From NCBI GenBank assembly GCA_005116835.1, contig SWDM01000004.1:90749-154748 (forward strand): 64,000 bases of DNA, given 5' to 3'. The stretch's first letter is position 1, and each line of letters begins with the position of its first letter. This document shows positions 1 to 64,000 of this stretch, one piece after another. The position numbers and the translations under genes were made by a program. The notes under the pieces are model-generated. The model was not told the DNA's origin. It worked only from the letters and a program-made list of their open reading frames with translations, and searched no databases. Source of the DNA: Nitrospira sp. (GTDB lineage: Bacteria; Nitrospirota; Nitrospiria; Nitrospirales; Nitrospiraceae).

Positions 1-642
1 CAAACGCATTTGGAATTAGGCGACGCGCATTTCTTCAGCGCTTGTCTAAAGAGTCGTGAGCATTGGCGCCTCTTCGATACGTTCCGCCCTCGCGCGCTCT
101 ACCTGGATATCGAAACGACGGGGATGTCCGCGCGCGAAGGGCACGTCACCGTGGTCGGATTGTATCGAAACGGTCACATGACGAGCCTGGTCCGGGGAGA
201 AACGCTGACGGAGGACCGCTTGCATGCGGAACTGGAACAGACAGACATCCTCGTCACCTTCTTCGGCAGCGGTTTCGACATTCCCTACTTGCAGGCAAAG
301 TTTCCCCGGCTCAATTTCAAGAAGCCCCACTTCGATCTCTGTTTCGCCGCGCGCAGACTCGGCATGCAGGGAGGGCTCAAACACATCGAACGCGAGGTCC
401 AGATTGAGCGAGCGGCCGATGTGACGGGACTCGACGGATGGGAAGCCGTCCGCTTGTGGCACCGGTGGTGCGCGGGAGATGAAGCCGCGCGCGATCTCCT
501 GCTGAGGTACAACGAAGCCGACACCAAAAACCTCGAACCGCTCGCATCCTTGATCTACGACCGGATGGTTGCCAGATTCGGTCCGTCCTCTATGGGAATT
601 CTACCGACCCCCCGCCGAGAACCGAACGAGGTTGCTCCGTGA
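1..642 (+). CDS. YprB-type ribonuclease H-like 3'-5' exonuclease domain protein (5' end outside window)
   Basis: The frame is open to the first base, so the N-terminus probably lies upstream; a TTG at base 10 is the first possible start inside the window. The product has a DnaQ-like exonuclease fold of the YprB family. LYLDIETTG supplies the first acidic pair, FFGSGFDIPYL the second aspartate motif and YNEADTKNL the last aspartate motif, in the order expected for a DEDD nuclease. Such proteins are thought to bind a two-metal centre and act on nucleic acid; the substrate is not known here. The stop overlaps the next start as GTGA, so it is translated together with the PP2C phosphatase. The family call is good; the biological role is open. 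Confidence 0.8.
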   Translation, partial: QTHLELGDAHFFSACLKSREHWRLFDTFRPRALYLDIETTGMSAREGHVTVVGLYRNGHMTSLVRGETLTEDRLHAELEQTDILVTFFGSGFDIPYLQAKFPRLNFKKPHFDLCFAARRLGMQGGLKHIEREVQIERAADVTGLDGWEAVRLWHRWCAGDEAARDLLLRYNEADTKNLEPLASLIYDRMVARFGPSSMGILPTPRREPNEVAP

Positions 643-1397
643 CAGAGCCCCAGCAATGGACCGGAATCGGTCGAACAGAGAAAGGTCATGTCCGAACGTC
701 GAACCAGGACGCGCTGGCCCTCTTGAATGATTGCGGAGTCTGGCTCGTGGCAGACGGAATGAGCGGGCACCCGGCAGGAGATATTGCAGCCCAAAATGCC
801 GTGACCGCCGCTTCTCAGAGGGCATTGGAACGGGCTGCGTGGCTCCGCGAGCATCCGGAAGCCGCAGCCGAATTCACTGCTGACCTCGTGACAAGCGCCA
901 ACCGGCGAGTCCACGGACTCATGCTGGCAGACCCGTCATTAAAAGGGATGGGCACAACACTCGTCGCGCTGACAATGGCGCCGGCATCGACGTCGGTCGC
1001 CCATATCGCCCACCTGGGAGATAGCCGCGCATACCTCTATCGCGAAAACCAGCTCACACAATTGACACGGGATCACACTCTCGTCCAGTCGTTTGTGCAG
1101 CGTGGCCTGATCGACGCCGCCACGGCGCTTGTTCATCCTGAGCGTCATATTCTGACCAAGGGACTGGGGATGGGTGTCGGCCTGAAGCCGGAACTGACCT
1201 CCATACCGATAACCCCTCGCGACATCATACTATTGTGCAGCGACGGACTGACGAAAATGTTGGAGGACGCAGCTATCGCATTGATTCTCTCCCGCGCAAA
1301 CGACAACCCCCACGAGGCCTGCCACGACCTGATCGAGGAAGCGCTGGACAGAGGGGGGGAAGATAATGTGACTGTAATCGTCGTGGTGTTTCATTAA
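639..1397 (+). CDS. PP2C-family serine/threonine phosphatase
   Basis: A compact 252-residue PP2C (PPM) domain with nothing added. The N-terminus has GRTEKGHVRTSNQDA, the usual metal-binding start of bacterial PP2C enzymes. It is followed by VADGMSGHPAG, GMGTTLV, HLGDSRAYLYR, CSDGLTKML and a closing GGEDNVTVIVV, which carry the acidic metal ligands. It should remove phosphate from Ser/Thr in a Mn/Mg-dependent reaction in the cytoplasm. The GTG start overlaps the stop of the RNase H-like gene by four bases, so the two are co-translated. No kinase is adjacent; a kinase/PP2C/FHA set lies near 30-33 kb. Family assignment is very secure, the target unknown. Confidence 0.93.
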   Translation: MTEPQQWTGIGRTEKGHVRTSNQDALALLNDCGVWLVADGMSGHPAGDIAAQNAVTAASQRALERAAWLREHPEAAAEFTADLVTSANRRVHGLMLADPSLKGMGTTLVALTMAPASTSVAHIAHLGDSRAYLYRENQLTQLTRDHTLVQSFVQRGLIDAATALVHPERHILTKGLGMGVGLKPELTSIPITPRDIILLCSDGLTKMLEDAAIALILSRANDNPHEACHDLIEEALDRGGEDNVTVIVVVFH

Positions 1398-1532
1398 CCC
1401 AGATTCCTCAAGACGACTCATTGCAAATCGTCCCGAGAGTACCCTCTAGCCCCGTGCCTCCTGCCTAAACATTAGCATTTGCAGCGAAGCATGCATCAGT
1501 CGCGCAGGCGACCCTGGCCCCTAGCTTTTCCG

Positions 1533-1561
1533 TTGACAAGATGAGCCTGGCTGTGTAGCCT
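1533..1561 (+). promoter_or_regulatory. Candidate sigma-70 promoter for the gene at 1624
   Basis: A consensus -35 TTGACA (1533-1538) is followed after 17 bases by TAGCCT (1556-1561), which keeps the first two and last bases of TATAAT. The start codon lies 63 bases downstream. Only sequence match supports it. Confidence 0.4.
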
Positions 1562-1623
1562 GCAATTCCTAACCAGTTCCTCCTCTCCCACCACAGAGGA
1601 GGCTACGATATCAAGAGGTTCTC

Positions 1624-2505
1624 ATGCTCGGGATTGTTCGCGGCACCCTGTTCGCCGCAGTATTAGTCTTGATGACCACCCAACCGATGATCGGCTTCGC
1701 CTATGACTCGGACGGTCCTGAAGCCGCCATCCGCACTTTAGTTCGCGCTAACGCCGAACTGGATATGGCTACCCTCTCTCGTTACATGGCACATGACGCC
1801 GATATCACCAGCTACACCATCGGCGGACGAAAGTATGTGGGATGGCCGGAGTTTCAGCATGACATGCAAGAAGAGTTTTCCTCCGTGGCCAAGCTTGAAA
1901 TTCCCATTACTGAGCTCAAGGTTTGGACGAAAGGAACTGTGGCCTGGTTTACCATGGAACTGGACTACATCCGCTACATAGGAGAGGGATCGGATCAACG
2001 GAGAACGGTGCTTCCTCTGAGAGAAAGCGGAGTCTTAGAACAACGCGGGGGACAATGGGTTCTGCTCTCCTGGCATGAATCGCTCCGGGACATGCAGCTC
2101 GGCGTCTCGTTAGCCCAGCGGTCCATGACATCTCCTCCGCAACACTTGGTCAGCAATACTCAAGCTTCGGCAATCCCTGACTTGAGCGGGGAATGGGATA
2201 TTCTCGAGGTGGAGGACGACAAGCGCTACAAGGCCACACTCGACAAAGCCGGCAACGGTCCCTATACCCAGCATGGTGGACGATTCGTTACGACAAAATA
2301 TGCCGACCGTCTCTGGCAAGGCACTTGGCTTCAGCCGGGTAACGATCGCGAAGGAGAGTTTGAATTGCTCCTCTCAGAAGATGGGACTCAAGCTAAAGGA
2401 GTCTGGTGGTATTCCCGTGTCGGGGCTCAAAAAAACATTCCTCCTCGAGAACATGGCGGAACCTACCTCTGGAAGCGGCTGACCCCGCTCCCACCTGCAC
2501 GATGA
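1624..2505 (+). CDS. Secreted SnoaL/NTF2-like domain protein
   Basis: 293 residues. The first ~26 form a signal peptide with a hydrophobic core (FAAVLVLMTTQPMIGFA), so the protein is probably periplasmic. Residues ~30-155 match the NTF2/SnoaL pattern: an alternating helix/sheet start (EAAIRTLVRANAELDMATLS), a YTIGG stretch, a WPEF turn and a late strand with QRGGQWVLLSWHES, as in ketosteroid-isomerase-like proteins. Residues ~185-290 are a second beta-rich part beginning DLSGEWDI, rich in Trp and Gly, resembling the small beta-barrel units that follow phrases such as 'LSGEW'. No catalytic residues can be assigned. An AAGAGG lies upstream of the ATG. The next gene is also exported. The fold call is moderate; the function is unknown. 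Confidence 0.6.
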   Translation: MLGIVRGTLFAAVLVLMTTQPMIGFAYDSDGPEAAIRTLVRANAELDMATLSRYMAHDADITSYTIGGRKYVGWPEFQHDMQEEFSSVAKLEIPITELKVWTKGTVAWFTMELDYIRYIGEGSDQRRTVLPLRESGVLEQRGGQWVLLSWHESLRDMQLGVSLAQRSMTSPPQHLVSNTQASAIPDLSGEWDILEVEDDKRYKATLDKAGNGPYTQHGGRFVTTKYADRLWQGTWLQPGNDREGEFELLLSEDGTQAKGVWWYSRVGAQKNIPPREHGGTYLWKRLTPLPPAR

Positions 2506-2582
2506 TATCTGCGTATCACACAGGCCTACACGATCAGCACCCCGATTATTCGCGTGACCACTATTTATCCTTTGGAGGTTCT

Positions 2583-3587
2583 ATGCGTCAGCTACTTTTC
2601 ACTCTGCTCGCCGGCATCTGCCTAGTGACTCCGGCCCTTGCAGACGGCGGTCACGACCACCATGCGGTTCCCTCGCTCAAAAATCAGACAGCCACGACCG
2701 TCACGATTCAAGACAATGTCGTGACCCTCACGTTCGGTCCCATCGATCTCCCCGCCTCTCACGAAGGAGACCTGGCGGCGTCGATGCCCAAACATAGTTT
2801 TCAGCTTCCCAAAGATATGTACATGGTGGGCTACAAGACGGCGGTCTTTACCAAAGAAGGAAAACCGCTCCCCAAGAACTATCTCCATCACATCCTGATG
2901 CTCAATAACAGCAAGCCAAGCGTTTCCTGCGATGGCGAGCCCTTGTTCTTTGCTGGAGCGGGGCTGGAGATGACTGAGACTCGTTTCCCGTCCGGCTATG
3001 GGGTCAAGCTTGCCAAGAGCGATCATCTTATGTCGATCGTCGCGTTTTATCACAAGGCGCCGGTCACCAAGGATGTCATGGCGACTTTCACCATGTACAT
3101 GGCGCCTGAAGGTACGCCCGTCAAAGAAATGGACGTGTATCAGGTAGGAGTCAACATCGTATGCTTCAGTAAATTTGCCCAGCGAGGCTCCAACCAGACG
3201 GACGAAGGGATTGAGATTAACACCGGAGTCCAGGTCCACAAGGAGCCACTCAAGTTCTCAATGGATGGCTGTGTGAAGTTTGCCTATCCGCATGGACATG
3301 ACGAACTCCTCATGATTGGGCTGGACAACAAGACCAAGAAACAGACGTTGCTGCGGACAGTTCCCGATGTCGACCAGGATGGAACCTTTCTCCAATTTCA
3401 GCCGCATCAAGTCTATCAAGACGGCCAAGGATTCCCTGTGACGAAGGCGGATGACTACGAAATGGTCATGGTCCATCACCATCCCTTGCAGAAAAAAGAA
3501 CCCCAACATGGGATGGGAAACTATTTGCTGTACATGACCCCTGGCACATGCCCGACGACTTCCGCTTCGCCACTCGCCCTCAACTAA
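2583..3587 (+). CDS. Secreted His/Met-rich protein, SURNod19 or copper-monooxygenase-like
   Basis: The ATG at 2583 is preceded by a good ribosome binding site (TTTGGAGG) and gives a clean signal peptide ending ALADGG; a longer upstream reading frame has no such support. The mature protein of ~315 residues is rich in His and Met: GGHDHHAV near the start, LHHILMLNN around residue 100, then YPHGHDELLM and MVMVHHHPLQ towards the end. The LHHI motif followed by a Cys-containing loop resembles the copper-binding first half of peptidylglycine/dopamine monooxygenases and the related SURNod19 family. This suggests a metal-binding periplasmic protein, possibly an oxygenase-like fold without confirmed activity. 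The gene is 77 bases downstream of the NTF2-like gene on the same strand. Confidence 0.5.
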   Translation: MRQLLFTLLAGICLVTPALADGGHDHHAVPSLKNQTATTVTIQDNVVTLTFGPIDLPASHEGDLAASMPKHSFQLPKDMYMVGYKTAVFTKEGKPLPKNYLHHILMLNNSKPSVSCDGEPLFFAGAGLEMTETRFPSGYGVKLAKSDHLMSIVAFYHKAPVTKDVMATFTMYMAPEGTPVKEMDVYQVGVNIVCFSKFAQRGSNQTDEGIEINTGVQVHKEPLKFSMDGCVKFAYPHGHDELLMIGLDNKTKKQTLLRTVPDVDQDGTFLQFQPHQVYQDGQGFPVTKADDYEMVMVHHHPLQKKEPQHGMGNYLLYMTPGTCPTTSASPLALN

Positions 3588-3933
3588 CATTCCCTGCAAT
3601 ACGGTACCCGCCGGACAGTCCGCGCGGGTATCGTAGCGGATCCTCACAGCCTGCGCTTAGATGCCCTCTATCTCCGTTCAATTTTGTTCAAAATCGAAAC
3701 CCTTGGGGCTCACCCCCTACTAAAGATTGAGCCATTTTCACCGGGAGAGACTGGGTTTCCCACCTCCTCCTATGCTATTCACATCGTTACCCTTAAATAG
3801 GGCCGAATAGGGCCGAGTCGCGCGCCACAGAATCGCAGAAACCAGCGCATCTCAGATCGAACGAAGGCGAATCTAGTGGCATCGCGCTAAGACTGGACTT
3901 GCTCGAATTCCCAGGAAACACAGGGATATCTCG
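3588..3933 (+). other. Intergenic, no gene seen
   Basis: 346 bases. It holds a strong hairpin at 3601-3634 (described separately) and a perfect 10-bp tandem direct repeat AATAGGGCCG at 3796-3815. No ORF with a credible start or coding character is present. The promoter for the long gene at 3934 should lie here but no clear -35/-10 pair was found. Confidence 0.5.
3601..3634 (+). terminator. Hairpin downstream of the SURNod19-like gene
   Basis: ACGGTACCCGC (3601-3611) pairs with GCGGGTATCGT (3624-3634) with one mismatch, and the loop can pair further (CGGAC/GTCCG). It starts 13 bases after the stop codon. No U-tract follows, so it may be an mRNA 3'-end stabiliser rather than a classical intrinsic terminator. 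Confidence 0.45.
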
Positions 3934-6900
3934 ATGCTGCAGAGCGAACCGGTCGCATTCCTGATTGTCAGCGGACAGGCTGAGTCAGTTAAAGTTATCA
4001 CCCTCTGTTTGCGCGGCTTCTTTCCCAACTGCCGCGTGGATGTCGCCTATTCCGCTGAGGAAGCCCGAGCATGGATATCGACGCAAGAATGGACCCTTGT
4101 CCTCATCGACGAACAATGCCTCGCCGAAAACGATAACTCACTTCCAAACGAATTCCGACGCCGCGCACCCTACGCCACAAGCATTCTGCTCGGCAACCAT
4201 ACCGACTCAGCCTCGGCCCTTCAGGCTCTCCAGGCCGATATCAGCTTTTTCCTCTCGAAGAAATCCCCGGCCTTTCTTACCGAACTCCTGTTCTGCGCAA
4301 AGGAAGCCATCGAAACGCGCCGTCTGAGAGCGGCCCTCGATCATACGATCGAACGCCATCGTGGACTGACCGAATCGCTCAGCGATATCGTCTACGAACT
4401 GGATGCCGGAGGCAAGTTTGTCATGGTCAGTCCGAACATCGTCGCGCTACTAGGCTACTCGCCTGACGAGCTCATCGGAATGCCCTATACCACTCTCGTC
4501 CCGCCCGACCAGGAGTCGGCGGCTCGATATCGCCTGAATGAACGTCGATCAGGAGCGCGGGGCGCCAGCCATGTTGAATTGATCTTGAGGCTGAAGCCTA
4601 CGCAGGACAACAAGCTGCAGACCTTCACCGCTGAGGTGAACGCCAGAGGACTCTATGACTCGCTTCGTCGATTTCTCGGCACGGTGGGACTGATCCGAGA
4701 CATATCCAAATCCAGACAGCAAGACACGACGATCCACGAACTGCACCGGCACCTCCGGCATAGTGAAACACTGCTCGTTCTCGCACAGAAAGTTAGCCTG
4801 CTGTCGGAACAGCTGCACGATCCCCTGGCGTCGTTGCTCACGCAATCACAACAACTCCTTACGACCATACGCGACGCACGCCTGGACGACCAAGCCGAAG
4901 CCCTCGCTGCCCACGCGGCAGAAGCCACGAAACTCGGCGCACAGCTGACACAGGCTCTCCAGGAAAGAGAAGGACTCGCCTTAGGACCGACCATCAACGA
5001 GGTGCTTGACGACATACTCCTGTCCCCGAATCCCTCACTGGTGGACGGTGCCGGTATTACACGGCAATCCCCCTCTCATCTTCCTCCCCTTCTCGGCGAT
5101 CGAGAACAGATCACAAAGCTTTTGCTCGGTCTCGTGAGCTACGCGCAGACCTATCTACTCACGGTCGGACGCGCGCATCGACTCATTGTGTCTGCGCGCC
5201 CAGTGGGAGCTTCCTCCATCTCTGCAGACGATCCTACTCTTTTTCCTCTTGCCCCTCCGACTGAAATCGAAGTCGAGATGCTCGAGTCCGATGTGGCGCG
5301 GTCGCCAGCAACTCCCGCGCCAATAACTCAGTCCGCTGATCTCCTCGAATCCTATGAACTCGCTGGCAGATTGAACGGCGCCCTCGACTTGTCCGCCCCT
5401 ATGCAGGGCCCCTTTCGCCTGATCCTCCGTCTGCCGGTTGCCTCTCGTGTTCCCCTTGAGAATCTCCCATCGCCGACTACGGTCCCATCCGTTCACATCG
5501 CGGTCATGCCGGCTGAACAAAGCGACCAACCGATATCCGCTCCGGCAACCGATTCTGACAGGCCGAAACTAGAGCGACGCCGGGTCCCTCGCTTTCGCAC
5601 CACCCTGCCTGCCACGATCACTGTTGGGTCAGCTGCATGGGATGGCACCATCTCCGATCTCAGCTCCCGAGGAGCCTGCATCACACTGCCGGGCGACTTC
5701 CCAACCGTCGATACACAAGATGCCTATGTCATAGTCAAAACGTCCGTGGGAATTCTCGAGTTGCAAGGCAATGCGCGGGAACGATCCCACTCACTCCAAA
5801 CCAAAACACCCGCCGCGCAGTTGATCGTGACTTTTTATCCCCCCGCTCAACAAGAAGACGCCGTCCTGGCATCGCTGGTCCAAGCTGCGCAAGAGAAATC
5901 TCTGCCCCTCTCGCTTGAGATTCTGCTCGCAGCAGAACTACCGAGTGACTTGACGGCCAGTCCTTCCCTCGCGCCAGTGGAACCGGAAGACTTCGACCCA
6001 CGCGAGACGACACGAGTACCCTTAGCTCTTTCAATCCGGCTCGAGGTCATAGATCCTGCCGGGAAACGTTATCGCCTTGAGGCGCGAACCAGCAACCTTA
6101 GCCGAGACGGCGCCTGTCTCCACCTCACTGCTCGCCCCGAACTCCTGCGGGATATGGCGACGCTACACTTCGCTCCCACACAGACCGGGAATTATCCCAT
6201 AAGCCGTGAGCCCGGTGCGCCTGACGCCCCATTGGCTGCTCGCATCGTCTGGCTGGCTCCCGATCCAACAGCGCCCAGCGATTATCGTCACCAAATCTCC
6301 ACCCCTGCGCTACGAGTCGGTGTCCGTTTTCAAGACCTCACAGTCTACGCTGAGCATGAAGTGAACCGGGTCGTCCGAGAATACCTGACATCCACGGGCG
6401 AATTGGACCGCTCCACACCACAGGCGTCGGTCGTGAGTATCCTGCGAGAGTGCCGTAATCCACGCGGCCAGACGATCATGATGACCGACGACCACCTTCG
6501 CCAGTCAGTCACCCCAAACACACCGGTCGTCATTATTTCTCCCGGTTACGGCCAGACTGCGTTGGACGCCAGCACCTTGGCATACTATTTGGCGCACCAT
6601 CGGCTCCGCGTCCTTCGTTATGATCACACCAATCACTTGGGATTGAGCGACGGCGAATTGCAGCAAACAACCCTACGGGGCATGCAAGCCGACCTCCTCA
6701 AAGTGGTGGAGTTTGTGCAACATACGTGGCCGACCGCTCCCCTGATTGTCATAGCGAGCGACTTAGCTGCGCGCGTCGCCCTCAAGATGACGGTGCAATC
6801 ACGCCCGCTCGACCTGCTTCTCCTGATCAATCCGGTCGTCGACGTTCAAGCCGTACTTCTGGCTGTTCATGGCCACGATCTCGTGGCTGACTACCGATAC

Positions 6901-8121
6901 GGGCTGCGACGCGGCATCGCGAACCTGCTGGGGCTCAATGTCGATGTCGATCGCTTTATCGGCGACACGGTTGCAGGCCATTTTACCGATCTGGACGCCA
7001 CGCTTGCGGATCTGAGGCTCCTTCGCACACCGTCGGCCATTCTCACCATTCCCAGCAACCCGCTCGGACCGATGCCTCCCGCCGATCTCCCGCAGTCATT
7101 TCTTACCGCGCTTGGATCCCATACGCGCCTGACAACGTCTCCAACACCGCTGATCGGCCAGCATCTCCCGCTCAATGAACAACATCCCTTGGCGTTCCAG
7201 CAAATCCTGGAACAGATCGCCACAACCGTCTCCCTGCCGACTATTCCGGCTGAGTTCAGCGCACAAACCCGTCATGGTCTGGCGCGTCAACAACGTATCG
7301 AGCTGGAACGCACACGTCTGCGCCACAACATCTCGCAGATCTCACGAGAGGCCTTGCGAATTATGCATCTGCAACAGCTACCCCAACTCGGAAATCTCCA
7401 TGAGCATTGGAAGCTGCTGGACGATCTTTACAGGCTGCTAAGTCCACTCGAGTCAGGTTCCATGCTTGCGGAAGTGGGAGTCGGCCAGGGCGATTTTGTC
7501 AGAGCCACGATGGTCAACCACGCCTACCGTTCACGACAGCGTGGATGGAGTCCTGAGCGTCCAGTTCAGGTGATCGGTCTGGAACATTCCCAGGACTCAC
7601 TGACGCAGGCCAGAGAGAGTCTTCGCGCGTTGCATCGGGAACTCGACACGGACTTTGCCGGCACCCTGACCATCCACCCACCCCTGACCACTGGTTGGAT
7701 GCAAGTGGACTGGACACAGCATCTTCCGTTTAAGGACGAGTCTCTCCAACGCATCGTCTGTAATCTCTCACTCACTTTCGTCCCCTCGCCACTCGTTGCG
7801 ATTCGGGAGCTCTACCGCATACTCCAGCCACAGGGACGCTTAGTCCTCACGGTCCTTCACCCCGACACGGATCTTTCTGTGATGTATCGCCGGCACCTGC
7901 GTATGGCCAATCAGGATGAATTTGCTCCTCATGCTCACCTCGTTCTGCACTACCTGGGACGACTCCGAGAAGCGATTCGGCATGGATTACTGCAGACTTT
8001 TGACCGGTCTTCGTTAGCCTCATTCCTCCGGCAAGCCGGTATCCCCACCCCCCGTATCCTTCCTGCGTTCGACGGACATGCCCTCTTTGCCGTCATAGAA
8101 AAAGGTAAATCTGCTAGCTGA
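3934..8121 (+). CDS. Multidomain fusion: receiver-like, PAS, degenerate histidine kinase, two PilZ, LuxD-like hydrolase, methyltransferase
   Basis: 1395 residues in one frame. Residues 1-130 look like a receiver domain: VLID59 at the phospho-acceptor strand and K109/K110 late. Residues ~146-262 are PAS (DIVYELDAGGKFVMVSP, LLGYSPDELIG). Residues ~270-510 resemble HisKA/HATPase but are decayed: in SEQLHDPLASLL the phospho-accepting His position is Glu292, and the N and G boxes are missing. Two PilZ domains follow, with R549/R553 and D575-L-S577-S-R-G580, then R690/R694 and N721-L-S723-R-D-G726. Residues ~860-1095 are an alpha/beta hydrolase like LuxD (RYDHTNHLGLSDG at 895-907) with Asp943 where the nucleophilic Ser is expected. 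Residues ~1140-1390 are a class I methyltransferase (EVGVGQG at 1180-1186). A sensor kinase gene follows 69 bases later. Predicted cytosolic; function unknown. Confidence 0.85.
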   Translation: MLQSEPVAFLIVSGQAESVKVITLCLRGFFPNCRVDVAYSAEEARAWISTQEWTLVLIDEQCLAENDNSLPNEFRRRAPYATSILLGNHTDSASALQALQADISFFLSKKSPAFLTELLFCAKEAIETRRLRAALDHTIERHRGLTESLSDIVYELDAGGKFVMVSPNIVALLGYSPDELIGMPYTTLVPPDQESAARYRLNERRSGARGASHVELILRLKPTQDNKLQTFTAEVNARGLYDSLRRFLGTVGLIRDISKSRQQDTTIHELHRHLRHSETLLVLAQKVSLLSEQLHDPLASLLTQSQQLLTTIRDARLDDQAEALAAHAAEATKLGAQLTQALQEREGLALGPTINEVLDDILLSPNPSLVDGAGITRQSPSHLPPLLGDREQITKLLLGLVSYAQTYLLTVGRAHRLIVSARPVGASSISADDPTLFPLAPPTEIEVEMLESDVARSPATPAPITQSADLLESYELAGRLNGALDLSAPMQGPFRLILRLPVASRVPLENLPSPTTVPSVHIAVMPAEQSDQPISAPATDSDRPKLERRRVPRFRTTLPATITVGSAAWDGTISDLSSRGACITLPGDFPTVDTQDAYVIVKTSVGILELQGNARERSHSLQTKTPAAQLIVTFYPPAQQEDAVLASLVQAAQEKSLPLSLEILLAAELPSDLTASPSLAPVEPEDFDPRETTRVPLALSIRLEVIDPAGKRYRLEARTSNLSRDGACLHLTARPELLRDMATLHFAPTQTGNYPISREPGAPDAPLAARIVWLAPDPTAPSDYRHQISTPALRVGVRFQDLTVYAEHEVNRVVREYLTSTGELDRSTPQASVVSILRECRNPRGQTIMMTDDHLRQSVTPNTPVVIISPGYGQTALDASTLAYYLAHHRLRVLRYDHTNHLGLSDGELQQTTLRGMQADLLKVVEFVQHTWPTAPLIVIASDLAARVALKMTVQSRPLDLLLLINPVVDVQAVLLAVHGHDLVADYRYGLRRGIANLLGLNVDVDRFIGDTVAGHFTDLDATLADLRLLRTPSAILTIPSNPLGPMPPADLPQSFLTALGSHTRLTTSPTPLIGQHLPLNEQHPLAFQQILEQIATTVSLPTIPAEFSAQTRHGLARQQRIELERTRLRHNISQISREALRIMHLQQLPQLGNLHEHWKLLDDLYRLLSPLESGSMLAEVGVGQGDFVRATMVNHAYRSRQRGWSPERPVQVIGLEHSQDSLTQARESLRALHRELDTDFAGTLTIHPPLTTGWMQVDWTQHLPFKDESLQRIVCNLSLTFVPSPLVAIRELYRILQPQGRLVLTVLHPDTDLSVMYRRHLRMANQDEFAPHAHLVLHYLGRLREAIRHGLLQTFDRSSLASFLRQAGIPTPRILPAFDGHALFAVIEKGKSAS

Positions 8122-8190
8122 ACGTGCCTGTGCCATGTATACTCTCATCCGCACATCTTTGAACACTTAAACGGTTCCAGGCCAATCCGT

Positions 8191-9516
8191 ATGACCCCCC
8201 CGGCGGGCCACACGGTGTTATGGCATTCCCTATTCACTATGACATCACCTTCCTCTCATACGGATATCTTGGCTCCTTCCCCTGGCACACTCTTGAATAT
8301 CGTCACGCAGTTTGCAGCTGACCTGGGAACGATGACCGACCTGACGACAATCGGAAACCGTATTATCAAAGAGCTGTGTGAGGCAGGTGGTACAACCCAT
8401 GGGGCGCTGTTTCTCCTCGATCGTGAACACGAATGTTATCGCCGCGCCAGCATGGTCGGACCGGTCGCACCGGCGCTTGTGCCTCCAACGCTGGCTATGG
8501 ACCATCCTCTGCCTCGCCACCTGCTCGCAACCAACCGAATCATGACGCAAGGCAACGCGCCGGCAGACCTACAGGATACCGATTCCGAAGTTGGCGCCCG
8601 AGCAGCTATGGAATCCATGCAGGCCCTGAGGATCGTACCCCACATCAATAAAGGCCGTCTCATCGCCTTTTCGCTCCTCGGCGCGGCACAGCCTATACCC
8701 GAAGAGAATTCACCGACCAGATTTCTCCTCGCTGCGCTCGCGCAAACCGCCACGAACGCCCTAGACACCATTGTGCTGTACGAAGATCTCCATCGCTCTC
8801 ACTTGCTCATGAAACGCACGGATCGCCTGAAATCCCTTGAAACGATCGCCGGGGGCTTCGCACATGAAATCCGAAATCCCCTCACCTCGATTAAGACCTT
8901 TATCCAGTTGGCTCCTGAACGAAAAGACGACCCCCAGTTTATTCAAGAGTTCAGCAAAGTGGTGCTCGACGATGTGTATCGGATCGAACGGCTCATCCAG
9001 GAAATCCTCGACTACGCCCGATACATGGAACCCAAGCTGACGGAAGAGGATTTCAACGATATTGTGGCCTCCTGCCTCTATTTCATCGATGTCAAGGCAG
9101 ACAGCCATGGGATCAAGATTGAAAAAGAGTTGGCGTCCGACCTGCCTCGTGTCATGTTGGACCGGCAGCAGATCAAACAGGTTCTACTCAACCTCTTCCT
9201 CAATGCCATGGACTCGATGGCAAGAGCGGGTGGACGGTTGCGCGTTCGCACCTACAAGCTCGTGAAACCGGGGGGAAGCATCTGGGTCAACATCGAAATC
9301 GAGGATACAGGAGAGGGAATCCAAGAGACGAACATCGAGCATATTTTCGACCCGTTTTTCACGACGAAACACGAGAGCGGGGAACACGAAGGAACGGGAC
9401 TGGGCTTGACGATCGTCCATCAAATCATTCAGGAACACCACGGCGAGATACGGGTGAAAAGCTCGATCGGTGTCGGCACCACGTTTTTTGTGAGCCTGCC
9501 TGCACTACCCGCATAG
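8191..9516 (+). CDS. GAF-domain sensor histidine kinase (NtrB-like)
   Basis: 441 residues, no membrane segment, so a cytosolic sensor. Residues ~30-195 form a GAF-like sensor. The kinase core follows: GGFAHEIRNPLTSIKTF with His225 as phospho-acceptor, then LLNLFLNAMDSM (N box), IEDTGEGI (G1), DPFFTTK (F box) and GTGLGLTIVHQII (G2). All ATP-binding motifs are intact, in contrast to the pseudokinase part of the gene upstream. It lies 13 bases before an NtrC-type regulator, the classic two-component arrangement, so it very likely phosphorylates that protein. The GAF ligand is unknown. The start is uncertain: ATG at 8191 is the longest, ATG at 8239 is an alternative; neither has a clear ribosome binding site. 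Confidence 0.92.
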   Translation: MTPPAGHTVLWHSLFTMTSPSSHTDILAPSPGTLLNIVTQFAADLGTMTDLTTIGNRIIKELCEAGGTTHGALFLLDREHECYRRASMVGPVAPALVPPTLAMDHPLPRHLLATNRIMTQGNAPADLQDTDSEVGARAAMESMQALRIVPHINKGRLIAFSLLGAAQPIPEENSPTRFLLAALAQTATNALDTIVLYEDLHRSHLLMKRTDRLKSLETIAGGFAHEIRNPLTSIKTFIQLAPERKDDPQFIQEFSKVVLDDVYRIERLIQEILDYARYMEPKLTEEDFNDIVASCLYFIDVKADSHGIKIEKELASDLPRVMLDRQQIKQVLLNLFLNAMDSMARAGGRLRVRTYKLVKPGGSIWVNIEIEDTGEGIQETNIEHIFDPFFTTKHESGEHEGTGLGLTIVHQIIQEHHGEIRVKSSIGVGTTFFVSLPALPA

Positions 9517-9529
9517 CCGTCAACACCCT

Positions 9530-10957
9530 ATGGACACTAGTATGAAAAAACGAGTGCTGTTGATCGATGATGAGTCCCGGGTCCGGGCCTCATTGAAAGC
9601 AGTGCTGGAACCGGCCTACGAAACCATCCAAGCCGCCGATGCCCAGGAGGGCCTTGAGCTGTTTCGGAAAGAAGCCCCTCACCTGGTGCTGCTGGATGTG
9701 ATCCTGCCAGGGACCGACGGACTATCGGTCCTCCAAACGATACGGGCCGAGGACCGCACGGCGCCGGTCATCATGTTGACCGGGACGAAATCGGTGAAAA
9801 CCGCCGTCGACGCGATGAAATTCGGCGCAGCCGACTATCTCTCAAAGCCGTTCGACGTGGAAGAACTCCGCATCATTGTCGAGCGCGCGCTCAGTGACCA
9901 AGAGCTTCAACGAGAAGTCAAACAACTCCGCGCGCAAGTCGTCCGTCGCTATGCCTTTCACAACCTAATCGGCAAAAGCCCCGGCATGCAGGATATCTAC
10001 ACCAAGATCGAGCAAGTCGCAGACAGCCGTACGACCGTCCTGATCGGGGGCGAGAGCGGCACAGGCAAGGAGCTGGTCGCCAAGGCGCTGCACTATAACA
10101 GCGGCAGACGGGAACGTCCCTTTATCGCGCTGAACTGCGCCGCCATTCCCGACACGCTCATCGAGAGTGAACTGTTCGGCCATGAGAAGGGTTCATTCAC
10201 GGACGCCACAGCCCGTCGAGTCGGGCAATTTGAACTGGCCAATACCGGCACACTCTTCCTCGACGAGATCGGCGACCTCAGTCCCATGACCCAAGCCAAA
10301 CTCCTGCGCATCCTGCAAGAGCGAGAGTTCACCAGAGTCGGAGGAGTGCAATCGATCAAGGTGGACGTGCGGATTGTGACAGCCACGAACCAGAATCTCG
10401 AAGATCTTGTCCGCAAGGGGCAATTCCGCGAAGACCTCTACTACCGCATCAACGTCATTGCCCTGTATTTGCCCCCTCTTCGGGAGCGTGGCGAAGACAT
10501 TCCACTCCTCGCCAGGCACTTTCTGTCCAAACGTATCGAGGAAGAGAGTCGGAAGCCTCAAGAGTTCTCCAAAGATGCCGTCGATCTTCTATGCCGCTAT
10601 CCCTGGCCCGGCAATGTCCGAGAGATGGAAAACATCATCGAACAGGCATTCATTTGGTCTAAGGGATGCGACACCATTCTGCCCGAACATCTCCCGACCA
10701 TTCTCAAAAACGACTCCCGATCCTCTTCGCTCCGTGACGACACGCTCGCCGGCAGACTGTCGCTCGAGAAGGCCGTCATGGAATTTGAGCGAGAAATCAT
10801 CTTGGATGCCTTGAAACGAACCAACTATATCCAAACCCATGCTGCGAACCTGCTGGGAATCAGCCGCCGGATGCTCAAGTACCGTATGGACACGCTGGGA
10901 ATCGGTCGACCCGATCAGGAGGTTGCGCCAGAACCTCCTGCCATAGTGCAGGAATAG
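9530..10957 (+). CDS. NtrC-family sigma-54-dependent response regulator
   Basis: 475 residues with three domains in order. Receiver domain, residues ~5-125: LLIDDE, the phospho-acceptor in LVLLDVILPG, and YLSKPFD. AAA+ sigma-54 activator, ~145-380: Walker A GGESGTGKE, Walker B GTLFLDEIGD, and the arginine-finger region. Fis-type helix-turn-helix at the end: HAANLLGISRRMLKYRM. The loop that touches sigma-54 reads GSFTDA instead of the canonical GAFTGA. It is preceded by its probable kinase and followed by a receiver-HD-GYP gene whose upstream region contains a sigma-54 promoter match, the likely target. ATG at 9542 (MKKRVLLIDDE) is an equally possible start. Family secure; target is inference. 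Confidence 0.94.
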   Translation: MDTSMKKRVLLIDDESRVRASLKAVLEPAYETIQAADAQEGLELFRKEAPHLVLLDVILPGTDGLSVLQTIRAEDRTAPVIMLTGTKSVKTAVDAMKFGAADYLSKPFDVEELRIIVERALSDQELQREVKQLRAQVVRRYAFHNLIGKSPGMQDIYTKIEQVADSRTTVLIGGESGTGKELVAKALHYNSGRRERPFIALNCAAIPDTLIESELFGHEKGSFTDATARRVGQFELANTGTLFLDEIGDLSPMTQAKLLRILQEREFTRVGGVQSIKVDVRIVTATNQNLEDLVRKGQFREDLYYRINVIALYLPPLRERGEDIPLLARHFLSKRIEEESRKPQEFSKDAVDLLCRYPWPGNVREMENIIEQAFIWSKGCDTILPEHLPTILKNDSRSSSLRDDTLAGRLSLEKAVMEFEREIILDALKRTNYIQTHAANLLGISRRMLKYRMDTLGIGRPDQEVAPEPPAIVQE

Positions 10958-10976
10958 CACAGCCTTACTGAGTCTT

Positions 10977-10997
10977 TTCTGCACCATTGATGCAGAA
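10977..10997 (+). terminator. Small hairpin after the response regulator gene
   Basis: TTCTGCA (10977-10983) and TGCAGAA (10991-10997) form a perfect 7-bp stem with a 7-base loop, followed by ATTT. It starts 19 bases after the stop. The short stem and weak U-tract make it a weak terminator at best. Confidence 0.35.
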
Positions 10998-11098
10998 ATT
11001 TCCACCGCAGTACGTAGTGTTTCGCCCCGTAAAACTACATATGGGCTTCCGTCGTGGAGCAGCTACACTCCATTGACGGATGGCCTAACTCACTGAAA

Positions 11099-11114
11099 TG
11101 GAACGGGAATTGCT
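11099..11114 (+). promoter_or_regulatory. Sigma-54 (RpoN) promoter for the receiver-HD-GYP gene
   Basis: TGGAACGGGAATTGCT matches the -24/-12 consensus TGGCACG-N4-TTGCW except for one base. The invariant GG (11100-11101) and GC (11112-11113) are exactly 10 bases apart. Predicted transcription would start near 11125, leaving ~20 bases of leader that carry the AAAGGA ribosome binding site before ATG 11146. The gene just upstream encodes a sigma-54 activator, which supports the site. Confidence 0.7.
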
Positions 11115-11145
11115 TAGAATTACGTAGTTGATGCTAAAGGACCCT

Positions 11146-12297
11146 ATGAATACGCCCGTCACTTCAGATCCGGTATTGAATAAACCGACCTTGCTCGTGG
11201 TGGACGACGAGGCAGGGCCTCGTGATGCGCTGAGAGTGATTCTCCGCCCATTCTTCAATATTCAAACAGCGGAATCGGCCAGTGCAGCAGTTGAGGTGCT
11301 CAATTCCCAGCAGATCGACATCATCACTCTCGATCAAAAACTGCCAGATCGCCAAGGTATCGATCTCCTGCAGGACATCAAGCATGACCATGCCAACGTA
11401 GAAGTCATCATCATCACCGGCTATGGAAGCCTGAAATCTGCCATGGAGGGGATACGCCATGGCGCTGCCGGCTATCTACTCAAACCATTCAATGTCACGG
11501 AATTACTTTCCCTCGTCAATCAGACGCTCGAAAAGAAACAACGGCTCGATTTCCTGAGACATTTCATCGGAACATCGACGCGCCTCTGGGGGTCGGATAC
11601 TGAAAGCGCACAAGCCTGGAAAGAATTACTTGCGGGCTACAAGGCGATCGCAAAATCAACATCGGGCAGCCCCTCCAATGTCGAAGATAAGTCGGATCTG
11701 CTCCCGGTGCTCTCAGACCTGCTTGAAGCCAAGGATCGCCAACTGCTCAACCACTGCAGCCGCGTGAGTTTCTACGCCACACTCTTGGCCAACCGAATTA
11801 ACCTGACGCAACCGGAACAGAAGTCACTGGCCCTGGGGGCCTTCCTCCACGACATCGGTAAGATCGGCCCGGAACCCTATCGATTCGCCGATGATGAAAT
11901 CACTGCGACCGAGAAGTCCGGTGGAAGCCAGCATCATCCAGAGCAGGGGGCGAAACTCGTATTGCCGTTAGGACTTCCGGCTGAGGTGGGACAGATTATT
12001 GCCTATCACCATGAACGGTGGGATGGCGCTGGCTATCCATTCGGGCTTCAGGGAAATGGAGTCCCCCAACTGGCTCGCATTGTCTGTCTAGCCCAAACAT
12101 TCGACCATCTGACTGCGGAACTCCCTGGACGAACTCCCCTCTCGATCGATGACGCCTGCCAACAGATGTTGTCGTACGCCGGCACTCACTTCGAACCGAA
12201 ACTAACCGAGCTCTTTGTCCATGTAGTCCAGGAATGCAAGGCCTCCCTTCCTGCCATGGCACTCGCAATAACCCCGACCGACCGATCTGACTCTTAA
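11146..12297 (+). CDS. Response regulator with HD-GYP domain (c-di-GMP phosphodiesterase-like)
   Basis: 383 residues from the ATG at 11146, chosen because AAAGGA lies five bases upstream and because a sigma-54 promoter would start transcription near 11125; in-frame starts at 11128 and 11131 would leave almost no leader. Residues ~5-125 are a receiver domain (LLVVDDEAG, IITLDQKLPD, YLLKPFN). The C-terminal half is an HD-GYP domain with HDIGKIG, QHHPEQGA and YHHERWDGAGYPFGL, keeping the metal-binding His/Asp set and the GYP signature. HD-GYP proteins hydrolyse c-di-GMP to pGpG or GMP. Together with the PilZ domains encoded at 3934-8121 this suggests a local c-di-GMP circuit. Metal ligands look intact, but activity is not proven. 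Confidence 0.9.
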   Translation: MNTPVTSDPVLNKPTLLVVDDEAGPRDALRVILRPFFNIQTAESASAAVEVLNSQQIDIITLDQKLPDRQGIDLLQDIKHDHANVEVIIITGYGSLKSAMEGIRHGAAGYLLKPFNVTELLSLVNQTLEKKQRLDFLRHFIGTSTRLWGSDTESAQAWKELLAGYKAIAKSTSGSPSNVEDKSDLLPVLSDLLEAKDRQLLNHCSRVSFYATLLANRINLTQPEQKSLALGAFLHDIGKIGPEPYRFADDEITATEKSGGSQHHPEQGAKLVLPLGLPAEVGQIIAYHHERWDGAGYPFGLQGNGVPQLARIVCLAQTFDHLTAELPGRTPLSIDDACQQMLSYAGTHFEPKLTELFVHVVQECKASLPAMALAITPTDRSDS

Positions 12298-12330
12298 CCG
12301 GATCCTAAAAAAAGTCCGCCAGCCTATCTC

Positions 12331-12366
12331 GTTTAATTGGTTTGTCTTGTTTATTTGGTTGAACCA
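12331..12366. repeat. T/G-rich interspersed repeat, copy A
   Basis: Sequence of the type TTGGTTTGTCTTGTTTATT then TGGTTGAACCA. Related copies lie at 19265-19350 and 30281-30352. Here it sits between two convergent genes (HD-GYP and recN), a place where a bidirectional terminator would be expected. It is preceded at 12309-12320 by a run of seven A and TCCGCCAGC, a 9-mer also seen at 62808. Confidence 0.5.
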
Positions 12367-12368
12367 GA

Positions 12369-14060
12369 TTATTCCGACTGCTTTCCATTTGCTCCGGCAA
12401 TGAGTTCCGCTGCCGTTTCACGTACTTTCTTCGTAATGGTCAGCCCCCCCAGCATTCTGGCAATCTCCTCTTCTCTCCCCATCCCCTTGAGCGTTCTGAT
12501 CGACGTGGAAGTTCGCCGGCTTTCCAAGCCCTTCTCCACCAGCAGATGATGTTCTGCCTGAGAGGCGACCTGCGGAAGGTGGGTGATGCAAAACACTTGA
12601 TGGAACGATCCGAGCTTGCGCAGTCTCGTTCCCATGGCGGCAGCGACGGCCCCTCCGACTCCTGTATCGATTTCATCGAAGACCAGAACCGGAACCTGGT
12701 CCATCTCGGCCAATACTGTCTTGAGCGCCAACATCATCCGCGAAAGCTCCCCGCCAGACGCCACACGGCCCAAGGGTCTTGGTGGTTCACCAGGATTACT
12801 CGATAGCAAAAACTCGACTCGATCGCGTCCAGAGGGTCCCAGCCCTTCGACCGACTCATCACTCGAGACCGAGACCTGAAAAATCGCCTGTTCCATCTTT
12901 AACGCAGCCAACTCCCCCCCCACCAATGTCGTCATCCGCTTGGCCGCATCAAGTCGCTTTTTAGACAGCTGCAGTGACAATTTCTGAAGCAATCGGACCG
13001 CTTCGCCCAACCGATCAGTCAACTCGGCGGTTCTTTCATGGCGATTGCCCAACAACCGAAGTTCCTCTTGTACCAGACTGCCAGTCGCTAAGACTGCCTC
13101 AACCGACCCTCCATACTTTTTCTTCAACTGCTGAATCAGGTCGAGTCGATCCTCTACGAGAGCCTGTCTGTCAGGGTCCGCCTCTAACTGCTCTGCATAG
13201 TCGCGCAACCGCCCGGAAAGTTCTTTGAGTTCAATCGCCGACTCCACAGCAGCCTTTTCGCAATCACCCATTGTCGGATCGGTTTGAGTCAGCTCAGCAA
13301 GGGTACGCCCAATGCGGCCCAATCTGGTAAGGACAGCCTGCTCGTCCTCCTGCAACTCGACGTACGCTTCATGGGCCAACTCTCTGAGCCGATACGCATG
13401 GACAAGCCGTTGCCGCTCGCTACGGAGCAGCTCTTCTTCATCGGGCGCCAACCCCGCCTGTTGGATCTCCTGAGATTGGAATCGCAACATATCTTCACGC
13501 CTTGCGCGATCGGCAACATCCTTCTGCAACACCTCCAACTGCGCGCGTAGCTCCTTCCAAGCCTGATAGGCCTGTTCATACTGTCCACGCAGTTCAAAAA
13601 GGCGTCCGAATGCGTCGAGGGCATCTAATTGATTCGTGGCAGCCAGCAACGATTGCTGTTCATGCTGGCCATGGATATCGACAAGAGTACCCCCTAGTTC
13701 TTCCAACACACGCAGGGGACAGGGGCTGCCGTTGACGTACACCCGATGCCGACCGGATCTGGAGAGGATTCGCTTGAGGATCAGCTCAGATTCGTTCTGA
13801 CCGATGATGTCCTGGAGCTTCAGGCGACGAAGGAGCGGATGGCTGTCAGGAAGGTGAAATACTGCTTCAAGTTGCGCCTCGTCTTCGCCGGAACGGATCT
13901 GGTCGGTCGAGGCGCGCCCACCGACCAGGAGGGCAATGGCATCGATGAGGAGAGATTTGCCGGCTCCGGTTTCCCCTGTCAGGACCGTAAACCCAGACTG
14001 GAATTGGAGACTGAGCTGCTCAATGAGCGCGAAATTGACAATGCGCAACTCGGTGAGCAT
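12369..14060 (-). CDS. recN: DNA repair protein RecN
   Basis: 563 residues, the usual RecN length. An SMC-like ATPase split by a coiled coil: Walker A GETGAGKS at residues 29-36, a long Glu/Arg/Leu-rich coiled coil at ~150-370, then the ABC signature VASGGELSRMML and Walker B VLVFDEIDTGVGG followed by CITHLPQVASQAEHH. RecN acts in the cytoplasm at double-strand breaks, bringing DNA ends and sister chromosomes together before RecA-dependent repair. It is the last gene of a minus-strand run (accD, folC, lptD, thioredoxin, recN) with a 21-base gap after the thioredoxin gene. No LexA box was recognised. Confidence 0.97.
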   Translation of the reverse strand: MLTELRIVNFALIEQLSLQFQSGFTVLTGETGAGKSLLIDAIALLVGGRASTDQIRSGEDEAQLEAVFHLPDSHPLLRRLKLQDIIGQNESELILKRILSRSGRHRVYVNGSPCPLRVLEELGGTLVDIHGQHEQQSLLAATNQLDALDAFGRLFELRGQYEQAYQAWKELRAQLEVLQKDVADRARREDMLRFQSQEIQQAGLAPDEEELLRSERQRLVHAYRLRELAHEAYVELQEDEQAVLTRLGRIGRTLAELTQTDPTMGDCEKAAVESAIELKELSGRLRDYAEQLEADPDRQALVEDRLDLIQQLKKKYGGSVEAVLATGSLVQEELRLLGNRHERTAELTDRLGEAVRLLQKLSLQLSKKRLDAAKRMTTLVGGELAALKMEQAIFQVSVSSDESVEGLGPSGRDRVEFLLSSNPGEPPRPLGRVASGGELSRMMLALKTVLAEMDQVPVLVFDEIDTGVGGAVAAAMGTRLRKLGSFHQVFCITHLPQVASQAEHHLLVEKGLESRRTSTSIRTLKGMGREEEIARMLGGLTITKKVRETAAELIAGANGKQSE

Positions 14061-14081
14061 TGCGGCAGGTAACTACAATCC

Positions 14082-14429
14082 TTAGGCTGAGCCGGCTGGT
14101 TGTGCCAGCAGCGAATCGATCATGTCCTTGAACTGCCGCTTCGGTCTTGCCCCAACGAGCTTTTCCACAACCTGTCCATTCTTGAAAAACAAGATGGTCG
14201 GGATACTCATCACTTGATAGCGGCCTGCAACTTCAGGATTCTCATCGGTATTGAGCTTCCGCACTTTCATCTTCCCCGCATACTCCTTGCTCAATTCCTC
14301 GACGATCGGAGCGACCATTTGACAAGGACCGCACCAGACGGCCCAAAAATCTACCATCACGAGTTCGGGGGATTTCATGACGTCCGCATCCCACGTTGCA
14401 TCTTCAACCTTCAGTGCATCACCTGCCAC
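14082..14429 (-). CDS. trxA: Thioredoxin
   Basis: A GTG start at 14429 is preferred: a GGAGGA ribosome binding site lies just upstream and it gives a normal 115-residue thioredoxin, whereas the longer frame adds 33 residues of non-homologous sequence. The domain has VDFWAVWCGPCQMVAP with the redox Cys pair, the cis-Pro loop MSIPTILFF and the closing LVGARPK. It is a cytosolic disulfide reductant working with thioredoxin reductase (not in the window). It sits between lptD and recN on the minus strand, 21 bases before recN. Confidence 0.95.
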   Translation of the reverse strand: MAGDALKVEDATWDADVMKSPELVMVDFWAVWCGPCQMVAPIVEELSKEYAGKMKVRKLNTDENPEVAGRYQVMSIPTILFFKNGQVVEKLVGARPKRQFKDMIDSLLAQPAGSA

Positions 14430-14561
14430 GTCGCATCCTCCTTCGCTAAGCACACCGTAAATCTTGGAACTGGTGCGGCATCGTATACCAGCCTTCTTCG
14501 AGGAGTCAAATCCTCCATGCCTGCCCACTCTGGGCTGGCTTTGTCTCAGGGAAAAATCGTT

Positions 14562-17018
14562 TTATCGACCGTACGGCTCCATCGTCGGTTGAGGCGTAGC
14601 CGACTGCGGTGCCCCATAGGGCCCTCCTGGCGTAGACCAGGGCAGCCCCTTCTCTCCAACCAACAACGGGCTGAGGATGCTGCGAACCACTGCTGTACCA
14701 AAACTCTCTGTCCAACCGATTCCGGTCAGGCTCAGCATGAAACTATACTGCTGGCGATCGGGGAACTGTAAATAATAGAGCCCTAGCGACCAACATTTGC
14801 AGGGATTCTGATAGAGAGCGACCACGTCGTACTCCGGACTCTTTCCGGTCTTGATGTCGTAGTAGCCCTTCGCCCCGACCGTCCAACCCCAGGGTGTCCG
14901 AAACGCTCCTCCCGCTGTGGCAAATTGTATCTCAGGGGTCGGCGCATAGACTTCATTGAATGAAATCGGGTTCCAGACGTCTCCGCGACGCACACGATTC
15001 CCATCGTGAGAGAACCGCTGTCCCACTTCGAGATACCAATAGTTGGACTGTTGGACCCGGAGATTGGTGTTGAATTGACTCAACGACGATTGGTAGGGAT
15101 CAAAAAATGCATCGATGGTCAAATACTGGTTGAGCGCAGGCTGTTGACCAAGGCCGGGGCCAGTCCCGATACCCTGGCCGAAGGAGGCAGCGGCCAACTG
15201 AGCTTGGGTAAACTGAGGAGTCGTATTCCCGATCGCAATCCTCATCCAGAGATCGGAGAATTTCTTCCCATCAATGGCCACTGTCGCCGGTTGTAGCGGT
15301 TGTGTGATCGACCCGAACAGCGGGGATGCGCCCGGGGTAAAGTCTCGGGCTCTCGTTTGCACGGCGCCCGCGTGATAACTCTGGGCCATCGTGAAATCCA
15401 GCCAATTGAAACTGCTGCTTCCCTCTTGCTCCAACAACCGGCTTCGAATCGCATAGGTCAGCAAGTTCTTCTTCGGTAGATCGTCTACTTGATCGATCTG
15501 GGTCAATCGCGACTGATTCGTCGTGGGAACATATTCGTAGATGACGCTGGGTTCGATGGTGTGCAACAGGCTGTTTCCCTCGCTCGTCCTGAAACGCCGG
15601 CTCAGCTTCGATGTCGCATCGAGCGCCGCCCATAGGGTCTCGCGATGCTCGCTTTCAAGACTTTGGGCCCCCCTTGTGTAATAGGTTTCGCGCACCTTCA
15701 CCTGGGGAGTCAGGCCTACGATGTGGCCAAAATCCACGACGTCGGTCGACAGTCCCGGCATCACATCGACTCGATTCTGGCTAAACCCCTGCTCGCGATA
15801 AAAGTTCGCGAAACTCATTTCTGTACCGAGTAACACCGGCGAATTGAATAGTGAGACGTTCGGGAGGCTGTATCCGATTTCCGGCAGACGCTGAAAGGTA
15901 TCGCTTCCGCCCAACTGCAACGGCTGCAAGTATTGACCGAGCAGATAGACCTTCCCGTACCCCAGACGTTGCGTTGCCAAAAAGTTCGATTCGCTGCTGG
16001 GAAGGGCTCTCTGAACTCCCGAGCTGCTCAACTGCTGTAGATAATTCGGGTCTGTCACCAAATTGGCTTGGACACGAAGCAACAAATCTGGTGTGAATTG
16101 CTGGATATGGGTTCCAGTGATCATCGCCCGAGTCTGCTCCGCATCTTGTCCCATCTGACTCACACCAGCCACATCCGGCAACTCTGTCTGCCGCAAAGCA
16201 CTAACCAACCATTGGCCCCTCGACCTCCGGTCCAAGGCATAACGATACTTCAGATCGCCCCCGTATCCGAGGCTGCTGTAATAAGAGGGAGAGATCGTCA
16301 CATCATGGCTGGGATTGATGGCCCAAAAGAAACTTTCTTGGAGATGCATACCGAAGCGGTTATCGTACCCGATCGTGGGAATGAGGAACCCGGTGCGTCG
16401 TTTGGAGAGAGGATACGTCAACGTGGGGAGCGGGATCACCGGAACATCGTTTACACAGAGCCACGCACCGGTAAAGGCCACGTTGTCGCCGGCATGCAGG
16501 TCAAGATCCTTGAACTGAAACCGCCAGGCCGGGATCTCACCTTCCTGCGCGTCGCAATTGGTAAACCGACCCTCTTTCACCCGGTAATGCTCATCGGAAG
16601 ACCGCTGAATAAGACGCCCCTCCACCGTCGTATTCGTGGATTTGAGATAGACCCGTCCATGCGTGATGACCCCCGCCTCGGTATTCACGTTCAGTTCCAA
16701 CCGTTCAGTCACAAGATCGACCTTGGAATCGGTGAGCCGAACGTGGCCTGTGGCAATGACGACGCCAGGCAAGGCCTGAACAGTCATATGATCGGCAGTC
16801 AGGCGCAGGGTGCCTTGGTTGACGACCACCGAGCCATCGGCTTCGTAGACTTCGCGGTCTTGAAGATAGTCGATTCGCGCGGCAGTGATATCGAGCGGGA
16901 GCCCCTCGGCGGACGTCGTCGTCTCGGCGGAGCCCTTTCCATTCCCTGCCGCAGCCCCTGCGTGCGGCAACAGTATTCCCAGCATCAACCAACCAATCAG
17001 GCCTATCCAGAGCCGCAT
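14562..17018 (-). CDS. lptD: LPS-assembly protein LptD (outer-membrane translocon)
   Basis: 818 residues from the ATG at 17018, which has GCAGGG upstream and gives a clean signal peptide (MRLWIGLIGWLMLGILLPHAGA); ATG 17033 is possible, while longer starts run far into folC. Residues ~45-200 are the periplasmic OstA beta-jellyroll (ITAARIDYLQDREVYEADG, VVIATGHVRLTDSK). The remainder is the 26-strand beta-barrel with typical patterns such as TYPLSKRRTGFLIPTIGYD and alternating aromatic strands up to the C-terminus. LptD inserts lipopolysaccharide into the outer leaflet with LptE. Cys residues are few and the disulfide pattern of E. coli is not obvious. The start lies immediately after the folC stop, so both are likely co-transcribed. 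Confidence 0.95.
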   Translation of the reverse strand: MRLWIGLIGWLMLGILLPHAGAAAGNGKGSAETTTSAEGLPLDITAARIDYLQDREVYEADGSVVVNQGTLRLTADHMTVQALPGVVIATGHVRLTDSKVDLVTERLELNVNTEAGVITHGRVYLKSTNTTVEGRLIQRSSDEHYRVKEGRFTNCDAQEGEIPAWRFQFKDLDLHAGDNVAFTGAWLCVNDVPVIPLPTLTYPLSKRRTGFLIPTIGYDNRFGMHLQESFFWAINPSHDVTISPSYYSSLGYGGDLKYRYALDRRSRGQWLVSALRQTELPDVAGVSQMGQDAEQTRAMITGTHIQQFTPDLLLRVQANLVTDPNYLQQLSSSGVQRALPSSESNFLATQRLGYGKVYLLGQYLQPLQLGGSDTFQRLPEIGYSLPNVSLFNSPVLLGTEMSFANFYREQGFSQNRVDVMPGLSTDVVDFGHIVGLTPQVKVRETYYTRGAQSLESEHRETLWAALDATSKLSRRFRTSEGNSLLHTIEPSVIYEYVPTTNQSRLTQIDQVDDLPKKNLLTYAIRSRLLEQEGSSSFNWLDFTMAQSYHAGAVQTRARDFTPGASPLFGSITQPLQPATVAIDGKKFSDLWMRIAIGNTTPQFTQAQLAAASFGQGIGTGPGLGQQPALNQYLTIDAFFDPYQSSLSQFNTNLRVQQSNYWYLEVGQRFSHDGNRVRRGDVWNPISFNEVYAPTPEIQFATAGGAFRTPWGWTVGAKGYYDIKTGKSPEYDVVALYQNPCKCWSLGLYYLQFPDRQQYSFMLSLTGIGWTESFGTAVVRSILSPLLVGEKGLPWSTPGGPYGAPQSATPQPTMEPYGR

Positions 17019-17034
17019 TGCAATCCCTGCCATG

Positions 17035-18330
17035 TCAGCCCCGAAGCGGCGAAATTCCACAGCCACGGAACCATGCCTGGCACTCTCCCACAAGCATGAG
17101 CGATCCCGTGACACAAACCAGCCCATCCGGCGTCGCCAATTGTCTGGCCAACACCATGGCATCGCCGAGCGACGGCACAACATGGGGGTGGGGCGCTAGC
17201 CCTTGAAGCGAGGCATTGATCTCCTGCGCGGTGGCAGAACGTGGAAGATCCGCCTGCGTCAATATCACCTCATCAACAATATCCCTCAGCGGCTCGAAAA
17301 AGCCTCGATGATCCTTGTCACGCATCATCCCAAGGACCAGGACCAGAGGGCGGGACGGATGAGTTCGATCGGAGATTGCAAGGAAGTCGGCCAAAACTGT
17401 CGCAGCCGCAGGGTTGTGCGCGCCATCCAGCAGGATCGTCGGATGGAGATCGGCCACTTCCAACCGCCCTGCCCAACTAACCGTACGTAAGCCACTGCTC
17501 ACCGCCTCAGCCGTGACGGTAAGCCCCTGGGATGATGCCGCCTCCAACAGAGCCAGCGCACAGGCGGCGTTATCCAGTTGATGGCGTCCTTCCAGGCTGC
17601 ATGTCAGCCCGTCATAATGCGCGCTCAAACCATGATAGGAAAATTGCCGGGCCTCTTCCCCCTCTGTACGAAAATCCTCATTCAGGCGAAACACCGGCGA
17701 CTGTCGTTCCCTTGCTACCTGCTCAATCGTCCGCCACGCGTCATCTCCAAGCCGACCCAGTACGACCGGCACTCCCTGCTTAACAATACCGGCCTTCTCG
17801 AAAGCGATCGCTGAGAGCGTGTTCCCTAGGTATTCCTGGTGGTCGAGGCCGATCGTCGTAATCGCGCAGGCCAATGGCGACACCACGTTGGTCGCATCGA
17901 ATCTCCCGCCCAATCCAACTTCCAACACGGCCACGTCGACGGCTGAATCGGCGAAATGCTGAAAGGCCATCGCCGTCGTATACTCGAAAAAGGTCGGCGA
18001 CAGATCCTGACGGCAGAGGGCCTGAAGCTGTTCGGTCAATTGCGCCACCCGTGATTCACCAATCATCTCGCCGTTCACCCTGATCCGTTCCCGAAACTCC
18101 ACGAGATGGGGAGAGGTATAGAGCCCCACTCGATACCCTGCTGCCTGCAATACGGAAGCGGCCATGGCGGCGGTGGACCCCTTTCCGTTCGTACCCGCAA
18201 TATGCAGGACAGGGTACTTAGTCTGTGGCATTCCGAGACGCGCCACCAGCGCCCCTATCGTCTCTAGACCCAGATGAATGCCGTGCTTTTGTAGACGGAA
18301 CAAATAGGCCACGGCAGAGGAATAGGTCAT
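17035..18330 (-). CDS. folC: Bifunctional folylpolyglutamate synthase/dihydrofolate synthase
   Basis: 431 residues, typical for FolC. The Mur-ligase-like P-loop HIAGTNGKGS is at residues ~43-52, followed by YTSPHLVEFRERIRVNG (folate-binding loop), EVGLGGRFDATNV, and the C-terminal domain opening near ILLDGAHNPAA. It ligates glutamate to dihydropteroate and then to folates, using ATP in the cytosol. It lies between accD and lptD with very small gaps. A different folate gene (folB fusion, 28.5 kb) is elsewhere in the window. The start ATG has no strong ribosome binding site but no better start exists. Confidence 0.96.
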   Translation of the reverse strand: MTYSSAVAYLFRLQKHGIHLGLETIGALVARLGMPQTKYPVLHIAGTNGKGSTAAMAASVLQAAGYRVGLYTSPHLVEFRERIRVNGEMIGESRVAQLTEQLQALCRQDLSPTFFEYTTAMAFQHFADSAVDVAVLEVGLGGRFDATNVVSPLACAITTIGLDHQEYLGNTLSAIAFEKAGIVKQGVPVVLGRLGDDAWRTIEQVARERQSPVFRLNEDFRTEGEEARQFSYHGLSAHYDGLTCSLEGRHQLDNAACALALLEAASSQGLTVTAEAVSSGLRTVSWAGRLEVADLHPTILLDGAHNPAAATVLADFLAISDRTHPSRPLVLVLGMMRDKDHRGFFEPLRDIVDEVILTQADLPRSATAQEINASLQGLAPHPHVVPSLGDAMVLARQLATPDGLVCVTGSLMLVGECQAWFRGCGISPLRG

Positions 18331-18384
18331 GGTGTAACCAGGCAGGGAGGAAACTAGCCAGGATTATTCATGAAGGGTCCGAAC

Positions 18385-19221
18385 TCAAAAATGCGCAACG
18401 AGGGTGCTTAAGGTTTCTTTCAGCTGTTTACGCTCCACGATCATATCGATCATGCCATGCTCCAGCAGAAACTCCGCCCGCTGAAACTGATCCGGCAATT
18501 GCTGCTTGATCGTCTGCTCGATCACGCGGGGGCCGGCAAAGCCGATCAGCGCTTTCGGTTCGGCCAGAATGACATCGCCCAACATCGCAACGCTGGCGGT
18601 CACGCCCCCGAACGTGGGATCGGCTAACAAGCAAATAAAAGCGAGTTTGGCCTCGCCCAGCTTGGCGACAGCGGCAGAGGTCTTGGCCATCTGCATCAGG
18701 GAAAGAATTCCCTCTTGCATTCTGGCTCCTCCGGATGTCGTCACCAAAATAACCGGCAACTTGGCTTCCAACGCGCGATCGATCGCCCGGCAAATCTTTT
18801 CCCCGACGACTGACCCCATGCTGCCGCCCATAAAGCTGAAATCGAACAGACAGAGCACCACGCGACGGCCATTCATCATCCCTTCGCCGATCATCATGGC
18901 ATCTTTGCGGCCAGTCTTGCCCTGATGCGCCTTCACTCGATCCTTGTATGATTTCGTGTCCTGAAAATTCAACGGGTCTTGTGGGCCGAGTTCCGCATCC
19001 CACTCTTTAAATGTGCCGAGGTCGACCAAGAGCGCAATACGCTCAGTGACAGATATCGGAAAATGGTAGTCGCACTTCGGACAGACCTTATTATTTCGCT
19101 CGACTTCTTTCCGATAGACGATTTCCCGGCAGTGGTTGCACTTGAGCCACATCCCTTCAGAAATCTTGGAGCGTTTTGGAGGTTCCGGCTCGGTCGTCTT
19201 CTGTTTTTTAAACCAGGCCAT
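18385..19221 (-). CDS. accD: Acetyl-CoA carboxylase carboxyltransferase subunit beta
   Basis: 278 residues. The N-terminal Cys4 zinc ribbon is visible (C28, C31, C47, C50), followed by the crotonase-like carboxyltransferase core with [21 protein letters not shown], the [11 protein letters not shown] oxyanion region and [11 protein letters not shown]. With AccA it moves carboxyl from carboxybiotin to acetyl-CoA, giving malonyl-CoA for fatty-acid synthesis. A very good AGAAGGAG site precedes the ATG. It is first in the minus-strand run with folC, an order (accD-folC) common in bacteria. Confidence 0.97.
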
Positions 19222-19264
19222 TGTAAGCTCCTTCTAGTCGCAAGCGGGACTCGCGAGAACCAAT

Positions 19265-19350
19265 CGGTTTCTTTTGTTTATTTGGTCTATTTGGTTTGTT
19301 TGGTTGAACTAAACTAACCAAATGTACAAAACAAACCAGATCAACCCGTC
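19265..19350. repeat. T/G-rich interspersed repeat, copy B, with hairpin potential
   Basis: TTTGGTTTGTTTGGTTGAAC is followed by an inverted AACCAAA...ACAAACCAGATCAACC, so the copy folds on itself. It lies between the transporter gene and accD. The adjoining 19352-19384 (CGCGTCTTGCTTGTCTCGC) reappears inverted at ~25229-25260, showing a second short dispersed repeat. Confidence 0.5.
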
Positions 19351-19465
19351 CCGCCTGTCGCGCGCGTCTTGCTTGTCTCGCTTACAAGCCAAGAGGACGG
19401 CAGGATACCATAGCAGCCCCCATGACGCACGTAGATTTCCCGTCGTTGCAGACGAAGATAGGACG

Positions 19466-20173
19466 TCAGAACAGTTGTCCGCCAAAGGCGATTTGAAACA
19501 TCATCATGAGCCCGATGGCAACACTCCCGGCGCTTGCCAGCCCCTGGACCGCAAGAAAGGCAGGGCGTCCGAGGTTCAACGACCATAAGACCGGAAGGCT
19601 CACCACCATCCCGACCAACACCATCCCCACAATCGAGCCAATCCCGAAGACCACGATGTAGATAAGCCCCTCCGACACCGATCGCGCAGACGACAAGACG
19701 ATCAATAACAGCGCCGCCGACCCGGCCAGACCATGGACCATTCCGATACCGAACGGCCTAATGGAGTCGCGCCACCAGTGCCCATGCCCGTGATCCTCCA
19801 CCAACGCGTGACTATGCAGGTGCAGGTGCTGTTCATCGTCATGATCGTGCCGATGCACATGCCAGCGCTCCCGAACCAAACGCACCGTGAGTACCGCGCC
19901 CAAAAACACGAGCATCGCGCCGACGCCAAACTCGGCTGCCAACGCGACTGATTCAGGAATCGAGACGCGAAGCACCAAGACCACCGTCCCGACCACCAGC
20001 AAGACTGCTGTATGTCCAAGCCCCCAGCTGAATCCGATCATGCCGGAAGCACGAAACGAGGGCCGTTGCGCAAGAATCGTGGATACAGCAGCCAAATGGT
20101 CCGAGTCGAGGGCGTGACGGAGCCCCAATACCAACCCGAGCCCTAAAATTGTCAGGAATTCAGTATCCAGCAT
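19466..20173 (-). CDS. NiCoT/UreH-type nickel-cobalt transporter-like membrane protein
   Basis: 235 residues with about six membrane helices. The first helix ends in LRHALDSDHLAAV, giving the HX4DH signature (H20, D25, H26) of the NiCoT/HoxN and UreH families. A central loop is unusually His-rich (VHRHDHDDEQHLHLHSHAL), as in metal carriers that gather ions before transport. The later helices GIGMVHGLAGSAALLLIVL and GIGSIVGMVLVGM fit the second half of these transporters. It most likely moves Ni2+ or Co2+ across the inner membrane. Nearby genes (moa cluster, accD) give no metal preference; the class II ribonucleotide reductase elsewhere uses cobalamin, so cobalt is plausible but unproven. Confidence 0.8.
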   Translation of the reverse strand: MLDTEFLTILGLGLVLGLRHALDSDHLAAVSTILAQRPSFRASGMIGFSWGLGHTAVLLVVGTVVLVLRVSIPESVALAAEFGVGAMLVFLGAVLTVRLVRERWHVHRHDHDDEQHLHLHSHALVEDHGHGHWWRDSIRPFGIGMVHGLAGSAALLLIVLSSARSVSEGLIYIVVFGIGSIVGMVLVGMVVSLPVLWSLNLGRPAFLAVQGLASAGSVAIGLMMMFQIAFGGQLF

Positions 20174-20227
20174 GAGGCATCAACAGGAGTCACACGATGG
20201 CGCAGCATTCGGCAACAGAGTGGAACG

Positions 20228-21286
20228 TCAGCCGCCGCGAGCATGCATTTCGAGGTGGGGGTCTTCACGTAGCTTTTCAATGCCGATGAGTCCCCCGATA
20301 CGCAACCCGTCCCGTTCAAGCGCCTTGCGCTCTTCTGCGCCCCGATCGCGGCGGCCTTCCCAGCCGGACCGGATCAAGTCCCTTATCTCGTCGCTCGAAG
20401 CGCCGGCACGGAGGGGCTTACGCAGATCCGTTCCTGCCGTCGCATAGAGACAGCGATACCACAGACCGTCGGCTGTCACCCGGCTGCGATCGCAGGTCGA
20501 GCAGAACGGTGTAGTCGTCGAAGGAATAATCCCAAAGGTCGTTCCATCCGGCAATAGAAATCGCTGTGCCGGCGCCGCTCCCCGCTCTGGCATCGGTTCG
20601 ATCGTCCCATAGCGCATGCTGAGTATCAGCAGTATCGTCGCTTGAGACAATACTTTTTCTTGAGACCATTCGTTCGCGCCACCAACGTCCATATATTCGA
20701 TAAACCGAACCTCCGCCTGCGCCTGCTTGCCAAACTCGATCAGATCGACCAGCTCATCGTCATTGAACCCTCGAATCGCCACCGTGTCGACTTTCAAACC
20801 GGTAAACCCAGCCCGTGGCACCGATGCGATGCCGTCCATCACACGCGCATGTTCATCACGGCGCGTCAGCTGATGAAATCGTTCCGGCCTCAGGGTATCG
20901 AGGCTGACTGTGATACGGTGTAGCCCTGCCTCATAGAGTTCCTCAGCATAATCTGCCAAGAGAATGCCGTTCGTCGTCAGCGCGATATCTTTAATCTGTT
21001 GGTTTTGGCGTAACAGGCGAATCAGCCCTGACAAACCCCGTCGAAGCAAGGGCTCTCCGCCGGTCAACCGCACACGATCCACTCCGAGGTCAGTGAAATA
21101 GCCGGTCAACCTCGCCATTTCCTCAAGTGTCAACACATCCTCGCGTGGCAGCCAGACATAGTCCTGCTCCGGCATACAGTACGAGCAACGAAGATTGCAC
21201 CGATCCGTCACGGACAGACGCAAACTCCGAAGCGGCCGACCGTATGTATCGGCTACCAGCTCCATATTTTTCGATAATTCACTCAT
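20228..21286 (-). CDS. moaA: GTP 3',8-cyclase MoaA
   Basis: 352 residues. Radical-SAM cluster cysteines C30, C34 and C37 lie in TDRCNLRCSYCMPE; TGGEPLLRRG is the SAM-binding loop. A second cluster is formed by FCSTCDRSR and the later YRCLY cysteine (C-x2-C-x13-C). The protein ends in ARGG; MoaA needs its C-terminal Gly-Gly. It converts GTP to 3',8-cyclo-GTP, the first step of molybdenum cofactor synthesis, and hands it to MoaC, encoded two genes upstream. The three moa genes lie together on the minus strand (moaC, moaDE, moaA). Confidence 0.97.
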   Translation of the reverse strand: MSELSKNMELVADTYGRPLRSLRLSVTDRCNLRCSYCMPEQDYVWLPREDVLTLEEMARLTGYFTDLGVDRVRLTGGEPLLRRGLSGLIRLLRQNQQIKDIALTTNGILLADYAEELYEAGLHRITVSLDTLRPERFHQLTRRDEHARVMDGIASVPRAGFTGLKVDTVAIRGFNDDELVDLIEFGKQAQAEVRFIEYMDVGGANEWSQEKVLSQATILLILSMRYGTIEPMPERGAAPAQRFLLPDGTTFGIIPSTTTPFCSTCDRSRVTADGLWYRCLYATAGTDLRKPLRAGASSDEIRDLIRSGWEGRRDRGAEERKALERDGLRIGGLIGIEKLREDPHLEMHARGG

Positions 21287-21353
21287 ACCCGTTAGTTCGC
21301 CTTGATCCCCTCACCCCTTACCCTTCACCCCTCACGTCTTTGGTCTCACGTCC

Positions 21354-22061
21354 CTAAGGGTGTTCCTCCACCCAGACTTCGCCTTCCGGCGTATGTTCGA
21401 GTTTCCAGATCGGTGTGATCCGTTTCAATTCAGTGATCGCCCATTCACAGGCTCGGAACGCCTCCGCCCGATGCTCCGCGCCGACGACGATTAGCACGAT
21501 GTTGTCACCGATGGCGATTTCGCCAAACCGATGGAGAATCGCGACTTCAATGATGTCAAAGTCCTTGAGCGCCCGTTCGCGGATCTCTCGCAGCTTGGTT
21601 TGAGCCATTCCTTCGTAGTGTTCGAAGGTCATGCTATCGACATCACGCCCCTTGGAGCGATCGCGGGCAATGCCCAGAAATGTCGCAATGCCGCCGATGC
21701 GCTTCGACTTGCGTCGCACCAGATTGATCTCCGCATCGACGGAAAAGTCTTCCCGTTGTACACGGACAAGCATCTCATCGCCGACCTGACCAGAAGGACT
21801 TCCCCCTGCGAAGGGCGGCAGTAAAGCGATTTCGTCGCCATCCTGGATCATCGTATCCTCATGGGCGACTTCTTGATTGACCGAAACAAGGACCTTTTTC
21901 TTCTGAATGAGTTCCCCAATGGCTGGATACCCAGCTTCTAACCCACTGATAAGGTCTTTCACGCTGCTGCCAGTTGCAAGATCCAAGGATAAAGTTCCCT
22001 GATTCCCTGCTATCACTTTCGTCATCCCAAATAGGCGAACCATGACCACTGATACCCTCAT
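21354..22061 (-). CDS. moaX: MoaD-MoaE fusion (molybdopterin synthase, small plus large subunit)
   Basis: 235 residues. Residues 1-87 are a ubiquitin-like MoaD ending in LLPPFAGG (Gly86-Gly87). MoaE follows in frame, with MTFEHYEGMAQ, AILHRFGEIAIGDN, VGAEHRAEAFRACEWAITELK and WKLEHTPEGEVWVEEH, including the Lys and Arg residues that bind precursor Z. The enzyme adds two sulfurs to cyclic pyranopterin monophosphate, using a thiocarboxylate at the MoaD terminal Gly, so the fusion must be cut after Gly-Gly to work, as reported for mycobacterial MoaX. If ATG 22043 is used, the MoaD part is exactly 81 residues, the length of E. coli MoaD. ATG 22061 lies four bases from the moaC stop. No Gly-Gly remains at the C-terminus. 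Confidence 0.93.
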   Translation of the reverse strand: MRVSVVMVRLFGMTKVIAGNQGTLSLDLATGSSVKDLISGLEAGYPAIGELIQKKKVLVSVNQEVAHEDTMIQDGDEIALLPPFAGGSPSGQVGDEMLVRVQREDFSVDAEINLVRRKSKRIGGIATFLGIARDRSKGRDVDSMTFEHYEGMAQTKLREIRERALKDFDIIEVAILHRFGEIAIGDNIVLIVVGAEHRAEAFRACEWAITELKRITPIWKLEHTPEGEVWVEEHP

Positions 22062-22064
22062 TAC

Positions 22065-22574
22065 TTACTTGAAGTTATTCGTGCTACCTCTTGTAAATAC
22101 GCCAGACTTCCCGCCAGACTTTGAGAGTAAGCAGACGTTGCTGAAACTCATACCACGATCGATCGCTTTGCACATATCATAGATCGTGAGCGCCGCCACC
22201 GAGGCCGCGGTCATCGCTTCCATCTCCACCCCAGTCGGCCCAGTCGTCTTGGCCGTCGCCAATATCGTAATTGAACAGCGACCGTCACGATCAGGCCGCG
22301 CGTCTTCTTTAAACGAGATATCGACGCTGGTGAGAAGAATCGGATGGCACATGGGGATAAGGTCCGGGGTCTTCTTAGCCCCCATCACGCCAGCCACCTG
22401 CGCGACGGACAACACATCGCCCTTGGCAATCTTGCCCCGTTGAATCTTTTCAAGAGTTTCTGGCTGAAGAAAGACTGTGGCCTGAGCCGTCGCAGCCCGT
22501 TCGGTCGAGTCTTTGGCACTGACATCGACCATCCGCGCCCGCCCCGACTCGTTGAAGTGCGTAAATTCTGCCAT
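22065..22574 (-). CDS. moaC: Cyclic pyranopterin monophosphate synthase MoaC
   Basis: 169 residues from ATG 22574; a GTG at 22601 would add nine residues that do not resemble MoaC, which usually begins near FTHFNESGRARMVDVSAK. Family landmarks: KGDVLSVAQVAGVMGAKKTPDLIPMCHPI with the active-site His, GPTGVEMEAMTAASVAALTIYDMCK, and a late Lys pair. It rearranges 3',8-cyclo-GTP to cyclic pyranopterin monophosphate. First gene of the moaC-moaDE-moaA run. Residue choice is secure; only the start is open. Confidence 0.95.
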   Translation of the reverse strand: MAEFTHFNESGRARMVDVSAKDSTERAATAQATVFLQPETLEKIQRGKIAKGDVLSVAQVAGVMGAKKTPDLIPMCHPILLTSVDISFKEDARPDRDGRCSITILATAKTTGPTGVEMEAMTAASVAALTIYDMCKAIDRGMSFSNVCLLSKSGGKSGVFTRGSTNNFK

Positions 22575-22655
22575 TTTGTCAGCTGAATCAGCCGGTTGCA
22601 CAAAGAAACGTGAGGGGATTATAGGAGCCGGTGGAAAGGGCAGTCAAGGGAGGTG

Positions 22656-22862
22656 AAGGGGAGCCTGGATGCCTTCGCTCAGGCCGGGGCCTTGTTGGCT
22701 GCTGTTAGCCTCGTTCACGCTTGGCGCCGAAACTTGTTCCATTCCAAGCGAAGCTTGAATGGAACGTCGGACATCGCCGCCACCTGCCAGGAGCAGGGCG
22801 CCTGAACGACGCAACAGCAGAAACACAAGGCCCAAGGCCGCTCAGGCAACCAGGCTCCCCTT
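22656..22862. repeat. Long imperfect palindrome E1 (~207 bp)
   Basis: The outer arms AAGGGGAGCCTGG (22656-22668) and CCAGGCTCCCCTT (22850-22862) pair perfectly, further in CCTTGT...TGCTGTT pairs with AACAGCA...ACAAGG, and the centre is a near-perfect hairpin with GTTCCATTC and GAATGGAAC arms (22736-22765). The element lies in the gap between moaC and the low-GC gene at 23155 and contains no ORF of merit. The remaining bases of this 580-base gap (22575-22655 and 22863-23154) show nothing clear. Confidence 0.7.
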
Positions 22863-23154
22863 TATTGAGATAAGAGGAAGAGAAGGAATGGTGCTCGTTC
22901 GACGCGCGCAGTAAAGGGCAGCCTTGGCTAATCCTCCTGAGAATAAGAGATTGCCCGGCATATACAGCTGACTGATAGCTGAATAAACTGCCAGATTCGC
23001 GACCTATCCCAATGGATGGTACTAAACGGTGATGGATATGTGTACTACTTTGCAGTAGACTCGCCAACGGATTGCTGAGATTGCCTTACTCTTTTGCAGT
23101 GGGAGACCGCTGGAGACTTAATAGTTAGTTGCAACCCACCCCGGAGAGCCTCAC

Positions 23155-24120
23155 GTGTCATCATTTCCTTCGCGTTCTATTGAGATTTGGAAATCCTCTT
23201 TAGCTGACTCGATGTCTCCGATCTCGGGCGCGTTTTCATTTGAGGTACTGCAAACCGTGATGGTCCCTCAAACTCTTCAGTTTCTTGCTGAAAGGGCGAG
23301 CGCACCGCCATCGGGAATGGGTGAAGTTGCATCGGACTTCCTGCGCGGCATGCATTATTTCGATCCTAAGAAGCCTTCGACACTGTTCCTTTGGCAAACA
23401 TTTCAAAATGCCGAAGATTTATTCTCGTTTGATATTCAGATTCTGTCCGACGCAATTCGACAGCTTGAACTGCACACGGACATTAATCTCACATTCAGTT
23501 GTGTCAGTTATCTCGCGGATGTTGGCCGTGGCCTGGAATTACCGTTATTGATAATGTCACGACTACCATTTACCCGTGGAGTCGCCTTCGAAGTAGAGGA
23601 ACGTGGGGCTGTAGATCAATCCTTTCAGCTTGGTGACTTCAAACTGTCTGAGAAGGCTCGCATTGCTCAGCAACACTACTCAACCGGCATGTCACTTCTC
23701 GCCGGCGAGGACTCTATATCTGGTCTAGTTGATGCTGCTTTCATGCAGTTCTATCTTGCAGTTGAGGCCATTCTCGAACGGCACAACAAGGCTGAGGCAT
23801 TACAGCAGGGTCAGACACTTTTTGACAACAAATTTGACGACAATCTGAAGAAGATTGTTTCTCATATCTACATTGCACGCCACCGGTTCTTCGGTCACGC
23901 GCACCCGAAATATTTGAAAGGATTGCTTGATACCGACACGGCTTTTGACATAGCCAAGCAGACGCTCGTTGCAAGATGGTGTGCAAGAAAACTACTCGAG
24001 TTGGAGCTTAAGCGACCGCTTGTCAAACGCGACATGAGGCTCTATCCAAGCCCGCGACAATCAGTGGCATTCTTTGGCGACTCCATAGCCCTCGATAATG
24101 AATTCGCTTTACCAACATGA
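23155..24120 (+). CDS. Unknown protein, possibly HEPN/Apea-like
   Basis: 321 residues from a GTG start; GGAGAG lies upstream. GC content and codon use are visibly lower than in neighbouring genes, suggesting transfer. It is helix-rich. The C-terminal half has FYLAVEAILERHNK, then HIYIARHRFFGHAHPKYLKG. The R-x5-H arrangement in RHRFFGH followed by a helix resembles HEPN domains of the Apea type, which occur in RNase toxins and defence proteins. This is a guess from motif spacing only. No partner gene (for example an MNT nucleotidyltransferase) is beside it. Flanked by palindrome E1 upstream and a small lipoprotein gene downstream. Confidence 0.45.
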   Translation: MSSFPSRSIEIWKSSLADSMSPISGAFSFEVLQTVMVPQTLQFLAERASAPPSGMGEVASDFLRGMHYFDPKKPSTLFLWQTFQNAEDLFSFDIQILSDAIRQLELHTDINLTFSCVSYLADVGRGLELPLLIMSRLPFTRGVAFEVEERGAVDQSFQLGDFKLSEKARIAQQHYSTGMSLLAGEDSISGLVDAAFMQFYLAVEAILERHNKAEALQQGQTLFDNKFDDNLKKIVSHIYIARHRFFGHAHPKYLKGLLDTDTAFDIAKQTLVARWCARKLLELELKRPLVKRDMRLYPSPRQSVAFFGDSIALDNEFALPT

Positions 24121-24292
24121 ATTAAGAGCTTGCGCGTGGCGGGCACAGTCTAACAGGACGAAAGATTGAACAAGTGTTGGATGTTCAAGTAGACTTGCCT
24201 TTCACCAGAGTGTGTATTCGGGCGACCACGCCATGCAGCATGGCAGATCGCAGCAGGCTGATTAGCTAAACCTTACCCATTTGCCAACAAAC

Positions 24293-24709
24293 ATGCTCAC
24301 TCGACTCCTGGTGTTCGCATTCGCAGTCGTCATCGCCGGTTGTGCAACTCGACCCGTTTCAAACGTCGAGGCTACTCCCGTGCCAATCGATCGAATTATT
24401 GATGGAAAGTTTCTGCAGCAAACCGCCGACGCAGGCATAGTTACCGTCAAGCGCGACAGTGGATTCGGTGGCTCTGCTTGTTCGTCCCGCGTCTTCGTTA
24501 ACGCAAAACCTGTTGCCGACCTTCGAACATCAGAGAAGGTAATAATATACCTTCCGGCAGGTGAGTACGTATTTAGCGCGTGGCCGAACGGCATTTGTAG
24601 TGGTGGCATGTCGGAGGTGCATGCAACTGTCAAATCAGGGGCCGAGCTTAGCTTTCGCATTGGCTATGGCAGCGGAGGCTACTTCACGATTAATGCAACC
24701 GCCTTTTAG
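24293..24709 (+). CDS. Small lipoprotein of unknown function
   Basis: 138 residues from ATG 24293 (a TTG at 24281 is also in frame). It has a lipoprotein signal: MLTRLLVFAFAVVIAGC, the lipobox Cys being residue 17. The mature part has GGSACSSRVFVNAKPVADL and VIIYLPAGEYVFSAWPNGICSGG, a beta-sandwich style pattern like small secreted proteins with PEGA-like sheets and a likely Cys-Cys pair. No close family recognised. Low-GC accessory surroundings. Confidence 0.6.
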   Translation: MLTRLLVFAFAVVIAGCATRPVSNVEATPVPIDRIIDGKFLQQTADAGIVTVKRDSGFGGSACSSRVFVNAKPVADLRTSEKVIIYLPAGEYVFSAWPNGICSGGMSEVHATVKSGAELSFRIGYGSGGYFTINATAF

Positions 24710-24895
24710 CGATCAATCGAGCAACGAGTCTAACTGTTCCCACCAAACCGAAAGAGATGGGGTCGTTGCTTGACTTTATACCTGGACAACCCTTTAGCAG
24801 CTTGAGCGAGCAACATCTGTGCAGGTATCCAACCGATCTTTCCCTACCCTAAGCCGTCTACACTGAACAATCCTGGTGACCCTATCGTAAGCAGT

Positions 24896-25112
24896 TCCTT
24901 TCCGACGCGAGGGGGGGGCGCGGGGCAGCACCCGTTGTCGGAGGGGCAGGGACCCACCGAGGCATGACTGAAGTGGAAAGCCGGAACTGACCAAAGCACC
25001 GCGATCACATGATCGCGGGCGCGGGATTTCGGAAGGATTCCACGATGTCACGCCCGGAAGGGTCGCCCCGGGAGACACGAGGCTGACCCGCTCCCCCCTC
25101 GCGCCCCCCCTC
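24896..25112. repeat. Long imperfect palindrome E2 (~215 bp), G-tract arms
   Basis: The left arm has GCGAGGGGGGGGCGCGGGG and the right arm (read on the other strand) GCGAGAGGGGGGGCGCGAGG, so the ends pair. The centre is a perfect hairpin, CCGCGATCA/TGATCGCGG around 25011-25031. Runs of eight G and seven C are unusual and could also form G-quadruplexes. Confidence 0.6.
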
Positions 25113-25483
25113 TCGCATGGAAACGCCAAAAATTGGGATCGGTCTTTCAATCCAACATTTTGTAGTGCGTGGTGCATCTGCCTGCCGGTTCGTCGTTCGA
25201 CTCTCCCCCTCTCGTCGTTCGAGGATTGTGAGCGAGACAAGCAAGACGTGCGAGACAGGCGCGATCCGAGATTCGAAGTTCCGAAAACCTCGAACTTTGG
25301 ACCTCGAACTGTCGTCCATCCGCCCCCGTCCCGCTGGTCCCGCAAGTCTCGCGAGTCACGCCGAATAATGAGATACGCTTCACGAACGATGGTCCTTCCT
25401 CCTCATCATCAGCGATCAGCCATTTGCTCTTGATATAGTGGGAAAGTCAGTTCAGTCCGATTTAAATTTGCGGGATCTGTGCT

Positions 25484-25512
25484 AAAATCGGCGTCACAGC
25501 AACTCCGATTTT
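25484..25512 (+). promoter_or_regulatory. Operator-like inverted repeat over the antitoxin -10 region
   Basis: AAAATCGG (25484-25491) and CCGATTTT (25505-25512) are perfect inverted repeats 13 bases apart. The left arm overlaps TAAAAT (25483-25488), a likely extended -10 (TGTGCTAAAAT). The antitoxin ATG follows at 25536. Ribbon-helix-helix antitoxins usually repress their own operon by binding such palindromes. Confidence 0.55.
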
Positions 25513-25535
25513 GCTACTCAACAAGGAACATTCCT

Positions 25536-25796
25536 ATGAACCGTAAACCTACCAGCGGAACACGGTCAAAGGTCGTCATTGACGTTCCTACCGAACTGGA
25601 CACGATTCTCAAGCGCCATCGAGAAATTCCATGGGCTCGCGTGGCTGAACAAGCGCTTTGGCAGTATGCACGGCAGGTGGCGCTGGCGGATCGGCTCGCA
25701 TCTCGTAGCGCGCTGACTAAGACTGCGGCGAAAGACCTTGCCCGATCCGTCAAGACAGGGTTGCGGAGCCGCTATGCCAAGGCCTCGAACGCATGA
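25536..25796 (+). CDS. VapB-type antitoxin (ribbon-helix-helix-like)
   Basis: 86 residues from ATG 25536, chosen for the AAGGAA ribosome binding site; a longer in-frame start lies inside the operator. The N-terminus SKVVIDVPTELDTILKRHR fits a ribbon-helix-helix DNA-binding strand and helix; the remainder (WARVAEQALWQYARQVALADRLA) is amphipathic helix likely to wrap the toxin. The stop overlaps the start of the PIN-domain toxin as ATGA. It should neutralise the toxin and repress the operon through the inverted repeat just upstream. Confidence 0.75.
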   Translation: MNRKPTSGTRSKVVIDVPTELDTILKRHREIPWARVAEQALWQYARQVALADRLASRSALTKTAAKDLARSVKTGLRSRYAKASNA

Positions 25797-26208
25797 GGCT
25801 GGTTCTCGATACGAATATTCTCATTGCCGCACTGATAAAAGACTCCATCACGAGACATATTCTCCTCCTCCCCGATCATGAGTTTCTTCTTCCAGCCTTT
25901 GCCCTTGATGAACTCGCGAAACATCGAGGCAAAATCGTCCGTGCCGCTCGGCTCAAAGGAGACGAACTCGACTTGTTACTGACGCTCTTGCTGATATCCG
26001 TCCGGTCGTTCCCTTTGAGCGTATCGCCCCATACCTTCCTGAGGCTGACATATTGATCGGTGCCATTGATCCAGACGACGTTCCGTTTGTCGCACTAGCT
26101 CTTGCAGAAGAGCATGACGGAATTTGGTCGAACGACCGCGCATTCGAACGCTTGCCAGGAATTCAATGCTGGACCACGACCAGGCTTAAAACCCATTTAC
26201 GTTTCTGA
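25793..26208 (+). pseudogene. VapC-like PIN-domain toxin, frameshifted
   Basis: The first frame gives MRLVLDTNILIAALI, the PIN first aspartate, then DHEFLLPAFALDELAKHR with the conserved Glu. After about residue 64 (near 25960-25995) this frame loses similarity and stops at 26056. The next frame continues the domain from 25984: ALADIRPVVPFERI, IDPDDVPFVALALA, GIWSNDRAFERL, ending with TGA at 26206-26208. The two parts add up to a normal ~138-residue PIN RNase with all acidic residues present (D6, E~40, DPDD, SND). A one-base loss or a sequencing error explains it. As read, the toxin is broken while the antitoxin is intact. Confidence 0.8.
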
Positions 26209-26328
26209 GGAGACGCGCTTGTCCTCAATAGTTTCTTGGTGCTACGGTGCGTTCCTGCATTGACAACCCGCAGCAAATTGACTCGTTAGACAGAGCGACC
26301 ACACAGATTTATTCTCCCGGAGACTCTT

Positions 26329-27345
26329 ATGGCCAAGAAGCTATCACCACCGGAAGTCATGCGGAACCTCACCATTGGATATTGGGTCGCGCGCCTCGTC
26401 CATGTCGCCGCGAAACTCAAGCTGGCAGATTTATTAAAAAAGGGACCTCGCACCGTTGAAGATTTGGCGGCAACGTTGGTCATCCAGCCGCAGGCGCTCT
26501 ATCGGATCCTCCGCGCGCTGGCGAGTGTCGGCGTCTTTGCAGAGACCAAGAACGGACTTTTCAAACTTACTCCGCTCGCTGCAACCCTTCAGACTGGCAC
26601 CCCGGCCTCGATGCATGCGTGGGCACTCATGATCAACGACAACTGGGGCTGGGACGCATGGAAGGAGCTCCTCCATGGAGCCAAGACCGGTGAGGTGCCG
26701 TTCATCAAGGCCCACGGTGTTCCGCTCTTTGAGTATTTCGAGAAACATACCGAGGACCTCCAGGTCTTTGGCGAATCAATGACCAGTATCTCTGTAACTG
26801 AGAACCCCGCCATTGCAGCCGCGTATAAGTTCTCCGGAATCCGGACGCTGGTCGATATCGGCGGCGGACATGGCAGCCTTTTGGCCAATATCCTCAAAGC
26901 CAATTCAAAGCTGAAGGGCGTGCTCTACGACCAACCTTCTGTGATCGCCCGCGCTGTGAAGGACCAGCACGTGACCGCGAAGGGCATCAAGGAACGCTGC
27001 CGGCTCGAATCCGGTAACTTCTTCGAGACAGTGCCAAAGGGCGGCGATGCCTACATCATGAAGTACATCCTCCACGACTGGAACGATGAGGCCTGCGTCA
27101 AACTCCTTTCGAACTGCCGCGCCTCAATGAACGAGAAAGGGAGGGTGCTCGTCGTCGACAACGTCATCGCTCCCGGCAACGACCCAAGCTGGGGTAAACT
27201 CCTCGACATTCAAATGCTCATCATCGGAGGGCGCGAGCGCACGAAGAAAGAATTCGCCGCATTATTTACCGAAGCCGGGTTGAAGCTGACCAAAGTGGTC
27301 CCGACCAAGGGGCCCCTCAGCATCGTTGAAGGAGTCCGAGCGTAA
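26329..27345 (+). CDS. SAM-dependent O-methyltransferase (acetylserotonin/hydroxyneurosporene type)
   Basis: 338 residues; GGAG precedes the ATG. The N-terminal ~90 residues are the winged-helix dimerisation domain (VARLVHVAAKLKLADLL, YRILRALASVGVF). The catalytic domain carries TLVDIGGGHGSLL (SAM-binding motif), YDQPSVIA, YIMKYILHDWNDE with the catalytic-type His-Asp, and a C-terminal ERTKKEFAALFTEAG. It transfers methyl from SAM to a hydroxyl of a small, probably aromatic, polyketide or carotenoid-type substrate. No partner biosynthesis genes are adjacent, so the substrate cannot be inferred. It is a lone plus-strand gene inside the accessory interval. Confidence 0.87.
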   Translation: MAKKLSPPEVMRNLTIGYWVARLVHVAAKLKLADLLKKGPRTVEDLAATLVIQPQALYRILRALASVGVFAETKNGLFKLTPLAATLQTGTPASMHAWALMINDNWGWDAWKELLHGAKTGEVPFIKAHGVPLFEYFEKHTEDLQVFGESMTSISVTENPAIAAAYKFSGIRTLVDIGGGHGSLLANILKANSKLKGVLYDQPSVIARAVKDQHVTAKGIKERCRLESGNFFETVPKGGDAYIMKYILHDWNDEACVKLLSNCRASMNEKGRVLVVDNVIAPGNDPSWGKLLDIQMLIIGGRERTKKEFAALFTEAGLKLTKVVPTKGPLSIVEGVRA

Positions 27346-27771
27346 CGGTCCTGACTTAGGAGTTGATCGACCACCCCATTGAGAATTTCTGGTGTGCCAG
27401 GGTCATGTTTACTGGGCGCGCCATGCTTCACCCGCCCAACCGCGGGTGCGTCAAAACAGCCTCCTACCCCAGGGGCCACCATTATATGGTTATATGGCCG
27501 TGGCTCTACGGGCAAAAGAAGGGAAGTAATGGGGTCAGGTCTTGCAATCTAACAATCCTCAGCGAGGAAAGAGATGGGGATCAGAGAAGCGCAGGGAGAC
27601 CGGAAAGCAAGAAATGGCGGAGAGCCACTCCAGTCTTCGAGAATTGATTTTTCCCGCTTCGATGAACGGAACGTTCATTGAAGTGCCCCATGGACCAGAT
27701 AAACAGAAGGGCGACGAGCCCATCAAGATGCTCGTCGCCCCTGTACAGACAAGGCGAGGAAACTTCAGCCG
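27346..27771. other. Intergenic, repeat fragments, no gene
   Basis: 426 bases. A hairpin CACCCGC/GCGGGTG lies at 27428-27447. GGGGTCAGGTCTTGCAATCT at 27532-27551 resembles short conserved sequences that, as I recall, often lie beside REP-associated (Y1, TnpA-REP) transposase genes; no such gene is here. Reverse-complemented, GTTAGATTGCAA also occurs just before the gene at 43603. Confidence 0.4.
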
Positions 27772-28032
27772 TTATCTGAGCATCGGGGTACTGGGGGATG
27801 AATACTGAACTGTTTCAGCTTTCTCCGATTCGAGCGAGCTCAGCTTTCTACAGGCGGCTCCATTCCTGCCTCCACAAGGACTTGTCATTTTCGACAGGTG
27901 AACGATTCCGGTTTTATTCATCCCCTCCAGTTTCTTCGCATCGACCTGGATCGCATGGGCTACACCGAAACCGAACAGCGAAACTATAAGCGTGGCGCCG
28001 ACTGAAAATAGAGCATAATTCCTCTTCATCAT
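27772..28032 (-). CDS. Small secreted protein of unknown function
   Basis: 86 residues. The start is one of two adjacent ATGs (28032 or 28029) preceded by GGGAGGGG. The signal peptide is clear: MMKRNYALFSVGATLIV then SLFGFGVAHA before IQVDAKKLEG. The mature ~55 residues hold one Cys pair (SPCGGRNGAACRKL) and no recognised domain. The strong ribosome binding site and signal peptide support a real gene despite its size; the longer upstream frame is not credible. Confidence 0.6.
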   Translation of the reverse strand: MMKRNYALFSVGATLIVSLFGFGVAHAIQVDAKKLEGMNKTGIVHLSKMTSPCGGRNGAACRKLSSLESEKAETVQYSSPSTPMLR

Positions 28033-28472
28033 CCCCTCCCTATGGTTTGTTCTGTGATGCCCTCTTCGTTGCTCATAGCCCTGCTCATCAGCAATCCACG
28101 TACCAGGAGATTCCGTTCGAGGCTCTCGATTGTCGATCAATTGAATTTGTTTGAATTTTGCTCGGTGGCCACGATGGATGCCGCTCCGAGCGACTTGGCC
28201 ATGGGCCAATTATTGGTCGAGGTGAGACGGAAATTTGCATTTGTTCAGTCGCAGCTATCTGATTTGTAGGGAGGCTATTCTTGTTAACCGACCGAGCGGC
28301 GAGTCCGCCCACTTGGCATACAAGAGGTCGAGGTGAGAAGGAGATGGGATTATTGCTTGACCTTGTACCTGGCCAACCCTGCAGCGGCCTGAGCGAGCAA
28401 GGAGGGGATCTGGCCACTCCCTCCCCTTCGCTTTATTGACAGTTCACAATCCGATACTTGAGAATGGCTCCC
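28033..28472. other. Intergenic with one dispersed repeat
   Basis: 440 bases without a convincing gene. The segment 28343-28400 (GAGATGGGATTATTGCTTGA ... GAGCGAGCAAGG) is a diverged copy of 24759-24815. Promoters for the small secreted gene (minus) and the folB fusion (plus) should be here but no strong pair was seen. Confidence 0.4.
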
Positions 28473-29423
28473 ATGGCTGGAAAGATCATCATTGAACGGC
28501 TGGAGTTCCAGGGCTGCTGCGGTGTGACTCTGGAGGAACGCCGGCGGCCTCAGCCCCTGGCGGTAGATCTGGAACTCGATCGCCAAGCTGATCTGGCGCA
28601 AATCTCCGACGACATCCACCACACTGTCGACTATGCCCAAGTGGCAGATCGAATTATCGAGATCAGCGCGACACAGGATTGCGCTCTGCTGGAAACATTG
28701 GCGGAACGGATCCTTTCGATGCTCTTTGCGGAATTCCCCATCGAACGGGCCAAGGTTTGGTTGCGGAAGCTTGCGCCCCCCATGGAACATGTGATCGGCT
28801 CGGTCGGCGTACAGCGTGACCGATCCCGCATAGCCCAGCTGGTTCAGGATACAGGACCGACTCCGGCTCGCTTTCTGACTCAGCAACTGCATCGATTACC
28901 GAAAGGCAAGGCGCTCGACGTTGCAGCCGGATCCGGGCGCAATGCACTCTACCTGGCCTCACATGGTTTTCAAGTCGATGCACTGGACCGTAATGAAGAA
29001 GCCATGACACAGCTCGCAGCCACGGCGAAACAACGGAACCTCCCGAACCTCGCCGTCCAAACGGTTGACTTTGAACGGACGACGGATGAACGGCCGGAAT
29101 TCCCGAAACAGGAATATGATGTGATCATCGTGTTTTTCTATCTGCATCGCCCGCTATTTTCTTCCCTCATCGAATCGCTGAAGCCAAACGGCGTGTTAAT
29201 CTACGAAACCTTTACCATCGACAACTATGTGCGCCATCGCCACCCTCGCCGATGGGAGTTTTGTCTCGCGCACAATGAATTACTCCGGCTCACCTCCACT
29301 CTCCGCGTGCTGTCGTACGACGAAAGCGAACAGGACAGCAGCCCTGAGCAGGGTTCGATCTTTACCGCGCGGCTCATTGCCCAACAGGCGGCCCCCAGCA
29401 ACCTGCCTTGCGAGTCTCGATGA
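28473..29423 (+). CDS. FolB (dihydroneopterin aldolase)-methyltransferase fusion
   Basis: 316 residues from ATG 28473 (ATG 28464 also possible). Residues ~3-118 are FolB-like: KIIIERLEFQGCCGVTLEER, HHTVDYAQVADRI (Tyr), LLETLAERI (Glu) and KLAPPMEH with the catalytic-type Lys. The usual His-Gly in FolB's first loop is Cys-Gly here. Residues ~135-305 are a class I methyltransferase of the TehB-like small-molecule type (ALDVAAGSGRNALYLASHGF, ALDRNEEA, DVIIVFFYLHRPL). FolB splits dihydroneopterin into hydroxymethyl-dihydropterin and glycolaldehyde in folate synthesis; a methyl-transfer partner suggests a modified pterin or pterin-linked sensing, but this is inference. The stop overlaps the PHP gene as ATGA. 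Confidence 0.85.
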   Translation: MAGKIIIERLEFQGCCGVTLEERRRPQPLAVDLELDRQADLAQISDDIHHTVDYAQVADRIIEISATQDCALLETLAERILSMLFAEFPIERAKVWLRKLAPPMEHVIGSVGVQRDRSRIAQLVQDTGPTPARFLTQQLHRLPKGKALDVAAGSGRNALYLASHGFQVDALDRNEEAMTQLAATAKQRNLPNLAVQTVDFERTTDERPEFPKQEYDVIIVFFYLHRPLFSSLIESLKPNGVLIYETFTIDNYVRHRHPRRWEFCLAHNELLRLTSTLRVLSYDESEQDSSPEQGSIFTARLIAQQAAPSNLPCESR

Positions 29424-30268
29424 GCCGCATTGACCTCCATCTCCATACGACCCATTCTGATGGCAGTCTCTTGCCGGCTGATGTGTTACGGCTCGCCCAT
29501 GAAGCTGGGGTCACGGCGCTCGCCATCACAGACCACGACATTGTATCCGGCATCCCTGAAGCACTGGCAGTCGGAGCCGAACTGGGAATTGAAATTGTTC
29601 CCGGCGTGGAAATCAGCTCCCGCGTCGGCAACAGCGAACTCCATATCCTGGGCTATTGCATACGATGGCAAGACCAGGAGCTGAACCGTCGATTGGCTAC
29701 CTTGCGCGAGAGCCGGCATAGCCGCAACCCGCAGATTATCGAACGGCTGCGGTCATTGGGGCTGGACGTAACCTATGAAGAGGTGCGGGCTCTGGCCGGC
29801 ACGGACTCGGTCGGACGACCTCACATTGCCCGTCTCTTGATGGACAAAAAGTATGTCACCTCCGCCAAAGACGCCTTTGACCGGTACCTGGCAGACGGGC
29901 GCCCTGCCTATGTGGCGCGTGACCTGCCACAGCCGGCTGACGCCATCGCCTGGATCAGAGATGCCGGCGGCGTAGCGGTGTTGGCTCATCCAACTTGGGC
30001 CAAGGTATCTGGAGAAGGTCTGAATACACTCCTGACGACCTTGAAAGCCGAAGGCCTCGGCGGCATTGAAGTTCACTACAGTTCCCACACAAAGCGCCAG
30101 ACTGCGGAGTATCTCGATTTGGCCAAACGGCTAAACCTCCTGGTGACAGGAGGAAGCGATTTCCACGGCATCACCAAGCCCGACATCGAAGTGGGTAGAG
30201 GCCGTGGCGACTTGAAAGTTCCCGAGAAGCTGCTCGACCCCCTCAAAAAAGCCGCGCTCCTCGTTTGA
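29420..30268 (+). CDS. PHP-domain phosphatase (3',5'-nucleoside bisphosphate phosphatase/TrpH-like)
   Basis: 282 residues from ATG 29420, which overlaps the stop of the FolB fusion (ATGA) and is therefore preferred to the TTG at 29408. PHP metal motifs are in order: DLHLHTTHSDG, ITDHDIVSG, PGVEISS, ELHILGY, GVAVLAHPTW and TGGSDFHG. These bind a three-metal centre. Relatives (YciV/RNase AM) remove 3'-phosphate from 3',5'-bisphosphonucleotides or trim RNA 5' ends. Co-translation with the FolB fusion hints at a shared step, unknown at present. Confidence 0.9.
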   Translation: MSRIDLHLHTTHSDGSLLPADVLRLAHEAGVTALAITDHDIVSGIPEALAVGAELGIEIVPGVEISSRVGNSELHILGYCIRWQDQELNRRLATLRESRHSRNPQIIERLRSLGLDVTYEEVRALAGTDSVGRPHIARLLMDKKYVTSAKDAFDRYLADGRPAYVARDLPQPADAIAWIRDAGGVAVLAHPTWAKVSGEGLNTLLTTLKAEGLGGIEVHYSSHTKRQTAEYLDLAKRLNLLVTGGSDFHGITKPDIEVGRGRGDLKVPEKLLDPLKKAALLV

Positions 30269-30280
30269 GGTGTATCTGGC

Positions 30281-30352
30281 TTATTTGGTTTGTCTCATTT
30301 GTTTGGTTGAACAAGATCAACTAGACAAACAAGACAAACCAAAGCAACCGGT
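30281..30352. repeat. T/G-rich interspersed repeat, copy C, palindromic
   Basis: GGTTTGTCT then TTTGTTTGGTTGA face TCAACTAGACAAAC then AAGACAAACC, giving a long stem. It begins 13 bases after the PHP stop. Together with copies at 12331 and 19265 it always lies just after or between genes, so a terminator role is possible. Confidence 0.55.
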
Positions 30353-30440
30353 CAGCTGCCGCGCATTTCTCCCAATTCATTGACTCTCCCCTCCCATCCG
30401 CTACACTTTGAGCCATTCATACACCGTTTTGAAAACTCCT

Positions 30441-31838
30441 ATGCCAAAAGCCTGGACCTGGATCGCTCCCTATACCATTGCCATCTTGGCCCTGCTTCTG
30501 GCCGGCCCCCTACTGAGCAGTTTGGCATCGGTTCAATCTGCCTCATTCCCACAGCTACAGCTCAGTGGATCTCAAGCCATTCGTTTGGGCACAAACCTCC
30601 TCGCACTCGCTACCCTCTGGACTCTCGGCTTCGTAGCTACCCAGCAAATCCCTGACAATGGGCGAGCCTTAACCTTTTTCCGCAAGCTCGCCCTTCCGGT
30701 GGCAACTCTTCTCGTTGTCCTCTTCGTAAACAAAGCATTCAGAACTGTGGGGCTGCCGCTGATCGAGCAGATCGGCTCTTCTCGATTCGCATGGGGATAC
30801 ACCATCGGCCTCGTCGGCTCTGGTCTCTGGCTCACGGCAGTCTGGATCCTGAACCGAAACTCGCTCCGCGAGGCCTTCGCTCCCCCCGAGCGGACAAGGA
30901 AAGAGGCGCAGGCCCACTCCGAGGAAGAGGACAGGGGGCAAGAAGAAGCAGCAGAGCCCCCGTCGGATGCGACCGCGACAATCGCCATCGCCCAAGCCAA
31001 TGGCCAGGCGCCTGCCATGCTTGGCCGCTACAAGGTGTTGAAAGAGCTCGGACACGGAGCAATGGGGTTTGTCTACTTAGGAAAGGATCCGACGATCCAG
31101 CGATTCGTGGCCATCAAAACCATGCGACTCGATCAGATCGGTCACGATGAACAGCTGCAAGACGTCAAGGCACGGTTTTTCCGTGAAGCAGAATCCACCG
31201 GGCGGCTCTCTCACCCCAACATCGTGACGATCTACGATGCGGGAGAACAAGACAACTTAGGATATATCGCGATGGAACTCCTGGAGGGAACCCCCTTGAA
31301 CCAGCGGGCAAGGAAACCGAACTTGCTGCCTGTCAACGACGTCCTCCTGACTGTCGCCACCGTTGCAGATGCCTTGGACTATGCTCATCAACAGGGCATC
31401 GTGCATCGCGACATCAAGCCGGCCAATATCATGCTCACAAAGGATCGCATTGTCAAAGTCATGGACTTCGGCATTGCGAAAATGGCATCGAGCAGCAAAA
31501 CCCAAACGAATATTGTGATGGGCACGCCGACCTATATGTCGCCTGAGCAAATCGCAGGCAAGAAGGTAGACGGCCGGTCGGACATCTTCTCGCTCGGCAT
31601 CGTGTTATTCGAACTCCTCACGGGACAGTTGCCCTTTACAGCCGATAACTTGTCGGCCGTGCTGTTCAGCATCGCCCATCACCCGCATCCTGTCATTCAG
31701 ACCCTGAGGCCGGATCTCCCCATTATGGTGCAGGAAATCGTGGATCGCGCATTACAGAAAGAGTTGCCGCATCGCTATCGGCGCGCGGAAGAATTTGCAG
31801 GCGAGCTCCGCGCCTGCCTGCAAAGCCTCGCGGCCTGA
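30441..31838 (+). CDS. Membrane-anchored Ser/Thr protein kinase (PknB-type)
   Basis: 465 residues from ATG 30441; a TTG at 30408 adds 11 residues. The N-terminal ~140 residues hold about four membrane helices (TWIAPYTIAILALLLAGPL; LGTNLLALATLWTLGF; LPVATLLVVLFV; GYTIGLVGSGLWLTAVWIL), then a charged linker rich in Glu, then the kinase at ~200-460: GHGAMGFVYLG (Gly loop), VAIKTM (ATP Lys), HRDIKPANIM (catalytic Asp), DFGIAK, GTPTYMSPEQ. Membrane segments before, not after, the kinase is the reverse of classical PknB, so no extracellular sensor is seen. It precedes a PP2C and an FHA gene in the same direction, forming a kinase/phosphatase/phosphothreonine-reader set. Confidence 0.95.
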   Translation: MPKAWTWIAPYTIAILALLLAGPLLSSLASVQSASFPQLQLSGSQAIRLGTNLLALATLWTLGFVATQQIPDNGRALTFFRKLALPVATLLVVLFVNKAFRTVGLPLIEQIGSSRFAWGYTIGLVGSGLWLTAVWILNRNSLREAFAPPERTRKEAQAHSEEEDRGQEEAAEPPSDATATIAIAQANGQAPAMLGRYKVLKELGHGAMGFVYLGKDPTIQRFVAIKTMRLDQIGHDEQLQDVKARFFREAESTGRLSHPNIVTIYDAGEQDNLGYIAMELLEGTPLNQRARKPNLLPVNDVLLTVATVADALDYAHQQGIVHRDIKPANIMLTKDRIVKVMDFGIAKMASSSKTQTNIVMGTPTYMSPEQIAGKKVDGRSDIFSLGIVLFELLTGQLPFTADNLSAVLFSIAHHPHPVIQTLRPDLPIMVQEIVDRALQKELPHRYRRAEEFAGELRACLQSLAA

Positions 31839-31850
31839 AGGAGTTGTCCA

Positions 31851-32666
31851 CTGGCACTTGAACGGTTACATAGCGCCCAATCCGATACAGGCCTTAAACG
31901 ATCCCATAACGAAGATCGCTTTGTGGCCGACCCTCTGCTCGGACTGTACGTCGTCTGCGACGGCATGGGCGGCGGCAATGCCGGCGAGATTGCCAGCAGT
32001 CTTGCTGCCGAAGCCATTCAGTCGCACCTGTCTGAATCAGCTCGGTGCGCAGACCTGCCCCTCATCGGTCCCAACGATGCCACAGTGTCTGCAATGGCCA
32101 ATCGACTCGCCAGCGCAGTTCGCTCCGCCAACACTGTCGTTCATCGCGAATCATGGAGCAATTCTGCCTATGCCGGAATGGGGACCACCGTAGTCGCTGC
32201 GCTGTTCAGTGAGGACGTGCTGGCCATTGCCCATGTCGGGGACAGCCGGCTCTATCTCGTCCGAAACGGAACGATCCAAGCCCTTACCACAGACCACTCC
32301 TGGGTGGCCGAACAGGTGCTCAAGGGGTTGATCACAGAAGAAGAAGCCGCGCGGTCCTCCCGTAGGAACGTCGTGACGAAAGCTCTCGGCATCGACAGCC
32401 ACGTCGACGTCGAGCTGGCGGAGGTTCCTGTCAAGAGCGGAGACAGGCTGTTGCTCTGCTCGGATGGGCTAACCCATGGTGTTCACCCAAATGAGATTCT
32501 TGGCATCCTCAGCGGATCGAACGACTTCTCCAGCATGTCGGATCGCCTCATTCACTTGGCCAATCAAGCCGGTGGGGATGACAACACCACTGTAATCATT
32601 GTGGCCCTGCGGGACGAGTACGAAACCGGACTGTGGGAGCGGCTAAAAAAACGGTTCGCCGCATAA
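31851..32666 (+). CDS. PP2C-family phosphatase, apparent CTG start
   Basis: 271 residues. The obvious ATG/GTG/TTG start (GTG 31923) would delete the first PP2C motif. In the same frame upstream the translation reads QSDTGLKRSHNEDRFVAD, the metal-binding N-terminus of the family, so the true start must lie before it. The only candidate is CTG at 31851, preceded by AAGGAG with a 7-base spacer; the frame runs open back to the kinase stop at 31838. Later motifs are complete: VCDGMGGGNAGE, GMGTTVVA, HVGDSRLYLVR, CSDGLTHGV, GGDDNTTVIIV. It should reverse phosphorylation by the kinase encoded just upstream. Confidence 0.88.
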   Translation: MALERLHSAQSDTGLKRSHNEDRFVADPLLGLYVVCDGMGGGNAGEIASSLAAEAIQSHLSESARCADLPLIGPNDATVSAMANRLASAVRSANTVVHRESWSNSAYAGMGTTVVAALFSEDVLAIAHVGDSRLYLVRNGTIQALTTDHSWVAEQVLKGLITEEEAARSSRRNVVTKALGIDSHVDVELAEVPVKSGDRLLLCSDGLTHGVHPNEILGILSGSNDFSSMSDRLIHLANQAGGDDNTTVIIVALRDEYETGLWERLKKRFAA

Positions 32667-32700
32667 CCAATCACAGCGAACCTGCACAGGAGAACGCCCC

Positions 32701-33414
32701 ATGCCTGAGACACTGTCACAATCGGCTACATTGCTTGTCAAACTTCCCGGGCAAGGATCGAGACATTTCGAATTGACCCATGACACCTTGACGATCGGTC
32801 GGAAAACCGATAACACGCTTGTCATCGAAGATCCCGGCGTCTCCGGGCATCATGCGCGGATTGTGAAAATCCATGCCGTCTACTTTCTCGAAGACTTGAT
32901 GAGCACGAACGGCACCGCTATCAATGGCAAACCCATCACACGCCACCAACTTCGTGATGCGGACGTAATCTCCGTCGGCCAACATCGGCTGGTTTTCCAA
33001 GAAAATCAGCCGGCCCGTTCGGCGGCTCCGCCATTTGTCGATCTGGATCGCACGACGGTGCTCCGAGGATCAGGACGTCCGCCAGAGGTTCCGACAGTTG
33101 CGGCAAAGATCCTGATCGTCACGGGGAAAACCGATCAGCTGGAATACTCCCTCACAAAACAAGTGAATGTCATAGGGTCGCAAGACGGATCGACCATTCG
33201 GCTGACCGGATGGTTTGCCCCTAAATCTGCAGCGATGATCGCTCGACGAGGCAGCTCATACTCGATCAGCCCTTCTCAGGGCGCAAAATCCCTGCTCGTC
33301 AACGGTACGGACATTGTGGGGCAACAGGAACTGAAGGATGGGGACCAAATTGAGGTGGCCGGCGTGACAATGACCTTCTACGCGCGCTCGGAGTCGAAGA
33401 ACTCCTCTCGTTAA
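32701..33414 (+). CDS. FHA-domain protein (two FHA-like domains)
   Basis: 237 residues; AGGAG precedes the ATG. Residues ~15-100 are a full FHA domain: LTIGRKTDNTLVIEDPGVSGHHA with the phosphothreonine-binding Arg and Ser, followed by LMSTNGTAINGK. Residues ~135-230 look like a second, degenerate FHA (VIGSQDGSTIRLTGWFAPKSAAMI, LLVNGTDIVG) whose binding residues are partly lost. FHA domains read phosphothreonine on kinase targets. Third gene of the kinase-PP2C-FHA operon, so it probably connects that kinase to an effector. Confidence 0.92.
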   Translation: MPETLSQSATLLVKLPGQGSRHFELTHDTLTIGRKTDNTLVIEDPGVSGHHARIVKIHAVYFLEDLMSTNGTAINGKPITRHQLRDADVISVGQHRLVFQENQPARSAAPPFVDLDRTTVLRGSGRPPEVPTVAAKILIVTGKTDQLEYSLTKQVNVIGSQDGSTIRLTGWFAPKSAAMIARRGSSYSISPSQGAKSLLVNGTDIVGQQELKDGDQIEVAGVTMTFYARSESKNSSR

Positions 33415-33425
33415 TACCTATCGGG

Positions 33426-34058
33426 CTACTTATAGTAGAACGTACCCTTAGGAAAGGTCTGGAAGCACCGGTCAGAGACCTCCTGGCTATGAGAATGCAG
33501 ACACTGGAGGATCTGCCCGCTTCCTGGTCTGACTGCCCGGCAGAATCTTTTGACATCGTCCGCGCAGGCCGCCACTAACCGGTTTTGATCTTCCTTCCAT
33601 TTCACAAATCGTTCCTGCAATTGGCTTTGGCACGGCGGTAGGAGTTGATTGGCGCGTTGCTGCAGACAGCGCCTGCGGGCAGAACCGTCCGGAGAGTCGG
33701 GACACAACTGGTCGATGTCTGCCTCGCATGTCAACCTGGTAGCTTGCAACGTACGAGGATCCATTCGCGCCACAGCCGGAGCTTCTACATTTGGATCCCG
33801 CGCCTGATCAGTCCCAGTCCGCGGCATGGCTGCTTCTGAAGGCAGCGGGGGAGAAATGGGAATGGTTAAGTCCAGTGTGGGCGGCAAAGACGGAGGTGAT
33901 GAAAGACGCGCAGCCTGGCGAGTCTCTGTCGGCAGAGCGGCTGATGACAATTCTTCTTGTAAGGGAAGATTCGTGATCACCGTCAGCCAGACAAGCCCAA
34001 GCCCCAATACTGTAACTGCGCCAGCAATGATCCCGCGTGAAGACTGTTGTTGAGCCAT
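33426..34058 (-). CDS. Cysteine-rich-repeat (GLG1-like) exported protein
   Basis: 210 residues from ATG 34058, preceded by GGGAG with a 5-base spacer. An N-terminal membrane anchor (GIIAGAVTVLGLGLVWLTVI) is followed by a Pro/Ser-rich linker and two cysteine-rich repeats: CEADIDQLCPDSPDGSARR, then ...CLQ...C and CADDVKRFCRAVRPGSGQI, then ...CLH...C. The spacing C-x3-D-x3-C, Gly, CL, C matches the cysteine-rich repeat of eukaryotic Golgi protein GLG1. In bacteria these are found in periplasmic proteins of unknown role; disulfides are likely. Convergent with the FHA gene, 11 bases apart. Confidence 0.7.
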   Translation of the reverse strand: MAQQQSSRGIIAGAVTVLGLGLVWLTVITNLPLQEELSSAALPTETRQAARLSSPPSLPPTLDLTIPISPPLPSEAAMPRTGTDQARDPNVEAPAVARMDPRTLQATRLTCEADIDQLCPDSPDGSARRRCLQQRANQLLPPCQSQLQERFVKWKEDQNRLVAACADDVKRFCRAVRPGSGQILQCLHSHSQEVSDRCFQTFPKGTFYYK

Positions 34059-34255
34059 GACCACTCCCTAATCTGAATAGACAGAGCATAGGATATGGTG
34101 GCGAAAAAATCGACGAAATGTCCGGTTTCTACCGAATCACGGGCGAGGCTCGAAGTGCTGAGTTCTAAGTTCTGGGTTCTGAGTTGTCCGGAACTCACTC
34201 AGAACCTCCCAGTGTCTCAGCACTTCGGGTCGCATAGGTCTGGCTGAGTGATGCG

Positions 34256-35269
34256 CTAGTTTTCCGGAGTTTCGACGATGTGGTTTTCGAACCTGGTACA
34301 GCCTTCGGCGAGCAGCCGATTGGTGAGCATTTCCCCAGGCCATTCGATGGGCAAGTCGGCAGTGAAGATCCAAACATCGGGAGAGGTCCACACGGGACCG
34401 TGATCGTCGGGGAGTTCGGGATCGAACAGGTCAGTCCACACCGGCATGTACACCCCGTTTCCACATTGCGTATGGAGGTGTACGATCGTGCGGGCGCGAA
34501 CGAGTGGGTCCAGATCGCGCCAGACTGCCGCAGTCTCGTCTGCCAGCCGATGGAGTCTCACGGCATTTTGGGCATCGAAAATGGCATAGGCTGCGTAGAC
34601 CGGCGCTTCGATCATATCGGGAGCCAGAGCCAGCTCGGGGCATTGCGCCACGAGGCCCTCCAGGAGAGCCCGACGATGCCGGTCCTCCAGCGAATCGGGC
34701 AGCCCTGAATCCGGCACACCGATCAATTCGAAAAAGAGAAAAGCGGTGCTCTCGACGGGGGGATAGAGCCGCGCGGCGATCGACGTGGCTCGCTGCGAGT
34801 CTGCCACCGTGCTCAAATGCTCATTCAACCCTTGAAGGCTGAGTGGCTCCAGCGTCGAATCGGTCAAGAGGCGCGACTCCACACGCACCACCGTCCCGGG
34901 AGCGAGCCGGAGATGCCGATGCAACAGATCCGCCGTCACTACAGGATCGATCTTCAACTTGAGGGGATGAGCCAAATTGGCTTGGAGAGGTAGTTCCAAC
35001 GCCGCCATAACGGCATAGGACAATTTTTCATCAGCCGGGCCGTCAATGAGCACAGAACAGGAGGCCTCCGCGAGAAGATCGAAGAGCCATTCCGCCATAT
35101 CTTCATCCAGCGCCGCCAGCACCGTGAGAAGATCGTATTCCCGTCCCTGCTCTAAAAATGCTTGCAGTGTATCGATCGCCGCCTCGGTGTCGCCATGGTC
35201 ATGGCGCCGGGCGTTGATCAAATGCACGAGATCTCGAGTGAGGGGGTCGGGGCGAGACCAACTCAACAT
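34256..35269 (-). CDS. Conserved unknown protein, 337 residues
   Basis: No domain recognised. Composition is helix-rich and acidic: HGDTEAAIDTLQAFLEQGREYDLLTVLA, then LLHRHLRLAPG, an ALLEGLVAQCPELALAPD helix and WIFTADLPIEWPGEML near the end. No signal peptide or membrane segment, so cytosolic. The ATG is preceded by TAGGAG. It lies between the cysteine-rich gene and yjbQ on the same strand but with gaps of ~200 and ~120 bases. Codon use matches the core genes, so it is not a recent arrival. Confidence 0.6.
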   Translation of the reverse strand: MLSWSRPDPLTRDLVHLINARRHDHGDTEAAIDTLQAFLEQGREYDLLTVLAALDEDMAEWLFDLLAEASCSVLIDGPADEKLSYAVMAALELPLQANLAHPLKLKIDPVVTADLLHRHLRLAPGTVVRVESRLLTDSTLEPLSLQGLNEHLSTVADSQRATSIAARLYPPVESTAFLFFELIGVPDSGLPDSLEDRHRRALLEGLVAQCPELALAPDMIEAPVYAAYAIFDAQNAVRLHRLADETAAVWRDLDPLVRARTIVHLHTQCGNGVYMPVWTDLFDPELPDDHGPVWTSPDVWIFTADLPIEWPGEMLTNRLLAEGCTRFENHIVETPEN

Positions 35270-35390
35270 ATCGATAAACTCCTACCGGCAACACTGCGCC
35301 TCATGTTGCCAAACTTTCACCGGGGTAGCAAGCGCCCCAACAGTTTCTTCCTCCAGAGTCGAAGCCACTCGCCGCAATACATCGAAGGAC

Positions 35391-35804
35391 TCAGGATCCA
35401 ATAACCTTGACCAACACGCGCTTTCGTCTCTGACCGTCAAACTCTCCATAGAAAATTTGTTCCCACGGGCCGAAATCCAAACGGCCTGCGGTAATCGCAA
35501 CCACGACTTCCCGTCCCATCAACTGACGTTTGATATGGGCATCGCCATTATCTTCCCCCGTCTCGTTATGCCGATAGACTCCACCCTGAGGAACGAGCGT
35601 TTCTAAAAATCGGTCATAGTCCTTGAGGAGGCCTGGTTCATCGTCATTGATATAGACGCTAGCCGTGATGTGCATGGCATTGACCAACACCAGCCCCTCT
35701 TGCACACCGCTCTTTTCAACTGCCGCCTCGACCTGGGGCGTGATGTTGAGATAGGCGCGCCGGGTCTTGGTTTCGAACCAGAGTTCTTCGCGATAAGATT
35801 TCAT
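35391..35804 (-). CDS. yjbQ: YjbQ-family (UPF0047) protein
   Basis: 137 residues, the full family length. Landmarks: [23 protein letters not shown], the [21 protein letters not shown] His/Asn cluster, and [18 protein letters not shown] at the end. The conserved His and Asp residues probably bind a metal. Members have weak thiamine-phosphate synthase activity in vitro; the true function is unsettled. A single gene, divergent from nrdJ. Confidence 0.9.
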
Positions 35805-35911
35805 ACAGTCAACGCACGTTCATTCTGCCGAACCGGACAGTCAAGATGCAAGCTGCGCCGGTTTTCCCGTATTGGTCATCAATCAGCATACGTCCGGTAT
35901 ATACTATCCGC

Positions 35912-37684
35912 ATGTCCATCAAGAAGACGCCCATAGCCTTACGTCCACCGCAATCTCCACGGCTTCGACTTTCAGCCCATGCCAAAATCGTCCTCCGCGG
36001 GCGCTATCAGGCCAAAAACCAGTCTGGAACGATCACCGAGACGCCTGCGCAATTATTCTGGCGGGTTGCGACCGACATCGCACAGGCTGAAAGACTTTAT
36101 CCGGCCGCTGGCCAGCTGCCCCACGCAGCTCGTCGTTGGTACGATTGCATGGCTCGCCTCGACTTTCTTCCGAATTCTCCTACTTTGATGAACGCCGGGC
36201 GGCGCCTCCAACAACTCTCCGCCTGTTTTGTCCTCCCGGTAGAAGACTCTCTGACCTCTATTTTTGACAACCTTAAATATCAGGCGCTCATCCACCAATC
36301 GGGCGGCGGAACGGGATTTTCATTTAGCCATGTACGTCCTCACAATGACTTGGTCGCGTCGTCGAGCGGCGTGGCCTCAGGTCCCATTTCCTTCATGCGC
36401 CTCTTCAACCTCTCAACGGACGTCATCAAGCAAGGCGGAACCAGGCGCGGCGCGAATATGGGCATCCTTCGTATCGACCACCCGGACATCCTCGAATTCA
36501 TTGCGCTCAAACAGATACCGACGGAGATGACGAACTTTAATCTGTCGGTCGGAATCACCGATTCCTTTATGCAGGCCCTCGCACGGGGCCGCGCCTATGA
36601 CCTGATCAATCCCCATACCAACAAGCCGATGAAACGGCTTTCGGCACAGCTCCTCTTCGACCGGCTCGTTGAAGCAGCTTGGACCAGCGGCGAGCCGGGT
36701 CTGGTCTTTCTCGACACCATCAATCGAGCCAATCCCACCCCTCACCTTGGCTCCATCGAATCGACCAATCCCTGCGGTGAACAGCCCCTTCTCGCCTATG
36801 AATCCTGCACCCTCGGCTCCATCAACGTCGCCAACTTTATCGCACAAACAGGTGGAGGCCCCTCCATCGACTTCGCTAGATTAGCCGACTGCATTGCTCT
36901 CGCCGTACGATTCCTCGATAACGTAATCGATCGCGGACGCCTTCCGCTTCCTCAAATCGATCGCATGACGAAACAAACCAGGAAGATCGGCCTGGGGATC
37001 ATGGGTTTCGCCGACTTGTTGATTTCCCTCAATATTCCCTATAACTCTGACGCTGCGCTCCACACAGCAAATACGTTGATGGAATTCTTTCAATCTCGCG
37101 CTCACCTCGCATCGGCGGAGCTGGCTGCGGAGCGCGGAGTATTTCCTGCCTATCGAGGCAGCCTGCTCCACAAACGTCACCAGCGGCGTCGCAACGCGAC
37201 CGTGACCACCATTGCCCCGACCGGTAGCATCAGCCTCATTGCCGGCTGCTCACCAGGCATTGAACCACTCTATGGCATACAGGAGGTCCGCCGCATAATG
37301 GACGGCATCGAGCTCACGTCGATTCATCCGGCATTCGTCCGGCGCGCCAGGAGACTCGGCCTCGATCTCGACGCGCTTCAACCCGATCTAGCCGCGCAAG
37401 CTTCCATTCAACATTTGACCCATCTTCCCGAAGAGTTGCGCCGGCTGTTTGTCACCGCGCATGATGTCTCGCCCGAGCACCATGTGCGTATGCAAGCGGT
37501 GTTTCAACGGTATAGCGACAGCGGGGTTTCCAAAACCATCAATATGTCTGCCTCGGCAACCAAAAACGAGGTGGCAACAGCCTTTCTCCTTGCCTACCAA
37601 CTCGGATGCAAAGGTCTCACTGTCTTTCGAACAGGCAGTCGAGCAGAACAAGTCTTCTCTTGCAGCCCAACTCAGCCCTGCTGA
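35912..37684 (+). CDS. nrdJ: Adenosylcobalamin-dependent ribonucleotide reductase (class II)
   Basis: 590 residues from ATG 35912; a longer frame at 35846 has no family support. Class II landmarks: FLPNSPTLMNAGRRLQQLSACFVLP with the first redox Cys, GTGFSFSHVRP, QGGTRRGANMGILRIDHPDI, NPCGEQPLLAYESCTLGSINV with the active-site CxE, and APTGSISLIAGCSPGIEP. The end (FSCSPTQPC) is a short Cys pair that probably re-reduces the active site; the longer zinc domain of many NrdJ proteins is missing. The enzyme makes deoxynucleotides using vitamin B12 without oxygen dependence. A possible -10 (TATACT, 35900-35905) lies so close to the ATG that the mRNA may be leaderless. No cobalamin riboswitch was seen. 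Confidence 0.93.
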   Translation: MSIKKTPIALRPPQSPRLRLSAHAKIVLRGRYQAKNQSGTITETPAQLFWRVATDIAQAERLYPAAGQLPHAARRWYDCMARLDFLPNSPTLMNAGRRLQQLSACFVLPVEDSLTSIFDNLKYQALIHQSGGGTGFSFSHVRPHNDLVASSSGVASGPISFMRLFNLSTDVIKQGGTRRGANMGILRIDHPDILEFIALKQIPTEMTNFNLSVGITDSFMQALARGRAYDLINPHTNKPMKRLSAQLLFDRLVEAAWTSGEPGLVFLDTINRANPTPHLGSIESTNPCGEQPLLAYESCTLGSINVANFIAQTGGGPSIDFARLADCIALAVRFLDNVIDRGRLPLPQIDRMTKQTRKIGLGIMGFADLLISLNIPYNSDAALHTANTLMEFFQSRAHLASAELAAERGVFPAYRGSLLHKRHQRRRNATVTTIAPTGSISLIAGCSPGIEPLYGIQEVRRIMDGIELTSIHPAFVRRARRLGLDLDALQPDLAAQASIQHLTHLPEELRRLFVTAHDVSPEHHVRMQAVFQRYSDSGVSKTINMSASATKNEVATAFLLAYQLGCKGLTVFRTGSRAEQVFSCSPTQPC

Positions 37685-37800
37685 ACTGAATGACTTATAC
37701 GCGCAATTCCTTAACAAAATTGACAGCACCCTGCGATGGTGATAGGTATTTTCACAGACTAGCCCGCATGGGATCGAATTGATCAGTATGGAGGTGCTCG

Positions 37801-38529
37801 ATGGCTGCGCTCGTTGGGAATCTGACTTCGGTCTGGAACCCGGTTGACCTGACTCTCCACTTCGCACGCCAGCCGGAACCGGACTTGGAATTCACGGACG
37901 AAGAACTCGACCAAACGGTCGCCACCAAAGGACGGAGTCCTCTGAACCCACGAAAGAAGTCCGGCGGTGGACGCCCTGTTCTCTGGCTCCTCCTCCTGGC
38001 GCTGGTCGGCGGCATTGCCTATGTCGCCATCATAGAGCCGGAGATGCTGGAAGAGTGGTTGAGCCCCTACTTAGGCCAAAGCACTCCAGCGCCAGTGGCA
38101 TTGAAACCCAAACCCGTACCAAAGCCGCCTGCAGCGCAACCAACACCGGCGCCAGAATCGATCCAGAGTCCAAGTAACTCCGCTTCGGCTCCGTCGTCTC
38201 CAACAGACTCACCAACCCCTGCTGCCCCGGCGGTTGTTCCACCATCCCAATTGGCAGCGAAACCCGCGCCACCGACCATACCTCCTCTCGATCCGATGTT
38301 CAGCGAAGGACAGAAAGTCACTGTCACTGGAGATCAAGCGGCTCCAGGCGGAACCATTCCGTTGTTCGCAGATCCATCCGGTATCAAACCAGGCCCCCTC
38401 GTTCGCCTAGGAGTCTCGCTGACCGTCATGGATGGAGACCTTCAGCCAAACGGCTGGATGTATTTGGTGCGGACTGACGATGGCGCCAAGGGCTGGGTAT
38501 CGGAGAAACGCCTTCGTTTGAAATTCTGA
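37801..38529 (+). CDS. Membrane protein with Pro/Ala-rich linker and C-terminal SH3b-like domain
   Basis: 242 residues; GGAGG precedes the ATG. Residues 1-55 are cytosolic and acidic (PDLEFTDEELDQTV), then one membrane helix (PVLWLLLLALVGGIAYVAII), a ~100-residue Pro/Ala/Ser linker, and residues ~170-242 as a bacterial SH3 fold (GQKVTVTGDQAAPGGTIPLF, VTVMDGDLQP-like, GAKGWVSEKRLRLKF). The linker could span the periplasmic space so that the SH3 binds cell wall or a partner. No family name beyond SH3b can be given. Confidence 0.7.
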   Translation: MAALVGNLTSVWNPVDLTLHFARQPEPDLEFTDEELDQTVATKGRSPLNPRKKSGGGRPVLWLLLLALVGGIAYVAIIEPEMLEEWLSPYLGQSTPAPVALKPKPVPKPPAAQPTPAPESIQSPSNSASAPSSPTDSPTPAAPAVVPPSQLAAKPAPPTIPPLDPMFSEGQKVTVTGDQAAPGGTIPLFADPSGIKPGPLVRLGVSLTVMDGDLQPNGWMYLVRTDDGAKGWVSEKRLRLKF

Positions 38530-38602
38530 TGACCTCTTCCTCTCCGACCTGAGCGGCCATAGGCCAGCCATATTCTCGCCTTTTTAAACTCTCGCCCTGT
38601 GC

Positions 38603-38608
38603 TATAAT
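38603..38608 (+). promoter_or_regulatory. Perfect TATAAT -10 element before the HAD gene
   Basis: TATAAT at 38603-38608, 47 bases before ATG 38656. The -35 region is T-rich (CTTTTT/TTTTTA) and not consensus. Likely the promoter for the run 38656-42496. Confidence 0.5.
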
Positions 38609-38655
38609 CCGCACGTTTTCGATCCCGTACCCAAGCCACTGTATCGAGACGGTTC

Positions 38656-39351
38656 ATGGCCACACTTTCAGCGATCATTTTTGACTTCGATGGCGTGATC
38701 GCGGATACCGAGCCCCTCCATTTTGCCGGACTCCGCCAAACGCTGGCCGAAATCGGCATCAGCTTGACCGAATCGGACTACTACGCCAATTACTTGGGGT
38801 ACGACGATCGGGGTTGTTTTATTGCGGCACTCACTGCAAACCAACGCCCCAATGATCCGGCAGCCCTCGCACAGCTGATGCAACGAAAAGCCCATGCCTA
38901 TTTAGAGTCAGTGAAGAGTAATCTGACTATCTTCCCTGGAGTTCGCGAATTTGTGCGTGAAGCTGCCGCCCTGTACCCCTTGGCCATCGCATCCGGCGCC
39001 CTCCGCCACGAAATCGACGTGATCCTTGAACAGGCAGGGCTCCAAAAAGAATTTCTTCACATCACCAGCGCTGAAGATGTGACCAGAGGGAAACCCGATC
39101 CGCAACCCTTTCTCCATGCGCTCAACGCCTTAAATCGACAACAACGAAATCAGGCCATAACCCCTGAGTCCTGTTTGGTGATTGAGGACTCCTTCCCCGG
39201 TATCCGAGGCGCAAAGGCCGCGGGAATGAAAGTCCTCGCCGTGGCCAATACCCACACGATCCAAGATCTGCATGAAGCCCATGCAGTCGCCCAGAGTCTT
39301 TCGCAGGTTCACCTCAGCGAACTCCGGACAACCCTATGGCCCGATGCCTAA
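38656..39351 (+). CDS. HAD-superfamily phosphatase (beta-phosphoglucomutase/phosphoglycolate-phosphatase-like)
   Basis: 231 residues. HAD motif I FDFDGVIADTEPLH with the nucleophilic Asp and following acid Asp, motif II IASGAL (Ser), motif III Lys in RGKPDPQPF, motif IV VIEDSFPGIRGAKAAGM. The cap is helical (C1 type) with the sequence HFAGLRQTLAEIGISL. Substrate class is a small phosphorylated metabolite; the exact one cannot be read. It begins a plus-strand run with a BtuF-like gene 12 bases downstream. Confidence 0.88.
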   Translation: MATLSAIIFDFDGVIADTEPLHFAGLRQTLAEIGISLTESDYYANYLGYDDRGCFIAALTANQRPNDPAALAQLMQRKAHAYLESVKSNLTIFPGVREFVREAAALYPLAIASGALRHEIDVILEQAGLQKEFLHITSAEDVTRGKPDPQPFLHALNALNRQQRNQAITPESCLVIEDSFPGIRGAKAAGMKVLAVANTHTIQDLHEAHAVAQSLSQVHLSELRTTLWPDA

Positions 39352-39363
39352 GAGACGAATGAC

Positions 39364-40299
39364 ATGAGAATCTGCTCTCTACTTCCCAGTGCGACCGAAG
39401 TGATTGCCGCACTCGGTCTGCGTGACGATCTGGTTGGAATCAGTCACGAGTGCGACTATCCGGCATCTGTCAAGAACGTGCCCATCATGGTTGAACCGAT
39501 GATTCCTCCCCATGGACTGGCCAGCGCCGAGATCGACCGACAGGTCGGCCAGCTCGTCGCGTCAGGACAACGGCTCTATCGTCTCAATGACCGTCTGTTG
39601 AGACAGGCGCAACCAGATCTGATCCTCTCCCAAGATCTCTGCCATGTCTGTGCGGTTACGCCGGACCAATTGCACGATGCCCTTTCCTCCATGGAGCAGC
39701 AACCGACTATTCTCACCTTGAACCCGAGTACGGTCCATGACGTAATCGACGATGTCGTTCGGATCGGCGACGCCGCCGGTCGATCCGCCGAGGGCCACCG
39801 TCTCGCGACAGAACTACGCAACAGGCTGGATGCCATTAAAGCTCGCACCCAGGGTATCGCTCATCGACCTCGCGTGGTCTGTATCGAATGGCTCTCTCCA
39901 CTGTACGTCGCAGGCCATTGGGTTCCAGAAATGGTCCAGCTAGCCGGGGGCCAGGATGTCCTTGCCCAACCCCAGAGCCCCTCACGAGTGGTCACGTGGG
40001 AGGAAGTTCTGGCAGCAGCCCCAGATGTCCTCATCGTGATGCCTTGCGGTTTTTCCGTTGAGCGGACGCAAACAGAATTACTCCAACTGATGGGGCAGTC
40101 TGATCAATGGACACTGTCTCCTGAATTGGCGGCACAGACGTACCTGGTCGACGCCTCTTCCTACTTCAGCCGGCCAGGCCCTCGATTGATCGACGGCATT
40201 GAACTCTTAGCTGCCATCCTGCACCCATCAGATCGCAACCTCATTCTGGAATCCATGGCCTGTCGCCTCAAGCCGCTTCGGGTTCACCAATACCCATGA
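39364..40299 (+). CDS. BtuF-like cobalamin/vitamin-binding protein without signal peptide
   Basis: 311 residues of the periplasmic-binding-protein fold typical for BtuF: MRICSLLPSATEVIAALGL, LVGISHECDYP, QPDLILSQDLCHVCAV, WVPEMVQLAGGQDVLA, and DASSYFSRPGPRLIDGIELLA. There is no signal peptide, and the start is exactly where BtuF's mature part would begin, so as read it stays in the cytoplasm. Such proteins occur singly, without transporter genes. A cobalamin-handling role would fit the B12-dependent reductase encoded just upstream, but is inference. It overlaps hpnD by four bases (ATGA), suggesting translational coupling with an unrelated pathway. Confidence 0.82.
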   Translation: MRICSLLPSATEVIAALGLRDDLVGISHECDYPASVKNVPIMVEPMIPPHGLASAEIDRQVGQLVASGQRLYRLNDRLLRQAQPDLILSQDLCHVCAVTPDQLHDALSSMEQQPTILTLNPSTVHDVIDDVVRIGDAAGRSAEGHRLATELRNRLDAIKARTQGIAHRPRVVCIEWLSPLYVAGHWVPEMVQLAGGQDVLAQPQSPSRVVTWEEVLAAAPDVLIVMPCGFSVERTQTELLQLMGQSDQWTLSPELAAQTYLVDASSYFSRPGPRLIDGIELLAAILHPSDRNLILESMACRLKPLRVHQYP

Positions 40300-41165
40300 C
40301 CTCCCTTTCCGTCACTGACGCCCAAGCCTACTGCACCGCTCTCACCAAGAAGAGCGGGAGTAATTTCTATTATTCCTTTCTTTTCCTGCCGAAAAACCGG
40401 CGCGCCGCGATGTACACGGTCTATGCGTTCTGCAAGGAAGTCGACAATGCGGTCGATGAGCCGCCGGCAGGCAGTAACCCTCAAGAGGAACTGCGACGGT
40501 GGCAAGGCGAACTCGAAGCGGCCTACCGGGGCACGCCCACTTTTCCTGTAACTATCAGCCTAGCCAACCACGTCAAGCAGCTGGGTATCCCGCAAGCTTA
40601 TTTCAATGAGCTGATAAAAGGCGTGGAAATGGATCTCACCGCGTCACAGTACCCTTCGTTTCAAGACCTTTCGATCTATTGTTATCGTGTCGCGTCGGTC
40701 GTGGGACTGATCTGCCTTCACATATTTGGACCCACATCGGCCAGGGCACAGGACTATGCCGTCGACCTCGGCATGGCATTCCAACTGACGAATATTATCC
40801 GGGACATCGGGACAGACGCAGCCCAAGGCCGCATCTATCTTCCACAAGAGGATCTGAGAAAATTCGGCTGTACAGAACAGTCAATCCTCCAACGCCAGGA
40901 GAGCCCAGAACTCCACAAGGTGCTTCACGCTGAGATCGCCAGGGCCCATGAGTACTATGCAAAAGCGCAGGCGGCGTTCGACTCCCTGCCGGCCAAGGAC
41001 CAACAGGCGCTGGTCGTCGCTGAAATCATGCGCGCCGTCTATTTCCGCATTTTGCAACGAATCGAGAGGCAGGGGCATCAGATATTCGGCCCTCGGGCCA
41101 GGCTCTCAACCAGTCGCCGGCTAGCCGTGGCCGCCGGTGTGTGGATCCGTTCCCGACTCTCGTGA
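40296..41165 (+). CDS. hpnD: Presqualene diphosphate synthase HpnD (phytoene/squalene synthase family)
   Basis: 289 residues. The first diphosphate-binding motif is within CKEVDNAVDE, the second in QLTNIIRDIGTDAAQGR; SFLFLPKNRRAAMYTVYAFC is the family opening. It joins two farnesyl diphosphates to presqualene diphosphate, the first committed step of bacterial squalene and hopanoid synthesis. It is followed in overlap (GTGA) by hpnE; no hpnC or squalene-hopene cyclase gene is in the window. HpnD is chosen over carotenoid phytoene synthase because of the adjacent HpnE-type dehydroxylase. Confidence 0.87.
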   Translation: MTSLSVTDAQAYCTALTKKSGSNFYYSFLFLPKNRRAAMYTVYAFCKEVDNAVDEPPAGSNPQEELRRWQGELEAAYRGTPTFPVTISLANHVKQLGIPQAYFNELIKGVEMDLTASQYPSFQDLSIYCYRVASVVGLICLHIFGPTSARAQDYAVDLGMAFQLTNIIRDIGTDAAQGRIYLPQEDLRKFGCTEQSILQRQESPELHKVLHAEIARAHEYYAKAQAAFDSLPAKDQQALVVAEIMRAVYFRILQRIERQGHQIFGPRARLSTSRRLAVAAGVWIRSRLS

Positions 41166-42496
41166 CATCCACGGTCACTCAGTCCGTCGTGATTATTGGA
41201 GGAGGCCCAGCAGGTCTCACTGCCGCGTACCGTCTCACCAATCTTGGCTATCGAGTCACAATCGCCGATCGCAGCCCCCAACTTGGCGGCGTCTGCGCCG
41301 TCGATGACCATTGCGAGATTCCCGAGCCCTTCACCCTGCTCGGCTGTCATCACGCAACAGAGGCCTTGCTTCAGTCGCTGCACCCTGGTTCCCAGCAGCC
41401 AGCGACGTCTGAGATCTCGCTGGAATTCCATCTCCCTGACGGTTCCCTCGTGCATTACCCCCGCACCGCCTTCCCTGCTCCTCTTCATAGCTGGGTAAAC
41501 CTCCTGAAATTTTCCGGCATTCCCTGGAAAGAACGATGGCGGTTAGCATCATGGGTGGAACAGCTGTGGGAAGGCGATGCGGAGCTGCCTGCCGATCTGG
41601 AACATCGCACCGCCGATGAGTGGCTTGCGTCGATTGGGCAAAGCGCCCAGACCCGCAGCCTGGTTTGGAATCCCATTGCAGAATGGTTGACCGGCAACGA
41701 TCTTTCCGTCATGTCCGCCGATGCCTTCGTACGCTCACTCAAGCCCCTGTTCTTGAGTACTCGCCCGGATAGCCGCATCTCGGTCGTGCAAGACTCGTTT
41801 CAGACCTGTGTCGTACAACCCATCACCGCGGTATTGACGCAAGCGAATGCCACCATCTTGCGAAATACTGAAGCGACTCAGCTCCGTTATGAGGGAGACC
41901 GCATTTCAGGCGTCCTGCTGCGGAATGGTTCCCTCCTACAAGCCGATTGGTATGTGGCAGCCCTGCCGCCCCAACAGTTCACGCCCTTGCTGCCGGAGCG
42001 ATGGCTGACTCGGTACGCTTACTTTCAACACCTCGCGGAATTGCAATCGATCGACAGCACCATCCTCCACCTACATGTTGAGCAACCCTGCCCCACCCCT
42101 CGCCTCATCCTGCAGGGCGATACACCTTTTCACTCGATACTCGCGACAGCCGCAACGCCTGAACGCACCAGCTTCGCGCTTGTCACGACCGATAACCAAA
42201 TCACTGAGGCACGACCGGACTGTAATCTTGATAGCGCGATACCCGACCTGCTCAGATCGTTGAAACTCCTCTTACCTGGAAGCGAGATCCTGTCGACGCA
42301 TCATCGAACGATTTCCGACGCCACACTGTCACTCAAACCTGGAAGCAAGTTGCATCGACCTATCCAACGCAGCCCGATCGCAAACTTGCTGCTGGCTGGC
42401 AGTTGGACCGATACAGGGTGGCCACCCAACCTCGAAAGCGCCATCGTCAGCGGCAACCGCTGCGCCGATGCGATCGCCTCTGATAAGCCGGCTTGA
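41162..42496 (+). CDS. hpnE: Hydroxysqualene dehydroxylase HpnE (FAD-dependent)
   Basis: 444 residues from GTG 41162, which overlaps the hpnD stop. The FAD-binding nucleotide fold is at the start (VVIIGGGPAGLTAAYRL), with ADRSPQLGG and a C-terminal LLLAGSWTDTGWPPNLESAIVSG, typical for the amine-oxidase/phytoene-desaturase family. HpnE reduces hydroxysqualene to squalene. Translational coupling to hpnD supports the role over a carotenoid desaturase. Membrane-associated, cytosolic face. Confidence 0.87.
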   Translation: MTSTVTQSVVIIGGGPAGLTAAYRLTNLGYRVTIADRSPQLGGVCAVDDHCEIPEPFTLLGCHHATEALLQSLHPGSQQPATSEISLEFHLPDGSLVHYPRTAFPAPLHSWVNLLKFSGIPWKERWRLASWVEQLWEGDAELPADLEHRTADEWLASIGQSAQTRSLVWNPIAEWLTGNDLSVMSADAFVRSLKPLFLSTRPDSRISVVQDSFQTCVVQPITAVLTQANATILRNTEATQLRYEGDRISGVLLRNGSLLQADWYVAALPPQQFTPLLPERWLTRYAYFQHLAELQSIDSTILHLHVEQPCPTPRLILQGDTPFHSILATAATPERTSFALVTTDNQITEARPDCNLDSAIPDLLRSLKLLLPGSEILSTHHRTISDATLSLKPGSKLHRPIQRSPIANLLLAGSWTDTGWPPNLESAIVSGNRCADAIASDKPA

Positions 42497-42528
42497 CGAT
42501 GACCCGATCCGATGCTAGATCTATCGCC

Positions 42529-42831
42529 ATGGGAAACCTGTTCGCAAAACACGTTGTGATTGGAGCAGCCGTTCTGATGCTGACCGGGTGCGCGGAACGT
42601 GGCGGCAATCCACAAGGGCTCAGTCAACGAGATGTGGAACAGGATTATATGGAGTGTGAGTACAAGGCGAGACTTGCGAACGGAAACTCTTTCTACAACC
42701 AGAACACGCCTTTCCCGTTCAGCGGAGGCCCCCAAAGCCCAAGCGACCACGCCCGCGCACTGCATGGACTCTCGACCATCAACGCCATGCGCGATACCTG
42801 CCTAACAGCGAAGGGCTATCGAGTCGAGTAG
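42529..42831 (+). CDS. Small lipoprotein of unknown function
   Basis: 100 residues from ATG 42529; in-frame starts at 42493 and 42499 lie within or just beyond the hpnE stop and add a basic leader. The lipobox is VLMLTGC. The mature part has LSQRDVEQDYMECEYKARL and ends NAMRDTCLTAKGYRVE, a two-Cys helical pattern common in short Gram-negative lipoproteins. No named family. It follows hpnE by ~30 bases. Confidence 0.65.
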   Translation: MGNLFAKHVVIGAAVLMLTGCAERGGNPQGLSQRDVEQDYMECEYKARLANGNSFYNQNTPFPFSGGPQSPSDHARALHGLSTINAMRDTCLTAKGYRVE

Positions 42832-42847
42832 TCATGTTGGGTCCACA

Positions 42848-42876
42848 TTGACAACCTAGCTCTGCCTTTCTAAGAT
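42848..42876 (+). promoter_or_regulatory. Sigma-70 promoter for the uracil-DNA glycosylase gene
   Basis: TTGACA (42848-42853) and TAAGAT (42871-42876) separated by 17 bases; ATG 42908 follows. A near-consensus pair in a gene-free gap. Confidence 0.65.
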
Positions 42877-42907
42877 ACCGCCACGTTTTCATCTGCTCTA
42901 TTCGATC

Positions 42908-43564
42908 ATGAGCACAACACCTCTCCAAGAACTTGCAACCTCTCTCCACAACTGCCAACGTTGCAAACTCGCGAAGATGGGCCGAACCAAGGTGGTATTC
43001 GGTGTAGGGAATCCTCATGCAAGCGTGATGTTCGTGGGGGAAGCGCCCGGCTTCAACGAAGACCAGCAAGGAGAGCCGTTTGTCGGGGCCGCAGGAAAGC
43101 TCTTGAACGACTTGCTGCAATCCGCTGGATTGTCACGCAGCGATATCTACATCGCAAACGTCATTAAGTGCCGCCCCCCAAACAACCGCGACCCAGAACC
43201 GGATGAAGTCGAGACGTGCAAACCCTTTCTCATGCAACAGATCGCCATGATCCATCCGAAACTGGTCTGCACATTGGGAAATTGGGCGACGCAAACATTG
43301 CTGGAACGGAAGGTGGGGATCACAAAAGTTCGCGGCCAGGCCTTCTACTTGAAAGACTTTGTCCTCTTCCCTCTGCTACATCCTGCTGCAGCCCTGCACC
43401 AAGAGAGCATGCTGGTCCCGCTCCGTGAAGACTTCAAGAAGTTGAAAGAATTTCTGGATCGAAACACCAAACCAGCCGAACCCACCGCAACGAACACGGT
43501 TGCTGCACCCACACTCCAGATCGAACCGCCACAACCAACCCAGATGGATCTGTTCGGGTCCTGA
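42908..43564 (+). CDS. Type-4 uracil-DNA glycosylase
   Basis: 218 residues. Four cysteines for the [4Fe-4S] cluster: CQRC (C16, C19) and the later pair in KCRPPNNRDPEPDEVETC. The catalytic pocket is FVGEAPGFNEDQQGEPFVG, with HPAAALHQE near the end. The family removes uracil from DNA formed by cytosine deamination and starts base-excision repair. Residues ~185-218 are a Pro/Thr/Gln tail ending QPTQMDLFGS; this resembles the short QxxLF-type clamp-binding peptides (QMDLFG), so it may bind the beta sliding clamp. It has its own promoter just upstream. Confidence 0.94.
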   Translation: MSTTPLQELATSLHNCQRCKLAKMGRTKVVFGVGNPHASVMFVGEAPGFNEDQQGEPFVGAAGKLLNDLLQSAGLSRSDIYIANVIKCRPPNNRDPEPDEVETCKPFLMQQIAMIHPKLVCTLGNWATQTLLERKVGITKVRGQAFYLKDFVLFPLLHPAAALHQESMLVPLREDFKKLKEFLDRNTKPAEPTATNTVAAPTLQIEPPQPTQMDLFGS

Positions 43565-43602
43565 CACCATTTGTCATCGCAGGGTTATTAGTTAGATTGC
43601 AA

Positions 43603-44238
43603 ATGAGATTGATCCAAGCAAGCACATTAGTCTTAATGCTTTCGCCCTTCTTCTCCCTGTGCCTGTTTGCGGCAGACTCACAGGAGTTACGAATTCAAAC
43701 GGTCGAGCGCAACAAAGAAAAGACAGAGTACATCGGAGAGGTGGACCGAGCCACGGTTGTGTTGAGTAACGGCCAACGTTTGAAGATTCCACTCTTTAGA
43801 GCGAAACCGATAGCGATTCTCACCTCAACCGACGGTTCATACACTCTGTTGGCCGAAGGCGCCGACTGCACCATGTGTGACGAAAGCACAACCATCAGGT
43901 TCTTTCCACTTGGATCGAATGAACTTAAAGGATCAGGCAAGCGATATTCCTATCCTGGAACATTGAATGATTTCACGTCCCAAAAACCGGTTGAAAAGAC
44001 CAGGGTTTTCTTCGGGCGGTGCATGAGCAAGCGCAGCGACGTCGTTATTTGGTTTAAAGAGTATATCGGTGATGATGGAAAGTGGCGTAAGGGCAAATCG
44101 ATCGTCCGCCCTTCAAGAAATGGCGAAATCTTCACGGAAATGAAGGACTCGGAGGCGTCACTTGAGTCTGTCCTGCGCATTGTCAGCAGAGGCCTCTGCA
44201 ACGAATTACCTGGTGTGGATGGAGAGATGGAGCCATGA
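43603..44238 (+). CDS. Unknown exported protein
   Basis: 211 residues from ATG 43603; a TTG two codons earlier is in frame. Signal peptide with core LVLMLSPFFSLCLFA then ADSQ. The mature part is beta-rich (TATVVLSNGQRLKIPLF-like) with a Cys pair in EGADCTMCDESTTIRFFPLG and single Cys residues later in GRCMSK and GLCNE, so disulfides or metal binding are possible. GC is lower than in the core genes and the gene leads into the repeat-rich interval, suggesting accessory origin. No known family. Confidence 0.6.
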   Translation: MRLIQASTLVLMLSPFFSLCLFAADSQELRIQTVERNKEKTEYIGEVDRATVVLSNGQRLKIPLFRAKPIAILTSTDGSYTLLAEGADCTMCDESTTIRFFPLGSNELKGSGKRYSYPGTLNDFTSQKPVEKTRVFFGRCMSKRSDVVIWFKEYIGDDGKWRKGKSIVRPSRNGEIFTEMKDSEASLESVLRIVSRGLCNELPGVDGEMEP

Positions 44239-44398
44239 GCTTTGAGCATACTAACCTGCTGCTCCAGGAGACCCGCTTCACACCACCTCCCCGCAGCTTC
44301 TGAACAACACCATTGTCCTTCCCATACCCAGTGGGAATTGAGGGTGAGTTACGACTTCCGAAGAGCTAGCCCAGGACCAGTTCCGCCTCAGTTTAGCG

Positions 44399-44719
44399 TC
44401 TGTCTTAACAAATCCTTACAAGCTTGCCGAACTCTTTTCCTCAACGATGCCCGCTGCTACTGCCGCGTGCATCAGCGCCCTGCTGAGTCTCGCCATAGCG
44501 AAGTCACGCGGCCCGCTCCCAGCGGGTGGCCCAGACTGTTCGACGCTCCGTTCGACCAAAGGTCTGAACGGAGCTAGTTTCTGGGCCAAGCGTGGCTGAG
44601 CGTGAGGGCAGCCAGCAGGGCGCTGGCAAGAGCGGAAGCAGCATCGGGCGGCGGTCTGGGAACGGGACAGGTACAGCCGACGACGGCTGAGCCAACCCCC
44701 TTGGCTCAGTTTATTCCTC
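44399..44719. repeat. Palindromic flank repeat, copy 1 (~321 bp)
   Basis: Starts TCTGTCTTAACAA and ends TTATTCCTC. Outer arms pair (GCATCAGCGCCCTGCTG against CAGCAGGGCGCTGGC), and the core is a hairpin GCTCCGTTC/GAACGGAGC near 44540-44575. Copy 2 at 45441-45974 matches it over its full length at high identity apart from an inserted element. Together the copies bracket the toxin-antitoxin pair. Confidence 0.8.
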
Positions 44720-44798
44720 TGCTCCGCATCGAGACGGACCGTCGCCAGCTTCACTTCGCAACCCTGGCTCCGTCCGCTCATGCGGAACGTTACACCTC

Positions 44799-44828
44799 TT
44801 GAGCACATAAGGCACACAGATGTATAAT
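44799..44828 (+). promoter_or_regulatory. Promoter for the BrnT-like toxin gene, probably leaderless
   Basis: TTGAGC (44799-44804), an 18-base spacer, and a perfect TATAAT (44823-44828). Transcription should begin near 44835-44836, which is the GTG start codon itself; no ribosome binding site is present. A leaderless mRNA is therefore likely. Confidence 0.6.
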
Positions 44829-44835
44829 CTTGGAC

Positions 44836-45114
44836 GTGAAACCGATCCGATGGAACTCCGAGAAAAGCCTTTTGCTCAAAGCGGAACGCGGCGTTTCATT
44901 CGAGGAAGTTCTTTCGGCGATCTCGAAGGGGGGTCTCATCACCGTAATGGACCATCCCAACCGGGCAAAGTATGGGCATCAAAAGATGCTTGTGGTCGCA
45001 ATACAAGGCTACGCGTACCTCGTTCCTTATGTTGAAAACGAGAACGAGATTTTTCTGAAAAGCATCATGCCAAGCCGCAAGGCGACGCGTGACTTCTTAA
45101 CGGGAGACAAGTGA
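44836..45114 (+). CDS. BrnT-like toxin (RelE-fold RNase family)
   Basis: 92 residues from GTG 44836 (TTG 44830 would add two). The opening MKPIRWNSEKSLLLKAERGVSFEEVLSAI follows the BrnT pattern of a short strand, WxxEK and a GVSFEEV helix; the later MLVVAIQGYAYLVPYV and SIMPSRKATRDFL fit the strand pair and the closing S-R-K/R motif. BrnT toxins cut mRNA and are held by a DNA-binding antitoxin encoded next. The toxin-first order seen here is the brnTA order. The two-gene unit lies between two copies of a long repeat. Confidence 0.7.
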   Translation: MKPIRWNSEKSLLLKAERGVSFEEVLSAISKGGLITVMDHPNRAKYGHQKMLVVAIQGYAYLVPYVENENEIFLKSIMPSRKATRDFLTGDK

Positions 45115-45115
45115 G

Positions 45116-45439
45116 ATGAATGACGCAAAATTATTGGAACAGGAAATTCTGGCCTCTTTTGATCGAGGTGAGTGGAGGCCCGTTCGGAACCAGAAAAGCG
45201 AGATCGCGCGGATCAAGGCATCGGCCACGGCTACCCTGCTCAAAAACAAGCGGGTCAACATTCGTATCTCGTCGCTTGACCTCGAGGGGCTGCAGGCCCG
45301 TGCTGCTGAGGAGGGCGTTCCTTACCAGACACTCATGGCAAGCGTCCTTCACAAATTTGTATCCGGTCGTCTAGTTGAGACGCAAAAACGCATACCTACG
45401 CGAACAAGTCGGACGGCACGCAAGCGCACCGCCGCTTAG
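45116..45439 (+). CDS. Ribbon-helix-helix antitoxin (BrnA/CopG-like)
   Basis: 107 residues, starting one base after the toxin stop. Central RHH segment: KRVNIRISSLDLEGLQARAAEEGVPYQTLMASVLHKFVSG, a DNA-binding strand followed by two helices. The N-terminal ~35 residues (DAKLLEQEILASFDRGEWRPV) probably contact the toxin; the C-terminal tail is Arg/Thr-rich. It should block the toxin and repress the operon. The right-hand flank repeat begins two bases after its stop. Confidence 0.8.
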   Translation: MNDAKLLEQEILASFDRGEWRPVRNQKSEIARIKASATATLLKNKRVNIRISSLDLEGLQARAAEEGVPYQTLMASVLHKFVSGRLVETQKRIPTRTSRTARKRTAA

Positions 45440-45440
45440 C

Positions 45441-45974
45441 TCTGTCTCAACAATTTCCTCCAAGTTAGCTGACCTTCTCCCCAACGACGCCCGCTGCTGC
45501 TACCGCGTGCATCAGCGCCCTGCTGAGTCTCGCCCGAGCCAGCAATATTCATGAACGCTTCCGCTGCATTCGCGGATTCGCCGCTGCGACAAGCCTGGAC
45601 GCGGTAGCCCAGCGGCCAGGCAGGCGGGCTCGCCATTCGGTCGGTCAACATACTGTTTCAAGTATGCCTCCCTCCCTCACGACTCCGCGCGCCTGTCTCG
45701 CATGGCGACTGCGCGATTTCGCCACGAATCGTCATGAATAATGCTGGCTAGCGAAGTCACGCGCCCCGCTCCCAGCGGGTGGCACAGACTGTTCGACGCT
45801 CCGTTCGACCATCGGTCGGAACGGAGCTAGTTTCTGGGCCAAGCGTGGCTGAGCGTGAGGGCGAGCCAGCAGGGCGCTGGCAATAGCGGCAGTAGTAGTG
45901 GGCGGCAATTCTGGGAGCGGGACAGGCACCGCCGAAGACGGCTGAGCCAGTCCCCTGGGATCAATTTATTCCTC
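45441..45974. repeat. Palindromic flank repeat, copy 2 (interrupted)
   Basis: Matches copy 1 from TCTGTCTCAACAA to TTATTCCTC, but is split after CGCCCG by a 213-bp insert; the match resumes at AGCGAAGTCACGCG. Uninterrupted copy 1 shows the empty site as CGCCATAGCGAAGTC. Begins directly after the antitoxin stop codon. Confidence 0.8.
45537..45749. mobile_element. MITE-like insertion, 213 bp with 18-bp terminal inverted repeats
   Basis: Ends: AGCCAGCAATATTCATGA on the left, TCATGAATAATGCTGGCT on the right; these are inverted repeats with 17 of 18 matches. The interior has no ORF of note, so it is non-autonomous. It sits inside repeat copy 2, and copy 1 provides the uninterrupted reference. No clear target-site duplication was found. 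Confidence 0.75.
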
Positions 45975-46178
45975 AAAGTCGATCGGGAGGATCGTGGCCG
46001 CCGATGACCGGATGAATCGGGACACAACTTGCCGCAGCGCGCGACCGTTGCTCTGCAGTTGCAACGGCGAAGCCTGTACTGTTTGAGGCTCGGCGAGTTT
46101 ACAGGCTTCGAGCGAGCAAGGCGTAGTTGGGTGATTCAGGAGGTCCTGCGGCGGTGCGCATCCTCCCGAGCGGCGATC

Positions 46179-46634
46179 CTAAGCTTTTGTCTTGATCGTG
46201 GACTGGGGGTCTGACTCGGCAGCCTCGCCGCCTTCTTCTTCGGCAGGCTTTTCCTCTTCCGGCACATCGAACCAGGACACGAGCATTTCATCCCACCAGG
46301 CTTCATCGATCTCTTTCCCGGGATCGTTCCCGAGAAACGAAACATCGTCCTTCGTCACGTTTGGACCGACGAGTTGAGGCTGGAACTTGGCTCGCTCGAT
46401 AATTTCCTTCGTCGCATAGCCTCCGATAACCCAGGAGTCAGGATCGGCTCGGCGCGATTTGTAGGCTTTGAGCTCGATCTTGAGATACATAAAAATCTGC
46501 TGTTGCGCAGGATCCCCGACACCGGATTGAGGAAGCCCCAAGGTCTTCTCAATCTTCTTGCGCCAATGCCGGTCGTCGTAACGCGACGTAATCAGCTGGA
46601 GCATGGTCTTTCCAAGTTCGGCATCGAGCGGCAT
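46179..46634 (-). CDS. Conserved unknown cytosolic protein
   Basis: 151 residues from ATG 46634, chosen for AAGGAG with a 6-base spacer. The N-terminal two thirds are helical and basic (RYDDRHWRKKIEKTLGLPQSG, FMYLKIELKAYKSRRA), the middle has WVIGGYATKEIIERAKFQPQ, and the tail is strongly acidic (PEEEKPAEEEGGEAAESD). No signal peptide or membrane helix. No family recognised. Codon use is like the core genes. Upstream of it lies the dienelactone hydrolase gene, same strand, 117 bases away. Confidence 0.65.
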   Translation of the reverse strand: MPLDAELGKTMLQLITSRYDDRHWRKKIEKTLGLPQSGVGDPAQQQIFMYLKIELKAYKSRRADPDSWVIGGYATKEIIERAKFQPQLVGPNVTKDDVSFLGNDPGKEIDEAWWDEMLVSWFDVPEEEKPAEEEGGEAAESDPQSTIKTKA

Positions 46635-46751
46635 GAACACTCCTTCGTGTCGTCACGTCTTGAAGTCGAATGTCATCAAGTCATCATCAGAATGTCCGGA
46701 GATCTACGACGTGATGACTTTTCGACTTGAAGACGTGAGACAGGTATTCCC

Positions 46752-47459
46752 TTACGATTTCAAATGTTGACCGAAGAAAGACAGCGCCCGAGCCCATGCA
46801 TCTTTGGCCGCTTCAGGACGATACACAGTCTTGTCTGTATCCCTGAAGAACGCATGGGGCGCGCCGGGATAGGTTTTGATCTCACCGGACTTACTATATT
46901 TCTTGAACCCTGCCGCGAGCCGTTGGACATCCGCCTTGGTTATCCAGCCGTCATCCTCCCCATAGAGGTACAGGACCGGAGCCGACAGCTGTTGCAGCGG
47001 TGCAGCGGGATTCGGCACCTGACCATAGAACGGCACAGCCGCCTTCACATCTTTGTTCACGCAAGGCAGCATGAGCGCATAGGATCCGCCCATGCAAAAT
47101 CCGGTCACTCCGATTCTTGCGGCATCAACCTCCGGAACAGACTTGAGATAGGTTACCGTGGCGTTCAGATCCTTGAGTCCATCTTCCTGCTGGAGCGTAT
47201 TCATCAACTTGCCTGCCTCGCCGGCGTCGGTGGTAAGGGCATTCCCTAACCGGGAGTAGAGATCTGGCGCAATCGCCACGTACCCCTCAGCGGCATAACG
47301 CTTTGCCACGTCCTTGATATGGTCGGTCAGTCCCCACCATTCCTGAATCACGATGATTGCCGGGCGTCGCTCCTTGGTCTGCGGTGCTGCCACATAGGCC
47401 CGCATCGTGACCTTGTCGCTGGGATACTGGACCAGTGTTTCTCTGATTGACTCGGCCAT
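46752..47459 (-). CDS. Dienelactone hydrolase family protein
   Basis: 235 residues from ATG 47459, preceded by GGAGGT; the longer frame is upstream intergenic sequence. An alpha/beta hydrolase with IQEWWGLTDHIKDVAKR (the catalytic-Glu region of DLH), VTGFCMGGSYALML (Cys nucleophile), YGEDDGWI (Asp) and GAPHAFFRD (His). The Cys-Asp-His triad is the DLH mark. It would open lactones or esters in the cytosol; the true substrate is unknown since no aromatic-degradation genes are nearby. Confidence 0.9.
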   Translation of the reverse strand: MAESIRETLVQYPSDKVTMRAYVAAPQTKERRPAIIVIQEWWGLTDHIKDVAKRYAAEGYVAIAPDLYSRLGNALTTDAGEAGKLMNTLQQEDGLKDLNATVTYLKSVPEVDAARIGVTGFCMGGSYALMLPCVNKDVKAAVPFYGQVPNPAAPLQQLSAPVLYLYGEDDGWITKADVQRLAAGFKKYSKSGEIKTYPGAPHAFFRDTDKTVYRPEAAKDAWARALSFFGQHLKS

Positions 47460-47575
47460 AATGCACCTCCAACCTGGCGCAATTATGAATGAGAAATTTT
47501 GAATGATGAATTGGAATAGGAAACCATTCAACACTCATCATTCAACATTCAAAATTGCAACTGTCGCCTTAGCGA

Positions 47576-48943
47576 TCAGTTGCCTGCAACCATCATCTCG
47601 GCAATCTTCACGGTCGGGCTGGTGATGCGCCCACGAAAGACCAGGTCGTTGCCGATCATCTCGATCCCAGCAAACATCTCTTTCAGGTTGCCGGCAATCG
47701 TAATCTCTTCCACAGGATAGGCCAACTCGCCCCCTTCGATCCAAAACCCAGCGGCTCCCCGTGAATAATCACCTGTGACCATGTTGATGCCGAAACCGAT
47801 CAGGTCCGTGACATATAAGCCCTGTTTCACGGTCTTGATAATATCCTGCACCGTCTTCGTCCCTGGCGCGAGATAGAAATTTGTGGGACCGACCGACGGA
47901 TTCTCCCCGACGCTTCGCGAGGCATTACCGGTCGACGCCAACCCGAGCTTCCTTCCAGAATAGGTATCGAGCAGGTAGCTCTTCAATACCCCTCGCTCCA
48001 CCACGGTCGTCCTTCTGGTCGGCAGTCCTTCGCCATCGAATGGTCGGGAGCCCAGCCCTCCGACCACTCGCCCATCGTCATAGACTGTCACATAGTCCGG
48101 AGCCAAGGGCTTGTCTAATTGGCCGGCCAAGAACGACGCCCCTTTATAGAGCGCGTACCCTGACACAGCGCCACAGAGATTTCCCATAAGACTGCCGGCC
48201 ATCTCGGGATCGAGGACGACAGGAACCCGTTGGGTCGCCACTTTTCTCGCTCCGAGCTTTCTGACGGTCCGCCGCGCCGCTTCCAATCCCACAGCCTCAG
48301 GAGAATCCAGCTTGGCGAACTTCCGTTGCACGGCATACCAGGAGTCTCGTTGCATGGCCCCTGTCTCCGGATCGGTTGCGATGGGTGACACCGACATGGA
48401 GAAACTGGAGCTTTGATACTCGCCCAGAAACCCGTGACTGTTACCTAGCACCACTCGCCCCGAAGAGGAGTCGAAGTCGCCTCCTTCAGAATTCGTCACG
48501 CGCTCATCCGTCGACATGGCCGCAGCCTCGACCCGTTTGGCCAATTCAATCTGCTGTTCCGTATTCAACCTGGTCGAATCGTACAGATCGAAGTCCGGTA
48601 TCTCTCCCGCCATTTGATCCGCCACCGGTAAGCCGGACACCTGATCCTCCACAACGGCCTTAGCCAGGGTACAGGTCTCGCCGACAAGGTGATTCAAGGA
48701 TTCCACTGAAAAATCTGATGTGGAAGTACTGGCGGAACGCTTGCCGACAAATACGCGCAACCCGAGACGTTTTTCCCGCGCTTTTGTGAGCCGATCGACG
48801 GCGCCCAACCGCACTTGCACTGAAAACGTTTCACCGTCGGCGATGATGATATCCGCTTCCGTCGCTCCACTACGCTTCGCCTTGGCCAAGAGATCCAACG
48901 CAAGCTGGCCATACCCATCACGCTGTTGTATTTGCTGATTCAT
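47576..48943 (-). CDS. tldE: TldE/PmbA-type modulator of the TldD protease
   Basis: 455 residues, the partner of the next gene. It has the TldD/PmbA fold (GATEADIIIADGETFSVQVRLG, SNSHGFLGEYQSSSFSMSV-like, STGNASRSVGENPSVGPTN, and GFGINMVTGDYSRGAAGFWIEGG) but lacks HExxxH, as usual for the E subunit. TldD/TldE is a cytosolic zinc protease that trims peptides such as microcin precursors. Its ATG overlaps the tldD stop by four bases; both are minus strand. Confidence 0.93.
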   Translation of the reverse strand: MNQQIQQRDGYGQLALDLLAKAKRSGATEADIIIADGETFSVQVRLGAVDRLTKAREKRLGLRVFVGKRSASTSTSDFSVESLNHLVGETCTLAKAVVEDQVSGLPVADQMAGEIPDFDLYDSTRLNTEQQIELAKRVEAAAMSTDERVTNSEGGDFDSSSGRVVLGNSHGFLGEYQSSSFSMSVSPIATDPETGAMQRDSWYAVQRKFAKLDSPEAVGLEAARRTVRKLGARKVATQRVPVVLDPEMAGSLMGNLCGAVSGYALYKGASFLAGQLDKPLAPDYVTVYDDGRVVGGLGSRPFDGEGLPTRRTTVVERGVLKSYLLDTYSGRKLGLASTGNASRSVGENPSVGPTNFYLAPGTKTVQDIIKTVKQGLYVTDLIGFGINMVTGDYSRGAAGFWIEGGELAYPVEEITIAGNLKEMFAGIEMIGNDLVFRGRITSPTVKIAEMMVAGN

Positions 48944-50370
48944 CGCTGAGTCCCACCCACGGTAATTTCATCGATCCGAATGGTCGGCAACCCGACGCCC
49001 ACCGGAACGGACTGCCCGTCTTTGCCACAGGTACCGATGCCTTCATCGAGCTTGAGGTCGTGCCCGACCATCGAGACTTTGGTAAGAATATCCGGCCCGC
49101 TGCCGATCAATGTCGCGCCCTTGACCGGCCTTGTAACTTTCCCCCCCTCGATCAAGTAGGCCTCACTGGCGGAAAACACAAATTTACCGTTGGTGATATC
49201 CACCTGCCCCCCGCCGAACGAGACGGCATAGAGTCCACGATCGACGGAGCGAATGATCTCCTCAGGGTCCGACGTCCCGGCCAGCATAAAAGTATTGGTC
49301 ATCCGCGGTAGCACCACACTTTGGTAACTTTCTCGCCGCCCGTTCCCTGTGAGAGGAATGCCCATCAGTCGCGCATTGAGTTTATCGGTGATATAGCCGC
49401 GCAGAATTCCCTGTTCGATAAGCATGGTACGACCGGTTGGAGTGCCTTCGTCATCCATGTTGAGTGAGCCCCGCCGGCCAGGCAAGGTACCATCATCGAC
49501 GATGGTACAGACGTCGGACGCCACCCGTTTCCCAAGAAGATTCGAAAATGCCGATGTCTTCTTGCGATTGAAATCCGCTTCCAGGCCATGGCCGATGGCT
49601 TCATGCAACAAGATCCCGGGCCAACCACCACCCAACACGACCGGCATGACACCAGCCGGCGCCTCCACAGCAGACAGATTGAGAATCGCTTCACGCGCCG
49701 CTTCACGCGCGAACCGCAGATATCGATCACCCTCGTAATAAAACTGAAATCCAACACGGCCGCCTCCGCCAAACGAGCCGGCTTGACGTTGGCCGTTCTC
49801 CTCGGCGATGCAGGTCACTTGCAGCCTCGAAAGCGGCTGCACATCCCCGACCAACGTTCCCTCCGAGGTCGCCACCATCACCACCTTATATTCCGTATTG
49901 AACGAGGCCATGACATTCTTGATGCGCGGGTCGTACCGGCGCGCTTCAACATCGATGGCATTCAAGAGGGACACGCGCTCCGCTGTGGCAACTTCGGCCT
50001 GAGTCCGGTCGATCGGGTAAAGATCCCTGGTGGGGCGATGATGAACGGGAACCGGAACCGTGTTGGTTCCACCGGGCGAGTTGGCAATGTACCGAGCCGT
50101 ATCTGCCGCCAGTTCGAGATCCTTCTTCGTCAACTCGTCGGAGTAGGCAAAGCCGGTTTTTTCTCCCGCTGTTGCCCGCACCCCCACACCCTGAGACACA
50201 CTCTTCGTCGCGCGTTTGACAAGGGATTCTTCCATCGAGACAGATTCGGACACGCAGGATTCAAAGTAGAGATCGGCATAGTCGACATCGCGAACCTTCA
50301 CCCTCCCGAGCGCCCCAAACACCTCGCTCTCGGTCAGACCAAATGACTTCAACTGAACAAGATCACCCAT
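48940..50370 (-). CDS. tldD: TldD-family zinc protease
   Basis: 476 residues from ATG 50370; TTG 50379 is possible. The metal motif HEAIGHGLEADFNRK (HExxxH) is in the centre, and the rest follows TldD: DVDYADLYFESCVSESVSMEE, LLNAIDVEARRYDPRI, GRRGSLNMDDEGTP and SGPDILTKVSMVGHDLKLDEG with a conserved Cys in GTCGKDGQSVPVGVG. It makes the proteolytic subunit of the TldD-TldE complex. It lies immediately upstream of tldE. Confidence 0.95.
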   Translation of the reverse strand: MGDLVQLKSFGLTESEVFGALGRVKVRDVDYADLYFESCVSESVSMEESLVKRATKSVSQGVGVRATAGEKTGFAYSDELTKKDLELAADTARYIANSPGGTNTVPVPVHHRPTRDLYPIDRTQAEVATAERVSLLNAIDVEARRYDPRIKNVMASFNTEYKVVMVATSEGTLVGDVQPLSRLQVTCIAEENGQRQAGSFGGGGRVGFQFYYEGDRYLRFAREAAREAILNLSAVEAPAGVMPVVLGGGWPGILLHEAIGHGLEADFNRKKTSAFSNLLGKRVASDVCTIVDDGTLPGRRGSLNMDDEGTPTGRTMLIEQGILRGYITDKLNARLMGIPLTGNGRRESYQSVVLPRMTNTFMLAGTSDPEEIIRSVDRGLYAVSFGGGQVDITNGKFVFSASEAYLIEGGKVTRPVKGATLIGSGPDILTKVSMVGHDLKLDEGIGTCGKDGQSVPVGVGLPTIRIDEITVGGTQR

Positions 50371-50494
50371 GGTTTGCAAGTCCTTATAACCATTACTATG
50401 CGGATTGACGTGGAAGTATAGCTGATCACTTTCCGCAGGCGCAACGACATTTCATCCAACTCATCGCTTTTACAGGACTTTTACGAAAATTTGT

Positions 50495-50523
50495 TTGACA
50501 ATCTTTTCCCTCACCAGTAGACT
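50495..50523 (+). promoter_or_regulatory. Sigma-70 promoter for uppS and the genes behind it
   Basis: TTGACA (50495-50500), 17-base spacer, TAGACT (50518-50523), 56 bases before the uppS ATG. A consensus -35 with a good -10, and the only clear pair in the tldD/uppS gap. Confidence 0.65.
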
Positions 50524-50579
50524 TTGCTCGCCTACCATACAAACTATTTGCGCGAAGGGCCTTCACCTACAGCACAATT

Positions 50580-51365
<786 letters not shown>

Positions 51366-51390
51366 TATAGTGGGCGACCTCAACCTTCCC

Positions 51391-52266
51391 ATGCAGGACC
51401 ACAAAGCTGGCGGCGATCAGCAGGCTGAACCAAAGCCGGTGGCCACGCCCAGATTCGACCCTCGACGGATCTACACCATTCTCGTTCTCGTGCCGCTCTT
51501 ATACGCCGTCATTCGCTATTTCCCGCCCCTCGCATTTTCTGCTGTCGTGGTAGTGGCCGGAGCGCTCGCCCTCTTCGAGTTCTACCGATTATGCTTTAAC
51601 GACCGCAGCCCCTCCTGGCTGATAGGAATCGGCCTGACAGGATTTGCCGGCCTGGTTTTCGGCGCTCATTGGCCCGGCATCATCGTGCCCACGCTCCTGG
51701 CCACACTCCTGTGTATCACGTCGGTCCCGCTCCTCGGCGGCTCTCCTCTTGAGCAGAATCTGCGGGATAGCGCCATGACCCTGTTCGGTGTGCTCTACCT
51801 GGGCCTCACACTCAGCACGATCTCAATGACCAGGCTCCTGCCCCAGGGTGAATGGCTGATCATCTTTCTTCTACTGGTAACCTGGGCATCCGATACCGGC
51901 GCCTACTATGTTGGGACATTGTACGGACGCCATCGACTCGCTCCCACAATCAGCCCAAAAAAAACTTTCGAGGGCTTGGTTGGAGGCTTGATTAGTGCCA
52001 TAATCGCCGGGTACGCGGCTCGGTGGTGGTTTCTTCCTGAGCTGTCCGGTTTCGACTGTCTGATTCTGGGTGTCCTGCTGACGATCGTAGGCCTCTGGGG
52101 CGACCTGGCCGAATCGGCGATGAAACGGAGCGCAGGAATGAAGGACTCCGGTGGGATACTCCCGGGGCACGGAGGCATGCTTGACCGTCTCGATAGTCTC
52201 TTGTTCACCGCCCCTGTCTTCTACTACTATGTAACGATGGCAAGTCGGTTACGAGTCATGGAGTGA
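51391..52266 (+). CDS. cdsA: Phosphatidate cytidylyltransferase
   Basis: 291 residues from ATG 51391; GTG 51349 (overlapping uppS) and GTG 51370 are possible. About eight membrane helices. The CDP-alcohol synthesis signature is at the end: SPKKTFEGLVGGLISA, WGDLAESAMKRSAGMKDSGGILPGHGGMLDRLDS with Asp residues for Mg. It makes CDP-diacylglycerol from phosphatidic acid and CTP in the inner membrane. Between uppS and dxr. Confidence 0.95.
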   Translation: MQDHKAGGDQQAEPKPVATPRFDPRRIYTILVLVPLLYAVIRYFPPLAFSAVVVVAGALALFEFYRLCFNDRSPSWLIGIGLTGFAGLVFGAHWPGIIVPTLLATLLCITSVPLLGGSPLEQNLRDSAMTLFGVLYLGLTLSTISMTRLLPQGEWLIIFLLLVTWASDTGAYYVGTLYGRHRLAPTISPKKTFEGLVGGLISAIIAGYAARWWFLPELSGFDCLILGVLLTIVGLWGDLAESAMKRSAGMKDSGGILPGHGGMLDRLDSLLFTAPVFYYYVTMASRLRVME

Positions 52267-52276
52267 AGGAGCCTCA

Positions 52277-53437
52277 ATGAAGACAATCGTGATTCTCGGA
52301 TCGACCGGTTCAATCGGTACCAGCACGCTCGATATCGTGGACCGATTCCCGGGAGAGTTTTGCGTGGCAGGACTGACTGCCGGCAGCAACGATGAAAAAC
52401 TTGAAGACCAGATCCGTCGCTTCAAACCCCGTCTAGTGGCTCTATCGGACGCTTCCGCTGCCGCCAGACTCCGGCAACGTTGCGCGGGACTGCCTGTCGA
52501 AATTCTGGCCGGCCAAGAAGGGATCGTTCAAGTCGCCTCTGCGCCCGAAGCCGAACTTGTCATCTCTGCCATCGTGGGGGGAGCCGGCCTCGTGCCTACC
52601 CTAGCCGCGATCCGGTGCGGGACACAAATTGCGTTGGCCAACAAAGAACCGATGGTCATGGCGGGAAAGCTGATGCAGGACGAGGCGCGCAGGCATGGCG
52701 TTCGTATTTTCCCCGTCGATAGCGAACACAGTGCCATCTTTCAATCCCTAGAAGGCCACCGCAAAGAAGATGTCCGCCGTCTGATCTTGACGGCATCCGG
52801 AGGAGCCCTCTGGAATCTGAGCTCGGAAGAGCTGCAGGATGTCACACCGGAGCGGGCGCTCCAACATCCCAATTGGAAAATGGGCGCGAAAATCACGATC
52901 GATTCCGCCACACTGATGAACAAGGGACTTGAAGTGGTTGAAGCCCGCTGGCTCTTCGATATCCCGGAGTCCCAGATCGAGGTCATGGTCCACCGGGAGA
53001 GCATTATTCATTCTCTGGTAGAATATCAGGATCGATCGATGATCGCGCAATTGGGATTACCGGATATGCGAACCCCTATTTCTTATGCGATGAGATACCC
53101 TGGGCGCATGCCGCTGGACCTTCCTTCATTGGATCTGACGGAGATTGGGAAGTTGACGTTTTGCAAACCGGACCACGACCGGTTCCCCTGTCTGAGTCTC
53201 GGCTATGAATCCCTGCGGATCGGCGGTACGATGCCGGCCACGATGAACGCCGCAAATGAAATCGCCGTCGAGGCTTTCTTAAACGGAGGTGTCCGGTTCC
53301 CCGACATTGCGGCGATCATTCGCAGTACGATGGACGAGCACGCCACTAAAGAAGTCGACACCTTGGAAGACGCGCTGGAAGCTGATCGCTGGGCGAGAGA
53401 GAAAGCAGAATCGTTAGTTGTAGCATTAGCACGCTAG
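52277..53437 (+). CDS. dxr: 1-Deoxy-D-xylulose-5-phosphate reductoisomerase
   Basis: 386 residues, AAGGAG before the ATG. NADPH site ILGSTGSIGTSTLDIV; ALANKEPMVMAG; metal site PVDSEHSAIFQSLEG; LTASGGAL and NWKMGAKITIDSATLMNKGLEVVEA. It commits DXP to the MEP isoprenoid pathway, feeding UppS and the HpnD/HpnE branch in this window. Same strand as cdsA and rseP. Confidence 0.97.
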   Translation: MKTIVILGSTGSIGTSTLDIVDRFPGEFCVAGLTAGSNDEKLEDQIRRFKPRLVALSDASAAARLRQRCAGLPVEILAGQEGIVQVASAPEAELVISAIVGGAGLVPTLAAIRCGTQIALANKEPMVMAGKLMQDEARRHGVRIFPVDSEHSAIFQSLEGHRKEDVRRLILTASGGALWNLSSEELQDVTPERALQHPNWKMGAKITIDSATLMNKGLEVVEARWLFDIPESQIEVMVHRESIIHSLVEYQDRSMIAQLGLPDMRTPISYAMRYPGRMPLDLPSLDLTEIGKLTFCKPDHDRFPCLSLGYESLRIGGTMPATMNAANEIAVEAFLNGGVRFPDIAAIIRSTMDEHATKEVDTLEDALEADRWAREKAESLVVALAR

Positions 53438-53460
53438 GTCTACACGAAGGAGCATATACT

Positions 53461-54852
53461 TTGTTCATGGCATTCACCTGGTCTCCCGATACCGTCTGGT
53501 TGATCTTGCAAAAAGCCTGGTGGTTCCTGGTCGTTCTGGGTGTGTTAGTCGCATTCCATGAGCTCGGGCATTTCTTGGCCGCTCGATGGGTCGGCGTCAA
53601 AGTTCTCAAGTTTTCTCTCGGGTTTGGACCTAAGATCTTCGGCCGAAAAATGGGCGAAACAGAATACCTTCTCTCGGCTATTCCACTGGGTGGCTATGTA
53701 AAACTGTACGGAGAAGACGAAGCGGAGGCGACCACACAGGAAGACCGTGCACGGTCGTTCGCCCACAAAGGATTGTGGGGCAAAGTCCTGATCGTCGCGG
53801 CGGGGCCAGGGTTCAACTTCATCCTCGCCTATTTTATTTTTGCCGGGTGGCTCGCGACCGGCACTCCGCTTTTCGTTCCAACATTCCAGGACCTGAGCCC
53901 CGATATTGAAGCGATGGCCCCCGGCTCACCAGCAGATCTCGCGGGCATTCAAATCGGAGATCGTGTCAGCCGAGTAAATGGACAAGACATTTCGACAAGG
54001 AATGAACTCTTCGACGCGGTGGCGAAGAGCAAAGGACAGGCATTGACCCTTGAGATCAAACGGGGCGGACAGGCCAAGACTCTGACTATCACGCCCACCG
54101 TGGCGCCAGGGCCGCAAGCCTCTTCGCAGGAGCCAGGATACTACCTGGGCGTTGAAGAAACACCCCCGCTCGTGACGTCAGTCGTGCAAAGCTCTCCGGC
54201 GGCAAAAGCAGGGCTTCAAGCCGGGGACCATGTGACCAAGATTGAAGACCAAACGATCCATACCTGGTCTCAGATGACCGGGATCGTGAAAGAAAACCCC
54301 AACCACGAGTTACATATAGAAGTCTTGCGGGAAGGGCATCGCATTCCGTTGACCGTGACGCCCTCTGCAGAAAAGACAATGGTGAACGGCCAGTCGGTCG
54401 ACATCGGCAAAATCGGTATTTCAGGGCCAGGCCGTTCGATCATGCGCTCCAGCACCCCGCTGATGTCTCTCTATGACGGCTTGGGAGCCACATGGGGCTG
54501 GACTGAGCTGACTGCAATAGGCCTCTACAAAATGGTCGTGGGAGACATTTCCAGCAAAAACATCGGCGGCCCTCTGACGATCGCCAATATATCCGGAGAA
54601 GCCGCTGCTCAGGGAACTTCAAGTGTCATCTTTCTCATCGCCATTCTCAGTATCAATCTGGGGGTTCTCAATTTGCTTCCCATTCCCATTCTGGACGGCG
54701 GCCACCTCTTGTTTTTCCTGATCGAGGGTATCCTCAGAAAACCGCTCGGCGAACGACAGAGAGAAATCGCGCAACAGGCCGGCCTCGTGTTATTGGTGGG
54801 CGTCATGATCTTTGCATTTTGGAACGACCTCGAGCGAATTTTCCTGAAATAA
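53461..54852 (+). CDS. rseP: RIP metalloprotease RseP (site-2 protease)
   Basis: 463 residues from TTG 53461, which has AAGGAG eight bases upstream; ATG 53467 is spaced too far. Zinc site HELGH (33-37) in the first membrane helix, and LPIPILDGGHLLFFLIEG in the last ones with the third zinc ligand Asp. Two PDZ domains lie between (MAPGSPADLAGIQIGDRVSRV and VQSSPAAKAGLQAGDHVTKI). It cuts anti-sigma or signal-peptide remnants inside the membrane, usually as the second step after a DegS-like cut. The gene follows dxr directly. Confidence 0.95.
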   Translation: MFMAFTWSPDTVWLILQKAWWFLVVLGVLVAFHELGHFLAARWVGVKVLKFSLGFGPKIFGRKMGETEYLLSAIPLGGYVKLYGEDEAEATTQEDRARSFAHKGLWGKVLIVAAGPGFNFILAYFIFAGWLATGTPLFVPTFQDLSPDIEAMAPGSPADLAGIQIGDRVSRVNGQDISTRNELFDAVAKSKGQALTLEIKRGGQAKTLTITPTVAPGPQASSQEPGYYLGVEETPPLVTSVVQSSPAAKAGLQAGDHVTKIEDQTIHTWSQMTGIVKENPNHELHIEVLREGHRIPLTVTPSAEKTMVNGQSVDIGKIGISGPGRSIMRSSTPLMSLYDGLGATWGWTELTAIGLYKMVVGDISSKNIGGPLTIANISGEAAAQGTSSVIFLIAILSINLGVLNLLPIPILDGGHLLFFLIEGILRKPLGERQREIAQQAGLVLLVGVMIFAFWNDLERIFLK

Positions 54853-54960
54853 ATACAAACAACTCAACAGTCTGAAAGTCGAACGTCTCTATGTCACCAC
54901 AATCTTTTCCTATCTTCTTGCGCTCAGACTTGATGATTCGCTGACCCTTCTCACAACACC

Positions 54961-56661
54961 ATGCGAACCTCCCAAATCTTAATCCCCACATTGCGCGAAG
55001 ATCCGGGCGAAGCGGAAACAGTCAGCCATAAGCTCATGCTTAGGGCCGGTCTGATCCGCAAGGTCGCGGCAGGCATCTACACGTATCTCCCGCTCGGTCT
55101 CCGGGTCATTCGGAAAGTCGAACAGATCATCCGCGAAGAGATGAACCGGGCCGGCGCTCAAGAACTTCTCATGCCCATCGCATCGCCCGCAGAATTATGG
55201 CGAGAAACCGGCCGATGGAATTTTTACGGCAAAGAGTTGGTGCGATTTAAGGACCGCCACGAGCGCGAGTTCTGTTTGGGACCGACCCATGAGGAAGTCA
55301 TCACCGACCTGTTCAGACGGGAAGTCCGGTCTTATCGTCAGATGCCGCTGAACTTCTACCAAATTCAAACGAAGTTTCGCGATGAAATACGCCCTCGCTT
55401 CGGCCTCATGCGGGGACGCGAATTCATCATGAAAGACGCCTACAGCTTCGATCAGGACGAACCGAGCGCCATGCTCAGCTATCGGAAGATGTACGATGCC
55501 TACCATCGTATTTTCACACGCTGCGGCCTAACTTTTCGAGCCGTGGAGGCCGACACAGGCTTGATCGGCGGCAGCTCATCTCACGAATTCATGGTCCTCG
55601 CCGACACAGGTGAGAACACCATCGTCTACAGCGATACTGGCACCTACGCCGCCAATGTCGAGCAGGCCGAAGTGCTTCCTCCGTCCGATATGGATACGGA
55701 TGAAGCTCGTCCCCTGCAGGCCGTGAAGACGCCGCAATGCCGGACGGTTGAAGAGGTCACGAAATTCTTGAACATCCCCCCCTCGCGGCTCGTAAAGACG
55801 CTCCTCTACAAAGCAGGAAAAGATACGATTGCGGTATTGATACGGGGAGATCATGAAGCGAATGAGATCAAGATTCGACGGCTCCTGCAAGTAACCGATC
55901 TTGAGCTCGCCGCCCCCACCGTCGTCGAGCAGGTCACTGGAGCGCCCGTCGGATTTGCCGGTCCCATTGGCCTGAAAGACATCCGGATCATTGCCGACCA
56001 TGCAATCAAAGCGTCACGCAACGTAGTCGTCGGCGGCAATCAGGGCGATACGCACTACGTCGACGCAAACTGGGATCGGGATTTTCAGGTTGAGCAGTTT
56101 GCCGACCTGCGTAGCGCCTCCGCCGGAGATCCGTCACCGAAGAAAGACGGGACATTGAAGACGACGAGAGGCATCGAAGTCGGACATGTGTTCATGCTCG
56201 GCACCAAATACAGCGAAGCCATGAAGGCCTCTTTTCTGGATCTTCACGGCAAAGAATGCCTCGCCGTCATGGGATGCTACGGCATCGGAGTCGGACGCAC
56301 CGCCGCGTCGGCGATCGAACAGAACCACGATGCAAAAGGCATTATCTGGCCCTTCCCCATCGCGCCATTCCATGTGCATCTCCTCCCGCTCACCCAATCT
56401 GCGCAAACCGCGCAGGTCACCCAGCAATTGTATGACGAGCTGCAGACGGCAGGTTTCGAAGTACTGTGGGATGATCGGGACGAGCGGGCCGGTGTGAAGT
56501 TCAACGATGCGGATCTGATGGGAGCCCCATTTCAAGTCGTGGTCGGAGACAAGGGACTTGCCGAAGGAGTGGTGGAAGTCAAGACGCGAAAAGATGGGGT
56601 CAAGCTCAAGTTGCCTCCAGCGCAAGTCGCCGCTCATCTGGTCCGCACGCAAGCAGGATAG
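54961..56661 (+). CDS. proS: Prolyl-tRNA synthetase (bacterial type)
   Basis: 566 residues, full length with the bacterial editing insertion. Class II motifs: motif 2 [26 protein letters not shown], motif 3 [18 protein letters not shown]. The insertion domain (YxaA-type) spans ~225-385 and clears Ala-tRNAPro. The anticodon-binding domain closes the protein. It charges tRNAPro. No clear ribosome binding site; the start is the only one that keeps the N-terminal [13 protein letters not shown] pattern. Confidence 0.97.
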
Positions 56662-56875
56662 CTACCCTGCCCCCATCATCAACAAAGTCCTACTGACCGC
56701 GCCCAGAGCCATAAAATCCTGAAACCGCCTTTTCCTTGCCTTCCATCTTTGATCAGCTACACTGAGCCTCAATCTCTCCTTCAAAGCACCTAACGGTTAC
56801 GTAGATCGCGTGCTTTCTTCGTTGAGCGTGCGGATCCGCCGTTGACCCTTGCAGTCGATTTCAGGAGCCCAAGTA

Positions 56876-59194
56876 ATGCCGGCTAATCCCGTCCCGCAAA
56901 ATCTTCAGGAACTTCAGCAGAAAGTTGCCTTCGCCGAGAACGTCAAGCGCATCACGGATCAAATCCATGCTGCCAGCGATCTCGATCATATTCTCCTCGA
57001 TCTACGGAAAGAAGTGCTCGGCATCTTCGATGCGGAAGACCTCACCATCTTCGCCTTCGATCCTGAGAAAAAAGAGATTTTCTCCAAAGTCCCCAGCATC
57101 GACAGTGTCGAAGAATTTCGCATTCCCATCACCGAACAGAGCCTGGCCGGATTCTGCGCAAAATATCTCCGCCCAGTAAGTATTGCCGATGCCTATAACA
57201 TCGCCGAATTGCAAGGCATCCATCCTTCCCTCGTCCACGACACCTCCTACGATAAGCGGACCGGTTTCAAGACGAAACAAGTATTGACCTACCCGATCGT
57301 GGCGGACAACAAGTATCTGATGGGCGTCCTTCAACTTCTGAACAAGAAAACCGGTGTGCGGTTTACGAGAAAGGACGAAGAGTCCGTCGCCGAGATTGCA
57401 AAGGCACTCGGCATCGCCTTCTTTAATCTCCGCAAGGTATCGAAGAAAACCCCCACCAAATTCGATCTCCTGGTCATGAACAACCGTATCAGCCAAAATG
57501 ATTTGGACCAGGCAATTGCCGAAGCTCGAAAGGGTCTGTCGGACTTCGAGAGTATCCTGATCGAGAAGTACAAAGTGCCGAAAATCGAGATCGGAAAATC
57601 GCTCGCCCAGTTTCACAAATGCCCTTATATCGAGTACAGCGAACGAACACTTGTCGATGTCGAACTCTTAAAGAACCTGAACGTCGATTATCTGAAGAAA
57701 AACCATTGGATGCCCCTCAAGCGGGATCGGACCGCCATTGAAATCTTGACGGACGACCCAGGCGATCTCGATCGCGTGGCGGATATCAAGCGGACGTTCC
57801 CCGGCCTCAACATTCGTTTTGCCGTCAGTCTCCGTCGTGATATCGCCCAATTCCTGGGATCCGCCACAGGACAGGGGGTCGACGGAGGCAATGGCCGCAA
57901 GCTGGATGAGAACGTCTCCGATATTCTCGGCGAACTCGTCAACGAAGCCCAAGAAGCAGCAGCGGAGGACAACGCAGGCGGGCTCGATGAAAACGACAAT
58001 GCCATCGTACGGCTGGCTAACCAAATTATCGCCGATGCCTACCGGCAAGGCGCCTCCGATATTCACGTCGAACCCTATGGCGAAAAACGCGAGACGCTTG
58101 TCAGGTTTCGCGTTGACGGAGACTGCTTCGAGTACATGAAGATTCCCCAAAGCTATCGGCGCGCCATCGTCTCACGCCTGAAGATCATGGCCAGTCTCGA
58201 CATTGCAGAACGGCGCAAACCTCAGGACGGCAAGATCAAGTTTAAGCTGTCGGAGAACAAGGAAATCGAGTTGCGCGTCGCGACGATTCCGACCGCCGGA
58301 TACAACGAGGATGTCGTCATGCGTCTGCTGGCAGCCAGTGAGCCTTTGCCCCTCGACAAGATGGGCTTCTCGGATCGGAATCTCGCGGGAATCAAGGAAA
58401 TCGCCGCCAAACCTTACGGAATCATTCTCTGTGTTGGACCGACCGGTTCAGGAAAAACCACGACCCTGCACTCCGTCCTCGGTTTCATCAACACGCCCGA
58501 CATTAAAATTTGGACGGCGGAAGACCCGGTCGAAATCACCCAGTATGGGCTTCGGCAGGTGCAGGTCCAGCCAAAGATCGATTTCACATTTGCCAAAGCC
58601 ATGCGCGCCTTCCTCCGAGCCGATCCGGATGTCATTATGGTCGGAGAAATGCGCGATAAAGAAACGGCTGAGATCGGCATTGAAGCCTCATTGACCGGAC
58701 ACCTTGTCATGAGCACGCTCCACACCAACAGCGCGGTAGAAACCATCACTCGGCTTCTCGACATGGGCTGCGACTCGTTTAGCTTTGCCGATGCGATGTT
58801 GGGAGTTCTCGCACAGCGCCTCACTCGCCGCATATGCAAGGACTGCAAGGAGCAATATGTCGGGACCGATATAGAATACGAGGAAATCCGCCAGGGCTAT
58901 GGGCCTCAGCATTGGGATAAGCTCGGAATCCCCCAAGATAACACCTTCCGCCTGACCCGCGGGAAAGGATGTGAAACCTGCAACCGCACAGGCTTTAAGG
59001 GGCGAGTAGCCCTCCATGAATTGCTTCTGGGATCGGACCATCTCAAACGCCTGATTCAGACAAAGGCAAGAACTGAAGACATGCTGCAGCATGCCATTCA
59101 AGAAGGGATGACCACCCTCATGCAGGATGGAATCCAAAAGGTTCTGCTTGGCCAAACCACATTCAAGGAAGTCAAAGCAGTGGCCATCAAGTAG
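56876..59194 (+). CDS. GAF-domain GspE/PilB-type secretion or pilus ATPase
   Basis: 772 residues from ATG 56876 (AGGAG with an 8-base spacer). Residues ~10-180 are a GAF domain (LDHILLDLRKEVLGIFDAEDLTIFAFD; FRIPITEQSLAGFCAKYLRPVSIADAYNI). Residues ~200-330 match the GspE N-terminal (MshEN) unit that binds c-di-GMP in relatives. The ATPase follows: GPTGSGKTTTLHSVL (Walker A), SDIHVEPYG (Asp box), ADPDVIMVGEMRDKETAEIG (Walker B), MSTLHTNSAVETITRLLDMG (His box), and a Cys4 zinc site CKDCKEQ...CETCNRTG. It drives type IV pilus or type II secretion assembly. The GAF fusion is unusual. No pil or gsp partners are adjacent; proS is upstream. Confidence 0.92.
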   Translation: MPANPVPQNLQELQQKVAFAENVKRITDQIHAASDLDHILLDLRKEVLGIFDAEDLTIFAFDPEKKEIFSKVPSIDSVEEFRIPITEQSLAGFCAKYLRPVSIADAYNIAELQGIHPSLVHDTSYDKRTGFKTKQVLTYPIVADNKYLMGVLQLLNKKTGVRFTRKDEESVAEIAKALGIAFFNLRKVSKKTPTKFDLLVMNNRISQNDLDQAIAEARKGLSDFESILIEKYKVPKIEIGKSLAQFHKCPYIEYSERTLVDVELLKNLNVDYLKKNHWMPLKRDRTAIEILTDDPGDLDRVADIKRTFPGLNIRFAVSLRRDIAQFLGSATGQGVDGGNGRKLDENVSDILGELVNEAQEAAAEDNAGGLDENDNAIVRLANQIIADAYRQGASDIHVEPYGEKRETLVRFRVDGDCFEYMKIPQSYRRAIVSRLKIMASLDIAERRKPQDGKIKFKLSENKEIELRVATIPTAGYNEDVVMRLLAASEPLPLDKMGFSDRNLAGIKEIAAKPYGIILCVGPTGSGKTTTLHSVLGFINTPDIKIWTAEDPVEITQYGLRQVQVQPKIDFTFAKAMRAFLRADPDVIMVGEMRDKETAEIGIEASLTGHLVMSTLHTNSAVETITRLLDMGCDSFSFADAMLGVLAQRLTRRICKDCKEQYVGTDIEYEEIRQGYGPQHWDKLGIPQDNTFRLTRGKGCETCNRTGFKGRVALHELLLGSDHLKRLIQTKARTEDMLQHAIQEGMTTLMQDGIQKVLLGQTTFKEVKAVAIK

Positions 59195-59623
59195 TCTGTA
59201 TGTATGAATGCAGACTGCGCTGGCAGGATGCTGAAAGATCCGCTGGAGTTCTCACTCTCCCACCCTGTGCTTGCCAAGACAGCTTCTTCGCCCAGAAACG
59301 CGGCCTCGTCCCACACAAGGCCGCAGAGGATGATAAGCCCCCCCATTGATCGTCTGCCACGCGTGAGCTCCGCGCGATCAGTCACGCCAAGTGTATGCAC
59401 GCATAACGGTTGTCGCTTGACGCATGACGGCACGTTCTCATGCATCATTTTCACAGTGCTTCGTAGTGTGCATCAGAACTGGGTCGGAAAAAGAAAAACG
59501 ACTTTTCAGATCCTATGAGGGAGAAGTTAGCCCGCCAAGGGCTCCATCAAGAGTAGGTTCTATACCTGTGCAATGAAAAAGGAGCCGGAATTCGACAAAT
59601 GGGTTCAGCAAGCGGCACTGGCG
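59195..59623. other. Intergenic, hairpins, no gene
   Basis: 429 bases. GCGGCCT/AGGCCGC at 59300-59324 forms a hairpin. The start (GCTGGCAGGATGCTGAAAGA at 59219-59238) resembles repeats I recall from Nitrospira genomes; TCCGCTGG there is close to the TCCGCCAGC of 12314 and 62808. A 104-residue plus-strand ORF here has no start signal or domain and is judged accidental. Confidence 0.4.
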
Positions 59624-60040
59624 CTAGCGGGCAAGACGCGACGGCAAACAGGCTGGAGCCTTCACGGCTGTCGTTGACACGATAGTCACATACTTTTTCA
59701 GGCGAGTCTGCGCAGCAATGGATACTTTTGTAAAAGCCAGGCCAAAGAATTGATCCTTTGCCCACCGCACTTTGGCAACGGCGATATCGGCTGGCTTTAT
59801 TTGCTTGGGAAGGCGCAGGCGCAACGTGACTTCATCTCCGGGCCTGATCTCAGCCTCCGTGCTGACTCGGGCGCCGCGTATCGAAAGATCATAGACCACA
59901 CCCAAGTCGACACCTGGGCTCCTTAACCAACGACGAGACACACAATGAGAAAGGGCGCAGACAAAGGGGGCCGAGATGCGGACCCGAGGATGCTGACGGA
60001 ATTTATTTAGGACGGAGGATCGATGCGGGTTCTGTATCAT
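59624..60040 (-). CDS. Single-domain PilZ protein
   Basis: 138 residues. PilZ motifs RQHPRVR (R-x3-R at residues 15-19) and YDLSIRGARVS (D-x-S-x2-G), then EVTLRLRLPKQ and AKVRWAKDQFFGLAFTKV. These are the c-di-GMP-contacting residues of PilZ. It lies 430 bases from the GAF-GspE ATPase, which could be a target, since small PilZ proteins act on pilus motors. The regulatory link is inference. The start ATG has a weak GGGATG site. Confidence 0.85.
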   Translation of the reverse strand: MIQNPHRSSVLNKFRQHPRVRISAPFVCALSHCVSRRWLRSPGVDLGVVYDLSIRGARVSTEAEIRPGDEVTLRLRLPKQIKPADIAVAKVRWAKDQFFGLAFTKVSIAAQTRLKKYVTIVSTTAVKAPACLPSRLAR

Positions 60041-60455
60041 AGAGCATCCCTACCCTGTTTCTACCGTACATCAGCATCCCTTCTTTACAAATACAATTCT
60101 TCAAATGCGCCGATCGATTCATCGTCTGAGGGGAACTCATTCCGCCGCCAAACGAAGGCCTATTCGCCATACAAGTTATGTAATTAGCTAAATACCCTAT
60201 TTGACTACCCTCCTGCCCCATGTTATTGTACTCAATCGTACGAGCCAGTATAATCCTAGCGACTGATTCCATCGCTTCATCTCAGCGTGATCGGCCCCTG
60301 GGGTAGTTGCTTGCCCATACGTTCCATCCTATTCTGCACGTGGGCGCCGACAGAAAGATGGATAAACGAGTTTCAGTATTCCTATTCGCCCCCCTCATCA
60401 CCATGGGCGTTTTCTCACACTGAAGATGCCGCGTTCCATCTGTAAAGGAGAGATT
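60041..60455. other. Intergenic, no gene
   Basis: 415 bases between the divergent PilZ gene and the small basic gene. The base composition is more AT-rich around 60060-60250. No ORF or strong promoter was recognised; the promoter for both flanking genes should lie here. Confidence 0.4.
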
Positions 60456-60728
60456 ATGAAACTGTCCACAGGGTGGCGAGCAGACAAGACAAGAAAAAAC
60501 CGTGCACGGGCGACAAGAAAGCCGAAAATCCGATGGGAAGTACTCGGCCTGCCTGGCCCTATCGTTCCTGGTCTGACGACCTCCATGGAAGATATCCGTC
60601 TTCAAGTGTCAAACATGGCTAGCCGTGGGTTCGGCCAAGGTACTCGCTCCCGTACGGCTGAACGAGAAGCAAAAACCACTAGCCGTGCACCTGAGCCAAA
60701 CAACAAGAGACGTCGCGGAGCGGCGTAA
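60456..60728 (+). CDS. Small basic protein of unknown function
   Basis: 90 residues from ATG 60456, with a very strong AAAGGAGA seven bases upstream. Highly basic: MKLSTGWRADKTRKNRARATRK at the start, then the ordered part WEVLGLPGPIVPGLTTSMEDIRLQVSNM, and an Arg/Lys-rich tail (NNKRRRGAA). Basic tails and a compact centre fit nucleic-acid binding, for instance a helicase-linked or ribosome-linked role. A DEAD-box helicase is convergent 350 bases away. No family recognised. Confidence 0.6.
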   Translation: MKLSTGWRADKTRKNRARATRKPKIRWEVLGLPGPIVPGLTTSMEDIRLQVSNMASRGFGQGTRSRTAEREAKTTSRAPEPNNKRRRGAA

Positions 60729-60811
60729 TCACCTCATCATAAGATTTAGTAAGGCCATATAGGCACATGATTGGGCGACTCACTCGGAGTTGCCGGTCAA
60801 AGGAGGGCGCC

Positions 60812-61000
60812 ATCGGACGAGCAGGAAAAACAACCATCGCAAAGCGCGACCGCGAGAAAGCCAAGCAAGTTCAGCGTCGCGAGAAGGATGTCCGTCGAGA
60901 ACAGCGCAAGACTGAGAAGCCGGCTCGCCCTTCGAATACAGGGGGCGAGGATCCTGATTTGGCCGGACTACAGTGGGGCCCTCAAGAGCCCCTATATTAG
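60812..61000 (+). CDS. Small charged protein, possible ATC start
   Basis: 62 residues if read from ATC at 60812. A near-perfect AAAGGAGG lies just before it (60799-60806), a position fitting a start but not the ATG at 60767. Read as IGRAGKTTIAKRDREKAKQ, it looks like small basic proteins beginning MGRxGK, with Met replaced by the initiator at ATC. The sequence continues VQRREKDVRREQRKTEKPAR and ends in an acidic EDPDLAGLQWGPQ. If the ATC is not used, ATG 60767 is the only start and gives 77 residues. A small RNA-binding role is a guess. Confidence 0.5.
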   Translation: MGRAGKTTIAKRDREKAKQVQRREKDVRREQRKTEKPARPSNTGGEDPDLAGLQWGPQEPLY

Positions 61001-61076
61001 GGACAGCGGAAACGCGACCACCTCGCACCAGATCAAGTCTATATCTTGCGCGGCTTCTTACAAAGCGATCAGATTC

Positions 61077-62312
61077 TTACGTAGAGGGACTCGGCTGATT
61101 CCGACGTCGATCCTGAGCTGAGCGCCCCCACCGTTGACTGTCGCCAGGAAGACGGTCCGGTATTTTTAAATGGGGGCGATCGAGAACGTGACCCCCTTCT
61201 GCCACCGGCACAGAATGCCCTAGCAGCGTTTCAATCGCGCGCAGCTGATCGCGATCCTCGTACGTGACGAAGCTGCTGGCTCGCCCCGTCATCTTCATCC
61301 GGGCTGTCCGTCCTATACGATGGATATAGTCTTCAGGACAATTCGGCAAATCGTAGTTCACGACGTGGCCGATATTTGCCACATCAATTCCGCGGGCTGC
61401 GATATCCGTTGCGACAAGAATCCTGACCTGTCCTCGTTTAAATCCTTCGAGCGCGCGAAGGCGCTGGGGAAGACTGCGGTCGCCATGAATGACCGCGACA
61501 CGGTGGCCGGCCTGTTCGAGCGCCTCCCCGAGTCGATCGACCCGATTCTTGGTCCGAGCGAATACAAGGACAGTCCCTCGTTCCGCTCCCAGCAACGACA
61601 CCAATAGACTAGTCTTCCCCTGGGAGGTCGTATGGTGCACTGTCTGAGTCACACCATCGGCCGTGGTCGAGGACGGAGTCACCATCACATGGACCGCGTC
61701 ATTTAGACTCGCTTGAACCAAGCGAGTGACATCCATCTGCATCGTGGCGGAAAAGAGTAACGTCTGGCGCTCAACCGGCAACGCGTCGAGAATCTGATTG
61801 ATCTGAGGGGCAAACCCCATATCGAGCATACGATCCGCTTCATCGAGCACTAGAATTTTAATCGGAGCCAGATTGATCGTCCCATTCCACATATGATCCA
61901 GCAAACGCCCCGGTGTGGCAACCAGAACATCGGGCAGCTGACGCAATCCTCTGATCTGCGCCTGCATATCGCTCCCTCCGACAATGACCGTGGCAGAGAC
62001 GCCGTGGCTTCGACCGAGCTTCTCGATTGTGCCATTGATCTGCAAGGCCAATTCGCGTGTGGGTGCGAGAATCAATGCGTGCGGCTGGCCTTTTGGCAGG
62101 GCTGCCAGCCGTTCGATCATGGGGATAACGAACGCGGCTGTCTTCCCCGTACCAGTCTGGGCACAGCCGATAACGTCCCTACCCTCCAGGGCCGGTGGAA
62201 TAGCTTGAGCTTGAATGGGAGTGGGAACCATTAGTCCTGCTGCAGTCAAGTCCTTCAAGAGGGGCTCAGACAAACCGAGGGAGTGAAAACTCGTGTGAAC
62301 AGAGGTATGCAA
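61077..62312 (-). CDS. DEAD-box RNA helicase (RhlE-like)
   Basis: 411 residues from TTG 62312, with AAAGGA upstream. Q motif (FHSLGLSEPLLKDLTAAGLMVPTPIQ), motif I AQTGTGKT, Ia PTRELALQI, GG, TPGRLLDHM, II DEAD, III SAT, IV VLVFARTKNRVD, V ATDIAARGIDV, VI HRIGRTARMKM. The C-terminal tail is short and basic (RWGRSAQDRRRNQPSPST). It unwinds RNA in the cytosol during ribosome assembly or decay. Convergent with the two small basic genes. Confidence 0.95.
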   Translation of the reverse strand: MHTSVHTSFHSLGLSEPLLKDLTAAGLMVPTPIQAQAIPPALEGRDVIGCAQTGTGKTAAFVIPMIERLAALPKGQPHALILAPTRELALQINGTIEKLGRSHGVSATVIVGGSDMQAQIRGLRQLPDVLVATPGRLLDHMWNGTINLAPIKILVLDEADRMLDMGFAPQINQILDALPVERQTLLFSATMQMDVTRLVQASLNDAVHVMVTPSSTTADGVTQTVHHTTSQGKTSLLVSLLGAERGTVLVFARTKNRVDRLGEALEQAGHRVAVIHGDRSLPQRLRALEGFKRGQVRILVATDIAARGIDVANIGHVVNYDLPNCPEDYIHRIGRTARMKMTGRASSFVTYEDRDQLRAIETLLGHSVPVAEGGHVLDRPHLKIPDRLPGDSQRWGRSAQDRRRNQPSPST

Positions 62313-63452
62313 TGCACTATCCTTTCACTATGATCGCATTAAGACGGGATCAGAGAACCGAGGGGAGACAAACCAGGAAGGCTCAACTCCGACAGGACCT
62401 GGTCGCGATGCGATCGCGAAGTCCGTTATGGTGTATACAGCCGTGCCACCGGACTACTGCGGCTACGATGTGAAGACCATCGTACAGTAAGCATCCTTCG
62501 GCGTCAACTCACTTGCGGCAACGAACGGCTCGATACTGTCGTGGAAACGCATCGCCCGTGGTAATGGGGGAGGGCGAAGCTGTACGTGTTAGTACTTGAT
62601 CTGACAGTCCGGTCAAGTCATCTCTTCACGAAAGGAATGAGAACCATGACCACCGAGCAAAAGACCATCAAGGAGAAGGTCGCATATTGGAATTGGCGAA
62701 GCAGCTGGACAATATTCCCAAGGCTGGGCAGCTGATGGGCTAGCGCCTGGACAGCTTCTATTGCATCAAAGAACTCTAGATGTGCAGACGACGGATCTCA
62801 AATAGTCCGCCAGCGTCGTTCTCGCATCGTTCAGAGGCTTAACGTACCGAATCAGATCCCTAGAGATCAAAGCACTGTAAGTGGGGATTCCGTTCGCCAA
62901 GGTTCATCCGATCGGCGAACGGCTCAATCGAAGAATGGCCTCTACTCCCTTGCCTCTTCGCTCACTGTGGCCTCGCTTGTGACAACGCGCGTCTCGGCGC
63001 GCTAGGGTTGGGCGGATGAAAATCCTGGCCCTGTTGAGCATCCTGAGCTATTCTGCAGAAGCGACATTCCGTGAGATTGCAGCGGCATTTCATGATTAAC
63101 CGAGGCTTTCCGCAGCTATCTAAGCCCAGATCAAGATTGATCGATGTGTTCGCTATCTTCGTCTGGCTGTGCTAAGTTAGTGGCATGTGAAGTTCGGTCA
63201 CTACTCTATCCCTCGCGCCCTCACTCCCTCCCCCTAGACTCTGCGCGATCGATGCTCTAGTTTCCGCTCTGTTCCGCACAGAGGCCTCCTCCCTGAGACC
63301 TCCGAACAGTACCAGCCTGTACCGCACTCAACCCTGCCGGCAACATGCTCGGCAGATGCTTAATGACCGTGTGGTTATTGTTTGAAACGAGATATCGCAC
63401 ATGGTGACGGCCTAAAGCCGGCGCTACCAATCCATCGGAAAAAGAGGCCTGA
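62313..63452. other. Gene-poor interval with a decayed insertion sequence and dispersed repeat
   Basis: 1140 bases. An IS481-like remnant occupies ~62587-62779. A dispersed repeat lies at 62805-62850 (AGTCCGCCAGCGTCGTTC ... GGCTTAACGTACC). 63016-63098 holds a short ORF-like stretch with no support. No intact gene was found in either strand. Confidence 0.5.
62587..62779 (+). mobile_element. IS481-like transposase remnant (5' end only)
   Basis: TGTTAGTACTTGATCTGACA at 62587-62606 resembles the left end I recall for IS481-type elements. An ATG at 62646 begins MTTEQKTIKEKVA; after one frameshift the reading continues ILELAKQLDNIPKAGQLMG, then a stop, then RLDSFYCIKEL and a stop at 62777-62779. 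This matches the N-terminal helix-turn-helix of IS481-family transposases with two stops and a frameshift. The rest of the element is missing. Confidence 0.65.
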
Positions 63453-64000
63453 ATGAGCCAAACAGCCAAACAGCACATGACCCCACTCTCACCAAAATTT
63501 GCCGTCACCCGTAAAGGTGTACCGATCAAAATCAGCAGCCGCCGCGGGATCTGGACCATCATCCTCTTTTGCGCCTTCGCCGTAGGCACTGTGATCGGAG
63601 TCCCTCTGTATGGCTTTATCTATCACTACACCTGGGTCGACTGGTCCATGTTCGCGCTGCTCTATGTCGTCAGCGGCCTGGGCATCACTGTCGGCTACCA
63701 TCGCTTGATGTCTCATCGAAGTTTCGATTGCCCGAACTGGGTCAAAGGCACACTCTTAATCGCGGGGGCCTGGGCGCTTCAAAATTCCGCCATTAAATGG
63801 GCCGCCGATCATCTGCGTCACCACGCCCACTGCGACGAAGAGAAAGACCCGTATAATGCCCAACAAGGATTCTGGCACAGTCACTGTGGATGGCTCTTTG
63901 TCCCAGACCAGCATGCCGACCCCAAATATGCGACGCGCGTCGCGAACGATCCCGTCGCGATTTGGCAACACAAGTACTACCCTCTGCTGCTCCTCGCAGG
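63453..64000 (+). CDS. Acyl-CoA/fatty-acid delta-9-type desaturase (3' end outside window)
   Basis: ATG 63453 with AAAGAGG upstream; the frame runs open to the end of the window, giving ~182 residues. Two membrane hairpins are visible (IWTIILFCAFAVGTVIGVPLY; MFALLYVVSGLGITVGYHRL). The di-iron His boxes of membrane desaturases are present: HRLMSHRSF (HX4H) and DHLRHHAHCDEEKDPYN (HX2HH). The third His box would lie beyond the window. It introduces a double bond into saturated acyl chains using oxygen in the inner membrane. Confidence 0.9.
   Translation, partial: MSQTAKQHMTPLSPKFAVTRKGVPIKISSRRGIWTIILFCAFAVGTVIGVPLYGFIYHYTWVDWSMFALLYVVSGLGITVGYHRLMSHRSFDCPNWVKGTLLIAGAWALQNSAIKWAADHLRHHAHCDEEKDPYNAQQGFWHSHCGWLFVPDQHADPKYATRVANDPVAIWQHKYYPLLLLA

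Follow-up and report, generated by a model that had tools for sequence, protein, structure and literature searches.

In the window analysed here, a stretch of 64,000 nucleotides from contig SWDM01000004.1 of Nitrospira sp. (GCA_005116835.1, positions 90,749-154,748 of the forward strand), one open reading frame (3934-8121, + strand) encodes a seven-domain fusion protein, and comparison with its relatives suggests, at about even odds, that an ancestral pair of an acyl-signal synthase and its receptor gave rise to an internal pseudoenzyme, responsive to c-di-GMP, that would control the adjacent histidine kinase, sigma-54 regulator and HD-GYP protein. The frame starts with ATG, has no internal stop and codes for 1395 amino acids arranged as a receiver-like domain, PAS, a pseudo-histidine-kinase, two PilZ domains, a pseudo-hydrolase and a methyltransferase-like domain. 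The first-pass annotation of this DNA had described an uninterrupted seven-part frame of 1395 residues, and both the frame and the order of its domains hold, the latter by Pfam matches together with an hhalign comparison for the kinase core. It had also raised the possibility that a frameshift had joined separate genes. The search for full-length homologues recovered orthologs in the genus and in related genera: the fusion was a single full-length frame in 18 of the 32 Nitrospira genomes searched (the window genome being counted among the 18), the identity of these genus orthologs to the window protein was 59-77% with the window genome itself left out, and the protein was found at 48% identity in G032 and 42% in G036, which belong to related genera. 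A frameshift join or a misassembly is therefore excluded. The whole or a large part of the protein was found in 24 of the 32 genus genomes, some high-quality genomes of the genus (e.g. G020 and G027) are without the gene, and no full-length relative was found in a search of plasmids. In the literature, we found no paper that joins PilZ with hydrolase/methyltransferase or ketoacyl-synthase enzymes. Upstream, between a SnoaL-like gene and the fusion gene, lies a gene (2406-3587) whose product is apparently secreted and His-rich and has no Pfam match.

When the profiles were run over the protein, PilZ, Acyl_transf_2, Methyltransf_11 and PAS scored above their cutoffs, the receiver fell below its cutoff and Pfam gave neither HisKA nor HATPase. 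The atypical receiver (residues 8-118; 3955-4287, + strand) is assigned from ortholog column counts and a weak Pfam match over residues 10-111, which at 20.3 bits is below the cutoff of 30.2; it retains the phospho-acceptor Asp59 and the Lys and has Ser in place of the first acidic-pocket residue. It is followed by a PAS domain (residues 140-258; 4351-4707, + strand) that matched PF00989 over residues 143-257 with an E-value of 2.7e-10. Residues 262-505 (4717-5448, + strand) are homologous to a DHp-CA core, as hhalign aligned a profile of this segment over 221 columns with the catalytic core of the adjacent kinase (probability 98.6%, E-value 9.6e-16), and the structural model gave histidine-kinase-like fold matches. 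The earlier label of a decayed histidine kinase is thus right, since Glu292 occupies the position of the phospho-accepting His and the N and G boxes for ATP are lost, so that this segment is not an active histidine kinase. The AlphaFold models were built from 8-10 close sequences and are of low confidence (pLDDT 43-44), and their fold matches, of which only those to PilZ, kinase and methyltransferase were used, are taken as support and not as proof.

The PilZ profile was matched in two stretches (50.2 bits against a cutoff of 22.5, E 3.6e-13), which bears out the PilZ content given in the first-pass annotation. PilZ 1 (residues 545-660; 5566-5913, + strand) carries R549xxxR553 and DLSSRG, PilZ 2 (residues 685-815; 5986-6378, + strand) carries R690xxxR694 and NLSRDG, and both domains were assigned from Pfam, column counts and PilZ fold matches. 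Because the RxxxR motif is present in both domains in 31 of 31 long forms, it is plausible that both bind c-di-GMP. The canonical RxxxR and D/NxSxxG motifs and the tandem-PilZ fold matches are as in the PilZ effectors YcgR, MrkH and VCA0042 and in MapZ-CheR; however, the PilZ domains of the window protein are fused to a pseudo-hydrolase and a methyltransferase and it is not a CheR partner.

The LuxD-like alpha/beta hydrolase (residues 855-1120; 6496-7293, + strand) aligned with LuxD (PDB 1THT) with an E-value of 4.7e-9 and matched Acyl_transf_2 (PF02273) over residues 857-1033 with 50.7 bits against a cutoff of 20.3 (E 2e-13), whereas the LuxD equivalog NF052253 reached only 48.8 of the required 420 bits. 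Unlike LuxD, the window protein has Asp943 (codon 6760-6762, + strand) where the 1THT alignment and the ortholog columns place the nucleophile Ser114, a replacement shared by all 31 long forms that were compared, and in these long forms the acid and the His of the triad are lost and both positions vary freely. The Ser-Asp-His triad is thus missing and the hydrolase of the window protein is, as judged by its residues, catalytically dead. The fusion to PilZ and a methyltransferase also sets it apart from LuxD, and no LuxC/LuxE context of the fusion gene was seen. The N-terminal half of the hydrolase is nonetheless the most conserved domain of the protein (85% identity within the genus), and between the window and L063 the dN/dS was about 0.06 for this half and 0.18 for the whole protein. 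Retention under selection after loss of the triad recalls the GID1-type receptors, in which a hydrolase fold has turned into a receptor, with the difference that the window protein is a bacterial, multi-domain c-di-GMP protein.

The class I methyltransferase-like domain (residues 1150-1390; 7381-8103, + strand), assigned from column counts and a match to Methyltransf_11 (PF08241) over residues 1211-1305 (35.7 bits, cutoff 21.2, E 1.4e-8), has the sequence marks of a class I SAM enzyme in the window protein, namely motif I E1180xGxGxG and the beta-2 acid E1217, and these motifs are degraded in several orthologs. A pairing of the BioC/BioH type was considered and rejected, the BioC matches being weak (best 47 bits against a cutoff of 185). 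The first-pass annotation had proposed a nucleotide-gated lipid or acyl modification enzyme, and for the window protein this is not supported, given the lost triad and the state of the methyltransferase motifs in its orthologs. If it were nevertheless a working c-di-GMP-gated modifier, either a hydrolase with Asp as the nucleophile or the methyltransferase alone would modify a product of lipid or acyl nature. Asp serves as the nucleophile in dehalogenases and in epoxide hydrolases, and the invariance of the Asp and the methyltransferase motifs retained in the window protein would suit such an enzyme. The long forms, however, have neither the catalytic His nor the acid, inspection of their hydrolase for a newly gained His found none, and in many orthologs the methyltransferase has lost its acidic residue or its third glycine, and we consider a working enzyme quite unlikely.

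Downstream of the fusion gene are a partner histidine kinase of 441 residues (8191-9516, + strand), an AtoC/NtrC-like sigma-54 response regulator (9530-10957, + strand; Pfam and equivalog profiles) and a receiver-HD-GYP phosphodiesterase (11128-12297, + strand; likely start ATG at 11146) that was assigned by Pfam and has an intact HHERWDGAGYP motif, and this order of the four genes is conserved across genera. By Pfam and by comparison with the L054 kinase, the partner kinase has HisKA, HATPase_c and a remnant of GAF, the latter detectable with an E-value of 5e-20 against the L054 kinase, and has neither a 7TM part nor any other TM segment. The kinase and the sigma-54 regulator are distant relatives of PrsK/PrsR of the XrtA/PEP-CTERM system (TIGR02916/TIGR02915). 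Identity of the kinase with PrsK was rejected, as it scored 106 bits against a TIGR02916 cutoff of 300 and the same genome (G000) has a separate true PrsK with 353 bits at C5:73509-75527. This genome, with 33 PilZ matches and two exosortases, appears to be a heavy user of c-di-GMP. Ahead of the HD-GYP gene is a putative sigma-54-like promoter, TGGAACGGGAATTGCT (11099-11114, + strand), and when orthologous loci were compared its GG-N10-GC element was found at a nearly constant distance from the HD-GYP gene in spacers that have otherwise diverged. Of 39 spacers, among which some are duplicate records of one genome, 26 scored at least 9, compared to 4% of random segments. Over the whole window the sigma-54 pattern was found 4 times with 2.1 expected, which is no enrichment, and of these matches only the conserved site before the HD-GYP gene was used. 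Besides this element, the intergenic region (10957-11128) contains a conserved box, CTACATAT, and repeats of TACGTAGT, which may serve the regulator as its enhancer. This arrangement suggests a loop in which c-di-GMP would act through PilZ on the kinase, the kinase on the sigma-54 regulator and the regulator on a c-di-GMP phosphodiesterase.

With several dead domains in one protein, and with the gene missing from genomes such as G020 and G027, one may ask whether the fusion is a decaying relic without a present function. This is very improbable: the dN/dS of the whole fusion protein was 0.12-0.27 over seven pairs, and such purifying selection throughout already contradicts a relic. The full-length single frames of the 18 genus members, the invariance of the PilZ motifs and of Asp943, and the retained synteny also speak against it.

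The relatives of the fusion protein in the order and the phylum point to where it may have come from. These are shorter PilZ-hydrolase-methyltransferase proteins of about 550-1060 residues in which Ser-Asp-His is kept, the Ser and the Asp being in register with those of LuxD, and wherever the contig shows a neighbour the short form lies directly 5' of a multi-TM kinase of 716-1009 residues, which was HisKA_7TM plus GAF by Pfam where this was run. After the long forms the next gene is a kinase of 420-460 residues with essentially no TM segment. The long and the short types are both present, at different loci, in genomes of genus g17, and in L097 the enzyme and the 7TM kinase form one protein of 1641 residues. 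L048 has the receiver-PAS segment, together with a PilZ of its own, in a distinct gene immediately upstream, which makes it probable that the long protein is a fusion of genes that once lay side by side. A divergent fusion protein at L098:8773-12363 (G284) has Gly at the nucleophile position, and the sigma-54 regulator gene at this locus is not preceded by one for a histidine kinase. For the Ser-Asp-His relatives beside a 7TM-GAF kinase, a lipid or acyl modification enzyme is a reasonable description; the qualifier nucleotide-gated does not carry over to all of them, since many short forms (e.g. L053-L055 and L085) have no recognisable RxxxR motif, and c-di-GMP gating of the ancestral enzyme was thus not general.

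In Ralstonia, PhcB/PhcS mediate quorum sensing by fatty-acid methyl esters (PMC8578825), and the short forms resemble this system in that a methyltransferase gene adjoins that of a multi-TM histidine kinase. The likeness is one of gene layout, and there are differences: the relatives have the additional thioesterase-like and PilZ domains, a sigma-54 regulator and HD-GYP stand in place of PhcR/PhcQ/PhcA, and the window lineage has no membrane sensor, so that the combination of methyltransferase and multi-TM kinase is found with the short-form relatives and not in the window. At two loci the hydrolase is deleted or dead: L099 has none, and that of L049 has Asn as its nucleophile residue. Both loci keep the 7TM-GAF kinase, and in both a gene for PilZ-ketoacyl-synthase III (PilZ-KAS III) lies between the fusion gene and the kinase. 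PilZ-KAS III also immediately precedes a 7TM-GAF hybrid histidine kinase in two other families (L136:5074-10160 in G183 and L137:154-5221 in G226), an arrangement of which we found no description in the literature. The Cys, His and Asn of KAS III and the RxxxR of PilZ are conserved in all four of these proteins, and their relatives include PqsD-like matches, which belong to signal biosynthesis. The KAS III family also includes the signal-making enzyme PpyS (PMC4578411). In the loci read, a 7TM kinase always stands beside an apparently active acyl enzyme, and where no active enzyme appears to be left the 7TM part is gone.

An enzyme that adjoins a kinase, or is fused to it, could be a synthase or, just as well, a modifier that acts locally. 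The hydrolase-methyltransferase of the relatives might then make no signal and instead modify the kinase or a lipid of the membrane, with the 7TM kinase sensing the membrane and the window protein still a pseudoenzyme regulator. We consider this unlikely, as the exchange for an acyl-condensing KAS III, from a family with known signal makers, better suits small-molecule synthesis. Some points weigh against the conversion of a synthase/receptor pair into a pseudoenzyme. L049 has a dead nucleophile and yet a 7TM kinase, which is explained only by invoking KAS III, and the stimulus of the 7TM kinase might have nothing to do with the enzyme beside it. The tree places the dead long forms in a single clade, from which L051 may stand apart; the losses of the triad and of the 7TM part thus amount to one or two events, too few for a statistical test of their association.

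The conversion that we favour builds on domains, lost catalytic residues, conservation, synteny and configurations of relatives that are read directly from the sequences. A receiver-PAS gene would have fused with the gene of a more ancient PilZ-hydrolase-methyltransferase enzyme. In the relatives, the 7TM-GAF kinase probably has as its ligand an acyl compound made by that enzyme or by PilZ-KAS III, whichever is encoded directly before it; the window lineage would have lost both the catalytic activity and the 7TM part. The window protein would then be a cytoplasmic regulatory pseudoenzyme in which the PAS domain, the receiver-like domain and the two PilZ domains, for which c-di-GMP binding is predicted, would give input to the inactive kinase core and to the LuxD-like hydrolase, itself inactive but with its front half retained and with an invariant Asp where the nucleophile used to be. 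The fusion protein would act on the adjacent soluble histidine kinase, which would phosphorylate the sigma-54 regulator, and the regulator would activate the HD-GYP gene from the putative promoter and so close a c-di-GMP feedback loop. Taken more broadly, and more tentatively, with a chance that we put short of even, there may be a Nitrospirota signalling family in which a PilZ-fused acyl enzyme (LuxD-like plus methyltransferase, or KAS III) makes an acyl signal for the next-encoded 7TM-GAF kinase and c-di-GMP sets the output, and in Nitrospira the synthase may have become the internal sensor of the same kinase with the external signal abandoned. What appears to be new is that the Nitrospira protein is a pseudoenzyme and that candidate systems of an acyl enzyme and a 7TM kinase are found around it. 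If this is true, a signal-making enzyme and its membrane receptor can be internalised in one c-di-GMP-responsive pseudoenzyme, and nature would offer two paired states, active enzyme with 7TM kinase and dead enzyme with soluble kinase, which coexist in some genomes. It would also hint at an acyl signalling system, as yet undescribed, among the relatives of nitrifying Nitrospira, and would allow c-di-GMP control to be tested concretely in organisms relevant to wastewater treatment and the nitrogen cycle.
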